From positions 434,001 through 498,000 of the forward strand of contig NZ_JAANYY010000002.1 of NCBI RefSeq assembly GCF_012274265.1: a DNA stretch of 64,000 nt, given 5' to 3'. Under the pieces are notes generated by a model. It was not told where the DNA came from. It worked only from the letters and a program-made list of their open reading frames with translations, and made no database searches. This DNA comes from Sphingopyxis microcysteis (GTDB lineage Bacteria > Pseudomonadota > Alphaproteobacteria > Sphingomonadales > Sphingomonadaceae). The position numbers and the translations under genes are program-made. Positions 1-64,000 of this stretch are shown piece by piece. Every line of letters begins with the position of its first letter. Positions within the stretch are counted from its first letter, which is position 1.

Positions 1-301
1 CGGTGAGGTCGTGGAGGCGATTGTTGAGCGCGATCACCAGCGGGTCGCGGTGGTCGAGATCGCATGTCGTGCTGGTGCGAAAGGCGTCGTCGCCATTGGG
101 ATCGGCGATCGTCGACGGGCGCACATCGCGGTCGATCTGGGCGATCAGCGCGGCGCAGGCTTCGGGGTCGAGAAAGCGCGAAAGCATGAACTGTTCAAGC
201 TTTGGCGTCGGCGCGCGGCGGATGCCGGGGATCGCGGCGAGCCGCGCCGCGGTGCGATCGGCGCCCGAAGTCGTCATATCGACATGTTCATTCGCAGCCA
301 T
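1..301 (-). CDS. 2OG-Fe(II) oxygenase, prolyl 4-hydroxylase type (C-terminus cut off)
   Basis: The gene enters from the left edge, so only about the first 100 residues are visible, from an ATG at 301. They contain the stretch PKLEQFMLSRFLDPEACAAL followed by RTSTTCDL, the pattern that precedes the iron-binding core in prolyl 4-hydroxylase-like 2-oxoglutarate/Fe(II) oxygenases. The HxD...H iron ligands would lie in the missing part, so catalytic competence cannot be judged. It is divergent from the tRNA-His gene, with about 110 bp between them. The family assignment is by resemblance of the N-terminal pattern only. Confidence 0.6.
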   Translation of the reverse strand, partial: MAANEHVDMTTSGADRTAARLAAIPGIRRAPTPKLEQFMLSRFLDPEACAALIAQIDRDVRPSTIADPNGDDAFRTSTTCDLDHRDPLVIALNNRLHDLT

Positions 302-411
302 GGCGCGCTTTTTAGCAGGGAAGCGCGTGCGAACAATGCTTGACGAAGGGCCACCCCCGCGCCTATTCGCCGCGCGCTGTCGAGGTCGCATTTCGCGTCC
401 CCGTCCTGTGT

Positions 412-489
412 GGCGACCATAGCTCAGTTGGTTAGAGCGCCGGTTTGTGGTACCGGAGGTCGCGGGTTCGAGCCCCGTTGGTCGCCCCA
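412..489 (+). tRNA. tRNA-His (anticodon GTG)
   Basis: A full cloverleaf can be folded by eye. The 7-bp acceptor stem pairs 413-419 with 479-485, and the anticodon stem 440-444 pairs with 452-456. The loop holds GTG at 447-449, the T arm carries GGTTCGAGCC, and CCA is encoded at 487-489. G412 can act as the extra G-1 of histidine tRNAs, pairing with discriminator C486, so the classical G-1:C73 identity pair is encoded in the DNA. Confidence 0.97.
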
Positions 490-600
490 TCTTTTCCCGA
501 GACTTTCGAGGCAATCGTTCGGACCGCGTTTCGACGTGACTCTGCGCTCGCGTCTGATTATTACGCCTTGACGTAATTTTTTAACGCAAGGATCGAATCC

Positions 601-1650
601 ATGTCCGCAGTCTGGGATTTCGCCGATTTTGACGATCATGAGCATGTTCACATGTTCCGCGATCGGGCCAGCGGGCTAACGGCGGTCATTGCGGTTCATT
701 CGACGCATCTTGGCCCGGGCGCGGGCGGCGTACGCTACTGGCACTATCCGCAGCGCGCCGCGGCGATCACCGACGCGCTGCGCCTGTCGCGCGGCATGAG
801 CTATAAAAATGCCATGGCCGGCCTGCCGATGGGCGGCGGCAAGGGCGTGATTCTGGCCGATGAGGGCGCGGCGAAGACCCCCGAACTGCTCGCGGCGTTC
901 GGGCGCGCGGTCGAGTCGCTGGGCGGCGCCTATGTGACGGCCGAAGATGTCGGCATGTCCGACGCCGACATGGTCGCGATTTCGAAGCATACCAAGCATG
1001 TCAGCGGGCTGCCCGTCGCGAGCGGCGAAGCGGGCGGCGATCCCGGCCCGCTGACCGCGCTCGGCGTCTATCTGGGCATCAAGGCGGCAATCAAGCAGGG
1101 GCTGGGGACCGACAGCGCCAAGGACGTGCGGATCGCGATCCAGGGCGTCGGGAGCGTCGGCGGCGGCGTCGCGCGGCGGCTGGCTGCCGAGGGCGCCAAG
1201 CTGACGCTGGCCGACGTCAACCTGACGCGCGCCAAGGAACTCGCCGAAGAACTGGGCGCCGAGCTCGCCGATTCGGCGGCGATCATGGAGATCGAGGCCG
1301 ATGTGCTGAGCCCGAATGCGCTGGGCGCGATCCTGACCGAACGCAGCATCGAAAAGCTGCGCGTACCGATCGTTGCGGGCGGCGCGAACAACCAGCTGGC
1401 GACCGCCGCCGACGGTCAGCGCATTCACGATCGCGGCATCACCTATGCCCCCGACTATGTCATCAACGCGGGCGGCATCATCAATGTCGCGCTGGAATAT
1501 CTGGGGCAGGGCAGCCGCGAAGAGGTCGAGAGCCGCATCCACCTGATCCCCGGCCGCCTCGCCGAGATCTGGGCCGAGAGCAAGGCGAGCGGTACGCCGG
1601 CGTCGGCGGTGGCCGACCGGATGGCGCAGAAGCTGATCGGGCGGGGATAG
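601..1650 (+). CDS. Leu/Phe/Val-type amino acid dehydrogenase
   Basis: The 349-residue protein belongs to the Glu/Leu/Phe/Val dehydrogenase family, which oxidatively deaminates branched-chain or aromatic amino acids with NAD. The N-terminal half has GLTAVIAVHSTHLGPGAGG and the catalytic-lysine loop MAGLPMGGGKGVI near residue 80. The C-terminal half has the Rossmann loop GVGSVGGGVARRL near residue 185. The length fits leucine dehydrogenase rather than the longer glutamate dehydrogenases. The exact substrate cannot be read from sequence. An A+T-rich leader follows the tRNA gene, and a palindromic repeat follows the stop codon. Confidence 0.88.
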   Translation: MSAVWDFADFDDHEHVHMFRDRASGLTAVIAVHSTHLGPGAGGVRYWHYPQRAAAITDALRLSRGMSYKNAMAGLPMGGGKGVILADEGAAKTPELLAAFGRAVESLGGAYVTAEDVGMSDADMVAISKHTKHVSGLPVASGEAGGDPGPLTALGVYLGIKAAIKQGLGTDSAKDVRIAIQGVGSVGGGVARRLAAEGAKLTLADVNLTRAKELAEELGAELADSAAIMEIEADVLSPNALGAILTERSIEKLRVPIVAGGANNQLATAADGQRIHDRGITYAPDYVINAGGIINVALEYLGQGSREEVESRIHLIPGRLAEIWAESKASGTPASAVADRMAQKLIGRG

Positions 1651-1656
1651 GAAAAA

Positions 1657-1745
1657 CGTCGTCCCCGCGCAGGCGGGGGCCGCTAGCCGCCTATTCCCGC
1701 GCTGCTGCGTAAACCGACTGCGGCCCCCGTCTGCGCGGGGGCGAC
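1657..1745. repeat. palindromic repeat, kind R2
   Basis: The two ends, CCCCGCGCAGGCGGGGGCCGC and its near reverse complement, flank a core containing GCGTAAACCGAC. A second copy with the same core lies at 2194-2284, so two copies flank the DUF454 gene. Confidence 0.85.
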
Positions 1746-1792
1746 GGGAAGTGGGCTGGCGTCGATTGTGAAATCCGCTAAGCCACCCCGCA

Positions 1793-2146
1793 ATGAAGCG
1801 GCATTTGTATCTGGTCGGCGGCTGGGCGTCGCTGGCGATCGGCGCGGTGGGCGCTTTTTTGCCGTTGCTGCCGACGGTGCCGCTGGTAATTCTGGCGGCC
1901 TTCTGTTTCGCGCGATCGTCGCCGCGGCTCGAGGCGTGGCTGCTGGGCCATCCCGCCTTTGGGCATCATATTGTCGCATGGCGTGAAAAGGGCGCGATCA
2001 GCCGCAAGGGGAAGATTGCGGCGACACTGGCTTTTGCGTTCAGCATCGTGCTGGCATTGTTGTTCGCCCCCTGGCCGTGGATGATGGCGCCGATCATCGC
2101 GGCGGCGGTGGGGGGCAGCTGGATCTGGACGCGGCCGGAGGGTTAG
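1793..2146 (+). CDS. YbaN-type small inner-membrane protein (DUF454)
   Basis: This 117-residue protein shows the DUF454 pattern: an N-terminal hydrophobic hairpin with GAVGAFLPLLPTVPLVILAA, then a short soluble loop (FARSSPRLEAWLLGHPAFG), then two more hydrophobic segments ending in WIWTRPEG. The family is an inner-membrane group of unknown biochemical role. It stands alone between two copies of the same repeat, and its downstream repeat separates it from the ccm operon. The ATG at 1793 is the only start that keeps the conserved N-terminus. Confidence 0.85.
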   Translation: MKRHLYLVGGWASLAIGAVGAFLPLLPTVPLVILAAFCFARSSPRLEAWLLGHPAFGHHIVAWREKGAISRKGKIAATLAFAFSIVLALLFAPWPWMMAPIIAAAVGGSWIWTRPEG

Positions 2147-2193
2147 CGCGGGGTTTGGCCGGGTTGGGGTGAGGAGCTGCCGTTCTAATAGAC

Positions 2194-2284
2194 CGTCGCC
2201 CCCGCGCAGGCGGGGGCCGCTACCGGCCTTGTCCTGTGTCGCAGCGTAAACCGACAGCGGCCCCCGCCTGCGCGGGGGCGACGT
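2194..2284. repeat. palindromic repeat, kind R2
   Basis: Second copy of the repeat at 1657-1745, with the same GCGTAAACCGACAGCGGC core. It lies between the DUF454 gene and ccmC, about 115 bp upstream of the ccmC start. Confidence 0.85.
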
Positions 2285-2400
2285 CTTGCTTCGGCCTTAA
2301 GCAGCCGTTTGCGCGCGCCGCACAGGCGACACCGCGCCGCCGGGTCGCATCGGGCAAATTGCTGGACCCCTACGCCGGGCTCCCCTAAGGACGCGAACCG

Positions 2401-3132
2401 ATGCACGCTTATGCGAATCCGACCCGTTTTCTGGCGATCGCCAGGCCGCTGACGCCATGGTTGCTCGGTGTTGGCCTTTTGCTCGTGCTGGCGGGCGCGT
2501 GGGCCGGGCTGACGCAGGTGCCGGGCGACTATAAGCAGGGCGAAACGGCACGGATTCTTTATGTCCATGTCCCGGCGGCGTGGCTCGGGATGGGCGGCTG
2601 GACGTCGCTGGCTCTTGCGGGGTTGATCCAGCTGGTGTGGCGCCACCCGCTGTCGGGTATCGCCGCGCGCGCGATCGCGGTGCCGGGGATGCTGTTCACC
2701 GCGCTGTGCCTCGCCACCGGGTCGATCTGGGGCAAGCCGACGTGGGGAACCTGGTGGGAATGGGACGGGCGGATGACGTCAATGCTCGTCCTGCTGTTCC
2801 TTTATGCGGGCTTTATCGCGCTGACCAATGGCGACGAGGGGCAGCGGCAGGGCGGCTCGCTGTCGCGCGGCGCGGCGATCTATGCGCTGGTGGGCGCGAT
2901 CAACATTCCGATCATCAACCGCAGCGTCGTGTGGTGGAACAGCCTGCACCAGGGGCCGAGCATCACCTTGCGCGGGTCGAGCATCGACAATGCGCTGCTG
3001 TGGCCGTTGGGCTTGACCTTGCTCGGTTTTTCGCTGTTATTCGGCGCGATCGTGCTGATGCGGATGCGGCGGATCATTGCCGACAACCGCGTTGCGGCGC
3101 GGCTACGGCGGCTCGCCGACGAGGAGGATTGA
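2401..3132 (+). CDS. ccmC: heme exporter / heme-CcmE attachment protein CcmC
   Basis: CcmC is the inner-membrane protein that loads heme onto the chaperone CcmE in system I cytochrome c maturation. The 243 residues form about six hydrophobic segments. The diagnostic tryptophan-rich periplasmic motif WGTWWEWDGRMTS lies near residues 115-127, and histidines in the flanking loops (HVPAAWLG, NSLHQGPSI) correspond to the heme ligands of the family. It starts a tightly packed ccmC-D-E-F-G-H-I run; the next gene begins 3 bp after its stop. An AAGGACG sequence provides a ribosome binding site. Confidence 0.96.
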   Translation: MHAYANPTRFLAIARPLTPWLLGVGLLLVLAGAWAGLTQVPGDYKQGETARILYVHVPAAWLGMGGWTSLALAGLIQLVWRHPLSGIAARAIAVPGMLFTALCLATGSIWGKPTWGTWWEWDGRMTSMLVLLFLYAGFIALTNGDEGQRQGGSLSRGAAIYALVGAINIPIINRSVVWWNSLHQGPSITLRGSSIDNALLWPLGLTLLGFSLLFGAIVLMRMRRIIADNRVAARLRRLADEED

Positions 3133-3135
3133 CGG

Positions 3136-3291
3136 GTGACGGGGGTGATCAGCGGCAGCGGCCAATGGGCCTATGTGGCGGCAGCTTACGGACTGACGGT
3201 GCTGCTCACCGGCGCCGTGCTGTGGTCGAGCTGGCGCGCTATGGCGAAGGCCGAGCGGCGTAGCGATGCGCTGCGCCGGGACCGCACATGA
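3136..3291 (+). CDS. ccmD: CcmD, small heme-export accessory protein
   Basis: This 51-residue protein starts at GTG 3136, three bases after the ccmC stop, and its stop overlaps the ATG of ccmE (ATGA). It has one transmembrane segment (residues 13-31) preceded by GQWAYVAAAYG, then a highly charged C-terminus (AKAERRSDALRRDRT), as usual for CcmD. In other bacteria CcmD bridges CcmC and CcmE and helps release holo-CcmE from the CcmABC complex. Size, topology and position all agree. Confidence 0.92.
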   Translation: MTGVISGSGQWAYVAAAYGLTVLLTGAVLWSSWRAMAKAERRSDALRRDRT

Positions 3292-3725
3292 AGGCGAAAC
3301 ATCAACGATTGGTGCTGGCGCTGGTCGCGCTGGTCGGCGTCGCCGGCGCTGGCGTGCTCGCGGCGAGCGCGCTGCGCGACGAGGCGGCCTATTTCCGCAC
3401 GCCGGTTGAAGTGCAAGGCGGCAAGGCCGCGGTTGGCGAGGCGATGCGGCTGGGCGGCATGGTTGCCAAGGGCAGCATCAAGCGCCAGAGCGACGGGCTG
3501 ACCATCCGTTTTGTCGCGACCGACGGCAAGGCGTCGGTGCCGGTCGAATATACCGGCATCGTCCCGGATCTGTTTGGCGAAGAAAGCGGGATGGTCGCCG
3601 ACGGCCGGATGCGCGCCGACGGAACCTTTGTCGCCGACCGCATCCTGGCGAAGCATGACGAGCGCTATATGCCGCCGCAGATGGGTGAGATGCCGAAGAA
3701 TATGAAGGCGGCGCCCAAAGTATGA
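3288..3725 (+). CDS. ccmE: heme chaperone CcmE
   Basis: CcmE carries heme covalently on a histidine in the periplasm and hands it to CcmF. The protein has 145 residues, an N-terminal membrane anchor (residues 8-28), a beta-barrel domain, and the conserved LAKHDERYMPP segment, in which His123 is the heme-attachment residue and Tyr127 the nearby axial ligand. The ATG overlaps the ccmD stop. A palindromic repeat (3742-3820) separates it from ccmF, which could partly uncouple the two halves of the operon. Confidence 0.96.
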   Translation: MKAKHQRLVLALVALVGVAGAGVLAASALRDEAAYFRTPVEVQGGKAAVGEAMRLGGMVAKGSIKRQSDGLTIRFVATDGKASVPVEYTGIVPDLFGEESGMVADGRMRADGTFVADRILAKHDERYMPPQMGEMPKNMKAAPKV

Positions 3726-3741
3726 CAACTCACCACCTCGT

Positions 3742-3820
3742 CGTCACCCCGGCGAAGGCCGGGGTCTCGCCCTTAGCATTCGAACGCACCGGCGAGATCC
3801 CGGCCTCCGCCGGGATGACG
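3742..3820. repeat. palindromic repeat, kind R1, inside the ccm operon
   Basis: The ends read CGTCACCCCGGCGAAGGCCG and its near reverse complement CCGGGATGACG. It fills the ccmE-ccmF gap, so the operon's transcript should contain a long hairpin here. It is one of six R1 copies in the window. Confidence 0.88.
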
Positions 3821-3840
3821 AATGGTGGAGTGGTCGCCCA

Positions 3841-5811
3841 ATGATCGCCGAACTCGGCCTCGCGCTGCTGTGGATCGCGGCCGCGCTGGCGTGCCTGTCG
3901 CTGGTCGCGGGGATATTGTTCCTGCGCGGCGGGCCGAAGGATCTGGGCGCGCTCGTGCGCCCCGCAAGCGTCGCGCAGGGCGTGCTTACCGCGGCGGCGT
4001 TCGGGCTTTTGATCGCGCTGTTCGTGCGGTCGGACATGTCGGTCGAACTTGTCGCGCGCAACAGCAACAGCCTGAAACCGATGATCTTCAAGGTCGCGGG
4101 AACGTGGGGCAATCACGAAGGGTCGATGCTGCTGTGGTTGATGATCCTGTCGCTGTCGGGCGGGCTGATCGCGATTTTCGAGAAGAGGCTGCGCGAGGAT
4201 ACGCTGATTGCCACGCTCGCCGCGCAGGCGGCACTGAGCATCGGCTTTTTCGCGTTCCTGCTCTTCTCGTCGAACCCGTTCAAGCGGCTGCCGGTTGCGC
4301 CGCCCGACGGGCAGGGGCTCAACCCGCTGCTCCAGGACATCGGTTTGGCCTTCCACCCGCCGACGCTTTACGTCGGCTATGTCGGGCTTTCGGTAGCGTT
4401 CAGCTTTGCCGTCGGCGCGCTGATCACGCGCGAGATCGGCCCGGCGTTCGCGCGCGCGATGCGGCCGTGGGTGCTCGGCAGCTGGATTTTCCTGACGCTG
4501 GGCATCACCGCGGGCAGCTATTGGGCCTATTATGAGCTTGGCTGGGGCGGCTGGTGGTTCTGGGATCCGGTCGAGAATGTTTCGCTCGTCCCCTGGCTCG
4601 CGGGCGCGGCCTTGCTCCATTCGGTCGCGGTGACCGCGACGCGCAATGCCTTGCGCGCGTGGACGGTGATGCTCGCGGTGATCGGTTTTTCGATGTCGAT
4701 GGTCGGCACCTTCATCGTCCGGTCGGGGCTGCTTACCAGCGTCCATAGCTTTGCGGTCGACCCCGAGCGCGGCACTTTCCTGCTTGTGCTGATGGCGATC
4801 TATATCGGCGGCGCGCTCACCCTGTTTGCGCTGCGCGCCGGGGCGGTCGCCGAGGGCAAGAAATTCGCGCTGCTGAGCCGCGAGGGCTCGCTCGTCATCA
4901 ACAATCTGCTGCTGACGACGATCCTTGCGCTCGTGCTGCTCGGCACGCTCTATCCGATCGTCGCCGAGGCGATGGGCGAGAAAATTTCGGTGGGACCGCC
5001 CTATTACAACCGCGTCGCGGGCCCGCTCGCGCTGATCCTCTGCCTTGTCATGGTCGCGGGACCGCTGCTGAGCTGGCGCAAGGATGACGGGAAGCGGCTT
5101 TGGTCGCGCCTGCCGCTCGCGATCTTCGCGGGCTCGGCGGTGCTGTTCGCCCTGATCCTGTTCGGCGGCAAGGTTGGAATATTGCCGCTGCTCGGCATGA
5201 CCGTCGCGGGGATCGTCGCGGTGGCGAGCCTCGCGCCGCTGTGGGGACGCAACCTGCGCCGCACGCCGCTGCCGACATGGGGCATGGTGGTGGCGCATTT
5301 CGGCGTCGCGGTGTGCCTTGCCGGGATGGGCGCCGAAAGCGCCTTCATCAAGGAACGGCTGGTTGCGGCGGCGCCGGGCGACGACATCCGGATCGGCGAT
5401 TTTTCGGTGAAATTCGTCGGCGTGAAACCGGTCGCCGGGCCGAACTATACCGCGATCGAGGGGACGCTGGTCGCGACGTCGTCGTCGGGGACGAGCTTTA
5501 CGATGAAGCCCGAAGCGCGCACCTTTCCGGGGCTGATGGGTACCGCGCCGACCGAGACGAACGAGGCGGCATTGCTCACGCGGCCGGGCGGGCAGCTCTA
5601 TGCGGTGCTTGGCCAGCCGGTGACGGGTGACGACGGGCGCGCCGATCGATACCAGATCCGCCTGTGGTGGAAGCCGCTGGTGTGGTGGATCTGGCTGGGC
5701 GGCGGGCTGATCGCTGTCGGTGCGGCGCTGTCGATGCTCGGTCGCGCGCAGCTTTTGGCAATCTGGCGCGCGCGGCGCGCGCGCAAGGCAGAGGAACGAT
5801 TTGCGCCATGA
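3841..5811 (+). CDS. ccmF: cytochrome c heme lyase subunit CcmF
   Basis: CcmF, with CcmH, attaches heme to apocytochrome c. The 656-residue protein has some 14-15 hydrophobic segments. The WWD-family signature GWGGWWFWDPVENVS is near residue 240, and an equivalent of the family's GTWGNHEGS motif sits near residue 95. A large periplasmic domain follows around residues 500-610, as in other CcmF proteins. The start follows the repeat by about 20 bp, and the stop overlaps the ccmG start (ATGA). Confidence 0.96.
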   Translation: MIAELGLALLWIAAALACLSLVAGILFLRGGPKDLGALVRPASVAQGVLTAAAFGLLIALFVRSDMSVELVARNSNSLKPMIFKVAGTWGNHEGSMLLWLMILSLSGGLIAIFEKRLREDTLIATLAAQAALSIGFFAFLLFSSNPFKRLPVAPPDGQGLNPLLQDIGLAFHPPTLYVGYVGLSVAFSFAVGALITREIGPAFARAMRPWVLGSWIFLTLGITAGSYWAYYELGWGGWWFWDPVENVSLVPWLAGAALLHSVAVTATRNALRAWTVMLAVIGFSMSMVGTFIVRSGLLTSVHSFAVDPERGTFLLVLMAIYIGGALTLFALRAGAVAEGKKFALLSREGSLVINNLLLTTILALVLLGTLYPIVAEAMGEKISVGPPYYNRVAGPLALILCLVMVAGPLLSWRKDDGKRLWSRLPLAIFAGSAVLFALILFGGKVGILPLLGMTVAGIVAVASLAPLWGRNLRRTPLPTWGMVVAHFGVAVCLAGMGAESAFIKERLVAAAPGDDIRIGDFSVKFVGVKPVAGPNYTAIEGTLVATSSSGTSFTMKPEARTFPGLMGTAPTETNEAALLTRPGGQLYAVLGQPVTGDDGRADRYQIRLWWKPLVWWIWLGGGLIAVGAALSMLGRAQLLAIWRARRARKAEERFAP

Positions 5812-6338
5812 AGAACCGCTGGGTCCTTTTTGTACCGCTGGCGATCATGGGGCTGCTGTTCGGCGCCTTCATCTACCGGCTGGTGACCCCTGCCGAGACG
5901 CTGATCCAGTCGCAGTGGATCGACAAGCCGATGCCGCTGTTCGACCTGCCGCCCGCGACCGCGGGGGTCGAGGGGCTGAAGAGCAGCCAGCTCGCCGACG
6001 GCAAACCGCGCCTCGTCAATGTGTTCGCAAGCTGGTGCATTCCGTGCCGCGCCGAGGCGCCGCAGCTCGAGGCGCTGAAGGCCGCGGGGGTGCCGATCGA
6101 CGGCATCGCGATCCGCGACCGGCCCGAAGATGTCGCGATGTTCCTGAACGAATATGGCAATCCCTTCGACCGGATCGGCGCCGACATGCAGTCGAGCGTG
6201 CAGATTGCCTTGGGATCGTCGGGGGTTCCCGAAACCTTCCTGATCGACGGCAAGGGGATCATCCGCGAACAGATCCAGGGGGTTATCCTGGCCGATCAGG
6301 TGCCCGAGATCATCGCCAAGCTCGAGGCGATGAAGTGA
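5808..6338 (+). CDS. ccmG: thiol:disulfide oxidoreductase CcmG/DsbE
   Basis: This is a membrane-anchored periplasmic thioredoxin of 176 residues. It has an N-terminal transmembrane anchor (residues 5-25) and the active site ASWCIPCRAEAP with Cys77 and Cys80. The later GVPETFLIDGKG segment contains the cis-proline loop of the fold. It reduces the CXXCH motif of apocytochrome c or the CcmH thiols before heme ligation. The start overlaps the ccmF stop by four bases, which points to translational coupling, and its own stop overlaps the likely GTG of ccmH. Confidence 0.95.
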   Translation: MKNRWVLFVPLAIMGLLFGAFIYRLVTPAETLIQSQWIDKPMPLFDLPPATAGVEGLKSSQLADGKPRLVNVFASWCIPCRAEAPQLEALKAAGVPIDGIAIRDRPEDVAMFLNEYGNPFDRIGADMQSSVQIALGSSGVPETFLIDGKGIIREQIQGVILADQVPEIIAKLEAMK

Positions 6339-6880
6339 GCAAGACATGCTCCACCTCGTCGCGCTCCCCCGCGAAAGCGGGGGTCCAGGGCGGCAAAGTG
6401 CGACGTGGGCGCAAGGTCGCCCTGGACCCCCGCTTTCGCGGGGGAGCATGGCTTTTGGCGGCGCTGCTGCTGGCCGCTACTGGTATGTTCTCGTCGTTAT
6501 CGCTCGCACAGGACCGCTTGCCCCCCGCACCCTATGCCTATCAGCAGCTCAAAGACCCGGCGCAGGAAGCGCGCGCCAAGGCGCTGATGGAGGAATTGCG
6601 CTGCCTTGTCTGTCAGGGGCAGTCGATCGCCGATTCGGACGCGCCCTTGGCGGGCGATATGCGGCATGAGGTGCGCAGCAAGATCGCGGCGGGCGAAAGC
6701 CCCGGCGAAATCAAGACGTGGCTCGTCGCGCGCTATGGCAATTGGGTGAGCTATGATCCGCCGTTCGATGCGGCGACGGCGTTCCTGTGGCTCGGGCCTT
6801 TGCTGTTCCTCGCGATCGGCGGCTGGCTTGCCTTTGGCCGCTTCCGGCGCGGCGCGAGCGATGGAGAGGATGCGGCATGA
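6335..6880 (+). CDS. ccmH: cytochrome c maturation protein CcmH with a repeat in its N-terminus
   Basis: The mature domain is typical of CcmH: ALMEELRCLVCQGQSIADSD with the CXXC pair at residues 90/93, then a helical domain, one transmembrane segment (residues 152-170) and a basic tail. CcmH reduces apocytochrome c for heme ligation. The frame is open back to GTG 6335, which overlaps the ccmG stop, giving 181 residues. Residues 10-38 are then encoded by a palindromic repeat (6362-6447), leaving the signal-peptide core at about residues 39-58. A TTG near 6453, just after the repeat's GGGGGAG, could instead be the functional start. Either way the repeat sits where a signal peptide should begin. 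Confidence 0.88.
   Translation: MSKTCSTSSRSPAKAGVQGGKVRRGRKVALDPRFRGGAWLLAALLLAATGMFSSLSLAQDRLPPAPYAYQQLKDPAQEARAKALMEELRCLVCQGQSIADSDAPLAGDMRHEVRSKIAAGESPGEIKTWLVARYGNWVSYDPPFDAATAFLWLGPLLFLAIGGWLAFGRFRRGASDGEDAA
6362..6447. repeat. palindromic repeat, kind R3, within ccmH
   Basis: The ends CCCCCGCGAAAGCGGGGGTC and its reverse complement flank a core with GGGCGGCAAAG. The translated ends read SPAKAGVQGG and ALDPRFRGGA. The other R3 copy (18052-18134) lies outside genes. Here the element is inside the open frame of ccmH. Confidence 0.9.
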
Positions 6881-7554
6881 TCTGGCTCTGGGTATTGCTC
6901 GTCGCGGCGCTGACGGTCGGCGGCATCTTCTGGCTCGGCAAGCTGCCCGCGGCGGCGCGGCCGCTCGCGGGGGCGGCGGTGATGCTGGGGCTTGCAGGCT
7001 ATGCGCTGCAGGGTAGTCCGTCGCTCGCGGGCAAGCCGGTCGCCGCGCCCGAGGAGCCCGAGGGGTTCGGCGAGGCGCTGACCGACCAGCGGCAGGGGAT
7101 GGCGGACCGCTTTGGCCCTGCGGCGCAGTGGCTCGGCATGTCCGACGGCTTTGCGCGCACCGGCAAGACCGAGCTCGCGGCGCAGACGCTCGAAAAGGGG
7201 CTTCAGAAATATCCCGACAATGTCGATCTGTGGGTCGGGCTCGGTAACGCACTTGCGGCGCATGGCGGTGGCATGATGTCGCCCGCGGCGGCGCTCGCCT
7301 TCGACGAGGCGGCGAAGCGCGATCCCTCGCACCCCGCGCCGCCCTTTTTCGCGGGGCTCGCGCTCGCGCAGGGCGGCGACCTGAAGGGCGCCGAGGCGGT
7401 GTGGAGCGAGCTTCTGGTGCGCAGCCCCGCCGACGCGCCGTGGCGCGCCGACCTGGAAATGCGGCTGGGTCAGCTGCGGCAGGCGCTCGGGCCGCAGCTG
7501 CCGCCGCCACCGGCCGATGACGCTCCCGGAGCGGCGGCGGGCGTCCCGAATTGA
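6877..7554 (+). CDS. ccmI: TPR cytochrome c biogenesis protein (CcmI/CycH type)
   Basis: The 225-residue protein has two N-terminal membrane segments (residues 3-20 and 30-45), then tetratricopeptide-like helices (WLGMSDGFARTGKTELAAQT, DLWVGLGNALAAHGG, PPFFAGLALAQGGDLKGAE), then a proline/alanine-rich tail. CcmI proteins act as apocytochrome c chaperones for the CcmFH lyase. The ATG overlaps the ccmH stop (ATGA). It is short for a CcmI, so it probably corresponds to the membrane part plus a compact TPR domain. This is the last gene of the ccm operon; kup follows after 39 bp. Confidence 0.85.
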   Translation: MIWLWVLLVAALTVGGIFWLGKLPAAARPLAGAAVMLGLAGYALQGSPSLAGKPVAAPEEPEGFGEALTDQRQGMADRFGPAAQWLGMSDGFARTGKTELAAQTLEKGLQKYPDNVDLWVGLGNALAAHGGGMMSPAAALAFDEAAKRDPSHPAPPFFAGLALAQGGDLKGAEAVWSELLVRSPADAPWRADLEMRLGQLRQALGPQLPPPPADDAPGAAAGVPN

Positions 7555-7593
7555 AACCTATTCCAAAGGCGCTGGCTCGTCTAAAGGCGCGCG

Positions 7594-9555
7594 ATGACTG
7601 CTGAGTCGCAACAGGGGGCCGCAGGCGCGCCAAGCGCCGCACCGGTCGCCGCCGATACCGGCCATCATGGCCACGGACATCAAGGCGATGGCAAGCTGAA
7701 GCTTGCCGTCGGCGCGGTCGGCGTCGTGTTCGGCGACATCGGCACCAGCCCGCTCTATGCGTTTCGCGAGACCTTTGCCGGGCATCACCCGATCGAACCC
7801 GATCGGCTGCACATCTATGGTGTGCTGAGCCTGGTGTTCTGGTCGATGATGCTGGTCGTCACCTTCAAATATGTGCTGACGATCATGAAGGCCGACAACA
7901 AGGGCGAGGGCGGCAGTCTCGCGCTGCTCGCGCTGATCAGCCGATCGTCGGGGGAAAAGCGCTGGACCTGGCCGATCATCCTGCTCGGCGTCTTCGCGAC
8001 CGCGCTTTTCTATGGCGACAGCATGATCACCCCGGCGATGTCGGTGCTGTCGGCGACCGAGGGGCTGCGCTATATCAACCCCGGGTTTGCGCCCTATATC
8101 GTCCCGATCGCGCTGACGATCCTGATCGGTCTGTTCGCGATCCAGTCACGCGGCACGGCCAAGGTAGGCGCGCTGTTCGGGCCGATCATGCTGCTCTATT
8201 TCCTGACGCTGGCGGGGCTAGGCATCATGCACATTGCGGATAATCCCTGGATCATCGTCGAGACGATCAATCCGGTGAACGCGCTGCGCTTCTTTTACGT
8301 CGATGGGTTTACCGCGTTCATCGCCTTGGGCGCGGTGGTCCTCGCGGTGACGGGCGCCGAGGCGCTCTATGCCGACATGGGCCATTTCGGGCGCGGGCCG
8401 ATCGGGATCAGTTGGCTGGCGTTCGTGCTGCCCGCGTTGATGCTCAACTATATGGGGCAGGGCGCAATGGTGCTGGCCGCCGAAGCCGGGCCGCGCGCCG
8501 ACCTCATCTCCGATCCGTTTTTCCAGATGATGCCGCAATATCTGGAGGTGCCGGTCGTCATCCTCGCGCTGCTGGCGACGATCATCGCCAGCCAGGCGGT
8601 GATTTCGGGCGCCTTCTCGCTGACCCAGCAGGCGATCCAGCTCGGCTTCATCCCGCGCCTCCGCGTCGAACACACCAGCGCATCGGCGGCGGGGCAGATC
8701 TACATCCCCGTGGTCAACTGGTTCCTGATGATCATGGTGATCATCCTGGTGTTGTTCTTTGGTTCGTCGAGCAATCTCGCTGCCGCTTACGGCATCGCGG
8801 TCACCGGCGCGATGTTCATCGACACCTGCCTGCTGTCGGTCGTCCTCTTCACCTTGTGGAAATGGCCGGCGTGGAAGGCATTGCCGGTGCTGGCGGTGTT
8901 CTTCATCGTCGATATCGCCTATTTCGGCGCCAATCTGATCAAGGTGCCCGATGGCGGCTGGGTGCCGCTGGTGATCGGGCTGATCATCTTCACGATGCTC
9001 ACCACCTGGTCGCGCGGGCGCAAGCTGATGCAGCAGGAAATGGCCGAAGGCGCGATGCCGATCCCGGTGTTTGTCAAATCGGCGGCGAACAGCGCGACGC
9101 GCGTACCGGGCACGGCGGTGTTCATGACATCGAGCAGCGACGGGGTACCCCATGCGCTGCTCCACAATTTGAAGCACAACAAGGTGCTGCATCAGCGGAT
9201 CATCCTGCTGACGATCAAGGTCGCCGACGTGCCTTTCGTGCGCGAGGAAAATCATTGCGCGCTCGAGGATCTGGGGCAGGGGTTCCATCGGCTGATCCTG
9301 AACTATGGCTTTATGCAGCCGATCGACGTTCCCGACGCGCTCAAGCGCGTGACGAGCTGCGGCGGCGAGTTCAAGATGCTGGAGACGAGCTTTTTCCTGT
9401 CGCGCCAGACGCTGATCGCGGCGAGCAAGCCGGGGATGCCGATCTGGCGCGAAAAGCTGTTCGCGTGGATGCTGCGCAATTCGGAAAGCGCCATGGAATA
9501 TTTCCGGCTGCCGACCAATCGCGTGGTCGAACTGGGCAGTCAGGTTGCAATCTGA
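7594..9555 (+). CDS. kup: KUP/HAK/KT family potassium transporter
   Basis: This 653-residue protein imports K+ with protons across the inner membrane. The family hallmarks are visible: [19 protein letters not shown] just after a His-rich N-terminus ([11 protein letters not shown]), then about twelve membrane segments including [22 protein letters not shown]-type repeats (near residues 235-260) and [11 protein letters not shown] cytoplasmic C-terminal domain with [11 protein letters not shown] and FGFMQP-like [11 protein letters not shown] completes it. The length is normal for Kup. It is a single gene whose start lies 39 bp downstream of the ccm operon, so read-through from ccm is possible. 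Confidence 0.96.
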
Positions 9556-9657
9556 CGCGGCCGACCGGATTAACTCGCCGTCATCGGCAATTATGCGTTT
9601 GATCATTGCCGCCGGTCTTGCGATGCGGGCGCGAGGCGATGGAGGTTGGCCGGCGAG

Positions 9658-10479
9658 ATGGGCGCGGGGAACACGGACGATCTGATCCTGCCGGTGCCGC
9701 CCGAACCTTTCGGGCTGATCGTCGGCGGGGCGATGCGGGGGCAGTCGGCGGACGCGCTGGAAACGGCGCTGCGCCATATGGGATTGCGGCCCGAACCGGT
9801 CGCGCTTGACGCTGCCGATGGTGGTCCGCCGCGCTTTCGCCTGCGTTTCGGGGCGGTCGCGGTGCTGGCTGGTCCCGCTACGGATCATGCGCTCGACGCC
9901 GCCGATCCCGACCATCCGTCGACCAGTTTGCTCGCCGCCAGCCTGCCGCGCGAGTGGCGCGGCGACGATCATTGCTGGATGTTCGTACCCGAACCGACCG
10001 ACGAGCCCGCGTCGGCGACTGCGCAGCCGACGCAGATGCGCGAATTCTTCAAGATGTTGGTGCTGCTGATCGACCTGTTCGATGCCAGCCACCTTTTTTG
10101 GTCGCCCGCGCGGCTGTGGTCGGACGCGGCGCAGTTTCGCGCGGCGATCGCCGAAATGCTGGCGAGCGGCATGCCGCCGGTTCTGCACCTCGTCGCGTTT
10201 CGGCGCCGCGAGGATGCCGACGGTGCCAGCATGGGGACGCGCGGACTGGCACTGTTCGCCGGGCAGGAGTTGGAAGCGCGGATCCCCGAGGGGTGGACGG
10301 TCGCCGACATGGTGAAACGGCTGTCCCGACTGGCGCTCGATATGATGCTGAACGGTCCAGTACGACACGACCGCACGATGCGCGGGCTGGAGAGCGGCGA
10401 GTGGATCGACCTGTCGCCATCGCCCGCTACCGGCGGACCGCGATCGACCGTCGTCGTCGAGTTTGGCCGCGATCGCTGA
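9658..10479 (+). CDS. DUF4261-like protein, partner of the downstream AHH nuclease
   Basis: The protein has about 273 residues from ATG 9658 (an in-frame TTG lies at 9646). It is soluble and acidic, with no signal peptide. The central segment HLFWSPARLWSDAAQF followed by PPVLHLVAFRR and then GTRGLALFAGQELEARIPEG resembles the W...LW-F...T-GL-F-ELE pattern of DUF4261, whose function I do not know. The stop codon overlaps the ATG of the nuclease gene (TGATG), so the two are almost certainly co-translated. Order and coupling would suit an inhibitor made ahead of a toxic nuclease, but that is inference. Confidence 0.6.
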   Translation: MGAGNTDDLILPVPPEPFGLIVGGAMRGQSADALETALRHMGLRPEPVALDAADGGPPRFRLRFGAVAVLAGPATDHALDAADPDHPSTSLLAASLPREWRGDDHCWMFVPEPTDEPASATAQPTQMREFFKMLVLLIDLFDASHLFWSPARLWSDAAQFRAAIAEMLASGMPPVLHLVAFRRREDADGASMGTRGLALFAGQELEARIPEGWTVADMVKRLSRLALDMMLNGPVRHDRTMRGLESGEWIDLSPSPATGGPRSTVVVEFGRDR

Positions 10480-10973
10480 TGCCGGGCCGCGGTTGGCTGG
10501 GCGCACCGCCACCGCAACCGGGCTTCCAGCGCCATCACCTGATCCCGATCGCGCTGCTGCACAGGGCGCAAATGGCTGCGATGTTCGATCATTTGCAAAC
10601 CGAGCGCTTTGTCCTCGCCGATTTCCATCGCAACGGCGTGATGCTGCCCGCCTGCGAGGGGACGGCGCTGTCGTCGGGCCACGCGCTGCACCGCGGACCG
10701 CATCAAGGCTATAGCGACGTCGTTGCCGCGCGGGTCGAGGGTATTCGCGCCCATTTCGCGCAGCACGCGGCGTCGGATCCGCGTGCTGCGCGGCGGACCG
10801 CGGTGATGCGGCTGCGACTGTTGCAGGACACGACGCGCCGTGCACTGACCGACCGGCACGGGGCCGGATTCTGGCCCAACCGCCGCGATCCAATGCGCTT
10901 GTTTGTGGATCGTCCCTATCTGGATGATGCGATCGAGCGGTTGTTTGGCGGCGTGAACCGGAGCGGCGGTTAA
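10479..10973 (+). CDS. AHH-type HNH/Endo VII nuclease
   Basis: The 164-residue protein carries the pattern of the AHH family of the HNH/endonuclease VII fold. RHHLIP (His19-His20) is followed by FHRNGVMLP (Asn52) and then SSGHALHRGPHQGY (His68, His71, His75). These are the residues expected for metal binding and catalysis. There is no signal peptide or membrane segment, so a cytoplasmic or carried effector role is possible. Such domains are best known as toxin tips of polymorphic toxins, but this one is free-standing, with only a short N-terminal lead. It overlaps the preceding DUF4261-like gene by one base. The nuclease fold is fairly secure; the role is not. Confidence 0.72.
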   Translation: MPGRGWLGAPPPQPGFQRHHLIPIALLHRAQMAAMFDHLQTERFVLADFHRNGVMLPACEGTALSSGHALHRGPHQGYSDVVAARVEGIRAHFAQHAASDPRAARRTAVMRLRLLQDTTRRALTDRHGAGFWPNRRDPMRLFVDRPYLDDAIERLFGGVNRSGG

Positions 10974-10994
10974 CGACCGGAAGTTGCCATCGAG

Positions 10995-11125
10995 ATCCTC
11001 CCCGCTTGCGGGGAGGGGGACCGCCGAAGGCGGTGGAGGGGGCTATCGACCTGATGCGCCGTTAAAGGACGCCACCCCCCTCCGTCAGCGCTTCGCGCTG
11101 CCACCTCCCCGCAAGCGGGGAGGAT
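10995..11125. repeat. long palindromic repeat, kind R4
   Basis: The outer ends are ATCCTCCCCGCTTGCGGGGA and its reverse complement. Inside are GGTGGAGGGG and, on the other side, CCTCCGTCAGCGCTTCGCGC. Eight copies occur in the window; this one lies between the convergent nuclease and nitronate monooxygenase genes. Confidence 0.88.
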
Positions 11126-11132
11126 CCGAAAG

Positions 11133-11158
11133 GTCCGCTTCTCACTCCAAAGCAGACA
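11133..11158. repeat. short palindrome, kind R8
   Basis: The arms GTCCGCTT and AAGCAGAC flank a 9-base loop. It matches two other sites (25511-25537 and 36309-36335) with the pattern TGTCTGCTT-loop-AAGCGGACA. It lies immediately beside an R4 copy, downstream of two convergent genes, where it could act in transcript ends. Confidence 0.7.
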
Positions 11159-11195
11159 TCGCCTTCCCGGTTCGCAATCGTCATAGTCGTTGGCG

Positions 11196-12167
11196 TTACA
11201 GCCTCACCTTGGCCTCCAGCTCGCGCCGCGCTGCCAAATATTGCGCTTCGAGTTCGGCGACGAAGTCGGCGACGGGGCGGACCGCGGTCACCGGGCCGAT
11301 GCCCTGGCCCGATCCCCAGATGTCTTTCCACGCCTTGGCCTTGGTGTTGCCACCCGAACCGAAGTTCATCGTCGACAGGTCGCCTTCGGGCAGATTGTCA
11401 GGGTCCATGCCCGCGGCGACGATCGACTGGCGGAGGTAATTGCCATGCACCCCGGTGAACAGGTTCGAATAGACGATGTCGGCGGCGCGGCCTTCGACGA
11501 TGCCATCCTTATAGCCTTGGTCGGCGTTGGCTTCGGCGGTGGCGATGAAAGCGCTGCCGATATAGGCGAGGTCGGCGCCGCACGCCTGCGCGGCAAGGAT
11601 CGAGCGGCCGTGGCCGATCGCGCCCGAAAGCGCGACGGGGCCATCGAACCATTCGCGGATTTCCTGCACCAGCGCGAAGGGCGATTGCCGTCCGGCATGA
11701 CCGCCCGCGCCCGCGGCGACGGGGATAAGACCGTCGGCGCCCTTTTCGACCGCTTTCCGCGCAAAGCGGTCGTCGATGACGTCGTGCAGCGTGATGCCGC
11801 CCCAGCCATGTACCGCCTGGTTGAGCTCCTCGCGCGCGCCCAATGACGTGATGGTGATCGGCACCTTCCATTTTGCGCAGGTCGCGATGTCCTGTTCCAG
11901 CCGGTCGTTCGATTTATGGACGATCTGGTTGACGGCGTAAGGCGCCGACAGCCGGTCGGGATTGTCGCGGTCCCACGCGGCGAGTTCTTCGGTGATCTGG
12001 TGCAGCCATTCGTCGAGCAACGTCTGGGGGCGTGCGTTCAGGGCCGGGAAGCTGCCCACGACGCCCGCCTTGCACTGCGCGATCACCAGTTCCGGCCCCG
12101 ACACGATGAACAGGGGCGAGCCGATGACGGGCAGGCGCAGGCGGTCGAAAATGGGGGGCAGGGCCAT
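11196..12167 (-). CDS. nitronate monooxygenase (2-nitropropane dioxygenase family)
   Basis: This 323-residue FMN-dependent TIM-barrel enzyme oxidises alkyl nitronates. Visible family features are the N-terminal LPVIGSPLFIVSGPELVIAQ and the FMN phosphate loops GAGGHAGR (near residue 160) and ALSGAIGHGRSI followed by GADLAYIGSAFIAT. These match the class with a conserved catalytic histidine in the GGHAG loop. It has its own upstream region, in which the minus strand reads TTTACGTTAAGGTCAG about 35 bases before the start, a possible MerR-type operator. Homologues are often annotated simply as flavin-dependent oxidoreductases. Confidence 0.9.
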   Translation of the reverse strand: MALPPIFDRLRLPVIGSPLFIVSGPELVIAQCKAGVVGSFPALNARPQTLLDEWLHQITEELAAWDRDNPDRLSAPYAVNQIVHKSNDRLEQDIATCAKWKVPITITSLGAREELNQAVHGWGGITLHDVIDDRFARKAVEKGADGLIPVAAGAGGHAGRQSPFALVQEIREWFDGPVALSGAIGHGRSILAAQACGADLAYIGSAFIATAEANADQGYKDGIVEGRAADIVYSNLFTGVHGNYLRQSIVAAGMDPDNLPEGDLSTMNFGSGGNTKAKAWKDIWGSGQGIGPVTAVRPVADFVAELEAQYLAARRELEAKVRL

Positions 12168-12253
12168 GAATCACTCTCCGGTAGCAGTTTGAAACTGACC
12201 TTAACGTAAACGGAAGGTCGTGCAAGAGGGGTTGACGGCGACACAACGGACAA

Positions 12254-12271
12254 AGGCGGCCGAAGCCGCCT
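12254..12271 (-). terminator. hairpin downstream of the membrane-protein gene
   Basis: On the minus strand AGGCGGC-TTCG-GCCGCCT forms a 7-bp stem with a stable TTCG tetraloop followed by TTTGT. It begins about 20 bases after the stop of the gene ending at 12293, so it is a plausible intrinsic terminator, although the T-run is short. Confidence 0.6.
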
Positions 12272-12292
12272 GTGCCAATAATCCCGTTGTGT

Positions 12293-12790
12293 TCAGACCG
12301 TGACGGTTCGGCGACGGGCCGCCTTGAACGCCAGATAGCCGAGCCCGACCATGGCAATCAACAGCGCGCCCTGGGCGATGGCGAAGGGCGGTTCGGTGCC
12401 ATTGGGGGCCAGCGCGTTGAGCGCGGGAACTTTCAGGAAGCTCTGTACCACCAGCACGAACATGTTGAGATAGAGCGCGAGGGTGGCGGTGGTCGCATAG
12501 ATGGTCGCGGCGCCGCCGACGAGCTTGCGACCGTACCAGGCCCAGAAGGTCGCGACGAGGATCAGCGTCGACAGGATGCCGAAACCAAGCGCCGGGGTGA
12601 AGGCGACGATCGGGAACAGGAAACCCGTCAGGCTGGTGAGTAGCGTCGTCCACAGGAAGATGCCGGTCGTGCGCGGCAGGATCCGGCCGCGAGCGAAAGC
12701 GGGAAGGGCGATCAGCCCCGCGGCGATTGCGATCAGGCTGATTGCGACGTGCAGCGCGGTGAACTGCGGGATGGTGAGACCAAGGATCAT
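12293..12790 (-). CDS. small polytopic membrane protein
   Basis: I do not recognise a named family. The 165 residues consist of five or so hydrophobic helices, beginning MILGLTIPQFTALHVAISLI and ending in a basic tail (KAARRRTVTV). A conserved-looking loop reads RTTGIFLWTTLLTSLTGFLFP. The topology resembles small quinone- or heme-associated membrane proteins but no binding motif is clear. It is the last gene of a minus-strand group (alpha/beta hydrolase, SDR, then this gene), 12 bp after the SDR stop, so it is probably co-transcribed with them and ended by the hairpin at 12254-12271. Confidence 0.75.
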   Translation of the reverse strand: MILGLTIPQFTALHVAISLIAIAAGLIALPAFARGRILPRTTGIFLWTTLLTSLTGFLFPIVAFTPALGFGILSTLILVATFWAWYGRKLVGGAATIYATTATLALYLNMFVLVVQSFLKVPALNALAPNGTEPPFAIAQGALLIAMVGLGYLAFKAARRRTVTV

Positions 12791-12802
12791 GGCACGCCTC
12801 CT

Positions 12803-13579
12803 TTACAGATAGCGTGGCGCGGGGCGCGCCAGCGACAGGTTGGGACGAAGCGCCGCGCGCGCCGCGATATAGGCGTCATAATCGGCCATGTCGGGCAGCG
12901 CGGGAATAGTGACGGTTTCGCCAGCATCGAAACCGGCGAGTGCGGCATCGACCATGTCGTTCACGTCCATCACGATTTCGGCGGGCAGGCTGGCCAGTTG
13001 CTCCTCGGTCCAGATCGGGGTGCGCGTGGCGCCCGGCAGCACTGCTTGGATCCGTACGCCCTTGGCGCCGAGTTCGACGTCCAATGCTTCGCTGAACGCC
13101 AGCACATAGGCCTTGCTGGCCGGGTAGGTGGCGGTGAAGCCGTCGGGGATCAGCGCGGTTACCGAGCTGATGTTGATGATCGCCCCGCTGCCCTTCGCGG
13201 CAAGCCGTGGGGCAAGCGCCGCGGCGAGCCGGGTGGCCGCCAGGATGTTGAGATTGATGAGCGCCGTCAGATGCGCCGGGTCGGCGTCGACAAAGCTGGT
13301 TTCGCCCGCGATCCCGGCATTGTTGATGAGGCCGGTGACCGCATCGTCATCGCGCAGGCGCGCTTCGACGCGGGCAAGGTCTGCGGGGCTGGCGAGATCG
13401 GCGGCGATGACGTCGACCGACACGCCGGTGTCTTGACGCAGCCGGTCGGCGAGCTCGGCCAGCTTGTCGGCACGGCGCGCGACGAGGATCAGATTGTGGC
13501 CGCGGCGGGCGAGGCGGTCGGCATAGACGGCGCCGATGCCGTCCGATGCGCCGGTGATGAGAAAGGTCTGTTTGGTCAT
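12803..13579 (-). CDS. SDR-family NAD(P)-dependent oxidoreductase
   Basis: A classical short-chain dehydrogenase of 258 residues. The cofactor loop TGASDGIGAVYADRLARRGH is at residues 9-28 and an NNAG motif (LINNAGIAG) is near residue 85. The catalytic Ser is in INISSVTALIP, followed by YPASKAYVLAF with the Tyr-x3-Lys pair. The arginines after the second strand (VARRADKL) favour NADP. The substrate is unknown. It sits between an alpha/beta hydrolase gene and a membrane-protein gene on the same strand, and an AraC-type regulator diverges from the group. Confidence 0.92.
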   Translation of the reverse strand: MTKQTFLITGASDGIGAVYADRLARRGHNLILVARRADKLAELADRLRQDTGVSVDVIAADLASPADLARVEARLRDDDAVTGLINNAGIAGETSFVDADPAHLTALINLNILAATRLAAALAPRLAAKGSGAIINISSVTALIPDGFTATYPASKAYVLAFSEALDVELGAKGVRIQAVLPGATRTPIWTEEQLASLPAEIVMDVNDMVDAALAGFDAGETVTIPALPDMADYDAYIAARAALRPNLSLARPAPRYL

Positions 13580-13601
13580 GGTCTGTCTCCTTGATGCAGG
13601 A

Positions 13602-13631
13602 GGAGGCGCGGCCCTGCTGGACCGCGCCTCC
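13602..13631 (-). terminator. hairpin between the hydrolase and SDR genes
   Basis: GGAGGCGCGG (13602-13611) and CCGCGCCTCC (13622-13631) form a perfect 10-bp stem with a 10-base loop, six bases past the hydrolase stop. No T-run follows, so it may be an attenuating or mRNA-stabilising hairpin. It lies about 23 bases ahead of the SDR start codon. Confidence 0.5.
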
Positions 13632-13636
13632 GTGTA

Positions 13637-14464
13637 TCAGCTGTTGATGAAATCCAGAAGGTCAGCGTTGAAGCGGTCCTGATGCGTGACCGTCAGGCCA
13701 TGGTCGGCGCCTGCATAGATTTTCAGCACCGCCTGTTTGACGATCTTGACCGTGGCGCGGGCCGAGGCGTCGACGGGAACGATCTGGTCGTCGTCGCCGT
13801 GGAGGACGAGGGTCGGGATGTCGAACTTCTTGAGGTCGGCGTTGAAGTCGCTTTCCGAAAAGGCGCGGATGCTGTCGAGCTGGCCCTTGAGGCCGCCCAT
13901 CATGCCCTGGCGCACGAAATCGTCGCGCACCGCTTCGCTGACCACCGCGCCGTCGCGATTATAGCCGTAGAAGGGGATGGTCAGATCCTTGAAGAACTGC
14001 GGCCGATTGTCGAAGGTACCTTTGCGGATGCCGTCGAACACGTCGATCGGCAGACCGCCGGGATTGGCTTCGGTCTTGAGCATCAGCGGCGGCACCGCGC
14101 CGATCAGTGCGATCTTGGCGACGCGCGCCGTGCCGTGGCGACCGATATAGCGGGTGACCTCGCCGCCGCCGGTCGAATGGCCGACGAGGATGATATCCTT
14201 AAGATCGAGCTGTTCGATCAGTTCGGCGAGATCGTCGGCATATTGATCCATATTGTTGTTTTCCCAGACCTGATCCGAGCGGCCATGGCTGCGGCGGTCG
14301 TGGGCGATGGTCCGGAAACCCTGGCCCGCAAAGAACACCATCTGGGCGTCCCAGGCGTCGGCGCTGAGCGGCCAGCCGTGCGAAAAGATGATCGGCTGGC
14401 CGGTCTTCGGACCCCAGTCCTTGTAGAAGATGTGCGTACCGTCCTTGGTGGTGATCGTGGTCAT
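13637..14464 (-). CDS. alpha/beta hydrolase, non-heme chloroperoxidase/arylesterase type
   Basis: The 275-residue hydrolase has a complete catalytic triad. The nucleophile lies in [10 protein letters not shown] (Ser about residue 98), Asp in [11 protein letters not shown] and His in [12 protein letters not shown]. The oxyanion region [12 protein letters not shown] and the stretch [12 protein letters not shown] are typical of the cofactor-free haloperoxidase/arylesterase group. Substrates in this group are small esters. It is the first gene of the three-gene minus-strand unit and diverges from the AraC-type regulator at 14593, which is therefore a candidate regulator of the unit. Confidence 0.9.
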
Positions 14465-14592
14465 GGCGTGGTTCCTTTCGTTTCGAGGGGGGCGGGATGT
14501 CCGTCCCGATGAAGGAGAGATAGGCCAGAGCGGGCTTGCGCGGGATTGGCGGACCCGACATTATGCGGGCCGATTCCGACAAAAGGTTCGCC

Positions 14593-15603
14593 ATGCCGAA
14601 AGTGAAGCTGCCCGATGCGCCGCAACCGCTCGTCGAGGTCGGGATGATGCTCTATCCCGACTGCCAGATCGGCATGGTCCACGGTATCACCGACCTGTTC
14701 GACATCGCGGGACGGTTCGCGGTGCAGCACGGCCGCGCGCCGATCCGCGCCAGCCATTGGCGATTGCAGGAGGGCGGGGGTTTTGCGCGCTGTTACGACA
14801 GCCATCCCGACGAGCCCGCAGGCAATTCGCCCGCGGTGCTGATCGCGCCGGGCAGCCTGCACAAGCTGCTCGAGCCCGGCGAGGTCGAACCCTATGCCCG
14901 CTGGCTGCTCGATCGCCATGCGCATGGCGCCGTGCTGGCGTCGAATTGCGGCGGCGCCTTTGCGCTGGCGGCGACCGGGCTGCTTGCCGGACGCCCCGCG
15001 ACGACGCACTGGTTCTTTGCCGAACAGTTCCGCGAGCGTTTCCCCGACGTGCGGCTGGAGATCGACCGCATGGTGATCGACGATGGCGACATCGTCACAG
15101 CGGGCGGGCTGATGGCGTGGACAGACCTTGGCCTGCGCATCGTCGAGCGGCTGCTGGGGCCGACGGTGATGATGGAAACCGCGCGGTTCCTGCTGATCGA
15201 CCCCGGCGGGCGCGAGCAGAAGAATTACGCCAGCTTCGCGCCGCGGCTGACGCATGGCGACGAGGCGATCCTGAAGGTGCAGCACTGGTTGCAGGGACGC
15301 GGCGCGGGGCCGGTCGCGGTCGCCGCGATGGCGGGTGAAGCGGGGATGGAAGAGCGGACGTTCCAGCGCCGGTTCAAGGCGGCGACGGGCATGACCCCGG
15401 TCGAATATGTCCAGCATCTGCGCGTCGGCAAGGCCCGCGAGCTGCTGGAGTTCACGCGGCGCACCGTCGACCAGGTCGCATGGAGCGTCGGATATGAGGA
15501 TGCGGCGGCCTTCCGCAAATTGTTCCACCGCCTGACCGGCCTGTCGCCGCACGAGTATCGGCAGCGTTTTGCGACGCCGCAGTCGCTGGCCGAGGTCGCC
15601 TGA
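14593..15603 (+). CDS. AraC-family regulator with GATase1/DJ-1-like sensor domain
   Basis: A 336-residue regulator from ATG 14593, chosen because AAAAGG precedes it; in-frame starts at 14563 and 14536 are possible. The N-terminal two-thirds is a class I glutamine amidotransferase-like domain (VLIAPGSLHKLLEP, then VLASNCGGAFALAATGLL with a cysteine at the nucleophile elbow). The C-terminal 100 residues are two helix-turn-helix motifs ending in GLSPHEYRQRF, the AraC signature. It diverges from the hydrolase-SDR-membrane protein group, its most likely target. Confidence 0.9.
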   Translation: MPKVKLPDAPQPLVEVGMMLYPDCQIGMVHGITDLFDIAGRFAVQHGRAPIRASHWRLQEGGGFARCYDSHPDEPAGNSPAVLIAPGSLHKLLEPGEVEPYARWLLDRHAHGAVLASNCGGAFALAATGLLAGRPATTHWFFAEQFRERFPDVRLEIDRMVIDDGDIVTAGGLMAWTDLGLRIVERLLGPTVMMETARFLLIDPGGREQKNYASFAPRLTHGDEAILKVQHWLQGRGAGPVAVAAMAGEAGMEERTFQRRFKAATGMTPVEYVQHLRVGKARELLEFTRRTVDQVAWSVGYEDAAAFRKLFHRLTGLSPHEYRQRFATPQSLAEVA

Positions 15604-15693
15604 AAATTTTTTCGCAGCCTGTGTCGATTTGGCGCTGGCTCGTTCGTCATGTGGTCAGGCGCCGCTGTTGGCCCGACCAAAAGGAGATGAAGA

Positions 15694-16125
15694 ATGCGCG
15701 TGATGGTTTTTGTGAAAGCGACCGAGGACAGCGAACAGGGGATGACGGCGTCGCCCGAGCTCGACCAGATGTTCGTCGACATGGGCAAGTTCAACGAGGA
15801 GCTGGTCAATGCCGGGGTGCTGGTCGCCGGTGACGGCCTGAAGCCATCGTCGTTCGGCAAGCGCGTCGCCTTCGATGGCCCCAGCCGCACCGTGATCGAC
15901 GGGCCCTTTGCCGAGACGCGCGAACTGGTCGCCGGCTATTGGCTGTGGGAAGTCAAGGACATGGACGAAGCGGTCGAATGGGTGAAGCGCTGCCCCAACC
16001 CGATGTTCGGGCCGAGCGAGATCGAGATCCGCCCGCTGTACGAGATGGAAGACTTCGCCGACATCATCCCCGACGAAGCCGCCGCGATCCACGACGGCGT
16101 GGGCGAAAAGCTCGCGAAGGGCTGA
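15694..16125 (+). CDS. YciI/DGPF-domain protein
   Basis: The 143 residues contain the name-giving motif in VIDGPFAETRELVAGYWLWE, with the preceding GDGLKPSSFGKRV that is typical of the DGPF branch of the YCII family. AAAGGAGATG provides a strong ribosome binding site. It sits 39 bp upstream of an ECF sigma factor gene. This pairing of DGPF proteins with a sigma factor bearing a long C-terminal extension is the hallmark of the ECF42 group. The biochemical role of DGPF proteins is not established. Confidence 0.92.
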   Translation: MRVMVFVKATEDSEQGMTASPELDQMFVDMGKFNEELVNAGVLVAGDGLKPSSFGKRVAFDGPSRTVIDGPFAETRELVAGYWLWEVKDMDEAVEWVKRCPNPMFGPSEIEIRPLYEMEDFADIIPDEAAAIHDGVGEKLAKG

Positions 16126-16164
16126 TCGCTTGCCTGCCCCGCCATGCGCCTCTAACCGTGGCGC

Positions 16165-17427
16165 ATGGCGGCGGACCCCACCCATCGGACCATCGAGGCG
16201 GTTTTCCGGATCGAGCGGGCGCGGCTGATCGCCGGGCTGGCGCGGCTGACCCGCGACGTCGACCGCGCCGAGGAGCTGGCGCAGGATGCGCTGCTGGTCG
16301 CGCTGACCGAATGGCCCGCCCGCGGCGTCCCCGACAATCCCGGCGCCTGGTTGATGGCGGCGGCGAAGCGGCGGGCGATCGACGGCATCCGCCACGCCCA
16401 GATGCAAAGCCGCAAACATGCCGAAATCGCTCGTGAACTGGACGAGGAGCAGGACATGAGCGCCGCGGCGGTCGAGGCGGCGCTCGACGATCCGCTGGGC
16501 GACGAGCTGCTGGGGCTGATCTTTGCCGCGTGCCACCCGGTGATCGGCGCCGAGGCGCGCGCCGCGCTGACGCTGCGGCTGGTCGGCGGGCTGACGGTGG
16601 AGGAGATTGCACGGGCGTTCCTTTCCAACGAAGCGGCGATCGCGGCGCGGATCACCCGGGCCAAGAAAGCCATTGCCAAGGCCGGGGTCCAGTTCGAAGT
16701 CCCCCGCGGCGCCGAGCTGGCGGCGCGGCTGCCGTCGGTGCTCGAAATCGTCTATCTGATCTTCAACGAAGGCTATGCCGCGACCGCGGGGCCGTCGCTG
16801 GTCCGCCCGCCGCTCTGTGCCGAGGCGCAGCGGCTGGCGCGCATCCTGGCCGGGCTGATGCCCGAGCAGCCCGAGGTGCTGGGGCTGCTCGCGTTGGTCG
16901 AGATCCAGGCGTCGCGGCTGGCGGCGCGCGCCGGTCCTGACGGTCAGTTCGTGCCGCTGACCGAGCAGAACCGGGCGCGCTGGGACCAGCTGCTCATCCG
17001 CCGCGGCCTCAACGCGCTCGAGCGCGCCGAGGCGCTGGGCGGCGCCGACGGACCTTATGCGTTGCAGGCCGCGCTCGCCGCCTGCCACGCCCGCGCCCGC
17101 CGCGCCGAGGACACCGACTGGCGGCGCATCGCGGCGCTGTACGACCGGCTGGGGCAGGTGATGCCTTCGCCCGTGGTCGAGCTGAACCGCGCGGTCGCGC
17201 ACAGCATGGCGTTCGGCCCCGACGCCGGACTGGCGCTGGTCGACCAGATCGCGGGCGACGCGGCGCTGCGCCACTATGCCCCGCTGCCCGCCGCGCGCGG
17301 CGACTTCCTGCTCCGCGCCGGTCGCCCCGCCGAGGCGAAGGCGGCGTTCGAGGCGGCGGCGGCGCTGGCGGGCAACGACCGTGAACGCGAATTCCTGCTC
17401 CGCCGCGCCGCGGGCTGCGCCGATTAG
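16165..17427 (+). CDS. ECF sigma factor with long C-terminal extension (ECF42-like)
   Basis: The 420-residue protein has sigma region 2 (FRIERARLIAGLARLTRDVD followed by AEELAQDALLVAL) and region 4 (LTLRLVGGLTVEEIARAFL followed by ITRAKKAI) within the first 175 residues. A roughly 240-residue helical, TPR-like extension follows (IFNEGYAATAGPSLVRPPLC, RGLNALERAEALGG and so on). This architecture, next to a DGPF gene, fits ECF42. No anti-sigma factor is adjacent, and the extension is thought to regulate such sigmas. Its TAG stop overlaps the stop of the convergent GNAT gene by three bases. Confidence 0.9.
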   Translation: MAADPTHRTIEAVFRIERARLIAGLARLTRDVDRAEELAQDALLVALTEWPARGVPDNPGAWLMAAAKRRAIDGIRHAQMQSRKHAEIARELDEEQDMSAAAVEAALDDPLGDELLGLIFAACHPVIGAEARAALTLRLVGGLTVEEIARAFLSNEAAIAARITRAKKAIAKAGVQFEVPRGAELAARLPSVLEIVYLIFNEGYAATAGPSLVRPPLCAEAQRLARILAGLMPEQPEVLGLLALVEIQASRLAARAGPDGQFVPLTEQNRARWDQLLIRRGLNALERAEALGGADGPYALQAALAACHARARRAEDTDWRRIAALYDRLGQVMPSPVVELNRAVAHSMAFGPDAGLALVDQIAGDAALRHYAPLPAARGDFLLRAGRPAEAKAAFEAAAALAGNDREREFLLRRAAGCAD

Positions 17428-17978
17428 CCGCCGGTCAGCGGCTTGCCCATGCGGATCAGCGGCACCCGCGCGCCGCCCGGCCCGGGAGCCTCGATCCGCT
17501 CGATCGGCGCATAGCCGCAGGCGCGGTTCAGCGGCTCGCCCGCCAGCGTCGCCATCATTTCGGCGCGGCGAAAGCCCGCGGCGCGCGCCGCATCCTCGCA
17601 CAGCGCCATGACCAGCCGCCCGACGCCGCGCCGCGCGAAATCGGGGTGGGTGTACATCGCGCGGATGCGCGCGGCGTCGACCGCGGGGTCGAGCGGCGCC
17701 GGGTCGCGCAGATCGGCGCTATGGTCGCCGCCATAGAGCGTCGCGCGGTGCGACCAGCCGCCGCAGCCCGCGATGCGCGCGCCGCCGTCCCCCGCCGCCG
17801 CCTCGACGATGAAATAGGTGCCGTCGGCGATCAGCTGGGTATCGAGCCCCATCACCGCGTGACTTGCGGCGATCTGGTCGGGGTCGAGAAAGCCGCGTTG
17901 CAGCTCGGCGATGGCGCGCGCCATCACGTCGCGCAGCGCGTCGAGGTCGGCGGGGGTGGCAAGGCGATGGGTGAACAT
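17424..17978 (-). CDS. GNAT-family N-acetyltransferase
   Basis: A 184-residue acetyltransferase. The acetyl-CoA loop is in RIRAMYTHPDFARRGVGRLV (residues 105-124), preceded by the family's beta-4 strand and followed by MALCEDAARAAGF. The start is placed at 17978 (MFTHRLATPADLDAL), because the longer open frame upstream lacks conserved features. The acceptor substrate cannot be inferred. The gene converges on the sigma factor gene, and the two stop codons overlap at TTAG, leaving no room for a terminator between them. Confidence 0.88.
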   Translation of the reverse strand: MFTHRLATPADLDALRDVMARAIAELQRGFLDPDQIAASHAVMGLDTQLIADGTYFIVEAAAGDGGARIAGCGGWSHRATLYGGDHSADLRDPAPLDPAVDAARIRAMYTHPDFARRGVGRLVMALCEDAARAAGFRRAEMMATLAGEPLNRACGYAPIERIEAPGPGGARVPLIRMGKPLTGG

Positions 17979-18051
17979 GGGGCGGCCTTTATGGGACGGG
18001 GCGTGGGCGAGTCCATGTGCGATGTGCGCCGCGCTTTTGCCCCGAAGTCCG

Positions 18052-18134
18052 TTCCCCGGCGAAAGCCGGGGCCCAGGGCGCTCCACGACCGGCGTTGCTT
18101 CAGGACGCCCTGGACCCCGGCTTTCGCCGGGGAG
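18052..18134. repeat. palindromic repeat, kind R3
   Basis: The ends TTCCCCGGCGAAAGCCGGGG and CCCCGGCTTTCGCCGGGGA flank a core related to the ccmH-borne copy (both have CCAGGGCG and its complement). It lies between the start of the GNAT gene and the stop of the helix-turn-helix protein gene. Confidence 0.85.
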
Positions 18135-18169
18135 CAGATGTCGTCCGGGATGGCGAAGGGGGGAGCGCG

Positions 18170-19129
18170 TCAGCCGCTGGCGCTTTTGCGCACGCTTCCG
18201 CCCTCCGCAACCTGATCGTTCGCCGGATCGAGCAAAGCGAAAAAGGCGCGGCGCGCGGCTTCGCCCGCGATCAGCAGCGGGGTGACCTCGGCCGCGCGCA
18301 GGTTTTCGTAAACTTCCAGCTCGTCGTCATCGAGCGCGCGGGCATAGGCGGGGTCGCCGAACTGCCCCTCCTCGTGCCCCCAGAAATCGGCGGGCGGCGG
18401 GAAATCGGTGCGCCAGTCGCCCGCATGGTCGTCGAACCACACGGTCATCGCCGCCGCTGCCTCTTCGGGGGTTTCGCTGCCATCGTCGCCATAGCCCGGA
18501 TCGGCGGAAATCTGCGCAACTTGACGCGCGATTTCACTATCCCCGGCCAGTGCCGCGATCGGGTCGGTGCAGCGGTCGCGCGCCGCCAGCCAGACGGCGA
18601 GCGCGGCGATCAGGTCGCCCGGCGCGTCCTCTGCGCCCGCGTCGCCCGCGGCGCCCGGCGCCGCCGCGGCGTCGAACAGCGCCAGAAAGCCCGGCCAGTC
18701 GGCCGCGATCGACTGCGCCAGCATATCTTCGCCCGCCTCCGCGCGCGTTTCGACCATGCGGTCGAGCCGCGCGAGCATCGCGAGGCCAAGGCGGCTGTCG
18801 ATGCGGCGACGCTTGATAAAGCTGCGGCCGTCCTCGCGTTGCAGCTCGGTGGTTTCGTCATGCCCCCAGATCGCGCGGTCGAGCAGTTCGTCGACGAGCC
18901 GCCCGCGCGCGATCAGCAGTGCCGCGCCGCAGCCGAGCCGGAACGCCGCGCCCGCGGGCCGCTGTTTCAGCTGATAGACGGCGGCGGGCGACATGCCGAC
19001 CTTTGCCGCCGAAATTTTCACCGACCCGTTGGTGGCGAACGCCTCCAGAAATTCGCGCTGGAGCTGCGGCGTCCAGTGATAGCTAGCGGGGGCAGGGATT
19101 TGCGCGGGGTCATAGGGGTAGTCGTCCAT
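18170..19129 (-). CDS. unknown protein with N-terminal helix-turn-helix
   Basis: No named family is recognised. The 319-residue protein opens with YHWTPQLQREFLEAFATNGS, then VKISAAKVGMSPAAVYQLKQ, a helix-turn-helix resembling small terminase subunits. Next comes a helical region with ELQREDGRSFIKRRRIDSRL and LAMLARLDRMVETRAE. The remainder is acidic, with FFPPADFWGHEEGQFG-like segments (DFPPPADFWGHEEG) and a coil near the end. Composition matches the host, so it does not look newly acquired. A phage-derived regulator adopted by the host is one possibility. AAGGACG precedes the start. Confidence 0.65.
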   Translation of the reverse strand: MDDYPYDPAQIPAPASYHWTPQLQREFLEAFATNGSVKISAAKVGMSPAAVYQLKQRPAGAAFRLGCGAALLIARGRLVDELLDRAIWGHDETTELQREDGRSFIKRRRIDSRLGLAMLARLDRMVETRAEAGEDMLAQSIAADWPGFLALFDAAAAPGAAGDAGAEDAPGDLIAALAVWLAARDRCTDPIAALAGDSEIARQVAQISADPGYGDDGSETPEEAAAAMTVWFDDHAGDWRTDFPPPADFWGHEEGQFGDPAYARALDDDELEVYENLRAAEVTPLLIAGEAARRAFFALLDPANDQVAEGGSVRKSASG

Positions 19130-19221
19130 CGATTCGTCCTTTCGGTTGGTTGAAACCGATAGAATGAACCATATGGGTGAAATGTAGGAAAGGGGGATTT
19201 TCTACCTTTTTAGCTATCTTG

Positions 19222-19239
19222 TTTGTCTCGCCAGACAAA
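19222..19239. promoter_or_regulatory. palindrome ahead of the OLD-like gene
   Basis: TTTGTCT-CGCC-AGACAAA is a perfect 7-bp dyad about 32 bases upstream of the TTG start, inside the A+T-rich leader. It could be an operator, or a hairpin in the 5' leader. No binding protein can be named. Confidence 0.45.
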
Positions 19240-19270
19240 TCTATCTTGAGGAATATCTGGGAGGAAGCGA

Positions 19271-20995
19271 TTGTTAAAGGTATCAAAAGTCGAGCTGACC
19301 AGCGGGGTATCGTTTCATCCTGCTGCTTTGACGGTGGTGATTGGTCCCAATAATGGCGGAAAAAGTCAATTTCTTAGAGATATTAAGGCTAAAATCTCGA
19401 CGCCACGAGCGCACACACCTAGTGTACTTGATGCTGACATAGAGGCACTTCCAAGTTGGCGTGCCTTGTTAGACAAACTGGCCTCAAATCTGAAGAAGGA
19501 TGAGAAGGGGAACCTTATATTTGACCGACTAGGGGTGGACTTGGTCAAATCTGATCATCTGAGGCATCACGAAAGTAACGTGCAGCCCTTTATGGTGAAT
19601 GAATCTAGGCAACAGCACGTCGATCAGCAGAAAAGTGCGTTAGAGTTCTTTGGCCATTTCTATTTGGCTAATCTTGGAACCGAGACGAGGCTCAATCTGA
19701 TTGCACGTCAGAAATCGGTGGAGGCACATATCGTCGGCCCGAGTTCGGTTGCTGGGGCTATGCACGCTGCCGATACCAAAGTCATCAACTGGATAAACGA
19801 GCAAGTTCGAGGAGCTTTCCAAAGCGATCTGATTGTCGATGATAGCGTGCTCTTTCAGATCGGAATTGTGCTTGGCGATGCCGAGGCTGTGCCGACGCAT
19901 CATCAAGAGCGTAGAATCGCATTGGGAACGCTTCGTAAGGCAGAGGAGCAGGGCGATGGGGTACGTGCCTACTGTGGAGTCGTCGCGGCGGCGGCGACAA
20001 CCGACCGGTCTATTGTCCTGATAGACGAGCCCGAAGCATTCTTACATCCGCCCCAGGCACTCTTGATGGGCAGAGCTTTGGCGCGCCTCAACGGCATGGG
20101 AGCGCAAGTCTTTGTTGCCACGCACAGCGCGGAAGTGTTGCGCGGCATTATAGGTGAAACGACCGACGTCCAAATTCTTCGTCTCACTGAAACTGATTCT
20201 GGATTTCGTTCTAGATTGATCGATTCAAAAGACCTCCGAGAAATATCGAGAGATCCTCTTCTATCTTCTGCTCGTGTCCTCGACGGGCTTTTCTATCGAG
20301 GAGTTGTCATAGCGGAGTCCGATTCAGATGTAGCAATTTACCGTCAGGTATTGGAGCAAGCAGACGGAAGCGGTTCTATCCACTTTTTAAACGCGTATGG
20401 GAAGTCGGCGGCGATTAAGATGACCGCTCCTTATCGGAATATGGGGACGGGTCATGCTGTTATCGTTGATTTCGATATCCTTCGCGATGGCCTCGAGTTT
20501 CAGCGTCTCGTTGAAGCTCTTGGCGGGTCTTGGGAGGATTTTCGCGACGATTATAGGATTCTGATGGATGAAATTGAGGCTGCTGATCGGCCTGAAGATA
20601 GGGTGGCGGCGGCCGAAGTCGCGATCCAAGACATGCTTGGGATAATCCGTTCTGACAAACTAGGTCGAGATCGTCTGGCGGCTCTACGCCACCCTATTCG
20701 ATTGGTCAGAGATAAGGCTAGTGCGTGGTCTGAACTGAAAAAAAAGGGGCGTGAAGGCCTCTCGGAAGACGGGAGGGGACTTTTTGACAAGATCGAAGCG
20801 CAAAGCGCCTCGATCGGCCTGTTTATTGTCCCGTGTGGCGAGCGTGAATCTTGGCTGCCCGGAATAGTTGATTATTCGCGCAATAAATCTGCATGGACGG
20901 AAGATGCGTTGTCCGCCGTAGCAAGCGGGAATCTCCAAAATGACCACCCTCTTAGAGTTTTCATGGAACGAGTCCGCAAATTCGTACTGGCATAG
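19271..20995 (+). CDS. OLD-like ATPase with C-terminal TOPRIM nuclease domain
   Basis: This 574-residue protein starts at TTG 19271 behind GGGAGGAAG. The N-terminal ABC/SMC-type ATPase has Walker A GPNNGGKSQ (residues 25-33), Walker B SIVLIDEPEAFLHP and an H-loop FVATHSAEVL. The C-terminal TOPRIM domain shows its acidic glutamate in VIAESDSDVAIY and the DxD in VIVDFDILRD. This is the layout of overcoming-lysogenization-defect (OLD) nucleases. It is a single gene with neither a UvrD-like (Gabija) nor another partner beside it. Base composition is clearly more A+T-rich than its neighbours, so recent horizontal transfer and an anti-phage role are likely inferences. Confidence 0.85.
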   Translation: MLKVSKVELTSGVSFHPAALTVVIGPNNGGKSQFLRDIKAKISTPRAHTPSVLDADIEALPSWRALLDKLASNLKKDEKGNLIFDRLGVDLVKSDHLRHHESNVQPFMVNESRQQHVDQQKSALEFFGHFYLANLGTETRLNLIARQKSVEAHIVGPSSVAGAMHAADTKVINWINEQVRGAFQSDLIVDDSVLFQIGIVLGDAEAVPTHHQERRIALGTLRKAEEQGDGVRAYCGVVAAAATTDRSIVLIDEPEAFLHPPQALLMGRALARLNGMGAQVFVATHSAEVLRGIIGETTDVQILRLTETDSGFRSRLIDSKDLREISRDPLLSSARVLDGLFYRGVVIAESDSDVAIYRQVLEQADGSGSIHFLNAYGKSAAIKMTAPYRNMGTGHAVIVDFDILRDGLEFQRLVEALGGSWEDFRDDYRILMDEIEAADRPEDRVAAAEVAIQDMLGIIRSDKLGRDRLAALRHPIRLVRDKASAWSELKKKGREGLSEDGRGLFDKIEAQSASIGLFIVPCGERESWLPGIVDYSRNKSAWTEDALSAVASGNLQNDHPLRVFMERVRKFVLA

Positions 20996-21035
20996 CTTTC
21001 CTCCATCCCTTCGCGGTCAGCGGCGGATGAGCTAA

Positions 21036-22700
21036 TTACGCCCCATTCGCCGCCGACAAAATCGCCCGCACACTCGCCGTCGCCACGTCGGTATCCAGCC
21101 CGCAGCCGAACAGGCTTTTCCCGTCCGCCGTGCGGCATTCGACGTAGGCCGCGGCCTGCACATTGCTGCCCTGGCCGATCGCGTGCTCGCTATAGTCGAC
21201 GATGTCCATCACCGGGCCGCCGCTTTCGCTGAGCGCGGCGATGACGCTCGACATCAGGCCGTTGCCGCGGCCGCTGACGCTGCGGGGGGTGCCGTCGATG
21301 GTGAGCTTGCCGGCGAAGATGCGGTCGGCGCCGCTGTGCGTCTCGGACCAGTCGACGAGCTGGAAGCGCTTGCCCGATGTGGCGAGATACTGGCCCTCGA
21401 ACGCTTGCCAGATGTCTTCGGCGCCGAGTTCGCGGCTGGTCTGGTCGGCGAGCGCTTGCACGACATGGCTGAAGCTGGCCTGCATTTTCTTGGGCAGTTT
21501 CAGCCCCTTGTCCTGTTCGAGCACCCAGGCGACACCGCCCTTACCCGACTGGCTGTTGACGCGGATCACCGCTTCATAGCTGCGGCCCAAATCGGCGGGG
21601 TCGATGGGGAGGTAGGGGACTTCCCAGCGCTCGTCATTCTGGCGTTCGCGCGCGGCGAAGCCTTTCTTGATCGCGTCCTGATGGCTACCCGAAAAGGCGG
21701 TGTACACCAGCTCGCCGCCATAGGGGTGGCGCGGGTGGACGGGCAAATTGTTGCAATATTCGACCGTCTGGATGACTTCGTCGATGTTCGAGAAGTCGAG
21801 CGCGGGGTCGACGCCCTGCGTGTACATGTTGAGCGCGATGGTGACGAGGCAGGTGTTGCCGGTGCGCTCGCCATTGCCGAACAAACAGCCCTCGATGCGG
21901 TCGGCGCCCGCGAGCAGGCCAAGCTCGGCCGCCGCGACGCCGGTGCCGCGGTCGTTGTGGGTGTGCAGCGAGATGATCGCGCGGTCGCGGTTCGGCAGGT
22001 TCTTGCAGAAATATTCGATCTGGTCGGCGTAGATGTTCGGCGTCGACGCCTCGACCGTCGCGGGCAGGTTGAGGATGATCGGCTTGTCGGCGGTGGGCTG
22101 GAGGATGTCCATCACCGCTTCACAGCATTCGATGCTGAAATCGAGCTCGGCGGTCGAAAAGGTTTCGGGGCTGTACTCGAAGCGCCAGTCGGTGCCGGGC
22201 AGGCGCGCGGCATTGTCGCGGAGCTGCTTCGCGCCCTCGACCGCGATGCCCTTGATCTCGTCCATCTCCATGCCGAAGACGATCTTGCGCCAGGCGGGGC
22301 TGACCGCGTTATAGACGTGAACGATCGCGGCCCGAGCGCCTTCGAGGCTGTCGAAGCTGGTGCGGATGAGGTCGGCGCGGCTCTGCGTCAGCACCTGCGG
22401 GGTGACGCCGTCCGGGATGCGGCCCGAGCGCACGAGGTTCTGGATATAGTCGAAGTCGGTCGCGCCGCTGGCGGGAAAGCCGACCTCGATCTCCTTGAAC
22501 CCGATGCGGACGAGCAGGTCGAAGAAGCGGGTCTTTTTCTCGGCATCCATCGGGTCGATCAGCGACTGGTTGCCATCGCGGAGGTCAGTCGAGAGCCAGA
22601 TCGGCGCCGCAGTGGTGACGCGGGCGGGCCATTCGCGGGTCGCGAGCGGAACCTGCGGGAAGGGGCTATATTTCGCGGACGGATCGCGGAGCATGGTCAT
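21036..22700 (-). CDS. leuA: 2-isopropylmalate synthase
   Basis: LeuA condenses acetyl-CoA with 2-oxoisovalerate in the first committed step of leucine synthesis. The 554 residues show the catalytic entry motif LSTDLRDGNQSLIDPM, the metal-binding HTHNDRGTGVA and the loop GCLFGNGERTGN. A C-terminal regulatory domain (about residues 430-554) would bind leucine. The length fits the longer, yeast/actinobacterial-like LeuA branch rather than the 510-residue enterobacterial one. Start codons at 22700 and 22694 (MTM) are both possible. A leucine-rich leader peptide is encoded about 80 bases upstream, which implies attenuation control. Confidence 0.95.
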   Translation of the reverse strand: MTMLRDPSAKYSPFPQVPLATREWPARVTTAAPIWLSTDLRDGNQSLIDPMDAEKKTRFFDLLVRIGFKEIEVGFPASGATDFDYIQNLVRSGRIPDGVTPQVLTQSRADLIRTSFDSLEGARAAIVHVYNAVSPAWRKIVFGMEMDEIKGIAVEGAKQLRDNAARLPGTDWRFEYSPETFSTAELDFSIECCEAVMDILQPTADKPIILNLPATVEASTPNIYADQIEYFCKNLPNRDRAIISLHTHNDRGTGVAAAELGLLAGADRIEGCLFGNGERTGNTCLVTIALNMYTQGVDPALDFSNIDEVIQTVEYCNNLPVHPRHPYGGELVYTAFSGSHQDAIKKGFAARERQNDERWEVPYLPIDPADLGRSYEAVIRVNSQSGKGGVAWVLEQDKGLKLPKKMQASFSHVVQALADQTSRELGAEDIWQAFEGQYLATSGKRFQLVDWSETHSGADRIFAGKLTIDGTPRSVSGRGNGLMSSVIAALSESGGPVMDIVDYSEHAIGQGSNVQAAAYVECRTADGKSLFGCGLDTDVATASVRAILSAANGA

Positions 22701-22799
22701 GGTGAGCTAACTTCTTCTGGTGGTTGCGTCGGTGTCGGTCGGACCCTTGAGCGGGTGGCCGCGACTAACGCGCAGCCAGTGTCACGCCCAAGGGCGTGT
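22701..22799 (-). promoter_or_regulatory. leuA attenuator region
   Basis: It holds the hairpin CACGCCC/GGGCGTG (22784-22799), which overlaps the leader peptide's last codons, and then a second possible stem, GGCTGCG pairing with CGCGGCC, in the 40 bases beyond. No clear T-run follows, so whether it works by intrinsic termination or by masking the leuA start cannot be told by eye. Confidence 0.55.
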
Positions 22800-22832
22800 A
22801 AGTCGCAGAAGAAGAAGGGCGTTGCCGCGCAT
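22782..22832 (-). CDS. leucine-rich leader peptide of leuA
   Basis: A 16-codon frame on the same strand as leuA encodes MRGNALLLLRLTRPWA, with four consecutive leucine codons and a fifth two codons later, then TGA. The stop lies about 80 bases before the leuA start. Leucine starvation would stall ribosomes on the Leu run and alter folding of the downstream leader. The sequence CACGCCC-TT-GGGCGTG at its 3' end is a perfect 7-bp hairpin. The peptide is too short for standard gene calling. Its composition and position make an attenuator function very likely. Confidence 0.85.
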   Translation of the reverse strand: MRGNALLLLRLTRPWA

Positions 22833-23001
22833 GGCCGTGCCAATGATGCAAAATGTCGCGCTTGGCAAGGGGGGAGTGGGAAAATTGCGTGATAGCGCCG
22901 TGCCGCGTACCCACCCCGCTGCGACTAGCGCACCTGCGGTGCGGCAAGTCTCGCTCCCCTCCCGCAGGCGGGAGGGGTTGGGGGTGGGCCTGACTTCCGC
23001 G

Positions 23002-23487
23002 CTACCCTTTGACCCACTCCACCTTGGGATCATTGAAATCGACGACATCGGCGAGCTCGTACACATTGGGATAGCCATAGCCGACGAGGTTGATGAAGGT
23101 CTGGATATTGAGCGCGAGCGCGGCCGCCTTGACCGGCACCGGGGCGACATTGTTGCGGAAATTATTGTTGCAATAGATGAGGATGGGGCGGTCGGGGTTG
23201 GCGCCGATCACCGCGGCGAGGCTGTCCGCGGTGAAATCGGTCAGCGGCAGGTTGACCGCGCCCTTGATATGCCCGCGCCGGAAAGCGTCGCTGGAGCGCG
23301 CGTCGAGGAGCAGGGTGCCGGGCTTCGCGGCTTCGGCCTTGAACGCGTCGAAGGCGAGCAGGCGACTGGCCCGCGCGGGCGCGACGCCGGCGGTGAGCGT
23401 CTGAAAGGCGGGATAATCGATTTGCGGATTGGCTTGCGCAAGCGCGGGGGTGGCGGCGAATACGGCGGCGAGCAGCAGGATACGCAT
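23002..23487 (-). CDS. periplasmic rhodanese-like protein
   Basis: The 161 residues begin with a cleavable signal peptide (MRILLLAAVFAATPALAQA) and form one rhodanese domain: LLLDARSSDAFRRGHIKGAV, then the active-site loop ILIYCNNNFRNN with the persulfide-carrying cysteine near residue 107. The final segment is YGYPNVYELADVVDF. Single-domain periplasmic rhodaneses transfer sulfane sulfur or act on thiols; the acceptor here is unknown. It is transcribed toward leuA, with the leucine leader about 170 bp downstream. Confidence 0.9.
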   Translation of the reverse strand: MRILLLAAVFAATPALAQANPQIDYPAFQTLTAGVAPARASRLLAFDAFKAEAAKPGTLLLDARSSDAFRRGHIKGAVNLPLTDFTADSLAAVIGANPDRPILIYCNNNFRNNVAPVPVKAAALALNIQTFINLVGYGYPNVYELADVVDFNDPKVEWVKG

Positions 23488-23546
23488 GATGGTCCTCCCT
23501 TGGTTGCGGGGAGGTTAGGCAGCGCGCGATGGATGGGGCATGAATG

Positions 23547-23687
23547 ATCCTCCCTGTGCCGAAGGCATGGGGAGGTGGCAGCGCGACGCGCTGACGGAGG
23601 GGCTTTGACACTACCGTTGCGGCCCCTCCACCATCCCCGCTTTCGCGGGGACGGTCCCCCTCCCCACGGCTTCGCCGCAGGGAGGAT
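23547..23687. repeat. long palindromic repeat, kind R4 (with an extra inner stem)
   Basis: It has the usual R4 ends (ATCCTCCCTGTGCCGAAGGC and complement) but contains an additional CCCCGCTTTCGCGGGG stem beside CCACC. It fills the gap between the rhodanese and YceI genes. Confidence 0.85.
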
Positions 23688-23697
23688 TGGGACCGCG

Positions 23698-24345
23698 TTA
23701 CTGCTTTTCGAACGCGGCGTGGATTTCGAGTTCGACTTCGTCGCTGACCGCGGGGATGCCGTAGGTGATGCCGAAATCGCTGCGGCGGATCGTGGTTTCG
23801 GCGTTGAAGCCGACGGTGGCCTTCTTGTTGTACGGATTGGTCCCGGCGCCGTGGAAATCGACGTCGAGGGTGACCGGCTTGGTGACGCCGTTGAGGGTCA
23901 GATTGCCGGTGACCTTCGCTTCGTCGCCGTCGTCGTCCAAGACGACGCGGGTCGACACGAATTTGGCGTCGGCGGGGGCGGGGCCGAAGAAGTCGGGCTT
24001 GCCGCCGTCCTTGCCCGCGCGGAGCAGATGGCCGGTGAGGCCGCTGCTGGCGGTTGTGACCTTGGCCACGGGGATCGTCACATCGACCCTGGACGCGCCG
24101 GGATTGGCGGGGTCGATGACGAGCGTGCCGGTGACGTCGCCGAAGATGCCGCTATAGTCGCTGAAACCGAAATGATCGACTTCCCAGACCACCATCGTGT
24201 GGCCCGCGTCGGCGGCATAGGTGCCCGCGGCGACGCGCGACTTGTCGGGGGCGCCCGGCATTCCGGGGCTTTGGGCGACGACGACGGGAACCGCGACGAC
24301 GGCGGCGGCGAGAGCGGCGAGCGGGATGATGCGGCGCATGAACAT
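23698..24345 (-). CDS. YceI-family periplasmic lipid-binding-like protein
   Basis: From ATG 24345, preceded by CAGGAG, the protein has 215 residues with a signal peptide (MRRIIPLAALAAAVVAVPVV). YceI features follow: GHTMVVWEVDHFGFSDYSGIFG, KVTGNLTLNGVTKPVTLDVD and TIRRSDFGITYGIPAVSDEV near the end. The fold is an eight-stranded lipocalin-like barrel that binds isoprenoids in studied members. The frame continues upstream of 24345, but nothing there looks coding. The stop is next to an R4 repeat. Confidence 0.93.
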   Translation of the reverse strand: MFMRRIIPLAALAAAVVAVPVVVAQSPGMPGAPDKSRVAAGTYAADAGHTMVVWEVDHFGFSDYSGIFGDVTGTLVIDPANPGASRVDVTIPVAKVTTASSGLTGHLLRAGKDGGKPDFFGPAPADAKFVSTRVVLDDDGDEAKVTGNLTLNGVTKPVTLDVDFHGAGTNPYNKKATVGFNAETTIRRSDFGITYGIPAVSDEVELEIHAAFEKQ

Positions 24346-24440
24346 GAACTCCTGTTGGGGGTGCGCGCAAGCTAGGCCGCGCGCGGCGTGGCGGTCAATC
24401 ACGAGGCTGGAAACGCTGCGTTTCGCGATCGGGTTCCCGC

Positions 24441-24845
24441 TCAGCGGGCGCGGCGCGCCTCGAACCATTGGCGCAGCGCCAGCGCGGCGCAGCCGGTGTA
24501 GCCATAGCTGCCAACCGGCGAGCAGCTGTCGGGGCGCGTCTGGCGGGCGATATTGTCATAGCCCTCGACCTTCGACGCCCAGCTGCCGCCGCCGACCGGC
24601 GCATCGTCCTTCAGTTCCTCGCGCAGTTCCTTGGGCACCCGATAGCGTTCGGATTCGGGCTGCTGCGCGCAGACGACGATTTCATTGCCCTCGGGCTCGG
24701 GACAGGGCTCGTCGCCATAGGTGTAGAGCACCGAGGTGCGCTGCGGCGGCTGCGCCGATTGGGCGAGGCTGTCGTCCTGCGCCGCGGCGGGCATGGTGAG
24801 GGTGAGCGCGGCGAGAAGGGGGAGGAGAAGGCCGGTCTTGTTCAT
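24441..24845 (-). CDS. secreted protein of unknown function
   Basis: A 134-residue protein with a clear signal peptide (MNKTGLLLPLLAALTLTMPAAAQ). The mature part contains YGDEPCPEPEGNEIVVCAQQ, then PESERYRVPKELREEL, and near the end a cysteine-bearing CSPVGSYGYTGCAALALRQW. Four cysteines could form two disulfides. I know no function; similar short PCPEPEGNEIVVC proteins appear typical of sphingomonads (from memory, not checked). It stands alone, 95 bp upstream of the YceI gene on the same strand. Confidence 0.8.
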   Translation of the reverse strand: MNKTGLLLPLLAALTLTMPAAAQDDSLAQSAQPPQRTSVLYTYGDEPCPEPEGNEIVVCAQQPESERYRVPKELREELKDDAPVGGGSWASKVEGYDNIARQTRPDSCSPVGSYGYTGCAALALRQWFEARRAR

Positions 24846-25018
24846 CGTTATTGATCGCCTTCCCGGTCGCCGTCGCGGACCCGCTGTCGCTGCCGTTTAG
24901 CATGAAGCGTGCAGATGAACCTAAGCCGAACCTGTCCGCGTAACCCTTTGCGCCCTGGCCGCGAATTGGGAGCGAAGGGCGGCGGCATCGGGCCGTTCGA
25001 CCCGGATGGAGATCGATC

Positions 25019-25504
25019 GTGAAACACCAAGCCCTGTTCTTCCTGCTCGCGGCGGCGACGGCGCCGTTGTCGCTCGCGGCCTTTACCCCGCAGGCCTATG
25101 CCGCCCCGGTCTATGTCGGGGTCGAAGGCGGCAATGTCGCGGTCAGCGGCTATGACGCGGTGAGCTATTTCGACGGCGACGGGGTGCCGGTGAAGGGCGA
25201 CGCCGATTTCGCGGTCGCGCATGACGGCGCGGTCTATCATTTCGCCAATGCCGCCAACGCTGCGCGCTTTGCCGCCAATCCCGAGGCGTTCCTGCCGCGT
25301 TATGGCGGGCATTGCGCGTGGGCGATGGCGCGCGGCTATCTCGCGCCCGGCGATCCGCGGGCTTATGCGGTGGTCGATGGGAAGCTGTACCTGAACTTCA
25401 ATCAGGCGGTGAAGGCGACATGGGACAAGGACCGCGCGGGGCATATTGCGGCGGCGGAGAAGAATTGGGCGGTGGTGCCGGCGGATGCGAAGTTTGGGGG
25501 GTGA
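25019..25504 (+). CDS. secreted YHS-domain protein
   Basis: The 161-residue protein starts at GTG 25019. It has a signal peptide running to about residue 28 (ending AYAAP), then a YHS-type domain: VAVSGYDAVSYFDGDGVPVK, YHFANAANAARFAANPEAFL, YGGHCAWAMARGY. Proteins of this class are proposed metal- or copper-handling periplasmic factors, based on the conserved Cys/His, but function here is open. Two tiny coupled reading frames follow it. Confidence 0.9.
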   Translation: MKHQALFFLLAAATAPLSLAAFTPQAYAAPVYVGVEGGNVAVSGYDAVSYFDGDGVPVKGDADFAVAHDGAVYHFANAANAARFAANPEAFLPRYGGHCAWAMARGYLAPGDPRAYAVVDGKLYLNFNQAVKATWDKDRAGHIAAAEKNWAVVPADAKFGG

Positions 25505-25510
25505 GGTCGA

Positions 25511-25537
25511 TGTCTGCTAAGGGGTAGGAAGCGGACG
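25511..25537. repeat. short palindrome, kind R8
   Basis: The arms GTCTGCT and AGCGGAC flank AAGGGGTAGGA. It lies 7 bases after the YHS stop codon. Read as codons it would give a spurious start and an in-frame TAG ahead of the small frame at 25573. Confidence 0.7.
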
Positions 25538-25572
25538 TTGCGCTGATCGCCCAGCTCGGCCATAACGACGCC

Positions 25573-25659
25573 ATGCGTGACTATCGAGATAGGTTCCGCG
25601 ACGAGCGGCTAGGGAAGCTGGTGAAGCATAAGCCCGCGCCGAAAAAGCCGAAAGCGTGA
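25573..25659 (+). CDS. tiny basic peptide (28 residues), doubtful
   Basis: This frame encodes MRDYRDRFRDERLGKLVKH followed by KPAPKKPKA. It is highly basic and stops at TGA overlapping the ATG of the next small gene (TGATG). The same frame stays open back to the TAG inside the R8 palindrome, so a longer product would need a non-ATG start. No ribosome binding site is clear. It may be the 3' end of a decayed gene or a real coupled peptide. Confidence 0.3.
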   Translation: MRDYRDRFRDERLGKLVKHKPAPKKPKA

Positions 25660-25832
25660 TGCCCCGCGACAAATGGCTCTTTGGCGTCGCGATGTTTTGG
25701 TTCGCCTATTCCGGCTATCGTTTCAGTGATGGCCGTGAGTTCTCGGAAAATTGGAGCGTGATGTTCCCGCTCTTCACCGGCATCGTTTTTTTATTTCTTG
25801 CCTATCGCCGCCCGCGTCGCGCGACGAAATAG
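25659..25832 (+). CDS. small membrane protein (57 residues)
   Basis: Its start overlaps the preceding tiny frame by one base. The sequence opens MPRDKWLFGVAMFWFAYSGY, then a short acidic loop (SDGREFSENW), then a second hydrophobic stretch (MFPLFTGIVFLFLAY) and a basic tail RRPRRATK, giving a two-helix hairpin with positive ends. Codon use is less G+C-biased than that of its neighbours. No family is recognised. The regular topology makes it more likely real than the frame before it. Confidence 0.5.
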   Translation: MPRDKWLFGVAMFWFAYSGYRFSDGREFSENWSVMFPLFTGIVFLFLAYRRPRRATK

Positions 25833-25976
25833 GACGCACTAGAGCTTTCCTACTAAATCCCGGCCTGTCATGTTCGCCGCCAACATCCTGCCCCCATATC
25901 GTCATACCGGAGTTCTCTTCCGCCGGTAGCGAAGTTGAAGGGCGGGAATGGGGTGGGGAGCGGACCTTGCCTTATT

Positions 25977-26054
25977 CGTCATCCCGGCGAAGGCCGGGAT
26001 CTCACCCTATCGGTTTTCCGCACCGGCGAGATCCCGGCCTTCGCCGGGATGACG
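25977..26054. repeat. palindromic repeat, kind R1
   Basis: CGTCATCCCGGCGAAGGCCG and its reverse complement enclose TCACCCTATCGGTTTTCCGC. An R4 copy follows after 9 bp, forming a composite block. Confidence 0.88.
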
Positions 26055-26063
26055 ATGTTATAG

Positions 26064-26198
26064 ATCCTCCCTGTGGCGAAGCCATGGAGAGGGGACCGTT
26101 CGCGAAGCGAATGGTGGAGGGGCGGCGACGGTAGTGCCATGGCCCCTCCGTCAGCGCTCCGCGCTGCCACCTCCCCATCGCTGCGCGACAGGGAGGAT
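26064..26198. repeat. long palindromic repeat, kind R4
   Basis: Full R4 copy with ATCCTCCCTGTGGCGAAGCC at one end and the GGGAGGAT complement at the other. It lies downstream of bioA. Confidence 0.88.
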
Positions 26199-26230
26199 CG
26201 ATGGCAACTTCCGGTCGCTAGCTGCCATCT

Positions 26231-27487
26231 CTAAATCACCTCCAGCGACGCCCTGATCGCATCCCACACCTGCGCCAGTTCCTCCGCCGTGATGCAATAG
26301 GGCGGCATCACATACAGCGTGTTGCCGAGTGGGCGGAGGAGGATGCCGTGGTCGCGGTAGAAGGCGATCAGGCGCGGGGCGAGGTTGGACAGATAGCCGC
26401 CGTCGGGGACGACGATGTCGAGCGCTGCGATGGTGCCGAGGCGGCGGGGACCCGCGATGCGCGGGTCGTGGCCGAGGAGCGAGAGATGCGCGGCCTGTGC
26501 GTCGGCGAGCGCGTCGATGCGTCCCTGCACCGGTTCGTCGCGCCAGATTTCGAGATTGGCGACTGCGGCGGCGCAGGCGATCGGGTTCGCGGTGTAGCTC
26601 GACGAATGATAGAAGGTTTTGGCGCGGTCGGTCGAATAGTGCGCCGCGAAGATCGGCTCGATGCAGAGCGTGACCGCGAGCGGCAGGCTGCCGCCGGTGA
26701 GGCCTTTGGAGAGGCACATGATGTCGGGGATCACCCCCGCATGGTCGCAGGCGAAGCGGGTGCCGGTGCGCCCCCAGCCGGTCATCACCTCGTCGGCGAT
26801 GAAGAGGACGCCGTGGCGCGCGCAGATGCTGCGCATTTCGGCGAGCACCCATGGCGGATAAATGAGCATGCCGCCCGCGCCGAGGATCAGCGGTTCGACG
26901 ATGAAGGCCGCGGGTTTGGCTGCGCACGCCGCTTCGAGCGCGTCGAGCGTGGCTTGCTCAAGCCCCTCGTGCGGGAAGGGGATGGTGTCGACGTCGAACA
27001 GCAAGGGCTGCCAGGCGCGGTTGTACACGCCGCGCTCGCCGACCGACATCGTGCCGATCGTGTCGCCATGATAGCTGTGTTCGAGGACGAGGATGCGGCT
27101 GCGCGGTTCGCCGATGTTGTACCAGTAGCCGAGCGCCATTTTGAGCGCGACCTCGACGCTGGTCGAGCCCGAGTCCGAAAAGAAGACGCGGGTGAGCGGA
27201 TCGGGCGTGATGCGGACCAGTTCGGCGGCAAGGCTTTCGGCGGGTTCGTGGGTCCAGCCCGCGAAGATGAGCTGGTCGAGCTTTTCGGACTGGGCGCGGA
27301 TCGCGGCCATGATGAGCGGGTGCGCGTGACCGTGGGTGGTGACCCACCAGCTGGAGATGGCGTCGATCCAGTGGTTGCCGTCGGCGTCGTAAAGCCGCGC
27401 ACCGTCGCCCCGGGCGATCAGCGGGATGGCGTCGCCGAGGCCGTGCTGGGTGAAGGGGTGCCAGATGGGGGAATGGTTGGTGGTCAT
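26231..27487 (-). CDS. bioA: adenosylmethionine-8-amino-7-oxononanoate aminotransferase
   Basis: BioA converts KAPA to DAPA with S-adenosylmethionine as amino donor in biotin synthesis. This fold-type I PLP enzyme has about 418 residues from ATG 27487. HPFTQHG and GNHWIDAISSWWVTTHGHAH mark the BioA branch of the class III aminotransferases. SYHGDTIGTMSVG, FIADEVMTGWGRTG (the PLP-binding Asp) and IMCLSKGLTGGSLPL (the PLP lysine) follow. A start nine codons further upstream falls toward an R1 repeat and is less likely. It follows bioD, with the repeat between them. Confidence 0.95.
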   Translation of the reverse strand: MTTNHSPIWHPFTQHGLGDAIPLIARGDGARLYDADGNHWIDAISSWWVTTHGHAHPLIMAAIRAQSEKLDQLIFAGWTHEPAESLAAELVRITPDPLTRVFFSDSGSTSVEVALKMALGYWYNIGEPRSRILVLEHSYHGDTIGTMSVGERGVYNRAWQPLLFDVDTIPFPHEGLEQATLDALEAACAAKPAAFIVEPLILGAGGMLIYPPWVLAEMRSICARHGVLFIADEVMTGWGRTGTRFACDHAGVIPDIMCLSKGLTGGSLPLAVTLCIEPIFAAHYSTDRAKTFYHSSSYTANPIACAAAVANLEIWRDEPVQGRIDALADAQAAHLSLLGHDPRIAGPRRLGTIAALDIVVPDGGYLSNLAPRLIAFYRDHGILLRPLGNTLYVMPPYCITAEELAQVWDAIRASLEVI

Positions 27488-27508
27488 GGCCTGAGCCTTA
27501 CTCAATTC

Positions 27509-27586
27509 CGTCATCCCGGCGAAGGCCGGGATCTCACCCTGTCGGGAAAACGCACCGGCGAGATCCCGGCCTTCGCCGGGATGACG
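27509..27586. repeat. palindromic repeat, kind R1
   Basis: Occupies almost the whole gap between the bioD stop and the bioA start, with ends CGTCATCCCGGCGAAGGCCG and complement. Confidence 0.88.
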
Positions 27587-27591
27587 ATTGT

Positions 27592-28320
27592 CTATTCGAA
27601 GTCCGTGAGATCGAAGCTCGCGTTAAACGCCGCCGCCAGATTTTCCGGCGTCAGCGGATCGACGAGCGGCAGGCGGCCCAGGCGGCGGACGCCCGAAATT
27701 TCGGAAATGATCGCCTCGCTGTCCTCCACAGCGTCGCCGAGGAAGGTGAGGCCGTGGATGGGGACGCCGCGCGCGCGCAGTGCCTCGATCGTCAGCAGGC
27801 TGTGATTGATCGTGCCGAGCGCGGTGCGCGCGCAGACGATGACGGGGATTTGCCAGCGCGCGAAGATGTCGGCGTAGAGGGTCGTGCGCGTCACCGGGAC
27901 GAGCGCGCCGCCCGCGCCCTCGACGATCAGGTCGCCGGGGGGCGGGGTGAGCCGGTCGAGGTCGATCGTGACGCCGTCGATCTCGGCGGCGATGTGCGGC
28001 GAAGCGGGGGTGACGAGGCGATAGGCTTCGGGTCGAATGTATCCTCCCTGTTGCGCAGCAATGGGGAGGTGGCAGCCCGAAGGGCTGACGGAGGGGCCAT
28101 GGCGCGAGGTTGCCGCCCCTCCACCATCCGCTTCGCGGACGGTCCCCCTCCCCACGCTTCGCGCAGGGAGGAGTTTAGCGACGATCTGGCTGTCGGTTTC
28201 TTCGTCCAGCCCTGCCTGGATCGGCTTCCAATATGGCGCGCCGGTGGCCCCCGCGAGCGCGGCGGCAAAGACCGTCTTGCCGATGCCCGTATCGGTGCCG
28301 GTGACGACGAAGCGCGTCAT
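27592..28320 (-). CDS. bioD: dethiobiotin synthetase carrying an in-frame repeat insertion
   Basis: BioD closes the ureido ring of dethiobiotin using ATP and CO2. Visible features are the P-loop [54 protein letters not shown] and [15 protein letters not shown]. The protein is 242 residues, about 30-40 longer than usual. Residues 50-94 ([19 protein letters not shown] through AAQQGGY) are translated from an R4 repeat placed between the DSQIVAK helix and the conserved PEAYRL segment. The frame stays open, so the protein should be made with an extra loop or tail-like hairpin. The start overlaps the bioF stop. Confidence 0.93.
28041..28173. repeat. long palindromic repeat, kind R4, inside bioD
   Basis: It has the standard R4 ends (ATCCTCCCTGTTGCGCAGCA and GGGAGGAG). 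Both halves are intact and recognisable, and the element is read through in one frame of bioD without a stop codon. Confidence 0.92.
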
Positions 28321-29453
28321 GCCGCGGCCATCGCCGCCGCCAGCGCGTCGGCCATGGCATCGACGTCGGCTTCGTCGACATTCAGCGTGATCGCGATGCG
28401 CAGCCGCGCGGTGCCGTGGGGAACGGTCGGCGGGCGGATGCCGCGGATGTCGAAACCCGCCTCGTGCAGCGCCCCCGCAATGCGCATCGTGCGCTGGTTG
28501 TCGCCGATGACGACGGGCAGGATTTGCGTGCCGCTGGCCGGGACGCCGAGCGGGACGAGACGTTCGGCAGCATGGCGAACGACGGCGTGCAGGCGCGCCT
28601 GCCGTTCGGGCTCGGTCGCGACGATCTCGATCGCCTGCCGCACCAGCCACGCCATGAGCGGCGAGGGGGCGGTCGAGAAGATGAAGGGGCGGCCGCGGTT
28701 GACGAGGAAGTCGCAGGCGATGGCGGCGGCGCAGAGCAGCGCCCCTTCGGCCCCCAGCGCCTTGCCGCAGGTGTGAAGGGTGATCAGATTGTCGCGGCGC
28801 GCCAAACCATGTGCGAGCCCGGCGCCGCCGGGACCGAAGACGCCGGTGGCGTGGGCTTCGTCGACGACGAGGATCGCGTCGTGGCGGTCGGCGACGGCGG
28901 CGAGCGCGGCGAGCGGGGCGCGGTCGCCGTCCATCGAATAGAGGCTTTCGACCGCGATCCACGGCGTCCCCGCACCGCCGCCGGCGCGCCAGCGGGTGAT
29001 GATATCGTCGAACGCCTGTGCATCATTATGCGCGGCGGCGACGGTCCCGGCCCGGCCGAGCTTCATCCCGTCGTGCGCGCTGGCGTGGATCAACTCGTCG
29101 TGGACGACAAGGTCGCCGCGCTGCGGCAGCGCCGCGAACAGCGCGGCATTGGCGGCGAAGCCGGTGGGGAAGAACAGCGCCGCCTCGCTGCCATAATGGC
29201 GCGCGGCGTGCGCCTCGAGCGCTTCATGTTCGGGATGGTTGCCGCGCAGCAGGCGCGAGCCGCCCGAGCCGGTGGGAAGCCCGCGTTCGATCCCGGCGGC
29301 GAGCGCATGGCGCATCGCGTCGCTGTCGGCGAGCCCGAGATAATCGTTCGAGGCGAAGTCGCGGCCGGTGCGCGGCGCGAGGGCGCGGCGGCGGTTGTCG
29401 TGCGCGAGCGCCGCGAGGTCGGCGTGATGGGCGGCGAAGGGAGAGGGCGCCAT
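28317..29453 (-). CDS. bioF: 8-amino-7-oxononanoate synthase
   Basis: BioF joins pimeloyl-ACP or pimeloyl-CoA to alanine to make KAPA. The 378-residue alpha-oxoamine synthase shows [47 protein letters not shown] (the PLP-interacting Asp/His) and [15 protein letters not shown] with the PLP lysine. Its stop overlaps the bioD start by four bases, so the two are translationally coupled. The upstream gene on the same strand encodes a DUF6151 protein. Confidence 0.95.
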
Positions 29454-29519
29454 GGTTTTCCTTCTCTGGTCACGCCCGCGATGGCGGGGATCCCGCTTTC
29501 GCCGCGACGACGAAATTTC

Positions 29520-30134
29520 CTAGTCTGTGCGGCCACTGCCGCGCAGCGCCTGCCGTTCTTCGGCGGTCAGGCGGCGGGGCGTGGCGATCGGCTCGAGGGT
29601 CTTGGGGTCGAAAAGCGGGCAGCGGCGGCGGTCGCCCGAGACGAGGTCGCGGAGCATGCGCGGGAAGAAGCGGCGCATCAGCTGGCCCATGCTCATTTTG
29701 GGGAGCGCGCTGGTGTCGCCGATGCCGTCGTCGGTGAAGAGATGGCCGCGCGGCGGGCCGACCAGCGAGTCCCGCGTTGCGGGATCGCAGGCGGCGAGCT
29801 GGGTGGTGATATAGGGCAGCTTGCCGTTCGCATAGGTGTTGAACAGCGGCATGCCGCAGCAGGCGGCGTACCAGCGCAGCGTCGGCTTGTCGGTGAGATG
29901 GACGCAGGCCAGCTGATCGCGGCCGGTGTCGAGCCGCACGCGCGCGCAGCGCGACTGGTAGAGCGCGCTGCCGCCATGCGCATCGAGCACATGCTCGGCA
30001 TGGCCAAGGTGGCGCGTCAGATCCTGGCAGTCGGTGCAATGGCAGATGACATGGTCACCCTGATCCGGGCCGACGTCGAGCAGGGCGCCGGAGACGGCGC
30101 CGCATCGGCAGGCTAAGGGGAGGGGGGATGGCAT
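29520..30134 (-). CDS. DUF6151/GFA-like zinc-binding protein
   Basis: The 204-residue protein has the cysteine pattern of the Mss4-like/GFA fold: LACRCGAVSG near the N-terminus, CHCTDCQDL near residue 32, and ACCGMPLFNTYANGKLPY near residue 92. Together these could hold one or two zinc ions. The C-terminal part (KMSMGQLMRRFFPRMLRDL) is basic and helical. Function is unknown. GGAGG precedes the start. It lies just upstream of bioF on the same strand, 66 bp apart, so it may lead the biotin cluster, but nothing ties it to biotin chemistry. Confidence 0.75.
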   Translation of the reverse strand: MPSPLPLACRCGAVSGALLDVGPDQGDHVICHCTDCQDLTRHLGHAEHVLDAHGGSALYQSRCARVRLDTGRDQLACVHLTDKPTLRWYAACCGMPLFNTYANGKLPYITTQLAACDPATRDSLVGPPRGHLFTDDGIGDTSALPKMSMGQLMRRFFPRMLRDLVSGDRRRCPLFDPKTLEPIATPRRLTAEERQALRGSGRTD

Positions 30135-30170
30135 GGTTGCCTCCTAGCGCCGGATGACATGCAATGGAAA

Positions 30171-30252
30171 CGTCATTGCGAGCGAAGCGAAGCAATCCAG
30201 AGCGGCTTGTCACACTCTGGATTGCTTCGTTGCTACGCTCCTCGCAATGACG
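30171..30252. repeat. palindromic repeat, kind R5
   Basis: CGTCATTGCGAGCGAAGCGA with AGCAATCCAGAG on one arm, and the complement ending in CTCGCAATGACG on the other. A single copy in this window, between ilvC and the DUF6151 gene. The motif resembles a repeat widespread in Alphaproteobacteria. Confidence 0.85.
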
Positions 30253-30271
30253 GGATCAGAGGGTGGTCCGA

Positions 30272-31415
<1,144 letters not shown>

Positions 31416-31431
31416 AAGTTAGTGGTAAACT

Positions 31432-31947
31432 CTAGAGCGCCTCCGACCCGCGGGCGATGGCAACGACGCCGGTGCGGCCGACCTCGACCAGCCCGCATTC
31501 GCGCATGAGCGCGATGAAGCGGTCGACCTTGTCGCTCGTCCCGGTGATTTCGAAGATGAAGCTGGTGAGCGTCGTGTCGACGACCTTGGCGCGGAAGACG
31601 TCGGCCATGCGCAGCGCCTCGATGCGCTTGTCGCCGGTCCCCGCGACCTTCACGAGCGCGATCTCGCGTTCGACATGCGCGCCGCCGTCGGCAAGGTCGG
31701 TGACCGAGTGGACGGGAACGAGCCGGTCGAGCTGCGCGATGATCTGGTCGATCACCGCGGGCGGGCCGCTGGTGACGATGGTGATCCGCGACAGCGCATG
31801 ATCGGCGCTGATGTCGGCGACGGTCAGGCTTTCGATATTATAGCCGCGCGCCGAGAACAGCCCGGTGATCTTGGCCAGGATGCCGGCTTCGTTGTCGACG
31901 GTGACGGCGAGGACGTGACGCTCGCCCGCTTCGGTTTTGATTTTCAT
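31432..31947 (-). CDS. ilvN: acetolactate synthase small (regulatory) subunit
   Basis: The 171-residue regulatory subunit binds valine and stimulates the large subunit. An ACT domain at residues 10-85 shows VTVDNEAGILAKITGLFSARGYNIESL. The second, ferredoxin-like half contains GDKRIEALRMADVFRAKVVD and ends near RTGVVAIARGSEAL. The ATG at 31947 is preceded by GGGGAGGAATA, and that Shine-Dalgarno sequence is the outer end of an R4 repeat filling the gap to ilvB. The family is often labelled ilvH; ilvN is used here only as a generic symbol. Confidence 0.95.
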   Translation of the reverse strand: MKIKTEAGERHVLAVTVDNEAGILAKITGLFSARGYNIESLTVADISADHALSRITIVTSGPPAVIDQIIAQLDRLVPVHSVTDLADGGAHVEREIALVKVAGTGDKRIEALRMADVFRAKVVDTTLTSFIFEITGTSDKVDRFIALMRECGLVEVGRTGVVAIARGSEAL

Positions 31948-31948
31948 T

Positions 31949-32090
31949 ATTCCTCCCCACTCGTGGGGAGGGGGACCACCGCGAAGCGGTGATGGAGGGG
32001 GCTCTCGGCCATACCCTTCGCCGCCGTGCAGGGACGCACCCCCCCTCCGTCAGCGCTTCGCGCTGCCACCTCCCCGCAAGCGGGGAGGAT
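31949..32090. repeat. long palindromic repeat, kind R4, next to ilvN start
   Basis: It fills the ilvB-ilvN gap. Its terminal GGGGAGGA (read on the minus strand) lies at the correct distance to serve as the ribosome binding site of ilvN. Confidence 0.88.
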
Positions 32091-32110
32091 TTTGTTCCTG
32101 CTATCCATCA

Positions 32111-33865
32111 TCACACCAGCGCTTTCGCTTCGTCGTCCATCGTGCCGGTGATGTCGTTCGGCTGGAGGATCATGTCGGTGTGCGCGGCGCCGCTCGGGAT
32201 CATCGGGAAGCAGTTGGCGAGCTGCGCGACGCGGCAGTCGACGATCACTGGTCCGGGGGTGTCGATCATCCGCTGGATGCCGTCCGCGAGTTCGCCCAGA
32301 TTGTCGATGCGGATGCCGGTCCAGCCATAGGCGTCGGCGAGCTTCACGAAATCGGGCAGGCTGTCCGAATAGCTGTTCGAATAGCGGCTTTCATAGGTGA
32401 GTTCCTGCCACTGGCGGACCATCCCCATCCACTGGTTGTTGAGGATGAAGATCTTCACCGGCAGGCGGTACTGGCTGACCGTGCCCATTTCCTGGATATT
32501 CATCTGGAGCGAGGCTTCGCCCGCGACGCAGATGACGAGGCGATCGGGGTGCGCGATCTGCGCGCCGACCGCCGCCGGGAAGCCATAGCCCATCGTGCCG
32601 AGCCCGCCGCTGGTCAGCCAGCGATTGGGGCTGTCGAAATGGAAATGCTGCGCCGCCCACATCTGGTGCTGGCCGACCTCGGTGGTGATGATCGGATCGC
32701 GGCCGCGGGTCGCGTCGAACAGCGCCTTGACCGCGCGCTGCGGCATGATTTCGGCGCCATCCTCTTTCTTTTCGGGAAAGTCGAGGCAGCGCGTCGCGCG
32801 CCAGCCGTCGATGCGGCGCCACCATTCGCCGAGGTCGCGCGCCTTATAACCCTTGTCGCCCCACGCCGCGATCAGCGCGTCGAGCGCGCGCCCGGCATCG
32901 CCGACGATCGCGAGGTCGACGGGGACGATCTTGTTGATCGAACTGCGGTCGATGTCGATGTGGATCTTCTTCGATTCCGGCGAGAAGGCGTCGAGGCGCC
33001 CAGTGACGCGGTCGTCGAAGCGCGCGCCGACCGCGATGATCAGGTCGGCGCGGTTCATCGCCATGTTCGATTCGTAGGTGCCGTGCATGCCGAGCATGCC
33101 GAGCCACTTGTCATCGTCCGCCGGGAAGGCGCCGAGGCCCATCAGCGTCGAGGTGACCGGCGCGCCGGTGAGCGCGACCAACTGGCGCAGCGCCGCGCTG
33201 GCATCGGGGCCGGCGTTGATCACCCCGCCGCCGGTGTAGAAGATCGGGCGCTCGGCGGCGGCGATCATCGCGGCGGCCTGGGTGATCGCGTCGGCGTCGG
33301 GATCGACCTGGGGGCGATAGCTTTTATGGTCGATCCGGTTGGGGATCGAATAGGTGCCGGTCGCGACCTGGACGTTTTTCGGAATGTCGATGACCACCGG
33401 GCCGGGGCGGCCATGGGTCGCGATATAAAAGGCCTCGTGCAGGATGGGGCCGAGGCGGTCGGGGTCCATGACGAGATAATTATGCTTGGTGCAGTGGCGC
33501 GTGATGCCGACGGTGTCGCATTCCTGGAACGCGTCGGTGCCGATCAGCGTCGTCGGCACCTGCCCGGTGAGCACGACCATCGGGATCGAGTCGAGCAGCG
33601 CGTCGGTGATGCCGGTGACGGCATTGGTCGCGCCGGGGCCCGAGGTGACGAGCACGACGCCGGGCTTGCCGGTCGAGCGCGCATAGCCCTCTGCCGCGTG
33701 GGTCGCGGCCTGTTCGTGGCGGACGAGGATGTGCTTGATCGTCGGGTGCTTGAAAAGCGCGTCGTAAATCGGAAGCACCGCGCCGCCCGGATAGCCGAAC
33801 ACCGTATCGACCCCAAGGTCGACCAGCGCCTGAACCACCATGTCGGCACCGCTCATTTCCGTCAC
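32111..33865 (-). CDS. ilvB: acetolactate synthase large (catalytic) subunit
   Basis: This ThDP/FAD enzyme makes acetolactate or acetohydroxybutyrate. It has 584 residues from GTG 33865 with AAGGAG upstream. The ThDP-activating glutamate lies in VRHEQAATHAAEGYAR. The diphosphate/Mg site reads VAGEASLQMNIQEM, then IFILNNQWMGMVRQW. The Gly-Glu-Ala-Ser loop replaces the more usual Gly-Asp-Gly-Ser, which I believe is common in alphaproteobacterial homologues. It is the first gene of an ilvB-ilvN-ilvC series, and its promoter lies at the end of miaA. Confidence 0.96.
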   Translation of the reverse strand: MTEMSGADMVVQALVDLGVDTVFGYPGGAVLPIYDALFKHPTIKHILVRHEQAATHAAEGYARSTGKPGVVLVTSGPGATNAVTGITDALLDSIPMVVLTGQVPTTLIGTDAFQECDTVGITRHCTKHNYLVMDPDRLGPILHEAFYIATHGRPGPVVIDIPKNVQVATGTYSIPNRIDHKSYRPQVDPDADAITQAAAMIAAAERPIFYTGGGVINAGPDASAALRQLVALTGAPVTSTLMGLGAFPADDDKWLGMLGMHGTYESNMAMNRADLIIAVGARFDDRVTGRLDAFSPESKKIHIDIDRSSINKIVPVDLAIVGDAGRALDALIAAWGDKGYKARDLGEWWRRIDGWRATRCLDFPEKKEDGAEIMPQRAVKALFDATRGRDPIITTEVGQHQMWAAQHFHFDSPNRWLTSGGLGTMGYGFPAAVGAQIAHPDRLVICVAGEASLQMNIQEMGTVSQYRLPVKIFILNNQWMGMVRQWQELTYESRYSNSYSDSLPDFVKLADAYGWTGIRIDNLGELADGIQRMIDTPGPVIVDCRVAQLANCFPMIPSGAAHTDMILQPNDITGTMDDEAKALV

Positions 33866-33923
33866 GACGAAACTCCTTCTTGGCGCAAAAACGCAGCGCT
33901 TGTGCGCTGCAACAGGGTTGCGG

Positions 33924-33952
33924 GCAATAGGTGTATGATTCTATCCTGTCAA
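33924..33952 (-). promoter_or_regulatory. candidate promoter of ilvB
   Basis: On the minus strand TTGACA (33947-33952) is followed by a 17-base spacer and TATTGC (33924-33929), about 60 bases upstream of the ilvB start. The -35 is a perfect consensus and overlaps the last codons of miaA. The -10 is only a partial match. Confidence 0.55.
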
Positions 33953-34900
33953 CAGCCTTTGGCGTAATAAAATTGCTAATTCATCAATAGAATCGTAGTT
34001 TAGTGACTCGGTATGGCGTGGCCAGTCCGCCGGGGGCTGGTTGCGGAACCAGGTATATTGACGCTTGGCATATTGCCGCGTCGCGGCCTGGGTGAGGGTG
34101 AGCGCTTCGCTGCGGTCGATGGCGCCAGCCAGATATTGCGCGATCTGCGGGACGCCGATCGCGCGCATCGCGGGCAGATCGGGGTCGAGGTCGCGCGCGA
34201 GCAGCGCTTCGACCTCGGCGATCGCGCCATGATCGAACATCTGGATCAGTCGCTCGTCGCAGCGACCCCGCAGCCAGTCGCGCGGCGGCAGCAGGATCAG
34301 CGGGGCGAGGGTGATCGTGTCGCCGATGCCTCCGCTGTGCGCCGCGTGCCAATGGCCGAGCGGGTGGCCGGTCGAGCGGACGACCTCGAGCGCGCGGGTG
34401 ATGCGAGTGGTGTCGGCGGGGTTGAGGCGCACGGCCGTATCGGGGTCTTCGCGGGTGAGCGCTGCATAGGCATCGGCGACGGGCAGGGCGCGGACGGCGG
34501 CGCGAACATCGGCATCGATGTCGGGGATCGGCGAAATCCCGTCGAGCAAGGTGCGGATATGCAGGCCGGTGCCGCCGACGAGGATCGGAATGTCGCCCGC
34601 GGTGTGCGCGGCGGCGATCGCGGCGCGCGCTTCATCGGCCCAGCGCGCGGCATTGTGCGGCTCGGCGGCGTCGACATGGCCGAACAGATGGTGCGGGATG
34701 CCCGCCATTTCTTCGTCGGTCGGGCGTGCTGACAGGATCCGTAGGTCGGCATAGACCTGGCTGGCGTCGGCGTTGATCACGACGCCGCGCCCGACGGTTT
34801 TTGCCAACCGTACCGCCAATGCACTCTTGCCGCTGGCGGTGGGGCCAGCGATAAGTGCGACAGGCGGCCGCGGGCCGCGAGAGGATGAAGGAGCCGCCAT
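33941..34900 (-). CDS. miaA: tRNA dimethylallyltransferase
   Basis: MiaA adds the dimethylallyl group to A37 of tRNAs reading UNN codons. The P-loop [18 protein letters not shown] (residues 15-32) is followed by [20 protein letters not shown] and [17 protein letters not shown]. The later segments [16 protein letters not shown] and [14 protein letters not shown] with the conserved W are also present. From ATG 34900 it has 319 residues, a normal length. No further start lies before the P-loop. This start codon overlaps, on the other strand, the ATG of serB. Confidence 0.93.
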
Positions 34901-35783
34901 GTTCGTCGCGACGCTGATAGCAGCAGGAAAGCTGACCGACGAGGTGGTTCGCGAAGCGATCGACCGGCTCGACGCGACGGGGCATGATGTCGGGGCGCCG
35001 CACTGGCTGGACATCGGCGATGCCGCCGACATCGTCTTTCAGGGCAGCCTGGTCAGCGCGCGCGCCGAACTGGCCAAGATGGACCATGGCGCGCTCGACA
35101 TCGTCGTCCAGCCGCAGGGCGACCGCACCAAGAAGATGATCATCGCCGACATGGATTCGACGATGATCACGGTCGAATGCATCGACGAACTCGCCGATTA
35201 TGCGGGGCTGAAGCCCGAGATCGCGGCGATCACCGAGCGCGCGATGCGCGGCGAGCTGGATTTCCGCGCCGCGTTGATCGAGCGCGTCGGATTGCTGGCC
35301 GGGATGCCCGAATCGACTTTGGTCGAATGCCGGATGGAACGGGTGAAGCTGACCCGCGGCGCGCGGACTTTGGTGCAGACGATGAAGGCGCATGGTGCGT
35401 GGTCGGTGCTGGTATCGGGGGGCTTCATGCCGTTTGCGGGGCCGGTCGGCGAGGCGATCGGGTTCGACAAGGTGCTGGCGAACGAACTGGAGATACAGGG
35501 CGGCAAGCTGACCGGGCGGGTGATCGAACCGATCGTCGACAGCGCCGCAAAGCTGGAGACGCTGAAAGCCGAAGCCGCGAAGCACGGCCTGCCGCTCGCC
35601 GAGACGCTGGCGGTGGGTGACGGCGCGAATGATATTCCGATGATCACGTCGGCGGGGCTGGGGGTCGGATATTATCCGCACCCCGCGGCGGGCGAGGCCG
35701 CGGCGGCGGTGGTGCGGCATCATGACCTGACCGCGCTGCTGTGGGCGCAGGGCTATCCGCGGCGGAACTGGGTGCTGGGGTAG
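34899..35783 (+). CDS. serB: phosphoserine phosphatase
   Basis: SerB removes phosphate from phosphoserine in the last step of serine synthesis. From ATG 34899 (AAGGAG six bases upstream) it has 294 residues. An N-terminal ACT-like half spans residues 1-75, and a HAD domain holds the nucleophile in [29 protein letters not shown] follows as motif II, and [12 protein letters not shown] as the Mg-binding motif. The gene is divergent from miaA, and the two ATG codons share the tetramer CATG. Confidence 0.95.
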
Positions 35784-35814
35784 GGGGATAGGTAACGACC
35801 GGTTGTGGACGCTC

Positions 35815-36273
35815 CTAGCGGGCGCTCGACCAAATTACGCGGTCGGCCGCAGGGTCATATCGCGCAATGGCGGAATCCCTCTGATTTTCAGGAGTGAGAA
35901 TGACTTCCTGGGAGGTAGCACGCCCTATTTGCGTGAGAAACCGTTCGAGCAATTCGCCGTCAGCAGCAGAACGAACCTCTCGTGGATCGAGATCCAATTC
36001 CACTTCGCCTGCTCCGAAGAAATGGCAATTCAGGCCGATTGTTCCCAGCCGATATGTTGCCAAAAATCCGTGGAATGGCCGGCGCTCGAAAATCTTTTGC
36101 AGATCGCTCGGAGGATCGGTTCGATCGCCATCGACCCAGAATTCCAGCAAATCGGGATCGGCTGTCAGCAATGACCAGACATCTTCCCACACTGGGAGCG
36201 ATGCATTAAGAATGTAGATATCCCGTAATCCGCCGGCCGGCTCGAAATCCTGTGCGATACTTGACCATTCCAT
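35815..36273 (-). CDS. unknown soluble protein
   Basis: From ATG 36273 the protein has 152 residues, beginning MEWSSIAQDFEPAGGLRDIY. A TTG seven codons earlier is another possible start. The frame extends further upstream, but there it is merely translating an R8 palindrome. It is acidic, with tryptophan-containing segments (LPVWEDVWSLLTADPDLLEF, FWVDGDRTDPP) and RPFHGFLATYRLGTIGLNCH. No signal peptide is seen. Base composition is less G+C-rich than its neighbours, which suggests acquired DNA. I do not recognise the family; it has the look of small immunity-type proteins, but that is only an impression. Confidence 0.55.
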   Translation of the reverse strand: MEWSSIAQDFEPAGGLRDIYILNASLPVWEDVWSLLTADPDLLEFWVDGDRTDPPSDLQKIFERRPFHGFLATYRLGTIGLNCHFFGAGEVELDLDPREVRSAADGELLERFLTQIGRATSQEVILTPENQRDSAIARYDPAADRVIWSSAR

Positions 36274-36308
36274 CGCCGCTGCATGCAACTTTCCAGTATC
36301 GGGTGCAA

Positions 36309-36335
36309 TGTCCGCTTCCCACCCCAAAGCAGACA
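36309..36335. repeat. short palindrome, kind R8
   Basis: TGTCCGCTT-CCCACCCCA-AAGCAGACA, with nine-base arms and one wobble pair. It lies 35 bases upstream of the unknown gene's start and 7 bases from an R6 repeat. Confidence 0.75.
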
Positions 36336-36342
36336 AGCTCCT

Positions 36343-36415
36343 CGTCATGCCGGACTTGATCCGGCATCCATGACTTCAGCGCCGCGGTGGATCCCGGATC
36401 AAGTCCGGGATGACG
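36343..36415. repeat. palindromic repeat, kind R6
   Basis: CGTCATGCCGGACTTGATCC with GGCATCCA on one arm, and TGGATCCCGGATCAAGTCCG with GGATGACG on the other. Single copy in the window, upstream of the DUF2200 gene. Confidence 0.85.
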
Positions 36416-36457
36416 AAGGGGCGGGCGATGGTTATGGTGTCCCCCGTGGAGGCTCCG

Positions 36458-36808
36458 ATGACCAAACACCGCATCTTTTCGATCAGCGTCGCGAGCGTCT
36501 ATCCGCATTATATTGCCAAGGCGGAGAAGAAGGGGCGGACGAAGGCCGAGGTCGACGAGATTATTCGTTGGCTGACGGGGTATAGCCAGAAGGCGCTCGA
36601 GAGCGAACTGGCGAAGGGGACGAACTTCGAGGATTTCTTTGCGCGGGCGCCGCGGCTGAACCCGGCTCGAGAGCTAATCACCGGGGTGATCTGCGGGATC
36701 CGCGTCGAGACGATCGAGGATCCGCTGATGCGCGAGCTGCGCTATCTCGACAAGCTGGTCGACGAATTGGCGCGCGGGAAAGCGATGGAGAAAATCCTGC
36801 GCGGGTAG
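36458..36808 (+). CDS. DUF2200 protein
   Basis: The 116-residue protein from ATG 36458 (GTGGAGG upstream) matches DUF2200 throughout. It has [40 protein letters not shown], a middle segment [20 protein letters not shown], and the C-terminal [20 protein letters not shown]. The family is small and cytoplasmic, without a known activity. An upstream ATG in the same frame falls close to the R6 repeat and has no ribosome binding site. Confidence 0.92.
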
Positions 36809-36912
36809 GCACTTTGACCTCTGCTGTTCCCGGTACCGGTACGCCGAAGCGGCAGCGCGAGCGGTGGCGGCGGGTTATGGCTGACGTGTCCGTCGTCGCC
36901 GGGAGGGCCAGC

Positions 36913-37347
36913 ATGAAAATTCAAGGTTCAGGACACGCATTGCCGGGCCCGTCCAAGCCCGCGGCGATCGGCCAAGGCGAAGCCCGCTTCGACGCCGCGC
37001 TGGCGCAGGCCGGTCGGGGTGGGGACGCTTCGCGCGATGCCCCCTTGCGCGACTTTTCGAAAATGACGCGCGGCGACCTGTTCGGCTGGATGAACGAACG
37101 GATCCGCGCGGGCGAATTGTCGCTGGACGACAGTTCGGGGCTGCTGGCGCTGTCGGGTGGCGGCGCGGTCGGGGCGATCGGGTCGGGCTCGTCCGATGCG
37201 GTACCGCCAGCCGATCCGCAACACGTCGATTTCTTCCAGCTGGCGCAGGACCGTATCGCGGCGGCGCGGCATCGCCGCGAGCATGATGCCGAAGCCGCCT
37301 ATCTGGTCGCGCTGGGCGTCATGCAGCGGTTTCAGGCGCCGTCCTAG
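36913..37347 (+). CDS. unknown protein
   Basis: No family recognised. From ATG 36913 (GGGAGGGCCAGC ahead) it has 144 residues and a low-complexity Gly/Ala/Ser-rich N-terminus. A central segment reads DFSKMTRGDLFGWMNERIRA followed by GELSLDDSSGLLALSG, and the C-terminus is helical (FFQLAQDRIAAARHRREHDA). Earlier in-frame starts exist but are not supported by spacing. Its last 29 bases overlap the 3' end of the convergent LysR gene. The composed, host-like codon use suggests a genuine resident gene. Confidence 0.6.
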   Translation: MKIQGSGHALPGPSKPAAIGQGEARFDAALAQAGRGGDASRDAPLRDFSKMTRGDLFGWMNERIRAGELSLDDSSGLLALSGGGAVGAIGSGSSDAVPPADPQHVDFFQLAQDRIAAARHRREHDAEAAYLVALGVMQRFQAPS

Positions 37348-38224
37348 CCTCCTCGTCCGCCGCGATTTCACCCGACAGCCACCCCCGGAACCGCGCCATC
37401 GCATCGCTTTCGGGGCGCGATATCAGGCGAGTGAGCCAATAGCGGCCCGCGTCGATGGTGGCGGCGAACGGCTGGACCAGAATCTCCGCCGCGAGCTCGC
37501 GGGTGAACATGGCGGGCGGGGCGAGCGCGACGCCCTGGCCGGCGGCGGCGGCGGTCGCCATCAGCGCGCTGCTGTCGAACATCGGGCCGCGCAGCAGCGG
37601 CGCGACTAGCCCGATGCTGGCAAACCAGCGCGCCCATTCGTCGCTGCGGTACGAACGCAGCAGGCGTTCGGGGATGAGGTCGGCGGGCGATTGCAGCCGC
37701 GCCGCGACGGCGGGGGCGCAGAGCGGTGCGAGTGGCGCGGCGAGCAGGGGCTCGGCGTGGGTGGCGTGCCACGCCCCATCGCCGAAGCGGATCGCGAAGT
37801 CGAGCGCTTCGCCCGCGAGATCGACGCGATTGTTGTTGGTCGCGATCCGCAGGTCGATCGACGGATGCGCGCGCGCGAAGGCATCGAGGCGCGGGAGCAG
37901 CCAGCCGGTGGCAAAGGTGCCGACGACCCCGACCTTCAGCACCTCGCGGAACCGCCCGTCGGCATATTGATCGAGCGTCGCGGCGACGCGATCGAAGGCA
38001 TCGGCGACGACGGGGACGAGCGCCTGCCCCTCGTCGGTGAGCGCGAGGCCGCGTGGCAGGCGGTGGAACAGGCGGGTGCCGAGGCGGCGTTCGAGCTGCG
38101 CCACCTGATGGCTGACCGCGCCCTGGCTGACGCAAAGCTCGATCGCGGCGCGGGTGAAATTGAGGTGGCGCGCGGCGGCATCGAAGGCGCGCAGGGCGTT
38201 CAAGGGGAGCTGGGCGCGGTCCAT
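37319..38224 (-). CDS. LysR-family regulator (GcvA/AmpR-like)
   Basis: A 301-residue regulator. The winged helix-turn-helix at residues 8-65 reads LPLNALRAFDAAARHLNFTR, AAIELCVSQGAVSHQVAQLE and RRLGTRLFHRLPRGLALTDE, the style of the GcvA/AmpR branch. A periplasmic-binding-like effector domain follows. It is transcribed divergently from the metallo-beta-lactamase gene across a 91-bp region holding a TTCTC-N11-GAGAA box, so it is the likely regulator of that gene. In AmpR systems the effector is a muropeptide; whether that applies here is unknown. Confidence 0.9.
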   Translation of the reverse strand: MDRAQLPLNALRAFDAAARHLNFTRAAIELCVSQGAVSHQVAQLERRLGTRLFHRLPRGLALTDEGQALVPVVADAFDRVAATLDQYADGRFREVLKVGVVGTFATGWLLPRLDAFARAHPSIDLRIATNNNRVDLAGEALDFAIRFGDGAWHATHAEPLLAAPLAPLCAPAVAARLQSPADLIPERLLRSYRSDEWARWFASIGLVAPLLRGPMFDSSALMATAAAAGQGVALAPPAMFTRELAAEILVQPFAATIDAGRYWLTRLISRPESDAMARFRGWLSGEIAADEEARTAPETAA

Positions 38225-38239
38225 AGCCTGCTATCAATT

Positions 38240-38262
38240 ATTCTCATGGCTTTGTCGAGAAT
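38240..38262. promoter_or_regulatory. candidate LysR-type operator
   Basis: ATTCTC (38240-38245) and GAGAAT (38257-38262) are perfect inverted repeats 11 bases apart, the T-N11-A form of LysR boxes. It lies 16 bases upstream of the LysR gene start and 54 bases upstream of the lactamase start. Confidence 0.6.
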
Positions 38263-38315
38263 TCATGCTTTGTCGGGCGGGCGCCCGCTTGGCATCCTGA
38301 CCGCGAAGGGAGACG

Positions 38316-39194
38316 ATGATGTTCGAAGCAATCAGCCTGTTGGCCTGGCTCGCCGCGGCGAGCGGGGCGCCGGTTCCCGGGGTCGATCCGCTGACCCAGC
38401 CGATCGTCACGTCGCGCTCGGCAGAGTGGCTGGCGCCCGCGAGGCCGGAGAAAATTCTGGGGAACAGCTATCTGGTCGGGTTCGGCGGGATGAGCGTCGT
38501 GCTGATCGACACCGGCGCCGGGCTGGTGCTGGTCGATGGCGCGCTGCCGCAGGCGGCGCCCGCAATCCTGGCGAACGTCCGCGCGTTGGGGTTCGATCCC
38601 AAAGACATCAAATTTATTCTGAGCACCGAGCCGCATTTCGACCATGCGGGCGGGATCGCGGCGCTGGCGCGCGACACCGGCGCGACGGTGGTGGCGAGCG
38701 CGCGCGGCGCCGAGGGGTTGCGGTCGGGGCGGCACGCCGCCGACGATCCGCAGCTTGCCTATGGCGGCAGCTGGCCCGCGGTCACGACGCCGATGCGCGT
38801 GATGGCGGACGGCGAGGTGCTGCGGCTGGGCAAGACCGCGATCACCGCGCATGCGACCCCGGGGCATACGATGGGCAGCATGAGCTGGAGTTGGCAGGCG
38901 TGCGCCGATGAAGGTGGGGCGGAGGCGTGCAAGGCGATCGTCTTTGCGTCGAGCCTGAACCCGGTGTCGGCGGACGATTATAAATTCAGCAGCGCGGCGG
39001 GAGCGCCGTTTGTGGCGGCCTTTGCGCAAAGCTGGCGCACGGTCGAAGCGCTGAAATGCGACATATTGATCGCGGCGCATCCCGACAATGCGGGCGAGGG
39101 GCGGTATAACGCCAGTCCCGGCGCGTGTCGGAGCTATGCTGATCGGTCGCGTCAGGCGCTGACGAAGCGGTTGGCGGCGGAGAAGGGGGAGTAG
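38316..39194 (+). CDS. subclass B3 metallo-beta-lactamase, Glu in first zinc site
   Basis: The 292-residue protein has an N-terminal hydrophobic secretion signal and the alpha-beta/beta-alpha metallo-hydrolase fold. The zinc motif reads FILSTEPHFDHAGG: Glu105, His107, Asp109 and His110, where B3 enzymes normally have His-x-His-x-Asp-His. The other ligands are present, His184 in TPGHTMGSMSW and His255 in LIAAHPDNAG. Similar Glu-containing B3 enzymes (B3-E, for example SIE-1 of Sphingobium) have been described, from memory. Alternatively it hydrolyses a non-drug substrate. A LysR gene faces it, as in ampR-ampC pairs. Confidence 0.88.
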   Translation: MMFEAISLLAWLAAASGAPVPGVDPLTQPIVTSRSAEWLAPARPEKILGNSYLVGFGGMSVVLIDTGAGLVLVDGALPQAAPAILANVRALGFDPKDIKFILSTEPHFDHAGGIAALARDTGATVVASARGAEGLRSGRHAADDPQLAYGGSWPAVTTPMRVMADGEVLRLGKTAITAHATPGHTMGSMSWSWQACADEGGAEACKAIVFASSLNPVSADDYKFSSAAGAPFVAAFAQSWRTVEALKCDILIAAHPDNAGEGRYNASPGACRSYADRSRQALTKRLAAEKGE

Positions 39195-39205
39195 ATGGGT
39201 TTCAA

Positions 39206-39342
39206 TCCTCCCTGTGGCGAAGCCATGGGGAGGTGGCAGCGCGAAGCGCTGACGGAGGGGCGATAGCGCTACCGTCGCAAAGCCCCTCCACCACTTGCTT
39301 CGCAAGCGGTCCCCCTCCCCATGGCTTCGCCACAGGGAGGAT
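39206..39342. repeat. long palindromic repeat, kind R4
   Basis: Fills the space between the convergent lactamase and Sel1-SPOR genes, 12 bases after the lactamase stop and 7 bases from the other stop, where it may act as a bidirectional transcript end. Confidence 0.88.
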
Positions 39343-39349
39343 TTTGGCG

Positions 39350-40519
39350 TTACTTATCCACCACCAGACAGGCCTGTCCGCTCTTGCTGAGCGCGGCGCA
39401 GAAATTGTTGGCTTCACCCTTGTTGGCAAAGCCGCCGGTCTGGAGGCGGGTGACCTTGCCCGTCTTGAGGTAGATCGGCTGGCGCGCGGCGACGGCAGCG
39501 TGTTTCTTGCCGAGCGATGCCCAGAGGTTGCGGGCGTTGGCCTCGACACCAAAGGCGCCGAGCTGGGCGCGCCAGGGGCTGTTGCCGCCGGTGGGGCGCG
39601 CCGGGGTCGGGGTTTCGCGGACCGCGATGGGCGCGTTGTTTGCCGGTTTCGGCTTGGGCGCGGCGGCAGCGGGCGGTTGTTTTTCGCTCGTGGGCGGCGG
39701 GGCATAGGTCGTGCCGGGCTTGCTCTTGGCGGCGTCGGCGGCGGCGGTGGCTTCGACCGCGGCGATCGTGGCGGCCCGGGCGGCGGGGGTGGGCGGAGCC
39801 GGGGTCGCGATCACCGGCGGCGGCGTGTAGCTGGCGCCGGGAACCGAGGCGGGGAGGCTCGCGGTCTTGATCGGTGAGGGCGGCGCGGCGCTGGCCGCGG
39901 GCGCTGGCGTCGAAGCGGTCACCGCGGCGAGCCGCGCGCGCGCTTCACTTTTTTCGATCTCGGGCAGCATCGCGAGGCCGCGCTGGCGCTGTTCGAGCGG
40001 GATCAGGCTGTCGAGCTGCGCGAGCCGTGCCGAGGCGATGCCGAGCCCGGCGTCGCTGGCGCGCTTGGTCAGCGCATAGGCGCGGGCCAGATCGCGCGGG
40101 GCGAGGTCGCCGTTGAAATGGGCGGTGCCAAGGACATATTGGGCGCGCGGCTCGCCGCGCTCGGCCGAGCGGGTGATGAAGGGCATGGCTTCGTCGCGGC
40201 GGTTCGCGGTGAACAGGACGAGGCCGAGATTATCCTCGGCCTGCAAATGCCCCTGTTTGGCGGCGCGGCGATACCAGGCCTCGGCCTGCGCCAGATCGGT
40301 GGGGACGCCGCGGCCGAGCTTGTACGCCTGGCCGAGATTGAACTGCGCATCGGCATCGCCCGCAAGCGCGGCGGGGCGCCATTCGGCGACGGCACCCTGA
40401 TAATCGCCGCGCTGCCACGCATCGACGCCGTCCTTGACATCGGCATGGGCGGGTGCGGCGAGCATCGACGCCGCGAGCAGCGGCAGCGCCAGCGAGACGG
40501 CGGTGCGGAAGTGAGGCAT
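39350..40519 (-). CDS. secreted Sel1-repeat protein with C-terminal SPOR domain
   Basis: From ATG 40519 (GGAG six bases upstream) it has 389 residues with a signal peptide (MPHFRTAVSLALPLLAASML). Several Sel1-like repeats follow at about residues 30-165 (DADAQFNLGQAYKLGRGVPT, AEAWYRRAAKQGHLQAEDNL, PRAQYVLGTAHFNGDLAPRD). A long Ala/Pro-rich linker leads to a SPOR domain over the last 75 residues (WRAQLGAFGVEANARNLWAS, RLQTGGFANKGEANNFCAAL). SPOR domains bind denuded peptidoglycan at division sites. Together with the plus-strand SPOR lipoprotein this frames the ParA locus. Confidence 0.88.
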   Translation of the reverse strand: MPHFRTAVSLALPLLAASMLAAPAHADVKDGVDAWQRGDYQGAVAEWRPAALAGDADAQFNLGQAYKLGRGVPTDLAQAEAWYRRAAKQGHLQAEDNLGLVLFTANRRDEAMPFITRSAERGEPRAQYVLGTAHFNGDLAPRDLARAYALTKRASDAGLGIASARLAQLDSLIPLEQRQRGLAMLPEIEKSEARARLAAVTASTPAPAASAAPPSPIKTASLPASVPGASYTPPPVIATPAPPTPAARAATIAAVEATAAADAAKSKPGTTYAPPPTSEKQPPAAAAPKPKPANNAPIAVRETPTPARPTGGNSPWRAQLGAFGVEANARNLWASLGKKHAAVAARQPIYLKTGKVTRLQTGGFANKGEANNFCAALSKSGQACLVVDK

Positions 40520-40651
40520 CTTGTTCTCCAATGACTTGCATTGCTGCAGTCCCCGACGGCTTTTTAGGGTGGAATGGCTAACAGCGCGTTAGCAACCCGC
40601 AGCTTGTGCCATATCTGGTCCATTTCGGGACAGGTTGATGTTGAACGCTTG

Positions 40652-40711
40652 TTAACCATGATCGCGAGCGGGCCGTTCACCTTCTTTTTATCATCGTTAA
40701 CTCAATTTTAG
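40652..40711 (+). promoter_or_regulatory. candidate CtrA-type sites upstream of the parA-like gene
   Basis: TTAACCAT at 40652-40659 matches a CtrA half-site exactly. TTAACTCAATTTTAG at 40697-40711 fits TTAA-N7-TTAA with one mismatch, about 52 bases before the GTG start. The assignment is by consensus only; the surrounding 240 bp is the A+T-rich intergenic region between the divergent SPOR and parA-like genes. Confidence 0.4.
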
Positions 40712-40762
40712 CGCCCCGCATGGCATTCCACCGCCAATTACTGGTTTTTCAGGGGGACAGCT

Positions 40763-41485
40763 GTGCGCGTTTTGGCATTGGCTTCACAAAAAGGCGGGTC
40801 GGGAAAGACGACCCTGTCGGGGCATCTCGCGGTACAGGCGCAGCTGGCGGGCGCTGGCCCGGTTGTCCTGATCGACATCGATCCGCAGGGCTCGCTCGCC
40901 GACTGGTGGAACGAGCGCGAGACCGACCTTCCGGCCTTTGCGCAGACCACCGTCGCGCGGCTGGCATCCGACCTGGAAATCCTGCGTCAACAAGGGTTTA
41001 AACTCGCGGTCATCGATACGCCGCCCGCGATAACCATGGCGATCCAGAGCGTGATTTCGGTCGCTGAACTGATCGTCGTGCCGACGCGGCCCTCGCCGCA
41101 CGACCTGCGCGCCGTCGGCGCCACCGTCGACCTTTGCGAACGCGCCGGCAAGCCGCTGGTGTTCGTCGTCAACGCCGCGACCCCGAAAGCGAAAATCACC
41201 AGCGAGGCCGCGGTCGCGCTGTCGCAGCATGGCACCGTGGCGCCGGTCACGCTGCACCACCGCACCGATTATGCGGCGTCGATGATCGACGGCCGCACGG
41301 TGATGGAGGTCGATCCCAATGGCCGCTCGGCCGAAGAGATCCGCCAGCTGTGGACCTATATGAACGATCGGCTGGAGAAGAATTTCCGCCGCACGGTGTT
41401 CGCGGCGCCGATCCCGACGCAGGGCAATTATGGCGCGGTGCGCCCGATGGGTGGTGGCTTTGGCCGCCGCATCGCTGGCCAGTGA
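40763..41485 (+). CDS. ParA/MinD-family ATPase
   Basis: The 240-residue protein begins at GTG 40763 (AGGGGGACAG upstream). The deviant Walker A is LASQKGGSGKTTLSGH (residues 7-22), the Walker A' region is VVLIDIDPQGSLADWW and the Walker B-like strand is LAVIDTPPAI. The length and lack of a helix-turn-helix place it among small ParA/Soj-like positioning ATPases. No ParB gene is adjacent. Instead a ribbon-helix-helix-like protein and a SPOR lipoprotein follow, which suggests positioning of an envelope or plasmid-like cargo rather than chromosome partition. Confidence 0.9.
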   Translation: MRVLALASQKGGSGKTTLSGHLAVQAQLAGAGPVVLIDIDPQGSLADWWNERETDLPAFAQTTVARLASDLEILRQQGFKLAVIDTPPAITMAIQSVISVAELIVVPTRPSPHDLRAVGATVDLCERAGKPLVFVVNAATPKAKITSEAAVALSQHGTVAPVTLHHRTDYAASMIDGRTVMEVDPNGRSAEEIRQLWTYMNDRLEKNFRRTVFAAPIPTQGNYGAVRPMGGGFGRRIAGQ

Positions 41486-41502
41486 CGGGAGGGATCGGAA
41501 CC

Positions 41503-42183
41503 ATGGGCGAACCCAAACCTCTCGCATCGCTGAGCGCCGGATTGCTGGCCCGCAAGGGCGGCGCACGGCCCGCCATGCGCCGTCAGCCGCTCGGCAGCGG
41601 CCCCGCACCGGTCAACGCGGTCGGCTATGACGATCTTGGCTGGAACGACATGGGCTATGACGTCGATCCCGACCAGTCGGGCGAACCGGCGCGAATGCTC
41701 GACCTGAAGCCGCTGCTCACCGGGTCGGTGCTGGCGCATAATGCCGAAGCCGAACATGCGGTCGACGACAGCGTCGGCCACGAACTGACCGATGCGATCG
41801 CCGAGGATTATGCTGCGGCAGATCATGGTGCCGAGGCTTTCGAGCCGGAAGTGCATGAAGTGCCCGAAATCGTTCGCCAGCAGGAATCGCTGATCGACCG
41901 CGTCGCCGCCGTGGCGCGCAAGGTCGAGGCGCGGCCCGAGCCGAAAGCGAAGAAGGAAAAGGCGCCGCGCGCATTGCGGGCTCGCGAAAAGGCGGCGTTC
42001 ACGCTGCGGCTCGATGCCGAACGGCATCTCAGGCTGCGGCTGGCGAGCGCGGTGACCAACCGGTCGTCGCAGGTGATCCTGACCGATCTGCTCGACGAAT
42101 ATCTGGCGTCGCTGCCCGAAATCGACGCGATGGCAAGCCGCCTGCCGGCGGCGCGCCCGACGCGCCAGACGATGCCGCGCTGA
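41503..42183 (+). CDS. unknown acidic protein with ribbon-helix-helix-like C-terminus
   Basis: From ATG 41503 (GGAGGGATCGG upstream) it has 226 residues. The first 60 residues are Gly/Asp-rich and disordered-looking, residues 70-125 are acidic, and a Lys/Glu-rich stretch follows (EARPEPKAKKEKAPRALRAR). The C-terminal segment AAFTLRLDAERHLRLRLASA, then VTNRSSQVILTDLLDEYLAS, resembles a beta-strand plus two helices of a ribbon-helix-helix domain. Lying 17 bp behind the ParA-like gene, it is a candidate partner or adaptor of that ATPase. Confidence 0.65.
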   Translation: MGEPKPLASLSAGLLARKGGARPAMRRQPLGSGPAPVNAVGYDDLGWNDMGYDVDPDQSGEPARMLDLKPLLTGSVLAHNAEAEHAVDDSVGHELTDAIAEDYAAADHGAEAFEPEVHEVPEIVRQQESLIDRVAAVARKVEARPEPKAKKEKAPRALRAREKAAFTLRLDAERHLRLRLASAVTNRSSQVILTDLLDEYLASLPEIDAMASRLPAARPTRQTMPR

Positions 42184-42206
42184 ACCAATCAAGAGGGGAC
42201 CGAGTC

Positions 42207-43598
42207 ATGAACCGCAAGATGCTGATGAACCTCGCCATGTCGGGCTTTGTCCTGAGCGTTGCGACCGGATGCAGCGGGATGGGGGCGATGGCCGAAGCGC
42301 CGTCGCGCGCCGCGGGCAAGCCCGCGCTCGCCGCCAAATCGGCCGATCAGGCGCGCGCCGCACTGGAGGCCGGGAAGGTCAGCAAGGCGGTCGGCCTGGC
42401 CGAAGCCGCGGTGGCGGGAAGCCCGCGCGACGCAAGCTATCGTGCGCTGCTGGGGCAGGCCTATTTGAATGACGGTCGCTTCGCGTCGGCGACGGCGGCG
42501 CTCACCGAAGCGATGGAACTGGGCGCGACCGACAGCAATACGATCATCGCGCTGACGCTGGCGCATATCGCGCAGGGCAAGGGCGCCGAGGCGATCACGC
42601 TGCTCCAGGCGCATCGCGACACCGTCCCCGCATCGGACATCGGGCTGGCGCTGGCGCTGGCCGGGGATAGCGAAGGCGCGATCTATGTGCTGACCGACGC
42701 GGCGCGCGCGCCCGACGCGAGCGCGCGGACGCGCCAGAATCTGGCGCTGGCCTTTGCCCTGTCGGGGCGCTGGGCGCAGGCGCAGATTTTGGCATCGCAG
42801 GACCTGTCGCCCGCCAAGCTGGAAGCGCGGATGGCCGAATGGTCGAAGCTTGCCGAAACCCCGAACGCTCAGCTGCGCGTCGCGAGCCTGATCGGCACCA
42901 AGGCGCAGAGCGACACCGGGATGCCGGTTCGTCTGGCGCTGAGCAATTTTGCCGACACCCAGATGGCCGCCGCCGAGGCGCCTGTCGAACTGGCGAGCGC
43001 CGATCCGGCGCCGGTCGCCGCCTATGCGCCGCCGCCGCCGGTACTTGCGGACGCGAGCAGCGCGATCCGCAGCGTCGAATTGCCGATGCCCGAACGCACC
43101 GCCGATGGCGTGGTGCCGGTCACCGAATTGCCGCAGCCGAAGCCCGCGAGCGAAGTCATCATGGCCGATGCCGCCCCTTACCGCGCCGCGCCGCGCGTCG
43201 CGGGCGAGGGACGCATTCGCCCCGCGCAGCAACAGGCGCTGGAACTGGCGACCGTGCTGATCCCGAAGGCGATCGCGTTCAACGCGCAAAAGCCGTCGGG
43301 CTGGGCGGTGCAGCTGGGTGCCTATGACAGCCTGGGGATCGCCAAGGAAAAATGGGGCGGGCTGAAAAAGCGCAATGGCGTGCTGGCCAATTTCCCGGCA
43401 TCGAGCCACGCGGCGACGGTGAACGGGCGCACCTTCTATCGCCTGACCGTCAACGGCCTGGCGACCCGCGCCGATGCGAACAATCTGTGCCGCGAGCTGA
43501 AGGCGAAGGGCCAGACCTGCTTCGTCCGCGCGATGGGCGGCAGCGAAAGCATCCAGTGGGCGGCGAAATCCAGCCCGATGCGGCTTGCTTCGCGATGA
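42207..43598 (+). CDS. TPR and SPOR-domain lipoprotein
   Basis: The 463-residue protein has a lipoprotein signal (LSVATGCSGMG, lipid-bearing Cys near residue 22). TPR-like repeats follow at about 50-200 (ARAALEAGKVSKAVGLAEAA, ASYRALLGQAYLNDGRFASA). A Pro/Ala linker then leads to a C-terminal SPOR domain (GWAVQLGAYDSLGIAKEKWG, RLTVNGLATRADANNLCREL). It is probably anchored in the outer membrane with the SPOR domain touching peptidoglycan. It closes the parA-like operon, with a gap of 23 bp to the preceding gene, and is followed by a strong terminator. Confidence 0.88.
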   Translation: MNRKMLMNLAMSGFVLSVATGCSGMGAMAEAPSRAAGKPALAAKSADQARAALEAGKVSKAVGLAEAAVAGSPRDASYRALLGQAYLNDGRFASATAALTEAMELGATDSNTIIALTLAHIAQGKGAEAITLLQAHRDTVPASDIGLALALAGDSEGAIYVLTDAARAPDASARTRQNLALAFALSGRWAQAQILASQDLSPAKLEARMAEWSKLAETPNAQLRVASLIGTKAQSDTGMPVRLALSNFADTQMAAAEAPVELASADPAPVAAYAPPPPVLADASSAIRSVELPMPERTADGVVPVTELPQPKPASEVIMADAAPYRAAPRVAGEGRIRPAQQQALELATVLIPKAIAFNAQKPSGWAVQLGAYDSLGIAKEKWGGLKKRNGVLANFPASSHAATVNGRTFYRLTVNGLATRADANNLCRELKAKGQTCFVRAMGGSESIQWAAKSSPMRLASR

Positions 43599-43632
43599 TT
43601 TGAGTTTCCCAGCCTGTCGGCGGGATCGATGG

Positions 43633-43670
43633 AAAAGGGGCGGGGCCGAATGGCTGCGCCCCTTTTCTGT
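43633..43670 (+). terminator. intrinsic terminator of the parA-like operon
   Basis: AAAAGGGGCG (43633-43642) pairs perfectly with CGCCCCTTTT (43657-43666) over ten bases, with the T-run continuing as TTTTCTG. It lies 35 bases after the lipoprotein stop codon. Confidence 0.88.
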
Positions 43671-43689
43671 TGGGGCGGAAGGTCTTTTC

Positions 43690-43763
43690 CTCCCTGCGAA
43701 GGCGGGGATCTTGCTTGGGCTTAAATTCGAGAGGGTGAGATCCCGGCCTGCGCCGGGATGACG
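43690..43763. repeat. palindromic repeat, kind R1 (degenerate left arm)
   Basis: The right arm GAGATCCCGGCCTGCGCCGG with GATGACG is intact. The left arm is eroded (CCTCCCTGCGAAGGCGGGGA), so the copy is decaying. Confidence 0.7.
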
Positions 43764-43804
43764 AGGGGGGTGGGGTCCTTGGCACCAAGCAGCAAGCCTG
43801 TCCG

Positions 43805-43940
43805 ATCCTCCCTGTGGCGAAGCCATGGGGAGGTGGCAGCGCGAAGCGCTGACGGAGGGGCTTTGGCGCTACCGTCGCGGCCCCTCCACCACGCCCTACG
43901 GGCGCGGTCCCCCTCCCCATCGCTGCGCGACAGGGAGGAT
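43805..43940. repeat. long palindromic repeat, kind R4
   Basis: Complete copy with ATCCTCCCTGTGGCGAAGCC at the left and CAGGGAGGAT at the right. It is downstream of mtgA and of the parA-like operon, in a 400-bp stretch that holds only the terminator and the two repeats. Confidence 0.88.
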
Positions 43941-44007
43941 TGGCGCGGATTGCGTCGCGGTGCTGTGTTGCGCGGCCTTCGTCATTCCCCCGGACGCGGC
44001 TGCAGAC

Positions 44008-44721
44008 CTAGTTGTAGATGCACCCGTCCAGCCCGTCGCGGCGGACCTGGCCGATCCGCCGCTGGATCGTGTTGCCGTAGCGGCGCGTAAAGCCCGATGG
44101 GCTGACCGCTTCGCGTTTCTTGGGGAGCGGGAGGATTGCGGCGATGCGGGCGGCTTCGGCGGGGGTCAGCTTGCTCGCGCCATGCTTGAAATAGCGCTGT
44201 GCGCCGGCTTCGACGCCATAGGTACCGATGCCGGTCTCGGCGACGTTCAGATAGACTTCCATGATCCGCCGCTTGCCCCAGATCGTTTCGATCAGGAAGG
44301 TGAACCATACTTCGGGCACCTTGCGGACATAGCGGGTCCAGCCGCTGCCCTGCCACAGGAAGACATTTTTCGCGGTCTGCTGGCTGATCGTCGATCCGCC
44401 GCGCATCCGCTTGCCCTTGGCGTTGCGTTCGATCGCCTGTTCGATCGCTTCGGTATCGAAGCCGTTGTGCGAGCAGAATTTGCCGTCCTCCGCGGCGATC
44501 ACCGCGCGGACCATGTTGCGGTCGGTGGCGGACAGGCTGGTCCAGTCCTTGGTGATGCCGTTGCTGTCGGCGAGCATCGTGAAGGTCACCGGCGGCGGCA
44601 CGACCGCATAGAGCAGCACCCACAGCACCGAAATCGCGATGAACCACAACAGCCATTTGAACGGTCGCAGGTACCAGGGGAGATTGCGGCGCTTCGGGCG
44701 TTTTTTGGCGGCGGTCGTCAT
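44008..44721 (-). CDS. mtgA: monofunctional peptidoglycan glycosyltransferase
   Basis: MtgA polymerises lipid II into glycan strands at the inner membrane. From ATG 44721 it has 237 residues with one N-terminal membrane anchor (PFKWLLWFIAISVLWVLLY). The GT51 motifs are AAEDGKFCSHNGFD (catalytic Glu), RGGSTISQQTAKNVFL, WGKRRIMEVYLNVAETG and YGVEAGAQRYF. The frame is open for 31 codons further upstream, without conserved sequence. The M23 peptidase gene ends 58 bp upstream on the same strand, so the two envelope genes may be co-transcribed. Confidence 0.95.
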   Translation of the reverse strand: MTTAAKKRPKRRNLPWYLRPFKWLLWFIAISVLWVLLYAVVPPPVTFTMLADSNGITKDWTSLSATDRNMVRAVIAAEDGKFCSHNGFDTEAIEQAIERNAKGKRMRGGSTISQQTAKNVFLWQGSGWTRYVRKVPEVWFTFLIETIWGKRRIMEVYLNVAETGIGTYGVEAGAQRYFKHGASKLTPAEAARIAAILPLPKKREAVSPSGFTRRYGNTIQRRIGQVRRDGLDGCIYN

Positions 44722-44779
44722 GCCGTTTTCATAGCCGCTTGCCGATGGTCGGCAAGCGGCTGATTGACATGATGCCTTT

Positions 44780-45913
44780 TCAGGGCGCCTTGGGCCGCTC
44801 GCCGCGCTTGCCAATCGGCGCCGCGTCGAACGCGATCACCGCATTGGCGGGCGGCAGGCCGTCGATGGCCCGTGCGGCCACTGGTTGCCAGGCTTTTCGC
44901 TCGTTGAAGTCGGCGATGTCGGCGTAGCGTCCGACGATCCGCCCGGCGCCAAAGCGATAGGGCAGGCCTTCGCCGTCGAGCGGCGCGGCGCGGTCGGCGA
45001 TATGCAAATGGAGATGCGGGCGGGTGACATGCCCCGACGATCCGACGCGTCCGATCACCTGTCCGCGCCGCACCCGCGTGCCGACCCTGATCCCGATGCC
45101 AGGCGCCAGATGCTGGTAAAAGGCAAAGCGGCCATCGGGCAGGCGCAGCACGATCATCGCCCCGGTTTCATCCTCGACGCTGGCGGGCGCGCCGGGGGCA
45201 GCCACCTCCTTGACCGTCACCACCTCGGCGTCAGCGACCGCGAGCACGTCGGCGCCCGATCCGTCGGCGGCGACGTCGGTGCCGGTCGAACGGGGATCAA
45301 AGCCCGCCGCGGGCATCCAGTCGATCGCGTGCCGTCCGGGCAGGCGCACGCGGCCGCTGACGGCATAGGGAAAGCGGCGATGGCCGTTGTCGACATCGGG
45401 CAGCGCGACCGCGGTCCATGGCCCGCCGCGCAGCGGGGCGCCCAGCGCCGCGGCAAAGGCGCGCGTCGGGGTGAATTCGCCGCCGGCGATCGTGACGCGG
45501 GCGCCCGGACCGCTGGCGCGGATCGGTGTCAGGCTGATCCGGTGAACGAGCGTCTTGGCATCGCCGCCCGCCCACGCGATCGACAGGTAAAAGATCGCGC
45601 GGCCGCCCGGCGCGATTTCGGTCGCGCCGCCCGGCTGCGCGCCGATCCGGCGCATCGGTCCGGCCGGGTCGATCCGGGCGACGCAGGCGCCATGCGCCGC
45701 CGGGCAAATGTCGATGGCGTCGATCGCGAGCGGCTGCGCGGCGAAATTGGTGGCGTGCAGCTCATAGACCAGCCGGTCCGCGCCATCGATCCGCGCGATC
45801 GACGGCACATAAGGAACCTCGAGATGGAGCGACTGAAAGGGACGCACCGCCGCAGGCTCGGCAATCGGTGCGGGGGTGGGGGCGGCAAGGGCGATCAGCA
45901 GGGCAAAGATCAT
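44780..45913 (-). CDS. secreted M23-family peptidase
   Basis: From ATG 45913 (GGAGCCC upstream) the protein has 377 residues: a signal peptide (MIFALLIALAAPTPAPIAEP), a domain of about 170 residues unique to this type (HLEVPYVPSIARIDGADRLV and following), then a LytM domain. The metal site shows HAIDWM early and TRPHLHLHIADR as the HxH motif, with GSSGHVTRP just before it. The first zinc-ligand His would be the one in RLPGRHAIDW. It probably cleaves peptidoglycan cross-links or, if degenerate, activates amidases. Confidence 0.87.
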   Translation of the reverse strand: MIFALLIALAAPTPAPIAEPAAVRPFQSLHLEVPYVPSIARIDGADRLVYELHATNFAAQPLAIDAIDICPAAHGACVARIDPAGPMRRIGAQPGGATEIAPGGRAIFYLSIAWAGGDAKTLVHRISLTPIRASGPGARVTIAGGEFTPTRAFAAALGAPLRGGPWTAVALPDVDNGHRRFPYAVSGRVRLPGRHAIDWMPAAGFDPRSTGTDVAADGSGADVLAVADAEVVTVKEVAAPGAPASVEDETGAMIVLRLPDGRFAFYQHLAPGIGIRVGTRVRRGQVIGRVGSSGHVTRPHLHLHIADRAAPLDGEGLPYRFGAGRIVGRYADIADFNERKAWQPVAARAIDGLPPANAVIAFDAAPIGKRGERPKAP

Positions 45914-45994
45914 CGGCAGGGCTCCAGTCAGGAAATTGGCCTGCGCTTTGGCGCCGAGAGGCACCCGCAATCGAGCGCCGATCTGTAGGCGGGA

Positions 45995-46876
45995 TTATGG
46001 CACCGGTTCGGCGGGCGGCGATCGGGGCGCCAGCAGCATCGCCAGATTGGCGCGATAGCGGCGGCTCAGCCGCAACTCGGCGCCGCTCGTCAGCCGGACA
46101 TGGGCATCGCCGCGCCCGATCGGCGCGATTTCGCGCACCCGGTCGATCCGGATCAGCGCGCCGCGATGGATGCGCGCAAACTGGCCGGCGGGCAGCCGCT
46201 CGGCCAGCGAGGTGAGCGACTGTTCGATCAGATGGGCGCCGTGCGCGCTGTGGATTTCGGCATAATCGCCCGCAGCGCCGATCCAGTCGATGCTGTCAAA
46301 GCGAAGGCGGTGGACGGTGCCGCGATTGCGGACGACCAGCGCATCGTCGTCGGTCGTCGGGGACGATGCGGCGCGCGCCGCCTGTCGCCGCGGCCAGCGC
46401 AGCCAGCCGATCGTCAGGCCGACGAGCGCCAGATAGAGGAGGCCGCTCGTATCGAGGTTGCGCACGAACATGACCGACGTCATCTCCCAACGCGTCGCGG
46501 CCGCTCCGCCGCGATAGACCGGCCAATAGATCAGCGCGAACAGCAGGACATGCGCGCCGACGACCACCGGCCACAGCGACAGATAGGCGATGATGCGGAG
46601 CGACAGGCGGCGTATGCGGCGCTCGATCGCGATCACCGCGCCGACGATCGGCCAGCTCAGCAGCGCCCAGATCGAATAGATCGCCGCCGTATAGCCGAAG
46701 GTCGGCCACCAGGGTTGGGGGGTGCCGCGATAGGCGGCGAGGAAATTGCCCTGCAACGCCTGCGCCAGCGCGACGAGCGCCCAGCCCGACAGGATGATCG
46801 CGCTCCACGCGCGCCGATTGTCGGACAGGAGCAGCCGCCGCGCCCGCGGCTCAGGCGCTGACGAGGCGCCGGTCAC
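45995..46876 (-). CDS. membrane-bound LytTR-type transcription regulator
   Basis: The 293-residue protein has four hydrophobic segments in the first 165 residues (IILSGWALVALAQALQG, TAAIYSIWALLSWPIVGAVI, LSLWPVVVGAHVLLFALIYW, LLYLALVGLTIGWL). A LytTR DNA-binding domain then spans residues 185-280 (RLRFDSIDWIGAAGDYAEIH, FARIHRGALIRIDRVREIAP). It is a one-component membrane sensor-regulator, with no partner kinase beside it. Its start lies inside the last 26 bases of rpoH in another frame, so its translation is tied to rpoH expression. Confidence 0.88.
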   Translation of the reverse strand: MTGASSAPEPRARRLLLSDNRRAWSAIILSGWALVALAQALQGNFLAAYRGTPQPWWPTFGYTAAIYSIWALLSWPIVGAVIAIERRIRRLSLRIIAYLSLWPVVVGAHVLLFALIYWPVYRGGAAATRWEMTSVMFVRNLDTSGLLYLALVGLTIGWLRWPRRQAARAASSPTTDDDALVVRNRGTVHRLRFDSIDWIGAAGDYAEIHSAHGAHLIEQSLTSLAERLPAGQFARIHRGALIRIDRVREIAPIGRGDAHVRLTSGAELRLSRRYRANLAMLLAPRSPPAEPVP

Positions 46877-47750
46877 CGGCGAGCTTCAGCATCGCCTTTT
46901 GCAGCTTTTCGAACGCGCGCACCTCGATCTGGCGGACGCGTTCGCGGCTGACGTCGTAAACCTGGCTCAGATCCTCGAGCGTCTTGGGATCGTCGGTCAG
47001 GCGGCGCTCGGTCAGGATATGGCGTTCGCGCTCGTTCAGCGTTTCCAGCGCTTCGCTGAGCAGCGAATGGCGCAGGTCGCGTTCCTGTGCCTCGGCAACG
47101 CGCTCGTCCTGGAGCGGGCCTTCGTCGCCGAGCAGATCCTGCCACTGGCTGTCGCCATCTTCGCCCATCGGGACGTTCAGCGAGGTATCGCCGCCCATCG
47201 CCATGCGGCGGTTCATGCTGGTGACCTCTTCCTCGGTCACGCCAAGGTCGGTCGCAATCTTGGCCAGATGTTCGGGCGACAGGTCGCCATCCTCGAACGC
47301 CTCCAGATTGTTCTTCATCCGGCGGAGGTTGAAGAACAGCTTCTTCTGCGCCGCGGTGGTGCCCATTTTGACGAGGCTCCACGACCGCAGGATGAATTCC
47401 TGGATCGAGGCGCGAATCCACCACATCGCATAGGTGGCGAGGCGGAAGCCGCGCTCGGGGTCGAATTTCTTCACCCCCTGCATCAGTCCGATATTGCCTT
47501 CGCTGATCAGCTCGCTGACCGGCAGGCCATATCCGCGATAGCCCATCGCGATCTTGGCCACGAGGCGCAGATGGCTGGTGACGAGCTGCGCCGCAGCTTC
47601 GTTGTCGCCATGCTCCTGAAACCGCTTTGCGAGCATATATTCCTGCTCGGGGGTCAGCAGAGGGAATTTGCGAATTTCGGCCAGATAGCGGTTCAGGCTG
47701 GCTTCGCCGCCGAGCGCTGGCACCGTGGCCGGAACATTGCTTTTAGCCAT
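46851..47750 (-). CDS. rpoH: heat-shock sigma factor sigma-32
   Basis: The 299-residue RpoH directs RNA polymerase to heat-shock promoters. Region 2 has YLAEIRKFPLLTPEQEYMLA, SHLRLVAKIAMGYRGYGLPV and GFRLATYAMWWIRASIQEFI. The RpoH-specific box AAQKKLFFNLRRMK is at residues 129-142. Region 4 has LEDLSQVYDVSRERVRQIEV. It is 83 bp downstream of rluD on the same strand, and the LytTR gene overlaps its 3' end. Alphaproteobacteria often have more than one rpoH; no other copy is visible here. Confidence 0.95.
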   Translation of the reverse strand: MAKSNVPATVPALGGEASLNRYLAEIRKFPLLTPEQEYMLAKRFQEHGDNEAAAQLVTSHLRLVAKIAMGYRGYGLPVSELISEGNIGLMQGVKKFDPERGFRLATYAMWWIRASIQEFILRSWSLVKMGTTAAQKKLFFNLRRMKNNLEAFEDGDLSPEHLAKIATDLGVTEEEVTSMNRRMAMGGDTSLNVPMGEDGDSQWQDLLGDEGPLQDERVAEAQERDLRHSLLSEALETLNERERHILTERRLTDDPKTLEDLSQVYDVSRERVRQIEVRAFEKLQKAMLKLAGDRRLVSA

Positions 47751-47833
47751 TGGAGAGCTTCTTCCCTTTTATATCTTGAGTCAGAATATGCCGCGGTTGG
47801 CTCCAGCGGTCAAAATAGATTTTCATTCGAAAC

Positions 47834-48790
47834 CTAAACGCGCAATTCATCGATCAGTTCCCGCATGTCCGCTGGGAGTTCGCTGTCGAGCGCGATCCTG
47901 TTACCGGTCACCGGATGAATAAAGCCCAAATGAGCCGCGTGCAATGCCTGCCGCGCGAAATTCCGTGCTTTGAGGACTTCCGACAGCGGCTTTTTGGCGC
48001 GTCCATAGACCGGGTCGCCGACCAGCGGATGGCCGATATGCATCATGTGGACGCGAACCTGATGGGTGCGCCCAGTTTCCAGCCGGCATTCGACCAGCGT
48101 CGCGCCCGCCAGCGGCTCGATCGTGCGATAATGGGTCACCGCGCGCTTGCCGCGCCCTTCGCCGACGACCGCCATTTTCTTGCGATTGGTGGACGAGCGG
48201 CCGAGTTCGGCGTCGACCGTGCCGTTCGCGGGCATCGGACGTCCTGTCGCGATCGCGATATAGCGGCGGTCGATGCTGTGCGCGGCGAACTGCTTCGCCA
48301 GCCCTTCGTGCGCGCGGTCATGCTTGGCCGCGACGATCAGCCCGCTGGTGTCCTTGTCGATGCGGTGGACGATGCCGGGCCGCGCGACCCCGCCGATCCC
48401 CGACAGCTGGCCCGCGCAATGATGAAGCAGCGCGTTGACCATCGTCCCGTCGAGATTGCCGGCCGCGGGATGGACGACCATGCCCGCGGGCTTGTCGACG
48501 ACGATCAGATGCTCGTCCTCGAACGCAATCGCCAGCCCCATATCCTGCGCGACATTGTGCGCCGGGGCGGCGGCGGGGACGCGCACTTCGAGAGTGGCGG
48601 GAGCCGCGGCCTTTGCTGCGGGATCCCACAGGATCGTGCCGCTGTTGTTGGAGACGCGACCGCCCTTGATCAGGCTCTTGACCCGCTCGCGCGACAGGCT
48701 GGGCAGCGCTTCGGCGAGCGCGCGGTCGAGGCGCAGTCCTGCCGCACTGTCCGCCAGCGCCACGGTCAAAATATCATCATCCCCCTGCAT
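47834..48790 (-). CDS. RluA/RluD-family 23S rRNA pseudouridine synthase
   Basis: The 318-residue enzyme starts with an S4-like RNA-binding domain (RLDRALAEALPSLSRERVKS, LIKGGRVSNN) and continues with the pseudouridine synthase domain. The catalytic Asp lies in GIVHRIDKDTSGLIVAAKHD. Other family marks are VVDKPAGMVVHPA, ETGRTHQVRVHMMHIGHPLV and GDPVYG. By length and the S4 domain it is closest to RluD, which modifies helix 69 of 23S rRNA, but RluC-like specificity cannot be excluded. It is the gene upstream of rpoH. Confidence 0.92.
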   Translation of the reverse strand: MQGDDDILTVALADSAAGLRLDRALAEALPSLSRERVKSLIKGGRVSNNSGTILWDPAAKAAAPATLEVRVPAAAPAHNVAQDMGLAIAFEDEHLIVVDKPAGMVVHPAAGNLDGTMVNALLHHCAGQLSGIGGVARPGIVHRIDKDTSGLIVAAKHDRAHEGLAKQFAAHSIDRRYIAIATGRPMPANGTVDAELGRSSTNRKKMAVVGEGRGKRAVTHYRTIEPLAGATLVECRLETGRTHQVRVHMMHIGHPLVGDPVYGRAKKPLSEVLKARNFARQALHAAHLGFIHPVTGNRIALDSELPADMRELIDELRV

Positions 48791-48862
48791 TGGTCAGGAT
48801 GTGGAAACTGGCGGCGCAATTTCAAGGGGAGGGGGCTTCGCTGCCACGTCAACGCACCATAA

Positions 48863-48939
48863 CGTCATCCCGGCGCAGGCCGGGATCTCACCCTGGCGGA
48901 ATGACGCACCGGCGAGATCCCGGCCTTCGCCGGGATGAC
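48863..48939. repeat. palindromic repeat, kind R1
   Basis: Between the divergent rluD and chpT genes, with ends CGTCATCCCGGCGCAGGCCG and complement; core ACCCTGGCGGAATGACGCAC. Confidence 0.88.
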
Positions 48940-49034
48940 AAACTATAGGGATCGTTCTTGCTCTGAACCGGCTCGGTGTCCTAGGGAGCATGCGCGCGCC
49001 GCTGATGTCTGGCTTGCGGGGAGTTAACCAATTC

Positions 49035-49679
49035 ATGTCCGACGACCGCGTCGATTTTGCCTCCATGCTGGCCTCGCGCCTGTGCCACGACCTTTTGAGC
49101 CCGGTCGGTGCGTTCGCCAACGGGCTCGAACTGCTCGCCGACGAAAAAGATCCGGCGATGCGCGAACGCTGTTTCGAACTGCTCGAACAGAGCGCGCGGA
49201 CGTCGGCGAACAAGCTGAAATTCTTTCGTCTCGCCTTTGGCTCGGCCGGCGGCTTTGGCGAACTCGTCCCCGCCGACGAGGCCAAATCGGCGATTCAGGG
49301 GATCATCGGCGACCGCGCGATCGACCTCAACTGGATGATCGGGACCGAGCCGCTGCCCAAACCGGCGGTGAAGATCATCCTCAACCTGTCGCTGCTCCTC
49401 GTCGACGCGCTGGTGCGCGGCGGCCGACTCGACGTCGGCTGCGAAAAGCAGGGGGAGGGCATCGAAATTGCCCTGCATGTCGAGGCCGAGCGCATCTTCC
49501 TCGACGCCGACGTCGAACGCATCCTGGCCGAAGGCGAGGGCGCAAGCCCGATGACCTCGCGCACCGCGCCCGCGGTGCTGGTGCAAGCGGTCGCGCGCCA
49601 GAGCGGCGGTACCGTCATGCTCGCCCGCGAAACGCCGACGTCGCTGCTGGTCGGCGCGGTGCTGCGCGGGCGCGGGTAA
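49035..49679 (+). CDS. chpT: ChpT-like histidine phosphotransferase
   Basis: ChpT relays phosphate from the CckA kinase to CtrA and CpdR in alphaproteobacterial cell-cycle control. The 214-residue protein from ATG 49035 has the dimerisation/phosphorylation helix FASMLASRLCHDLLSPVGAF with His18. It also has NGLELLADEKDPAMRERCFE and a degenerate ATPase-like C-terminal half without the usual nucleotide-binding boxes, the known ChpT architecture. TTAACCA just before the start resembles a CtrA half-site. It lies 3' of an R1 repeat and upstream of higBA and the che cluster. Confidence 0.88.
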   Translation: MSDDRVDFASMLASRLCHDLLSPVGAFANGLELLADEKDPAMRERCFELLEQSARTSANKLKFFRLAFGSAGGFGELVPADEAKSAIQGIIGDRAIDLNWMIGTEPLPKPAVKIILNLSLLLVDALVRGGRLDVGCEKQGEGIEIALHVEAERIFLDADVERILAEGEGASPMTSRTAPAVLVQAVARQSGGTVMLARETPTSLLVGAVLRGRG

Positions 49680-49717
49680 CGGCTCTCTGCAAGACGGGTA
49701 TTTGCCTGCCCGAAAAA

Positions 49718-50017
49718 CTATGCCGCGATCAGGCTGCGAACGGCCAGTTCGGTGCCGTGCTCGCGAGCCTTTGCCAGTTCGTAGCGGGCCTGCATCCGCA
49801 TCAGCGTTTCGGCCTTCACACCGAAGGCGTTTTCGAACCGGATCGCCATCTCGGCGGTCAGCGCATAGCGACCGTTGAGCAAGCCGCTGATCGCTTGGCG
49901 GCTGACCCCAAACGCCTCGGCCAGATCGTTGATCTTGACGCCGTGCGCCTCAACGATTTCCGTCTTCAGCCATGCCCCGGCGTGGATCGCAAACGACGGG
50001 TGAACCTTGATAGCCAT
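49718..50017 (-). CDS. higA: HigA-family antitoxin
   Basis: The 99-residue antitoxin has an XRE-type helix-turn-helix (VKINDLAEAFGVSRQAISGL followed by LNGRYALTAEMAIRFENAFG) at residues 27-66, as in the HigA/VapI group. It would neutralise HigB and repress the operon through the operators ahead of higB. Its ATG overlaps the toxin stop (TGATG), the usual toxin-first order of hig modules. The tail KAREHGTELAVRSLIAA is helical. Confidence 0.92.
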   Translation of the reverse strand: MAIKVHPSFAIHAGAWLKTEIVEAHGVKINDLAEAFGVSRQAISGLLNGRYALTAEMAIRFENAFGVKAETLMRMQARYELAKAREHGTELAVRSLIAA

Positions 50018-50304
50018 CAGTGATAATCCTCTAAATCCAGATCGATGATCGCATCCTGATCATCGATCGCGAATGTCATGCGCCAGTTGCGCGTCACGGT
50101 CATCGCCCAGGTCCCGGCGCGGTCCCCGGTCAGGGGATGAAAGCCGTAGTTGGGCGGGGTCGCAAGTTCGTCCAGCGAGTCCGCGGCGATGAGGAAGTTC
50201 AGCATCTTGAACAACCGGTCGGTCAAATCACCCGGCAAGCCCTTCGGCTTTCCGGTTTCGACAAACCGACGGAGCGCCTTGTGCCGGATGCTCCCAATCT
50301 CCAT
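50017..50304 (-). CDS. higB: HigB-family toxin (RelE-like mRNA interferase)
   Basis: The 95-residue toxin of the RelE/HigB fold contains IRHKALRRFVETGKPKGLPG, LFKMLNFLIAADSLDELATP, YGFHPLTGDRAGTWAMTVTR and the terminal NWRMTFAIDDQDAIIDLDLE with DYH. The conserved arginine and tryptophan around TRNWRMTF and the C-terminal His are the RNase-associated positions in this family. It cleaves mRNA on the ribosome in studied members. It is the first gene of the module, behind a two-site operator, and divergent from cheA. Confidence 0.93.
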   Translation of the reverse strand: MEIGSIRHKALRRFVETGKPKGLPGDLTDRLFKMLNFLIAADSLDELATPPNYGFHPLTGDRAGTWAMTVTRNWRMTFAIDDQDAIIDLDLEDYH

Positions 50305-50306
50305 GC

Positions 50307-50365
50307 GTAAAGCAATGCCTTACATTTCGTCATTCGTCAAGCGATAATGTAATGCGTCGCTTTAC
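50307..50365 (-). promoter_or_regulatory. paired operators and promoter of higBA
   Basis: Two dyads of the form GTAA-n-GC-nnn-GC-n-TTAC lie at 50307-50323 and 50349-50365, with centres 42 bases apart (about four helical turns). Together they form a larger imperfect inverted repeat with 24-base arms matching at 20 positions (50302-50325 and 50347-50370). A minus-strand TTGACG (50335-50340) lies between the two sites. This is the layout expected for HigA autorepression. Confidence 0.75.
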
Positions 50366-50435
50366 GTATGGCGGCGCCTGTCGCCGAGATTCGACCGGTC
50401 ATCGCCGAAAGGCGGGAGAATATGCAAACCCTACA

Positions 50436-50443
50436 TTAACCAT
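50436..50443 (+). promoter_or_regulatory. CtrA-type half-site before cheA
   Basis: TTAACCAT, an exact CtrA half-site, ends 8 bases before ATG 50452 but 44 bases before the in-frame GTG 50488. If it is a real promoter element it favours GTG 50488 as the cheA start. Confidence 0.35.
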
Positions 50444-50451
50444 TATCGGCC

Positions 50452-52884
50452 ATGGTGCTGCTTCAGTTTCTGGGGCGCACCGGTACCGTGATAGACGATC
50501 TGCTGAACGACTTTTTGGCCGAAACGGCGGAAATCCTGTCCGAAGCGGGCGGGGCACTGGTGGCGTGGGAAGCCGATCCGGCCGACCGGGCGCAACTCGA
50601 CGCCATTTTCCGGCTCGTCCACACGATCAAGGGCAGCTCGGGCTTTCTGTCGTTGCCGCGCGTCACCGCACTGTCGCACGCCGCCGAAGATGCGCTCGAT
50701 CAGGTGCGGCGCGGCAAGCGCGAGGCCAATTCGGCGCTGGTCACCGGGGTCCTTGGCATCATCGACCGGCTGAACATCCTGTGCGCCGCCCTGGGCAAGG
50801 ATGGCGTCGAACCGACCGGCGATGATAGCGATGTGATTGCGGCGCTCGGCGAGCAGGCGGCGCCGACCGAGACGCGGTACGAGGTTGCCGGCGTGCCGCT
50901 GCGCCGCGACGATGATTTTCAGGCCGAACTGCAAAGCTGGCGATCGATCCGGGTGCCGCTGCCGCTGCTCGACAGCGTGATGACGGGGGTCACCGACATC
51001 GTCCTCGCGCGCAACGAATTTGCCCGGATGCTGCGTGAATCGGGTGCCAGCGCGACGGTGATCGCGTCGTTCGACCGGCTGTCGGATTCGATCGCCGGGA
51101 TGCGCCAGTCGGTCAGCCAGATGCGGATGCAGCGCATCGACAAGCTGTTTGCGCCGCTGCCGCGGATCGTGCGCGACCTGGCGCAGGATATGGGCAAGAA
51201 GATCGCGTTCCAGACCAGCGGCGGCGAAGTCGAGCTCGACCGCGAGATGATGGAAAATATCCGCGACCCGCTGATCCACATCGTCCGCAACGCGATCGAC
51301 CATGGCATCGAAGCGCTGGAGGACCGCGTCGCGGCGGGCAAGGACATCACCGCGACCATATCGGTGTCGGCGCGTCAGTCGGGCAATCAGATCGAAATCG
51401 AAATCCGCGACGACGGCCGCGGCATGTCGCCCGACGCGCTGGTCGCCAAGGCGATCGCGTCGCGCGCGATCACCGCCGCCGAGGCGCGCGCGCTGTCGCC
51501 CAAGGACAAGCTGGAGCTGGTCTTTCGCCCCGGCTTTTCGACTGCGGCGAAGATTACCGAAGTTTCGGGGCGCGGCGTCGGCATGGACATCGTCAAGGCG
51601 AATGTCGAAAAGATCGGCGGCGTCGTCGAGCTGCGCAACGACGAAGGGCGCGGCCTTTCGATCCTGCTCCGCGTGCCGATGACGCTGACCATCATTTCGG
51701 GGCTGATGGTGCGCGCGGCGGGCCAATATTTCGCCATCCCGCGCGGCGCGGTCCGCGAAATCCTGCTCGAAAATGGCGACACGGTGCGGATCGACCGCGT
51801 CGGGGGCGGCGAACTGGCGATGGTGCGCGGCGAACAATATCCGCTGTTGCGGCTGGAAACGGTGCTGGGACGCGCGGCGAGCGACGATGATGACATCGAC
51901 GACCGGGCGCTGGTGATTGTGCGGCCGGGACAGGGGCAAAGCTATGCGCTGAGCGTCGCGGCGATCCACGATCATGAGGAACTGGTGATCAAGCCCGCCG
52001 CGCCGATGATCATGGCGACCGGGCTTTATGCCGGGACGACGTTGCCCGACAACGGCCGCCCCGTGTTGCTGCTCGACGTGCAGGGGCTGGTGGCGGCCGC
52101 AGCGATCGATGCGACCGAAGCCGGCCGCAATCATGATCAGATCGTTGCCGCCGAAGCGCAGGCCAATGCGGCGCGCAACGCGGCGCAGCTGCTGCTGTTC
52201 CGCGACACCAATGGCCGGGTCCGCGGCGTCCGCTTGTCGGTGATCGAGCGGGTCGAGGACGTGCCCGCATCGGCGCTGTTCGAAAGTGCGGGACGGGTTC
52301 AGGCCCAGATCGGCGACGATATTTTCGCGGTTCATGCCGCAAAACTCCCCGAGACCGAGGGCTCGCTCAAGCTGCTCCGCCTCTACGACGGTCATTCGGT
52401 ACTTTGTTATCCGATCGCCGAAGTCATCGACATTGTGCGCCTGCCCGATGCGGTTCAGCCGTCGGCGGCGCCGGGGCTGATCGCGGGCGTCGTGCTCGTC
52501 GGGGGCGATCCGGTCGAGCTGATCGATCCGTTCTGGCTGATGGCGCAATATGCGGCGGGCGCCGCCGCGCCGGTGCCGCACCAACCGCTTTGCCGCCTTG
52601 CCGACGACCATGACGGGTGGGGTGACAATTTCCTCGCGCCGATCCTGCGGAGCGCCGGGTATCGCGTGCTGTCGGGCAGCGAAGATGTCGACGAGGCGCC
52701 CGATGTGCTGCTGTGCCTGACCGAGGATGGCGCGTCCTGTACGCATAGCGGCGAGGAAATTCCGGTGATCCGCCTGCGCAGCGCGATTGCCGCGACCGGA
52801 CCCGATGATGAAACCGTCTATCGCTACGACCGGCAGGCGTTGCTCGACGCCCTGGCGCGTCGCGTCGGGGGAGGCCGGGCATGA
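50452..52884 (+). CDS. cheA: chemotaxis histidine kinase CheA with extended C-terminus
   Basis: CheA autophosphorylates on an Hpt histidine and feeds CheY and CheB. The Hpt domain has LVHTIKGSSGF (His57 from ATG 50452). The dimerisation and ATPase domain has LIHIVRNAIDHGIE (N box), EIRDDGRGMSPD (G1) and VSGRGVGMDIVKANVEKIGG (G2). A CheW-like domain follows (GQYFAIPRGAVREIL). Unusually, the last 200 residues seem to hold a second CheW-like region (GDDIFAVHAAKLPETEGSLK) and a receiver-like segment (RSAGYRVLSGSEDVDEAPDV) without clear phospho-acceptor geometry. GTG 50488 (VIDDLLNDFLAET) is an equally good start. Confidence 0.93.
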   Translation: MVLLQFLGRTGTVIDDLLNDFLAETAEILSEAGGALVAWEADPADRAQLDAIFRLVHTIKGSSGFLSLPRVTALSHAAEDALDQVRRGKREANSALVTGVLGIIDRLNILCAALGKDGVEPTGDDSDVIAALGEQAAPTETRYEVAGVPLRRDDDFQAELQSWRSIRVPLPLLDSVMTGVTDIVLARNEFARMLRESGASATVIASFDRLSDSIAGMRQSVSQMRMQRIDKLFAPLPRIVRDLAQDMGKKIAFQTSGGEVELDREMMENIRDPLIHIVRNAIDHGIEALEDRVAAGKDITATISVSARQSGNQIEIEIRDDGRGMSPDALVAKAIASRAITAAEARALSPKDKLELVFRPGFSTAAKITEVSGRGVGMDIVKANVEKIGGVVELRNDEGRGLSILLRVPMTLTIISGLMVRAAGQYFAIPRGAVREILLENGDTVRIDRVGGGELAMVRGEQYPLLRLETVLGRAASDDDDIDDRALVIVRPGQGQSYALSVAAIHDHEELVIKPAAPMIMATGLYAGTTLPDNGRPVLLLDVQGLVAAAAIDATEAGRNHDQIVAAEAQANAARNAAQLLLFRDTNGRVRGVRLSVIERVEDVPASALFESAGRVQAQIGDDIFAVHAAKLPETEGSLKLLRLYDGHSVLCYPIAEVIDIVRLPDAVQPSAAPGLIAGVVLVGGDPVELIDPFWLMAQYAAGAAAPVPHQPLCRLADDHDGWGDNFLAPILRSAGYRVLSGSEDVDEAPDVLLCLTEDGASCTHSGEEIPVIRLRSAIAATGPDDETVYRYDRQALLDALARRVGGGRA

Positions 52885-53318
52885 TGGAAAAGCTGTATCT
52901 GATCGCGCGCATCGCCGACACGCGCGTCGCGCTGCGCAGCCGCGCCATCAATTCGGTGGTCACCGTCGGGACGCCGGTCGAGGTGCCGGGCGCGCCGCCG
53001 CATGTCGCGGGGCTGTTCGCGCTGCGCAGCCGCGTCTTTACGCTGATCGATCCGCATGTGGTGATCGGCCTGCCGCCGGTCCCCGTCGCACCCGGCCAGC
53101 GGGTGATCGTCGTCGATGTCGCCGATCATGGCTACGCCTTGCTCGCCGACGAGATCGAGGATGTCTGCTTCATCGACGCGCCCGAAACGCGGGTCGCGGG
53201 CAAGCTGCTGCCGGGTTGGGCGCGCGTGGCCGACGCGATGATCGAACATGAAGGCGCTTCGCTGCTGGTCGTCGATCCGTCGCATTTCATCACCCTGCCG
53301 GTGATGAAAGCCGCGTGA
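52881..53318 (+). CDS. cheW: CheW coupling protein
   Basis: The 145-residue CheW-like protein links CheA to chemoreceptors. It has the two-barrel pattern: LYLIARIADTRVALRSRAIN, then GLFALRSRVFTLIDPHVVIG and VIVVDVADHGYALLADEIED. Its ATG overlaps the cheA stop by four bases. No chemoreceptor gene is present in the window, so receptors must be encoded elsewhere. Confidence 0.9.
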   Translation: MMEKLYLIARIADTRVALRSRAINSVVTVGTPVEVPGAPPHVAGLFALRSRVFTLIDPHVVIGLPPVPVAPGQRVIVVDVADHGYALLADEIEDVCFIDAPETRVAGKLLPGWARVADAMIEHEGASLLVVDPSHFITLPVMKAA

Positions 53319-53382
53319 GTTAACGGGCTGGATACGCATTCACACTAGCATGACGTGAAATATGGGTGTTGCGGAGGAATGA

Positions 53383-53757
53383 ATGTCTAAATCTTGCCTG
53401 GTTGTCGATGACAGTAAAGTCATTCGCAAGGTCGCGCGCCATATTCTTGAAAGCATGGCCTTTGCCGTGGAAGAAGCCGCCGACGGGCAGGAGGCGTTGA
53501 CCTTTTGCCGCGCCAACCGTCCCGATGTGATCCTGCTCGACTGGAACATGCCGGTGATGAGCGGGATGGAGTTTCTGGGCGCGTTCAACGATCTGGATTA
53601 TGGCCATGAGGAACGCCCCCGCGTCGTGTTCTGCACCACCGAAAACAGCATCGACCATATCCGCGCCGCGATCGAAGCAGGTGCCGACGAATATGTGATG
53701 AAGCCGTTCGATCGCGAAACGCTGGAAGGAAAATTGCAGCTCGTCGGCGTCGCGTAA
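53383..53757 (+). CDS. cheY: CheY-type single-domain response regulator
   Basis: The 124-residue receiver domain is complete: acidic pair in CLVVDDSKVIRKVARHI, phospho-acceptor Asp in VILLDWNMPVMSGMEF, the Thr in VVFCTTENS and the Lys in YVMKPFDRETLEGKL. It has no output domain. TTGCGGAGGAATGA gives a strong ribosome binding site. It stands 64 bp after cheW and 4 bp before cheB, consistent with phosphorylation by the upstream CheA and control of the flagellar motor. Confidence 0.93.
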   Translation: MSKSCLVVDDSKVIRKVARHILESMAFAVEEAADGQEALTFCRANRPDVILLDWNMPVMSGMEFLGAFNDLDYGHEERPRVVFCTTENSIDHIRAAIEAGADEYVMKPFDRETLEGKLQLVGVA

Positions 53758-53761
53758 GCCG

Positions 53762-54868
53762 ATGTCGATGCCGCGTCCGGTCCCCCTGATTTCCGACCCG
53801 GAACCGTCGACGCGCACGGTCCGGGTCATGCTGGTCGATGACAGCCTGGTCGTCCGCAGCATCCTCGAACGCATCGTCGATCATCATCCCGGGCTGGAAA
53901 TTTGCGCGTCGGTTGCCTCGGCGCACGACGCACTGGCCTATCTGGCGCGCGAGCCCGTCGATGTCGTCGTGCTCGACATCGAAATGCCGGGGATGAGCGG
54001 GATCGACGCGCTGCCGCATATCCTGACCCGCGCCGCGAAGGCGCGCGTGCTCATCCTCTCGTCCAACTGCGTCGAAGGCGGTCCGGCGGCGATCGAGGCG
54101 TTGGCGCTCGGCGCCAGCGACACGCTGGCGAAACCCGGTCGCGGCAGTTTTTCGGGGCGCTTCGCCGAAGTGCTCACCGATCGCATCATGTCGCTGGGGA
54201 ACCAGCAGGATTTCCCGGCACCGGTCCCGGTCGCCGAACGCCGCGCGCCTGCGCCTGTGGCGCTGGCGATAGACAGCGACCAGGCAATCGACTGTATCGC
54301 GATCGCGGCATCGACGGGCGGCATCCCCGCCTTCACCAACTTCCTCGCCAACCTCGACCCGCGGATCACTGCGCCGATCCTGCTGACGCAGCATCTGCCC
54401 GATGCCTTCATGGAATTTTACGCCAAACAGATCGCGCTGATGACGACGCGCCAGGTGTGCGTGGCGCAGGCCGGGATGGTCGTCGAGCGCAACAATATCT
54501 ATCTGGCGCCGGGCGATGCCCATCTGCTCGTCGTTGCCAATGGCCGCCGCCGCGAAATCGCGCTCGACCATCGCGTCGTCGACAACGGCTGCTGCCCCTC
54601 GGCCGACCCGATGCTCGATTCGGTGGCCGACGTATATGGCAAGGGCGGGGTCGCGATCATCCTGAGCGGCATGGGTCGCGACGGTGCGATCGGGGCGGCG
54701 CGCCTGAAAGCGGCGGGGGGAACGATTTTTGCCCAGGCGCCCGAAAGCTGCGTGATCTGGGGTATGCCCGGCGCGGTGGCCAAGGCGGGGCTTGCCGCGG
54801 CGACGCTCAACCCCGACGCGATCGCGCTGATGCTGCGGAGCTTCAGGCCGGGGCCGCACAAGCCATGA
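53762..54868 (+). CDS. cheB: CheB receptor methylesterase
   Basis: The 368-residue CheB removes receptor methyl groups during adaptation. The receiver domain at residues 22-140 has MLVDDSLVVRSILERIV and VVVLDIEMPGMSGIDALPHI. The esterase domain has the catalytic Ser in IAIAASTGGIPAFTNFLANL, His in LLTQHLPDAFMEFYAKQI and Asp in ILSGMGRDGAIGAARLKAAG. Its stop overlaps the cheR start (ATGA), so the two adaptation enzymes are coupled. Confidence 0.95.
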   Translation: MSMPRPVPLISDPEPSTRTVRVMLVDDSLVVRSILERIVDHHPGLEICASVASAHDALAYLAREPVDVVVLDIEMPGMSGIDALPHILTRAAKARVLILSSNCVEGGPAAIEALALGASDTLAKPGRGSFSGRFAEVLTDRIMSLGNQQDFPAPVPVAERRAPAPVALAIDSDQAIDCIAIAASTGGIPAFTNFLANLDPRITAPILLTQHLPDAFMEFYAKQIALMTTRQVCVAQAGMVVERNNIYLAPGDAHLLVVANGRRREIALDHRVVDNGCCPSADPMLDSVADVYGKGGVAIILSGMGRDGAIGAARLKAAGGTIFAQAPESCVIWGMPGAVAKAGLAAATLNPDAIALMLRSFRPGPHKP

Positions 54869-55722
54869 TGGGGGCCAGCGCCAGCGAGTCAGCCTATCGG
54901 GTGCTGATGGGGGTGCTGGAATCGCGGACCGGACAGACGCTGTCGCCCAGCCGCATCTGGCGCATCGAAATGTCGCTGAAACCGGTGATGCAGCGCCATG
55001 GCATCGCCGACCTGGACGCGCTGGTCGCGGCGCTGGTGACCTCCAGCAGCCGTCAGCTGCTCGACGACACGGTCGATGCGATGCTGAACAATGAAACCTA
55101 TTTCTACCGCGAATACAGCGTATTCGACGACATTGCTGTGAAAGTTCTCGAGCAGCTGCGCGAGATCAACAAGCTGAAGCGGCGGCTGACGATCTGGCAT
55201 TGCGGCGTGTCGACCGGGCAGGAAGCCTATTCGCTGGCGATGCTGATCGCCGAACAGGGCGAAAAATGGGCGGGCTGGCAGGTCGATATCGTCGGCACCG
55301 ACGTCAGCTATCATGCGATCAGTCGCGCCCGCGTTGGGTTGTACAGCCAGTTCGAGATCCAGCGCGGCCTGCCGATCCAGCGCATGGTGCGCTGGTTCGA
55401 CCAGACCGAAGGCGGCTGGCTCGCCAAGGCCGATTTGCGCCGCCGGATCGATTTTTCGGTGCAGAATATGCTGACCGACCGGCCACCGCTCGCCAGCCCC
55501 GCCGACCTGATATTCTGCCGCAATCTGTTGCTCTATTTTTCGGCGCCGATGCGGCAAAAGGCATTTGCGAAACTGCGCGCGATGGCGGCGCCGCAAAGCT
55601 TCCTCGTCCTCGGAGCGGGCGAAACGGTGCTGGGGCAGACAGACCAATTCGTCGCGAGCCCGCGGCTGCGCGGACTCTACGAACCCGCCGACCAGCATGT
55701 GCGGCGCGCGGCGGCCGCCTGA
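54865..55722 (+). CDS. cheR: CheR receptor methyltransferase
   Basis: The 285-residue SAM-dependent methyltransferase modifies receptor glutamates. Family marks are MLNNETYFYREYSVFDDIAV, HCGVSTGQEAYSLAMLIAEQ (the SAM-binding loop, slightly divergent), GTDVSYHAISRARVGLYSQF, and ADLIFCRNLLLYFSAPMRQK. It ends the cheA-W-Y-B-R cluster. The amidase gene follows after 66 bp and is probably separate. Confidence 0.95.
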   Translation: MMGASASESAYRVLMGVLESRTGQTLSPSRIWRIEMSLKPVMQRHGIADLDALVAALVTSSSRQLLDDTVDAMLNNETYFYREYSVFDDIAVKVLEQLREINKLKRRLTIWHCGVSTGQEAYSLAMLIAEQGEKWAGWQVDIVGTDVSYHAISRARVGLYSQFEIQRGLPIQRMVRWFDQTEGGWLAKADLRRRIDFSVQNMLTDRPPLASPADLIFCRNLLLYFSAPMRQKAFAKLRAMAAPQSFLVLGAGETVLGQTDQFVASPRLRGLYEPADQHVRRAAAA

Positions 55723-55788
55723 CCTTGCATTTTGTGCGCTAGTGGCGCAATCGACACACTGGCAAGCACAGGACGGGCCGCGAACCGC

Positions 55789-56478
55789 ATGAGCGATTTT
55801 ATCGAACGCTGGTCTCCCAATTTCGACGAGCGTGCGCTGCCCATCTCGATGGTCGTGCTGCATTATACCGGCATGAAGAGCGGCCCCGAAGCGATTGATT
55901 GGCTTGCCAATCCTGAATCGAAAGTGTCGGCGCACTATGTCGTCAGCGAGGACGGCCAGATCACCCATATGGTGCCCGAGGAAAAGCGCGCCTGGCACGC
56001 CGGAAAGTCGCACTGGCGCGGGATCAGCGACATTAATTCGGCCAGCGTCGGGATCGAGATCGTCAATCCGGGGCATGAATGGGGCTATGTCCCGTTCCCC
56101 GACCCGCAGGTCGCGTCGGTCGTCCGCCTCGTGCACCTGATCAAGGATCGCTACGCGATCACCCGCGGCAATGTCGTCGGCCATTCGGACATCGCGCCGA
56201 CGCGCAAACAGGATCCGGGCGAGCTGTTTCCATGGGAAGAACTCGCCCGCCGCCGCCTGGCGCTGCCGCGCCCGCGCAAGAAGCTGACCGATCCGCTGTG
56301 GACCGATGCCGGGTTCCTGCTCGCGCTCGAACGCTTCGGCTATGACGTGACCGACGGCTTTGCCGCAACGGTGGCGTTCCAGCGGCGCTTCCGCCCCGAA
56401 CTGATCGACGGCACGATCGACGGCGAATGCCGCGCGATCGTGCTCGCGCTGCTGCTGCCGCAGCCCGAGGGCAATTGA
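55789..56478 (+). CDS. N-acetylmuramoyl-L-alanine amidase (AmiD/AmpD-like)
   Basis: From ATG 55789 it has 229 residues. The amidase_2 domain carries zinc ligands in MVVLHYTGM and VVGHSDIAPTRKQDPGELFP, and the substrate-side AWHAGKSHWRGISDINSASV, as in AmpD/AmiD. A C-terminal peptidoglycan-binding-like helical domain follows (LALERFGYDVTDGFAATVAF). There is no clear signal peptide from this start, so a cytoplasmic muropeptide-recycling role is possible. Such enzymes influence AmpR signalling, which may matter for the lactamase locus at 38 kb. Confidence 0.9.
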   Translation: MSDFIERWSPNFDERALPISMVVLHYTGMKSGPEAIDWLANPESKVSAHYVVSEDGQITHMVPEEKRAWHAGKSHWRGISDINSASVGIEIVNPGHEWGYVPFPDPQVASVVRLVHLIKDRYAITRGNVVGHSDIAPTRKQDPGELFPWEELARRRLALPRPRKKLTDPLWTDAGFLLALERFGYDVTDGFAATVAFQRRFRPELIDGTIDGECRAIVLALLLPQPEGN

Positions 56479-56536
56479 TCTTCGGAGCGCGCGGCGCATT
56501 GCCGCGCCGGCCATTCAATGCGGATCGGATACCGCC

Positions 56537-57760
56537 CTAGCGCACCCGCATGCCGCCCTTCCACATCGCGGTCGCGCGGCCCTGGACGGGCATGCCGTCG
56601 AACGGGGTGTTGCCTGCATAGGCCGCCATTTTCTTGGCATCGACCTGCCACGGGGTGCCGTCGTCGATCAGGATGAGGTCGGCGTCCTTGCCCACCGCAA
56701 GGCGCCCGGCGTCGAGGCCGAGCAGGCAGGCGGGGGTCGCGGCGAGCATGTCGAACAGGCGGCCCGGCGACACATGGCCGTCGCGCACGAGGTTCAGGCC
56801 CAGCGCGAGCAAGGTTTCGGCGCCCGCCATGCCGGGGAGCGCCTCGGCAAAGGGCAGGCGCTTGTCCTCGGGGCCGCGCGGGTCGTGGCCCGACGACAGG
56901 ACGTCGATGGTGCCGTCGGCGACCGCGGCGAGGCACGCCTGACGGTCGTCCTCGCTGCGCAGCGGCGGCGACAGACGGGCAAAGGTGCGGAAATCGCCGA
57001 TCGCGGTGTCCGACAGGAACAGATGCGCGGGGGTGATGCCGCAGAGGACGGGCAGTCCCTTGGCCTTGGCGGCGCGGATCAGGTCGAGCCCGCGCGCCGT
57101 CGTGACCTGGCGGAAATGGACGGGGGCGCCGGTTTCCTCGACGAGCGCGAGGTCGCGGGCGATCGCCATCGCCTCGGCGATCGCGGGCGCAGAGGCGAGG
57201 CCGAGCCGCGTCGCCATTTCGCCGTCGGTGGCGACCGCGCCCGCGGTCAGCCCTTCATCCTCGGCATGGATCATCGTGACGAGGCCGAGCGCGGCGGCAT
57301 AGGCGAGGACGCGGCGCATCACCCCGCTGTCGGCAATGCGGGTGCGACCCGTGGCGATGGCGCGGGCGCCGGCGCTTTTCATCAGGCCGATTTCGGCGAG
57401 CTCGCGGCCTGCGAGGCCTTTGGTGGCGGCGGCGAGCGGGTGAACCCACAGGTCGGGCTTGCCGCCCTTGGCAGCGCGCTCGACGAGGCCGGGGTCGTCG
57501 AGCGGCCCGGCGTCGGGCATCAGCGCGGCGCGGGTGATGCCGCCGAAGTGAAACGCGGGCTTGTCGGTCGCAAAGACGCCGAGGTCGATGATCCCGGGGG
57601 CAAGCCACTGGCCTTTGGCATCGACAATTTGGGTGCCCTCGGGCGTTTCCGTCGGGTCGAGCGCGGCGATCCGTCCGTCGATGACGAGCAGGCTGCCCGC
57701 ACGCGGCGTTTCGGCGTCGACCAGCTGCGCGTTGACGATGTGGAGCGGTTTCAGTTCCAT
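56537..57760 (-). CDS. dihydroorotase-like protein lacking metal ligands (PyrX type)
   Basis: The 407-residue protein has the amidohydrolase fold of type I dihydroorotase, but the strand-1 HxH reads [10 protein letters not shown] (Gly/Phe), the later HVS-like His reads [11 protein letters not shown], and the catalytic ATDHAP reads [12 protein letters not shown]. Only MIHAEDEG and [10 protein letters not shown] look normal. This is the pattern of the non-catalytic PyrC' (PyrX) subunit that supports aspartate carbamoyltransferase assembly. It overlaps the pyrB stop by 10 bases, which suits a stoichiometric complex. A separate active PyrC is expected elsewhere. Confidence 0.85.
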
Positions 57761-58746
57761 CCCGGCACTCCCCGCTTGCGGCGCGTCAGGATGTCGAGGC
57801 AGGCCATGCGCACGGCGACCCCCATTTCGACCTGTTCGGTGATCGTCGAGCGGGTGGGGTGGTCGGCGACATTGCTGTCGATCTCGACCCCGCGGTTCAT
57901 CGGGCCGGGGTGCATGACGATCGCGTCGGGTTTGGCCTTTTCGAGCCGCTTCGGCGTCAAGCCATAGAGCGCGTGATATTCGCGCGCTGACGGCAGGTAG
58001 GCGCCGTCCATGCGCTCGTTCTGGAGGCGGAGCATCATCACGACGTCGGCGTCCTTCAATCCCTCGTCCATGTCGGTGAAGGTGGTGACGTGCATCCGGT
58101 CGACCGCGGGCGGGGTCAGCGTCGGCGGCGCGACGATCCGCACTTCGTTGCCGAGCAAGGTGAGCGCGAGAATGTTCGAGCGCGCGACGCGGCTGTGGAG
58201 GACGTCGCCGCAGATCGCGATGGTGAGGCCTTCGACCCGGCCCAGGCGGCGGCGGATAGTAAGCGCATCGAGCAGCGCCTGCGTCGGATGCTCGTGGCGG
58301 CCGTCGCCGGCGTTGAGGACCGGGCAGTCGACCTTGTCGGCGATGAGCTGCACCGCGCCCGACGACGCATGGCGGATCACCATCGCGTCGGCGCGCATCG
58401 CGTTCAGCGTCATCGCGGTGTCGATCAGCGTCTCGCCTTTCTTCACGCTCGACTGGGCCGCGTGCATGTTGACGACGTCGGCGCCGAGGCGCTTGCCCGC
58501 GATTTCGAAGGAGAGAAGCGTGCGCGTGGAGTTCTCGAAAAAGGCGTTGATGATGGTGAGGCCCGCGAGCCGGTCATCGTGCTTCGCGGCGCCGCTGCGG
58601 TTGAGTTCGACCCATTGTTCGGCGGCGTCGAGGACGTAGCTGATCTCCCACGGAGTCAGCTGGGCGATGCCGATCAGGTGGCGATGGCGAAAGGCATCGC
58701 CGCCGGGCGGATAGTCGCTGGCGGGTCGGGTGGTGGCGCTTGTCAT
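57751..58746 (-). CDS. pyrB: aspartate carbamoyltransferase catalytic chain
   Basis: PyrB makes carbamoyl-aspartate in pyrimidine synthesis. From ATG 58746 it has 331 residues. The carbamoyl-phosphate loop is [20 protein letters not shown], with the second-subunit loop [25 protein letters not shown] and [20 protein letters not shown] follow, and near the end [18 protein letters not shown]. There is no PyrI nearby. The overlapping pyrX-like gene probably supplies the structural partner. Confidence 0.95.
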
Positions 58747-58791
58747 TAAAGGGGAGCGTTTAGGAGGCGAGGGCGGGTCTGGCAAGCTATG

Positions 58792-58927
58792 ATCCTCCCC
58801 GTGGCGAAGCCACGGGGAGGTGGCAGCGCGAAGCGCTGACGGAGGGGCTTTGGCACTACCGTCGCCGCCCCTCCACCATTCGCTTCGCGAACGGTCCCCC
58901 TCCCCATGGCTTCGCCACAGGGAGGAT
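58792..58927. repeat. long palindromic repeat, kind R4
   Basis: It lies upstream of pyrB, and its right end (GGGAGGAT) abuts the stop codon of ruvX with no spacer. Confidence 0.88.
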
Positions 58928-59385
58928 TATCTGGTCATCGCGTCGATCGCGCCTTGCAAAATGAAAGCCGCTGCCGCGCTGTCGACGCGTTCGGCACGTT
59001 TGGCGCGGCTGACGTCGGCGGCGATCATCGCGCGCTCGACCGCGGCGGTCGACCAGCGTTCGTCCCAGAGGAGGATGGGCAGGCCGAGGGGCAAAAGGTT
59101 GCGGGCGAAGGCGCGGGTACTTTGGGTGCGCGGGCTGTCGCTGCCGTCCATGTTGAGCGGCAGGCCGACGACAAGGCCAACGATATGGTGCTGCGCGAGG
59201 ACCGCTTTCAGCGTTTCGAGATCGGCGGAGAATTTCTTGCGGATGATCGTCTTGTCGGGGGTCGCGAAGCTCCAGTTCACATCGCAGGTCGCGACGCCGA
59301 TCGTCTTGGTGCCGACGTCGAGGCCCGCGAGGCGGCCGCCGCTGGGGAAGTTGGCGGCGAAGTCGGCGGCGGCGGTGGTGATCAT
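58927..59385 (-). CDS. ruvX: Holliday junction resolvase-like protein RuvX/YqgF
   Basis: The 152-residue RNase H-fold protein has the first acidic strand [20 protein letters not shown], then [20 protein letters not shown], and the catalytic-region [20 protein letters not shown] followed by [12 protein letters not shown]. It is proposed to act in pre-16S rRNA 5' end processing and/or as an anti-recombination resolvase. The ATG at 59385 is chosen because the longer frame runs into an R7 repeat. It lies 96 bp downstream of the DUF3089 gene on the same strand. Confidence 0.93.
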
Positions 59386-59398
59386 CGCTTCCCCTCTA

Positions 59399-59479
59399 CC
59401 CGTTCGTGTCGAGCGAAGTCGAGACACGTCGAAGGGTTGTGCGTGCCAAACGTGTCTCGACTTCGCTCGACACGAACGG
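59399..59479. repeat. palindromic repeat, kind R7
   Basis: CCCGTTCGTGTCGAGCGAAG with TCGAGACACG on the left and the reverse complement CGTGTCTCGACTTCGCTCGA with CACGAACGG on the right. Single copy here, between ruvX and the DUF3089 gene. Confidence 0.85.
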
Positions 59480-59481
59480 AT

Positions 59482-60774
59482 TTAGGTTTTCGGCGTTGCG
59501 GCTGCGGGCGGTGTTGCGATTGGCGCCGCCGCGGGCGGCACCGGCGACGGCTTGCCTTCATACACCGCCAGCCGCCGCAGCGCATCGGCGCGGACATTCG
59601 CCCAGAACAGGGTGATGTCATAGACGTGATAGTTGTTGCCCGGCAGGACATAGCCCGCGACGACGTAGTTTTTAGCGATTTCGGCATCGCCGATCATCAG
59701 CAGACCGCGCGTGTCGTCGCATGTCGCGCCGATCTTCCCGGCGATCAGCGCGCCGCTCTTGAACCCTTCGGTGGGTTTGAGGGTGCCGAGATTGGCATCG
59801 GGTGCCGCCGCTACATCGGGGGTGCCGGTCAGCGGATTGGTGCACAGCATCCGCGTCCCCGCGCGCGGGCGGCCGTCGAAGCCGATCGTGCCGTCATAGG
59901 CGCTGGTCACCATTTCGGGGTCGGCGGGGTCGGCAAAGGTCGCCCAGCTGAGGATGCAGCCCTTTTCTTCGGGGGTCTGGCACGCGGGCAGGCCGAGCGC
60001 GGCCATGTCGGTGTCGAGGCTGATCGGCCAGCCGACGACATGAGCGGCAACGATGCGTTTCGCGAGGGGTGTCCCCGCGACCTTGTTCTTGAGCAGGGTG
60101 GTGAGGTGGAGCGCGCCCTGGCTGTGACCCGCGAGGATGATCGGCTTGTCCGCGGGCTGCGCGGCGATGAAGGCGTCAAAGGCCTTTTCGACGTCGCGGT
60201 AGGCGGCATCGATCGCCTTGCCCGCGGTGACGCGATCTTCGGCGAGGAATGCGCCGAGCGTCGCCTGGCGGTACCGGGGCGCCCAGATTTCGCCCGCATC
60301 GGCAAAGGCGCTCGCCATGCCCTGGACGAAAAGGTTGGCGCGGTGGTCCGAATCGCGATCCTCGAGCGGGGCGTTCCAGCTGGAGCGGCTGTAATAGCTG
60401 GTCGGGTGGACGAAAAAGACTGCGGCATTGCCCTTTTCGATCGGCGGCGCGGCGGGTTCGGCAGCGCCTGCGGAGGGGATCAGCTGGTCGCGCGACTGTG
60501 CGCCGGCGCTGTCGGGCGACGCGGCGCCCGCTCCTGCGGCGGCGGGGCGCCATGCCGACGGGTCGTTCGCCATGCCGGGACGCGCAAACCACATTTTGGC
60601 ATCGTCATAGGCGTTGGGTTCGACCGCCGCCTGTTGCTGAAATTCGGCGCTCGGCACGAAGGCGGTCCGCGCGACCCAGCCCGGAAACAGCTGGTACACG
60701 ATGCCGGCGGCGAGGATCAGCAGGATGATCGCAGCGATGAAATAAAGAAACTTGCGGGCCAATGCGGGCTCCAT
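59482..60774 (-). CDS. DUF3089 alpha/beta-hydrolase-like membrane-anchored protein
   Basis: From ATG 60774 it has 430 residues. An N-terminal membrane anchor (FLYFIAAIILLILAAGIVYQ) is followed by an extracytoplasmic domain with FFVHPTSYYSRSSWNAPLED. ILAGHSQGALHLTTLLKNKV holds the nucleophile-type serine, and IVAAHVVGWPISLDTDM and YVLPGNNYHVYDITLFWANV follow. These are DUF3089 marks; the fold is lipase-like, but the substrate is unknown. It diverges from the DUF4153 gene across 74 bp. Confidence 0.9.
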   Translation of the reverse strand: MEPALARKFLYFIAAIILLILAAGIVYQLFPGWVARTAFVPSAEFQQQAAVEPNAYDDAKMWFARPGMANDPSAWRPAAAGAGAASPDSAGAQSRDQLIPSAGAAEPAAPPIEKGNAAVFFVHPTSYYSRSSWNAPLEDRDSDHRANLFVQGMASAFADAGEIWAPRYRQATLGAFLAEDRVTAGKAIDAAYRDVEKAFDAFIAAQPADKPIILAGHSQGALHLTTLLKNKVAGTPLAKRIVAAHVVGWPISLDTDMAALGLPACQTPEEKGCILSWATFADPADPEMVTSAYDGTIGFDGRPRAGTRMLCTNPLTGTPDVAAAPDANLGTLKPTEGFKSGALIAGKIGATCDDTRGLLMIGDAEIAKNYVVAGYVLPGNNYHVYDITLFWANVRADALRRLAVYEGKPSPVPPAAAPIATPPAAATPKT

Positions 60775-60848
60775 GGGGGAGAGAGTGGGGGAGGACTGGT
60801 GCGCTGTTTGGCTTGCGCTTGGCAACGAAACAAGCCCAGATGTGGGGA

Positions 60849-62612
60849 ATGACCGACGCGCCCGCAACCACGGCTCTCGCCGATTCGACCCGAGTCTCCG
60901 CCCGGTTGGACGACAATGACCCGCCCTGGCCGCTGCGCCCGTGGATCATGGCCGCGATCTGCGCGGCGGCGGGGCTCGCCTTCCACGCGCTGGTTGATCA
61001 CAATTATGAGGACGGACTGGCGCAATGGCGCAGCGCGCTGGCGACGGCGGTCGCGGTGGCGGCGGTGGTGTTCGTGCTGGGGGTCGAGCTGCGCCGCTGG
61101 AGCTGGGCGCTGGGGTTTGCGTTGCTGTGGGGCGTCGTGCTCGGGCTGATCGCGTGGCAGACGGCGGCGTATAATCTGCAGGGCAGTCCGATCGAATGGC
61201 CGTTCTGGTCGGGCATGCTCGCGGTGTTGGTCGCGACGCCGTTGTTCCAGACACGGCGCGATGTCGCACCCGACTGGCGGTTCTGGAAACTATGGCAAAT
61301 GCCCTACGAACGGCTGCACAGCCATGCGTGGACCGACGCGGTCATCGGCGCGGCGAGCCTGGCGTTCGTCGGCATCGCGTTCCTGCTGACCTTCCTGATT
61401 TCCGAGATGTTCCACCTGATCGGGATCGACCTGATCCGCGACCTGCTCAACGACGAATGGTTCGGCTGGATGCTCGCCGGTGCGGCGTTTGGCGGCGCCG
61501 TCGGGCTGCTGCGCGAACGCGACAAGCTGGTCGCGACGCTGCAACGGCTGGTGATGATCGTGCTGGCGGTGCTGGCGCCGGTACTGGCCGCAGCGCTGCT
61601 CATCTTCCTGCTGTCGCTGGCGGGGACGGGGCTCGCGAAGCTGTGGGCGTCGGGCTTTTCAACCGCCGCGCTGATGCTCGCGGCGGCGGCGTTCGCGGTG
61701 CTGCTCGCCAATGCCGTGATCGGCAACGGGACCGACGACCGCGCGACCAATCCGCTGTTGCGCTGGGCGGCGCCGGTGCTGGCGGTGGCGGTGCTGCCGC
61801 TGGCGGGGATCGCCTATTTTTCGATGCAGCTCAGGATCGGGCAATATGGCTGGACGCCCGAGCGCATTTGGGGGCTGATCGCGACGCTGATCGCACTGGC
61901 TTATGGCATCATCGGCCTGTGGGCGGTCGTGAAGGGGCGGCGCGATTTCGACGATGTGCTGCGCCCGTTGCAGCAAAAGCTGGCGATCGGGGTGGCGCTG
62001 CTGGCGCTGTTCCTGGCGCTGCCGATCCTGGATTTCGGCGCGATTTCGACGCGCGATCAGATGGCGCGGTTGAATTCGGGGGCGGTGAAGATCGAAAAAT
62101 TCGATTGGGCCGCGCTTGCCTTTGACTTTGGTCCACGCGGGCGCGCGGCGCTGAATGATCTGGCCCGATCGCCGTACAAGGACCGCGCCGATGCAGCCAA
62201 GGCGGCGCTGGCGGCGGCGAATCGCTGGGATTTGACCGGACCCAAGGGGCCGGTGTTGCTCAAGCCGATTGCCGAGCGCCTGCGCATCATCCCCGCCGAC
62301 CGCGCCCTGCCTGCCGAAGCGATCGAGCGCATCGCGGCAACCTATATGTGCAGCCGGGCAAGGGCATGCGTCGCGCTGTGGCTGGCCGATGACCGGATCG
62401 GGGTGCTGGGGCAGAATGAACCGGGCGAGGCGACGCAGTTCGATTTCGTGTCGCGTAATGCCGAAGGCCGCTGGGTGCAGGGCGATCTGCGCCGCAATAC
62501 GCCGCAGCCGCAGATGATCGACGATCTGTCGAAGGCGACGATCACGGTCGAAACGGTTCCGCAGCGCCGGATCCAGATCGACGGCGTGCCGCAGACGGCG
62601 ACCTTTGACTGA
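60849..62612 (+). CDS. DUF4153 polytopic membrane protein
   Basis: The 587-residue protein from ATG 60849 has about twelve hydrophobic segments in the first 420 residues. Typical of the family are the segments AFHALVDHNYEDGLAQWRSA and YMSMQLR-like GIAYFSMQLRIGQYGWTPER, then WGLIATLIALAYGIIGLWAV. A C-terminal soluble domain of about 170 residues (ALAFDFGPRGRAALNDLARS and following) contains a Cys pair in YMCSRARACVALW. The role is unknown. It stands alone between the divergent DUF3089 gene and gatC. Confidence 0.88.
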   Translation: MTDAPATTALADSTRVSARLDDNDPPWPLRPWIMAAICAAAGLAFHALVDHNYEDGLAQWRSALATAVAVAAVVFVLGVELRRWSWALGFALLWGVVLGLIAWQTAAYNLQGSPIEWPFWSGMLAVLVATPLFQTRRDVAPDWRFWKLWQMPYERLHSHAWTDAVIGAASLAFVGIAFLLTFLISEMFHLIGIDLIRDLLNDEWFGWMLAGAAFGGAVGLLRERDKLVATLQRLVMIVLAVLAPVLAAALLIFLLSLAGTGLAKLWASGFSTAALMLAAAAFAVLLANAVIGNGTDDRATNPLLRWAAPVLAVAVLPLAGIAYFSMQLRIGQYGWTPERIWGLIATLIALAYGIIGLWAVVKGRRDFDDVLRPLQQKLAIGVALLALFLALPILDFGAISTRDQMARLNSGAVKIEKFDWAALAFDFGPRGRAALNDLARSPYKDRADAAKAALAAANRWDLTGPKGPVLLKPIAERLRIIPADRALPAEAIERIAATYMCSRARACVALWLADDRIGVLGQNEPGEATQFDFVSRNAEGRWVQGDLRRNTPQPQMIDDLSKATITVETVPQRRIQIDGVPQTATFD

Positions 62613-62709
62613 CCGGATCCTCGCGGCGAAGAAGCCATCGGGAGGATCATAGTTGAAGCGATCGGGCGAGAATGCTAGCGGCGCTGCTTCTCCCGATAAG
62701 GCGAAATAC

Positions 62710-63012
62710 ATGGCAATCGATCAGGCAACGGTCAGGAAAATAGCGTCGCTGGCGCGCATCGCGATCAGCGATGCCGAAGCCGCCGCGATGGAAGGTGAAT
62801 TGAACGGCATTTTGGGCTGGGTCGAGCAACTCGGCGAGGTCGATGTGACCGGGGTCGAACCGATGACCGCCGTGATCCCGAACAAATTGCGGCTGCGCGA
62901 CGATGTGATCGACGCCGACCCGATGACCGGCGGCAACCGCCGCGACGATATTCTCGCCAATGCGCCCGCGCCGCAGCACGGCTTTTTCGGCGTTCCCAAG
63001 GTAATCGAATAA
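62710..63012 (+). CDS. gatC: Asp-tRNA(Asn)/Glu-tRNA(Gln) amidotransferase subunit C
   Basis: The 100-residue GatC wraps around GatA and GatB in the complex that converts Glu-tRNA(Gln) or Asp-tRNA(Asn) to the amide form. The family pattern is clear: [60 protein letters not shown], and [20 protein letters not shown] at the end. The start at 62710 is chosen by alignment to the family; a longer open frame lies upstream. Its stop overlaps the gatA start (TAATG). Confidence 0.94.
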
Positions 63013-64000
63013 TGACCGAACTTACGAACCTGACCGTCGCCGAGATCCGCGACGGGCACCGCGCGGGCGATTTCAGCGCCGTCGAGGTCGCCGAGGCGTT
63101 CAACGCCAATGTCGCGGGCGCGAAGGCATTGAATGCGTTCATCGTCGAGACGCCCGAGCATGCGATTGCGGCGGCGAAGCAGGCCGACGCCGACCGCGCG
63201 GCGGGGACGCTGAAGCCGCTGTCGGGCGTACCGATCGGGATGAAGGATCTGTTCGCGACCAACGGGGTGCAGACGACCGCCGCGAGCCATATGCTCGAAG
63301 GTTTCGTGCCGCGCTATGAATCGACCGTCTCGCAGAAATTGTGGGATGCGGGTTGCGGGATGCTCGGCAAGCTCAACCTCGACCAGTTCGCGATGGGGTC
63401 GTCGAACGAGACGAGCCATTTCGGCAATGTCATCAGCCCGTGGAAGCGCAACGACGGTAGCAATGCCGCGCTCGCGCCGGGCGGCTCGTCGGGCGGGTCG
63501 TCGTCGGCGATCGCGGCGCGGCTGTGCCCCGCGGCGACGGGGACCGACACCGGCGGCTCGATCCGCCAGCCCGCGGCCTTCACCGGCATTTCGGGGATCA
63601 AGCCGACCTATGGCCGCTGCTCGCGCTGGGGCATCGTGGCGTTCGCGAGCTCGCTCGATCAGGCGGGGCCGATGGCGCGCGACGTGCGCGACTGCGCGAT
63701 CATGCTCGAAAATATGGCGGGCTTCGATCCGAAGGATGCGACGAGCCTCGACATGCCGGTGCCCAATTGGGAAGCGGCTTTGTCGAGTGATTTGAAGGGC
63801 AAGACGGTCGGTATTCCCAAGGAATATCGATTGGAAGGAATCGATCCCGAAATCGACGCGATGTGGGACGCCGGTATCGCGATGCTGAAGGATGCGGGGG
63901 CGGCGGTCGTCGAGATCAGCCTGCCGCACACCAAATATGCGCTGCCGACCTATTATATCATCGCGCCGGCGGAAGCGTCGTCGAACCTCGCGCGCTACGA
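63012..64000 (+). CDS. gatA: Asp-tRNA(Asn)/Glu-tRNA(Gln) amidotransferase subunit A (3' end cut off)
   Basis: GatA is the amidase that releases ammonia from glutamine for tRNA-dependent amidation. About 329 residues are visible before the window ends. The Ser-cisSer-Lys triad is present: Lys in [15 protein letters not shown], the cis-Ser loop in [17 protein letters not shown], and the nucleophile in [20 protein letters not shown]. It continues through [20 protein letters not shown] and is collinear with gatC. gatB would be expected downstream or elsewhere. Confidence 0.96.

Follow-up and report, generated by a model that had tools for sequence, protein, structure and literature searches.

The bioD locus and its palindromic insert

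The stretch of Sphingopyxis microcysteis DNA analysed here (64,000 nucleotides, referred to as the window) carries on its minus strand, in this order, the genes bioF (28317..29453), bioD (27595..28320, stop codon 27592-27594) and bioA (26231..27514), with the start of bioD lying within the last codons of bioF in a 4-nt overlap. The product of bioA exceeds the cut-off of TIGR00508 (512.1 bits against 405), while that of bioF has TIGR00858 as its best NCBIfam model, at 330.5 bits and under the cut-off of 426.45. The 242-residue bioD product was assigned as a dethiobiotin synthetase from its open reading frame, from the results of Foldseek searches and from the equivalog model TIGR00347, which it matches in two separate stretches with 102.7 bits (cut-off 83.3). 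The spacer between bioD and bioA is occupied by a D2-type palindromic repeat with CGTC ends (27503..27592), a family with six copies in the window, at 3737, 25971, 27503, 31332, 43680 and 48857. Further upstream, a match resembling an SAH riboswitch (30138-30249, minus strand; 26.8 of the 37 bits of the gathering score, E 0.1) sits just upstream of a minus-strand open reading frame at 29520-30134.

At 242 residues, the window BioD is longer than its insert-free Sphingopyxis counterparts, which comprise about 201-202 residues. The gene contains a 132-nt palindromic repeat of the R4 family (28041..28172, minus strand), extending from TCCTCCCTG to CAGGGAGGAT, and alignment with 29 further copies from the same genome, the ends of which are ATCCTCCC and GGGAGGAT, shows that the element begins and ends within bioD. 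The reading frame runs uninterrupted across it. Comparison with insert-free relatives, together with the per-residue confidence of the structural model, assigns codons 51-94 (28039..28170, minus strand) to the element: these 44 codons (LPARS...QQGGY) replace the four codons, typically AGVP, that insert-free genes contain between the ARL and PEAYRL segments, for a net gain of 40 amino acids. An earlier note on this DNA had described an intact R4 element read in frame within bioD, which holds, as does its location; the extent given there (28041-28173, 133 bp, about 45 residues from 50 to 94) is corrected by the present boundaries. The very stable internal hairpin that the same note had anticipated is borne out by the computed folding energy of the element with its flanks (-97.3 kcal/mol, z -7.7), a stability equalled by none of 200 shuffled sequences.

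Five R4 copies lie in the window (family D1, at 23546, 28040, 39204, 43804 and 58791), and the genome-wide search returned 69 matches, counting both strands, from the 40 scored of 110 candidate places. R4 is therefore present in at least 40 places of this genome, the 39 other strong ones displaying 82-90% identity to the bioD copy. Searching window positions 23000-33000 against Rfam gave no match to the R4 element; the eight matches obtained all fall under the gathering score, seven of them being microRNA models placed on D2 repeats. Some R4 copies (L083, L085, L087, L094 and L099) have partly common extended flanks, such as ACGATGYTATAG and CGATGGCAGCTA, and give the impression of composite units formed by fusion with an adjacent repeat.

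The structure of the window BioD was predicted with AlphaFold2 from 41 sequences, with a mean pLDDT of 85.0 and values of at least 90 for 173 of the 242 residues, falling below 50 over residues 55-92. The first 20 matches of this model in a Foldseek search of the PDB are all dethiobiotin synthetases, with TM scores of 0.64-0.74 on the query. The fold is thus predicted with confidence around a segment predicted to be disordered, and the R4-derived residues probably constitute a floppy loop. As had been proposed, the catalytic motifs are preserved, the invariant residues of the alignment all lying outside the insert. The model and the sequence together suggest that the enzyme is probably still made with its insert.

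The coding character of individual R4 copies was assessed by codon composition in 104 occurrences. They come from 100 loci retrieved from seven genomes, namely every one of the 40 places scored in the window genome plus ten loci in each of the six others, and represent a subset of the existing copies in which some loci overlap. By the margin between GC3 and GC2, four bioD copies rank first to fourth (0.22-0.36), followed by a next best value of 0.14, with 0.09 for the last ten loci. A filter using 120 flanking codons passed nothing, missing bioD itself since the upstream bioF occupies a different frame, and the 45 codons adopted instead were chosen after this had been seen. Judged in this way, none of the 104 occurrences other than the bioD copies looks translated, in agreement with the view that R4 otherwise lies outside genes. 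Peptides derived from the repeat also match open frames in the genomes G016, G019, G071 and others of the genus; these matches are probably mostly spurious.

Distribution in Sphingopyxis and in other genera

Among 80 Sphingopyxis genomes searched, 76 gave some match and 71 a match to the bioD core (listed rows sorted by hand). A full R4 element at the same codon of bioD was found in seven of the 80: those of the window (G000), G037 (locus L001), G041 (L002), G002 (L003, S. bauzanensis), G010 (L004, S. jiangsuensis), G048 (L078) and G035 (L114). An eighth, G052 (L022), contains a remnant in which both R4 ends are partly kept around a large in-frame deletion. In 63 of the 71 genomes bioD is insert-free, the two halves of the match being at most 12 nt apart. 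The segment of the Sphingopyxis carriers is clearly similar to R4 at the nucleotide level, a lack of such similarity having been named beforehand as evidence against a repeat origin. In all seven, the junction codons are the same, and so are the host codons that are missing. Misassembly is possible at repeats, but the occurrence of R4 at one codon, with differing sequences, in seven separate genomes refutes an assembly or sequencing artefact, which can practically be dismissed.

TIGR00347 identified a single matching gene in each of the eight carrier or remnant genomes, and this profile revealed no second bioD in any of them, the presence of a second intact copy being another outcome that had been put forward as contrary to the claim. 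Seven of the eight genes score above the cut-off, the exception being that of G048, a metagenome-assembled genome (MAG) of 77% completeness; the bioD frame is open in the other six carriers and shifted after the insert in this one (L078, 2004-2725), which may be a sequencing error. The gene bioB was found in all eight genomes. The other AAA_26 match of the window genome lies within a 493-residue open reading frame, which we take to be a cobyric acid synthase.

The same loop is also occupied outside Sphingopyxis. In Sphingobium boeckii, BioD contains 34 residues (net gain 30) in the same codon interval, encoded by a palindrome of the CGTC type that begins with CGTC, forms a hairpin of -36.8 kcal/mol and gives 58 genome matches on both strands from the 40 scored of 79 candidate places. 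With its CGTC end, palindromic sequence and many genomic copies, this insert belongs with the CGTC-tagged REPs, and the D2 repeat of the bioD-bioA spacer resembles it in general type, as judged by eye and without a score. In the model of S. boeckii BioD, residues 51-80 have a mean pLDDT of 48-54 and most of the core exceeds 90, so that the predicted loop resembles that of the window protein. Two other genomes of this genus have either no insert or only six extra residues (L265, G199:C1:286100-286800). A survey of the family detected a bioD match (E<=1e-20) in 84 of 199 genomes, with an insert-type break only in G000, G037 and G116, the last of which is taken to be the S. boeckii genome, the inserted residues being identical; in G244, bioD is split over two contigs. 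In four listed family genomes whose matches are somewhat longer, the loop is extended by only 3-6 residues; on comparison of these sequences, its length also varies naturally by a few residues, without repeats, in other genera.

Internal variation and history of the insert

The R4 copies differ in the lengths of hairpin 1, hairpin 2 and the loop, the commonest intergenic arrangement being 12/16/21 nt (27 of 84 copies). Within bioD, the window gene, L002 and L114 display 10/16/20, L003 10 and 20 for hairpin 1 and the loop (hairpin 2 was not measured), L001 and L078 12/14/20, and L004 12/16/15; the 12/14/20 subtype also occurs in two intergenic copies. As a consequence, species differ in the frame used for the central part of the insert, which reads ARSVGRGT..., VAKPWGGG... 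or, in L004, a third arrangement after hairpin 2, while the ends of the insert and the remainder of BioD stay in phase in spite of the differing internal frames. Among the intergenic copies, 78 of 84 could be measured, 43 of which have an in-phase length; 28 of these 43 are also free of stops in the bioD frame. In S. bauzanensis the insert measures 207 nt and includes additional segments of 24 and 45 nt. At other places of that genome, one R4 contains both extensions (80% identity over 200 nt) and three the larger one, in one case partly (L256, G002:C11:1025273-1025473; L257, L258 and L259); the L003 insert therefore represents either a new insertion or the outcome of overwriting by a subtype resident in that genome.

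Over the last 18 codons of the insert, the synonymous share of differences is 0.353, compared with 0.071 in 62 intergenic copies read in the same frame, and none of 3000 random sets of six reached as high a value. The comparison rests on six related bioD sequences with few changes, and omits L003 and 22 of the 84 intergenic copies because of their length; it hints at a constraint on these codons at the protein level.

The carriers are scattered both on the rpoB tree, which covers the 22 of 27 genomes in which rpoB was found and lacks the carrier L078 and four non-carriers, and on the bioF+bioA tree, built without L011 and L020. On these two trees insert-free sisters accompany L003 (L005, support 100 and 100) and L002 (L013, support 98 and 100). 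The bioD core, in contrast, unites six carriers with the remnant in one clade (UFBoot 99) and leaves L003 outside it, near L005 and L024 with weak support (57); the clade was not recovered from the C-terminal part of bioD alone. The bioD comparisons leave out L011, L019, L020 and L042, the tree also L026-L029, and the 253 pairs for which divergence ratios were calculated additionally L009 and L025-L030. Among pairs with at least one carrier, the three closest have a divergence of bioD relative to that of bioF and bioA of 2.78, 2.32 and 1.96, compared with a maximum of 1.50 in 105 non-carrier pairs; the groups as wholes do not differ, with median ratios of 1.06 in carrier (n=28), 1.21 in mixed (n=120) and 1.16 in non-carrier pairs (n=105).

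These close pairs are locally mosaic. The window genome and L001 are 96-97% identical in bioF and bioA, and their identity falls to 77-84% over bioD nucleotides 61-300, insert included, against 92-100% nearly everywhere else, with further dips to 90% at bioD nucleotides 541-720 and to 77% in the last interval compared. In the pairs L003/L005 and L002/L013 the stretches of low identity cover the bioD region and extend into the bioD-bioA spacer. The scattered carriers and the three mosaic pairs imply that alleles have recombined or that the site has been hit more than once. From these sequence comparisons we infer that recombination carried insert-bearing tracts between species.

Origin of the insert and its relation to known repeats

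The reading that we consider very probable is that R4 entered a tolerant loop of bioD, came to be read as an unstructured segment of 44 residues and spread by recombination, its subtypes being exchanged or re-inserted. A mobile or formerly mobile palindromic repeat would have entered between the helix that follows the conserved Asp43, a probable metal ligand by analogy with E. coli BioD, and the strand preceding the SPH motif, replacing about four codons and leaving the frame open. Since the repeat is poor in stop codons, it could be translated through, and the enzyme would fold around the resulting unstructured loop. Homologous recombination of short bioD tracts would then have carried the insert-bearing allele from one Sphingopyxis species to another, and the insert already present would have been exchanged for, or re-inserted as, other R4 subtypes, with selection acting mainly on a total length in phase and on the absence of stops, and with the DNA of the insert keeping its palindrome as the intergenic copies do. 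The long subtype of L003, found elsewhere in its genome, fits a second insertion equally well.

Independent hits of R4 on the same site, in place of a single entry followed by spread, appear unlikely, although several observations point in that direction: the dispersal of the carriers on the rpoB and bioF+bioA trees, the variety of subtypes, of which 12/14/20 (in two copies) and the long one also lie between genes, the failure of L003 to join the other carriers on the bioD core tree, and the occupation of this codon in Sphingobium by another repeat. Moreover, the L078 and L004 inserts have as their closest copy compared an intergenic one and not one from bioD, a comparison biased by the fetching of intergenic copies through their similarity to the window copy. 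The junction codons and missing host codons common to all seven carriers speak against independent hits, as do the grouping of six carriers with the remnant and the local divergence of bioD in the closest carrier pairs. A bolder and equally tentative proposal is that palindromes of different families settle in the BioD loop time and again, and that copies from elsewhere in the genome keep overwriting the resident one, so that nothing but the palindrome and the overall phase is retained.

The insert might also be kept for a useful mRNA hairpin or DNA palindrome in the bioF-bioD-bioA transcript, for example one that adjusts the expression of bioA or the decay of the mRNA. Six bioD copies, L003 being omitted from the count, are almost fully paired (98.0% of 298 cells), six pairs have changes on both sides, the covariation score was reached in none of 500 shuffles, and certain pair-preserving substitutions change the amino acid sequence. 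The number of pair types, however, is unremarkable (equalled or exceeded in 167 of 500 shuffles), and the 84 intergenic copies are just as palindromic, with a median folding energy of -0.694 kcal/mol per nucleotide against -0.676 in the six bioD copies, so that the pairing in bioD need not reflect selection at the RNA level, descent or exchange being sufficient. Since, in addition, most genomes of the genus have an insert-free bioD and L022 has lost most of its insert, such a role is improbable. Still less credible is a bioD broken by the insertion in a decaying operon: the large disordered insert near a conserved helix and the frameshifted copy of the L078 MAG would suit it, but the frame is open in six of the seven carriers, the equivalog cut-off is passed in seven of the eight genomes, the conserved residues are kept, and a single bioD is accompanied by bioB, bioF and bioA.

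R4 in bioD is an in-frame palindrome within a conserved gene, and as such it resembles the palindromic elements of Rickettsia and Wolbachia. Rickettsia palindromic elements (RPEs) are described as palindromic multi-copy repeats of 100-150 bp residing in preexisting open reading frames with the frame intact, and the biotin ligase genes of Wolbachia and Rickettsia as containing palindromic elements in the same region in the two genera (PMC3767692, PMC10969869); palindromes read in frame are thus well documented in Rickettsia (PMC10969869, PMC3767692, PMC5656822). R4 is likened to RPEs by layout and not by sequence. Unlike them, it belongs to a genus outside the Rickettsiales, occurs in one gene, among the copies fetched, instead of in dozens, and keeps its total phase while the internal frames differ. 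GTAG- and CGTC-tagged REPs lie within coding regions of many species, S. alaskensis among them, and in two Xanthomonas species nearly the same position of recB is occupied by different REPs, according to the main text of PMC3733652, which does not mention biotin or bioD ('biotin' is absent and 'biod' occurs once, in a reference title on biodegradation). The S. boeckii insert, which begins with CGTC, is akin to these intragenic REPs, whereas the R4 ends bear neither tag. With MITEs, R4 shares its short length, terminal inverted repeats and many copies, both of the latter confirmed here, but not a target-site duplication: none of the 29 window-genome copies with exact ends has three or more matching flanking bases, and two-base matches are as frequent as expected by chance (4 against 3.8).

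A literature search of open-licence papers found no report of such a bioD insert in Sphingopyxis. The phenomenon is a known one, seen here in a new repeat family, untagged and lacking a target-site duplication, with a series of states preserved in relatives. These states of a repeat turned protein include the full insert, its subtypes, internal frameshifts that cancel each other, a long version and a nearly complete in-frame deletion. If the loop does prove to be such a repeatedly used site of landing and exchange, a metabolic enzyme would possess a cassette that keeps being rewritten, both in its sequence and in its internal reading frame. As bioD can be selected for on biotin-free medium, it offers a convenient system for finding out whether repeat-derived protein segments and strong intragenic hairpins bring a cost, a benefit or neither, which has been asked mainly for Rickettsia.
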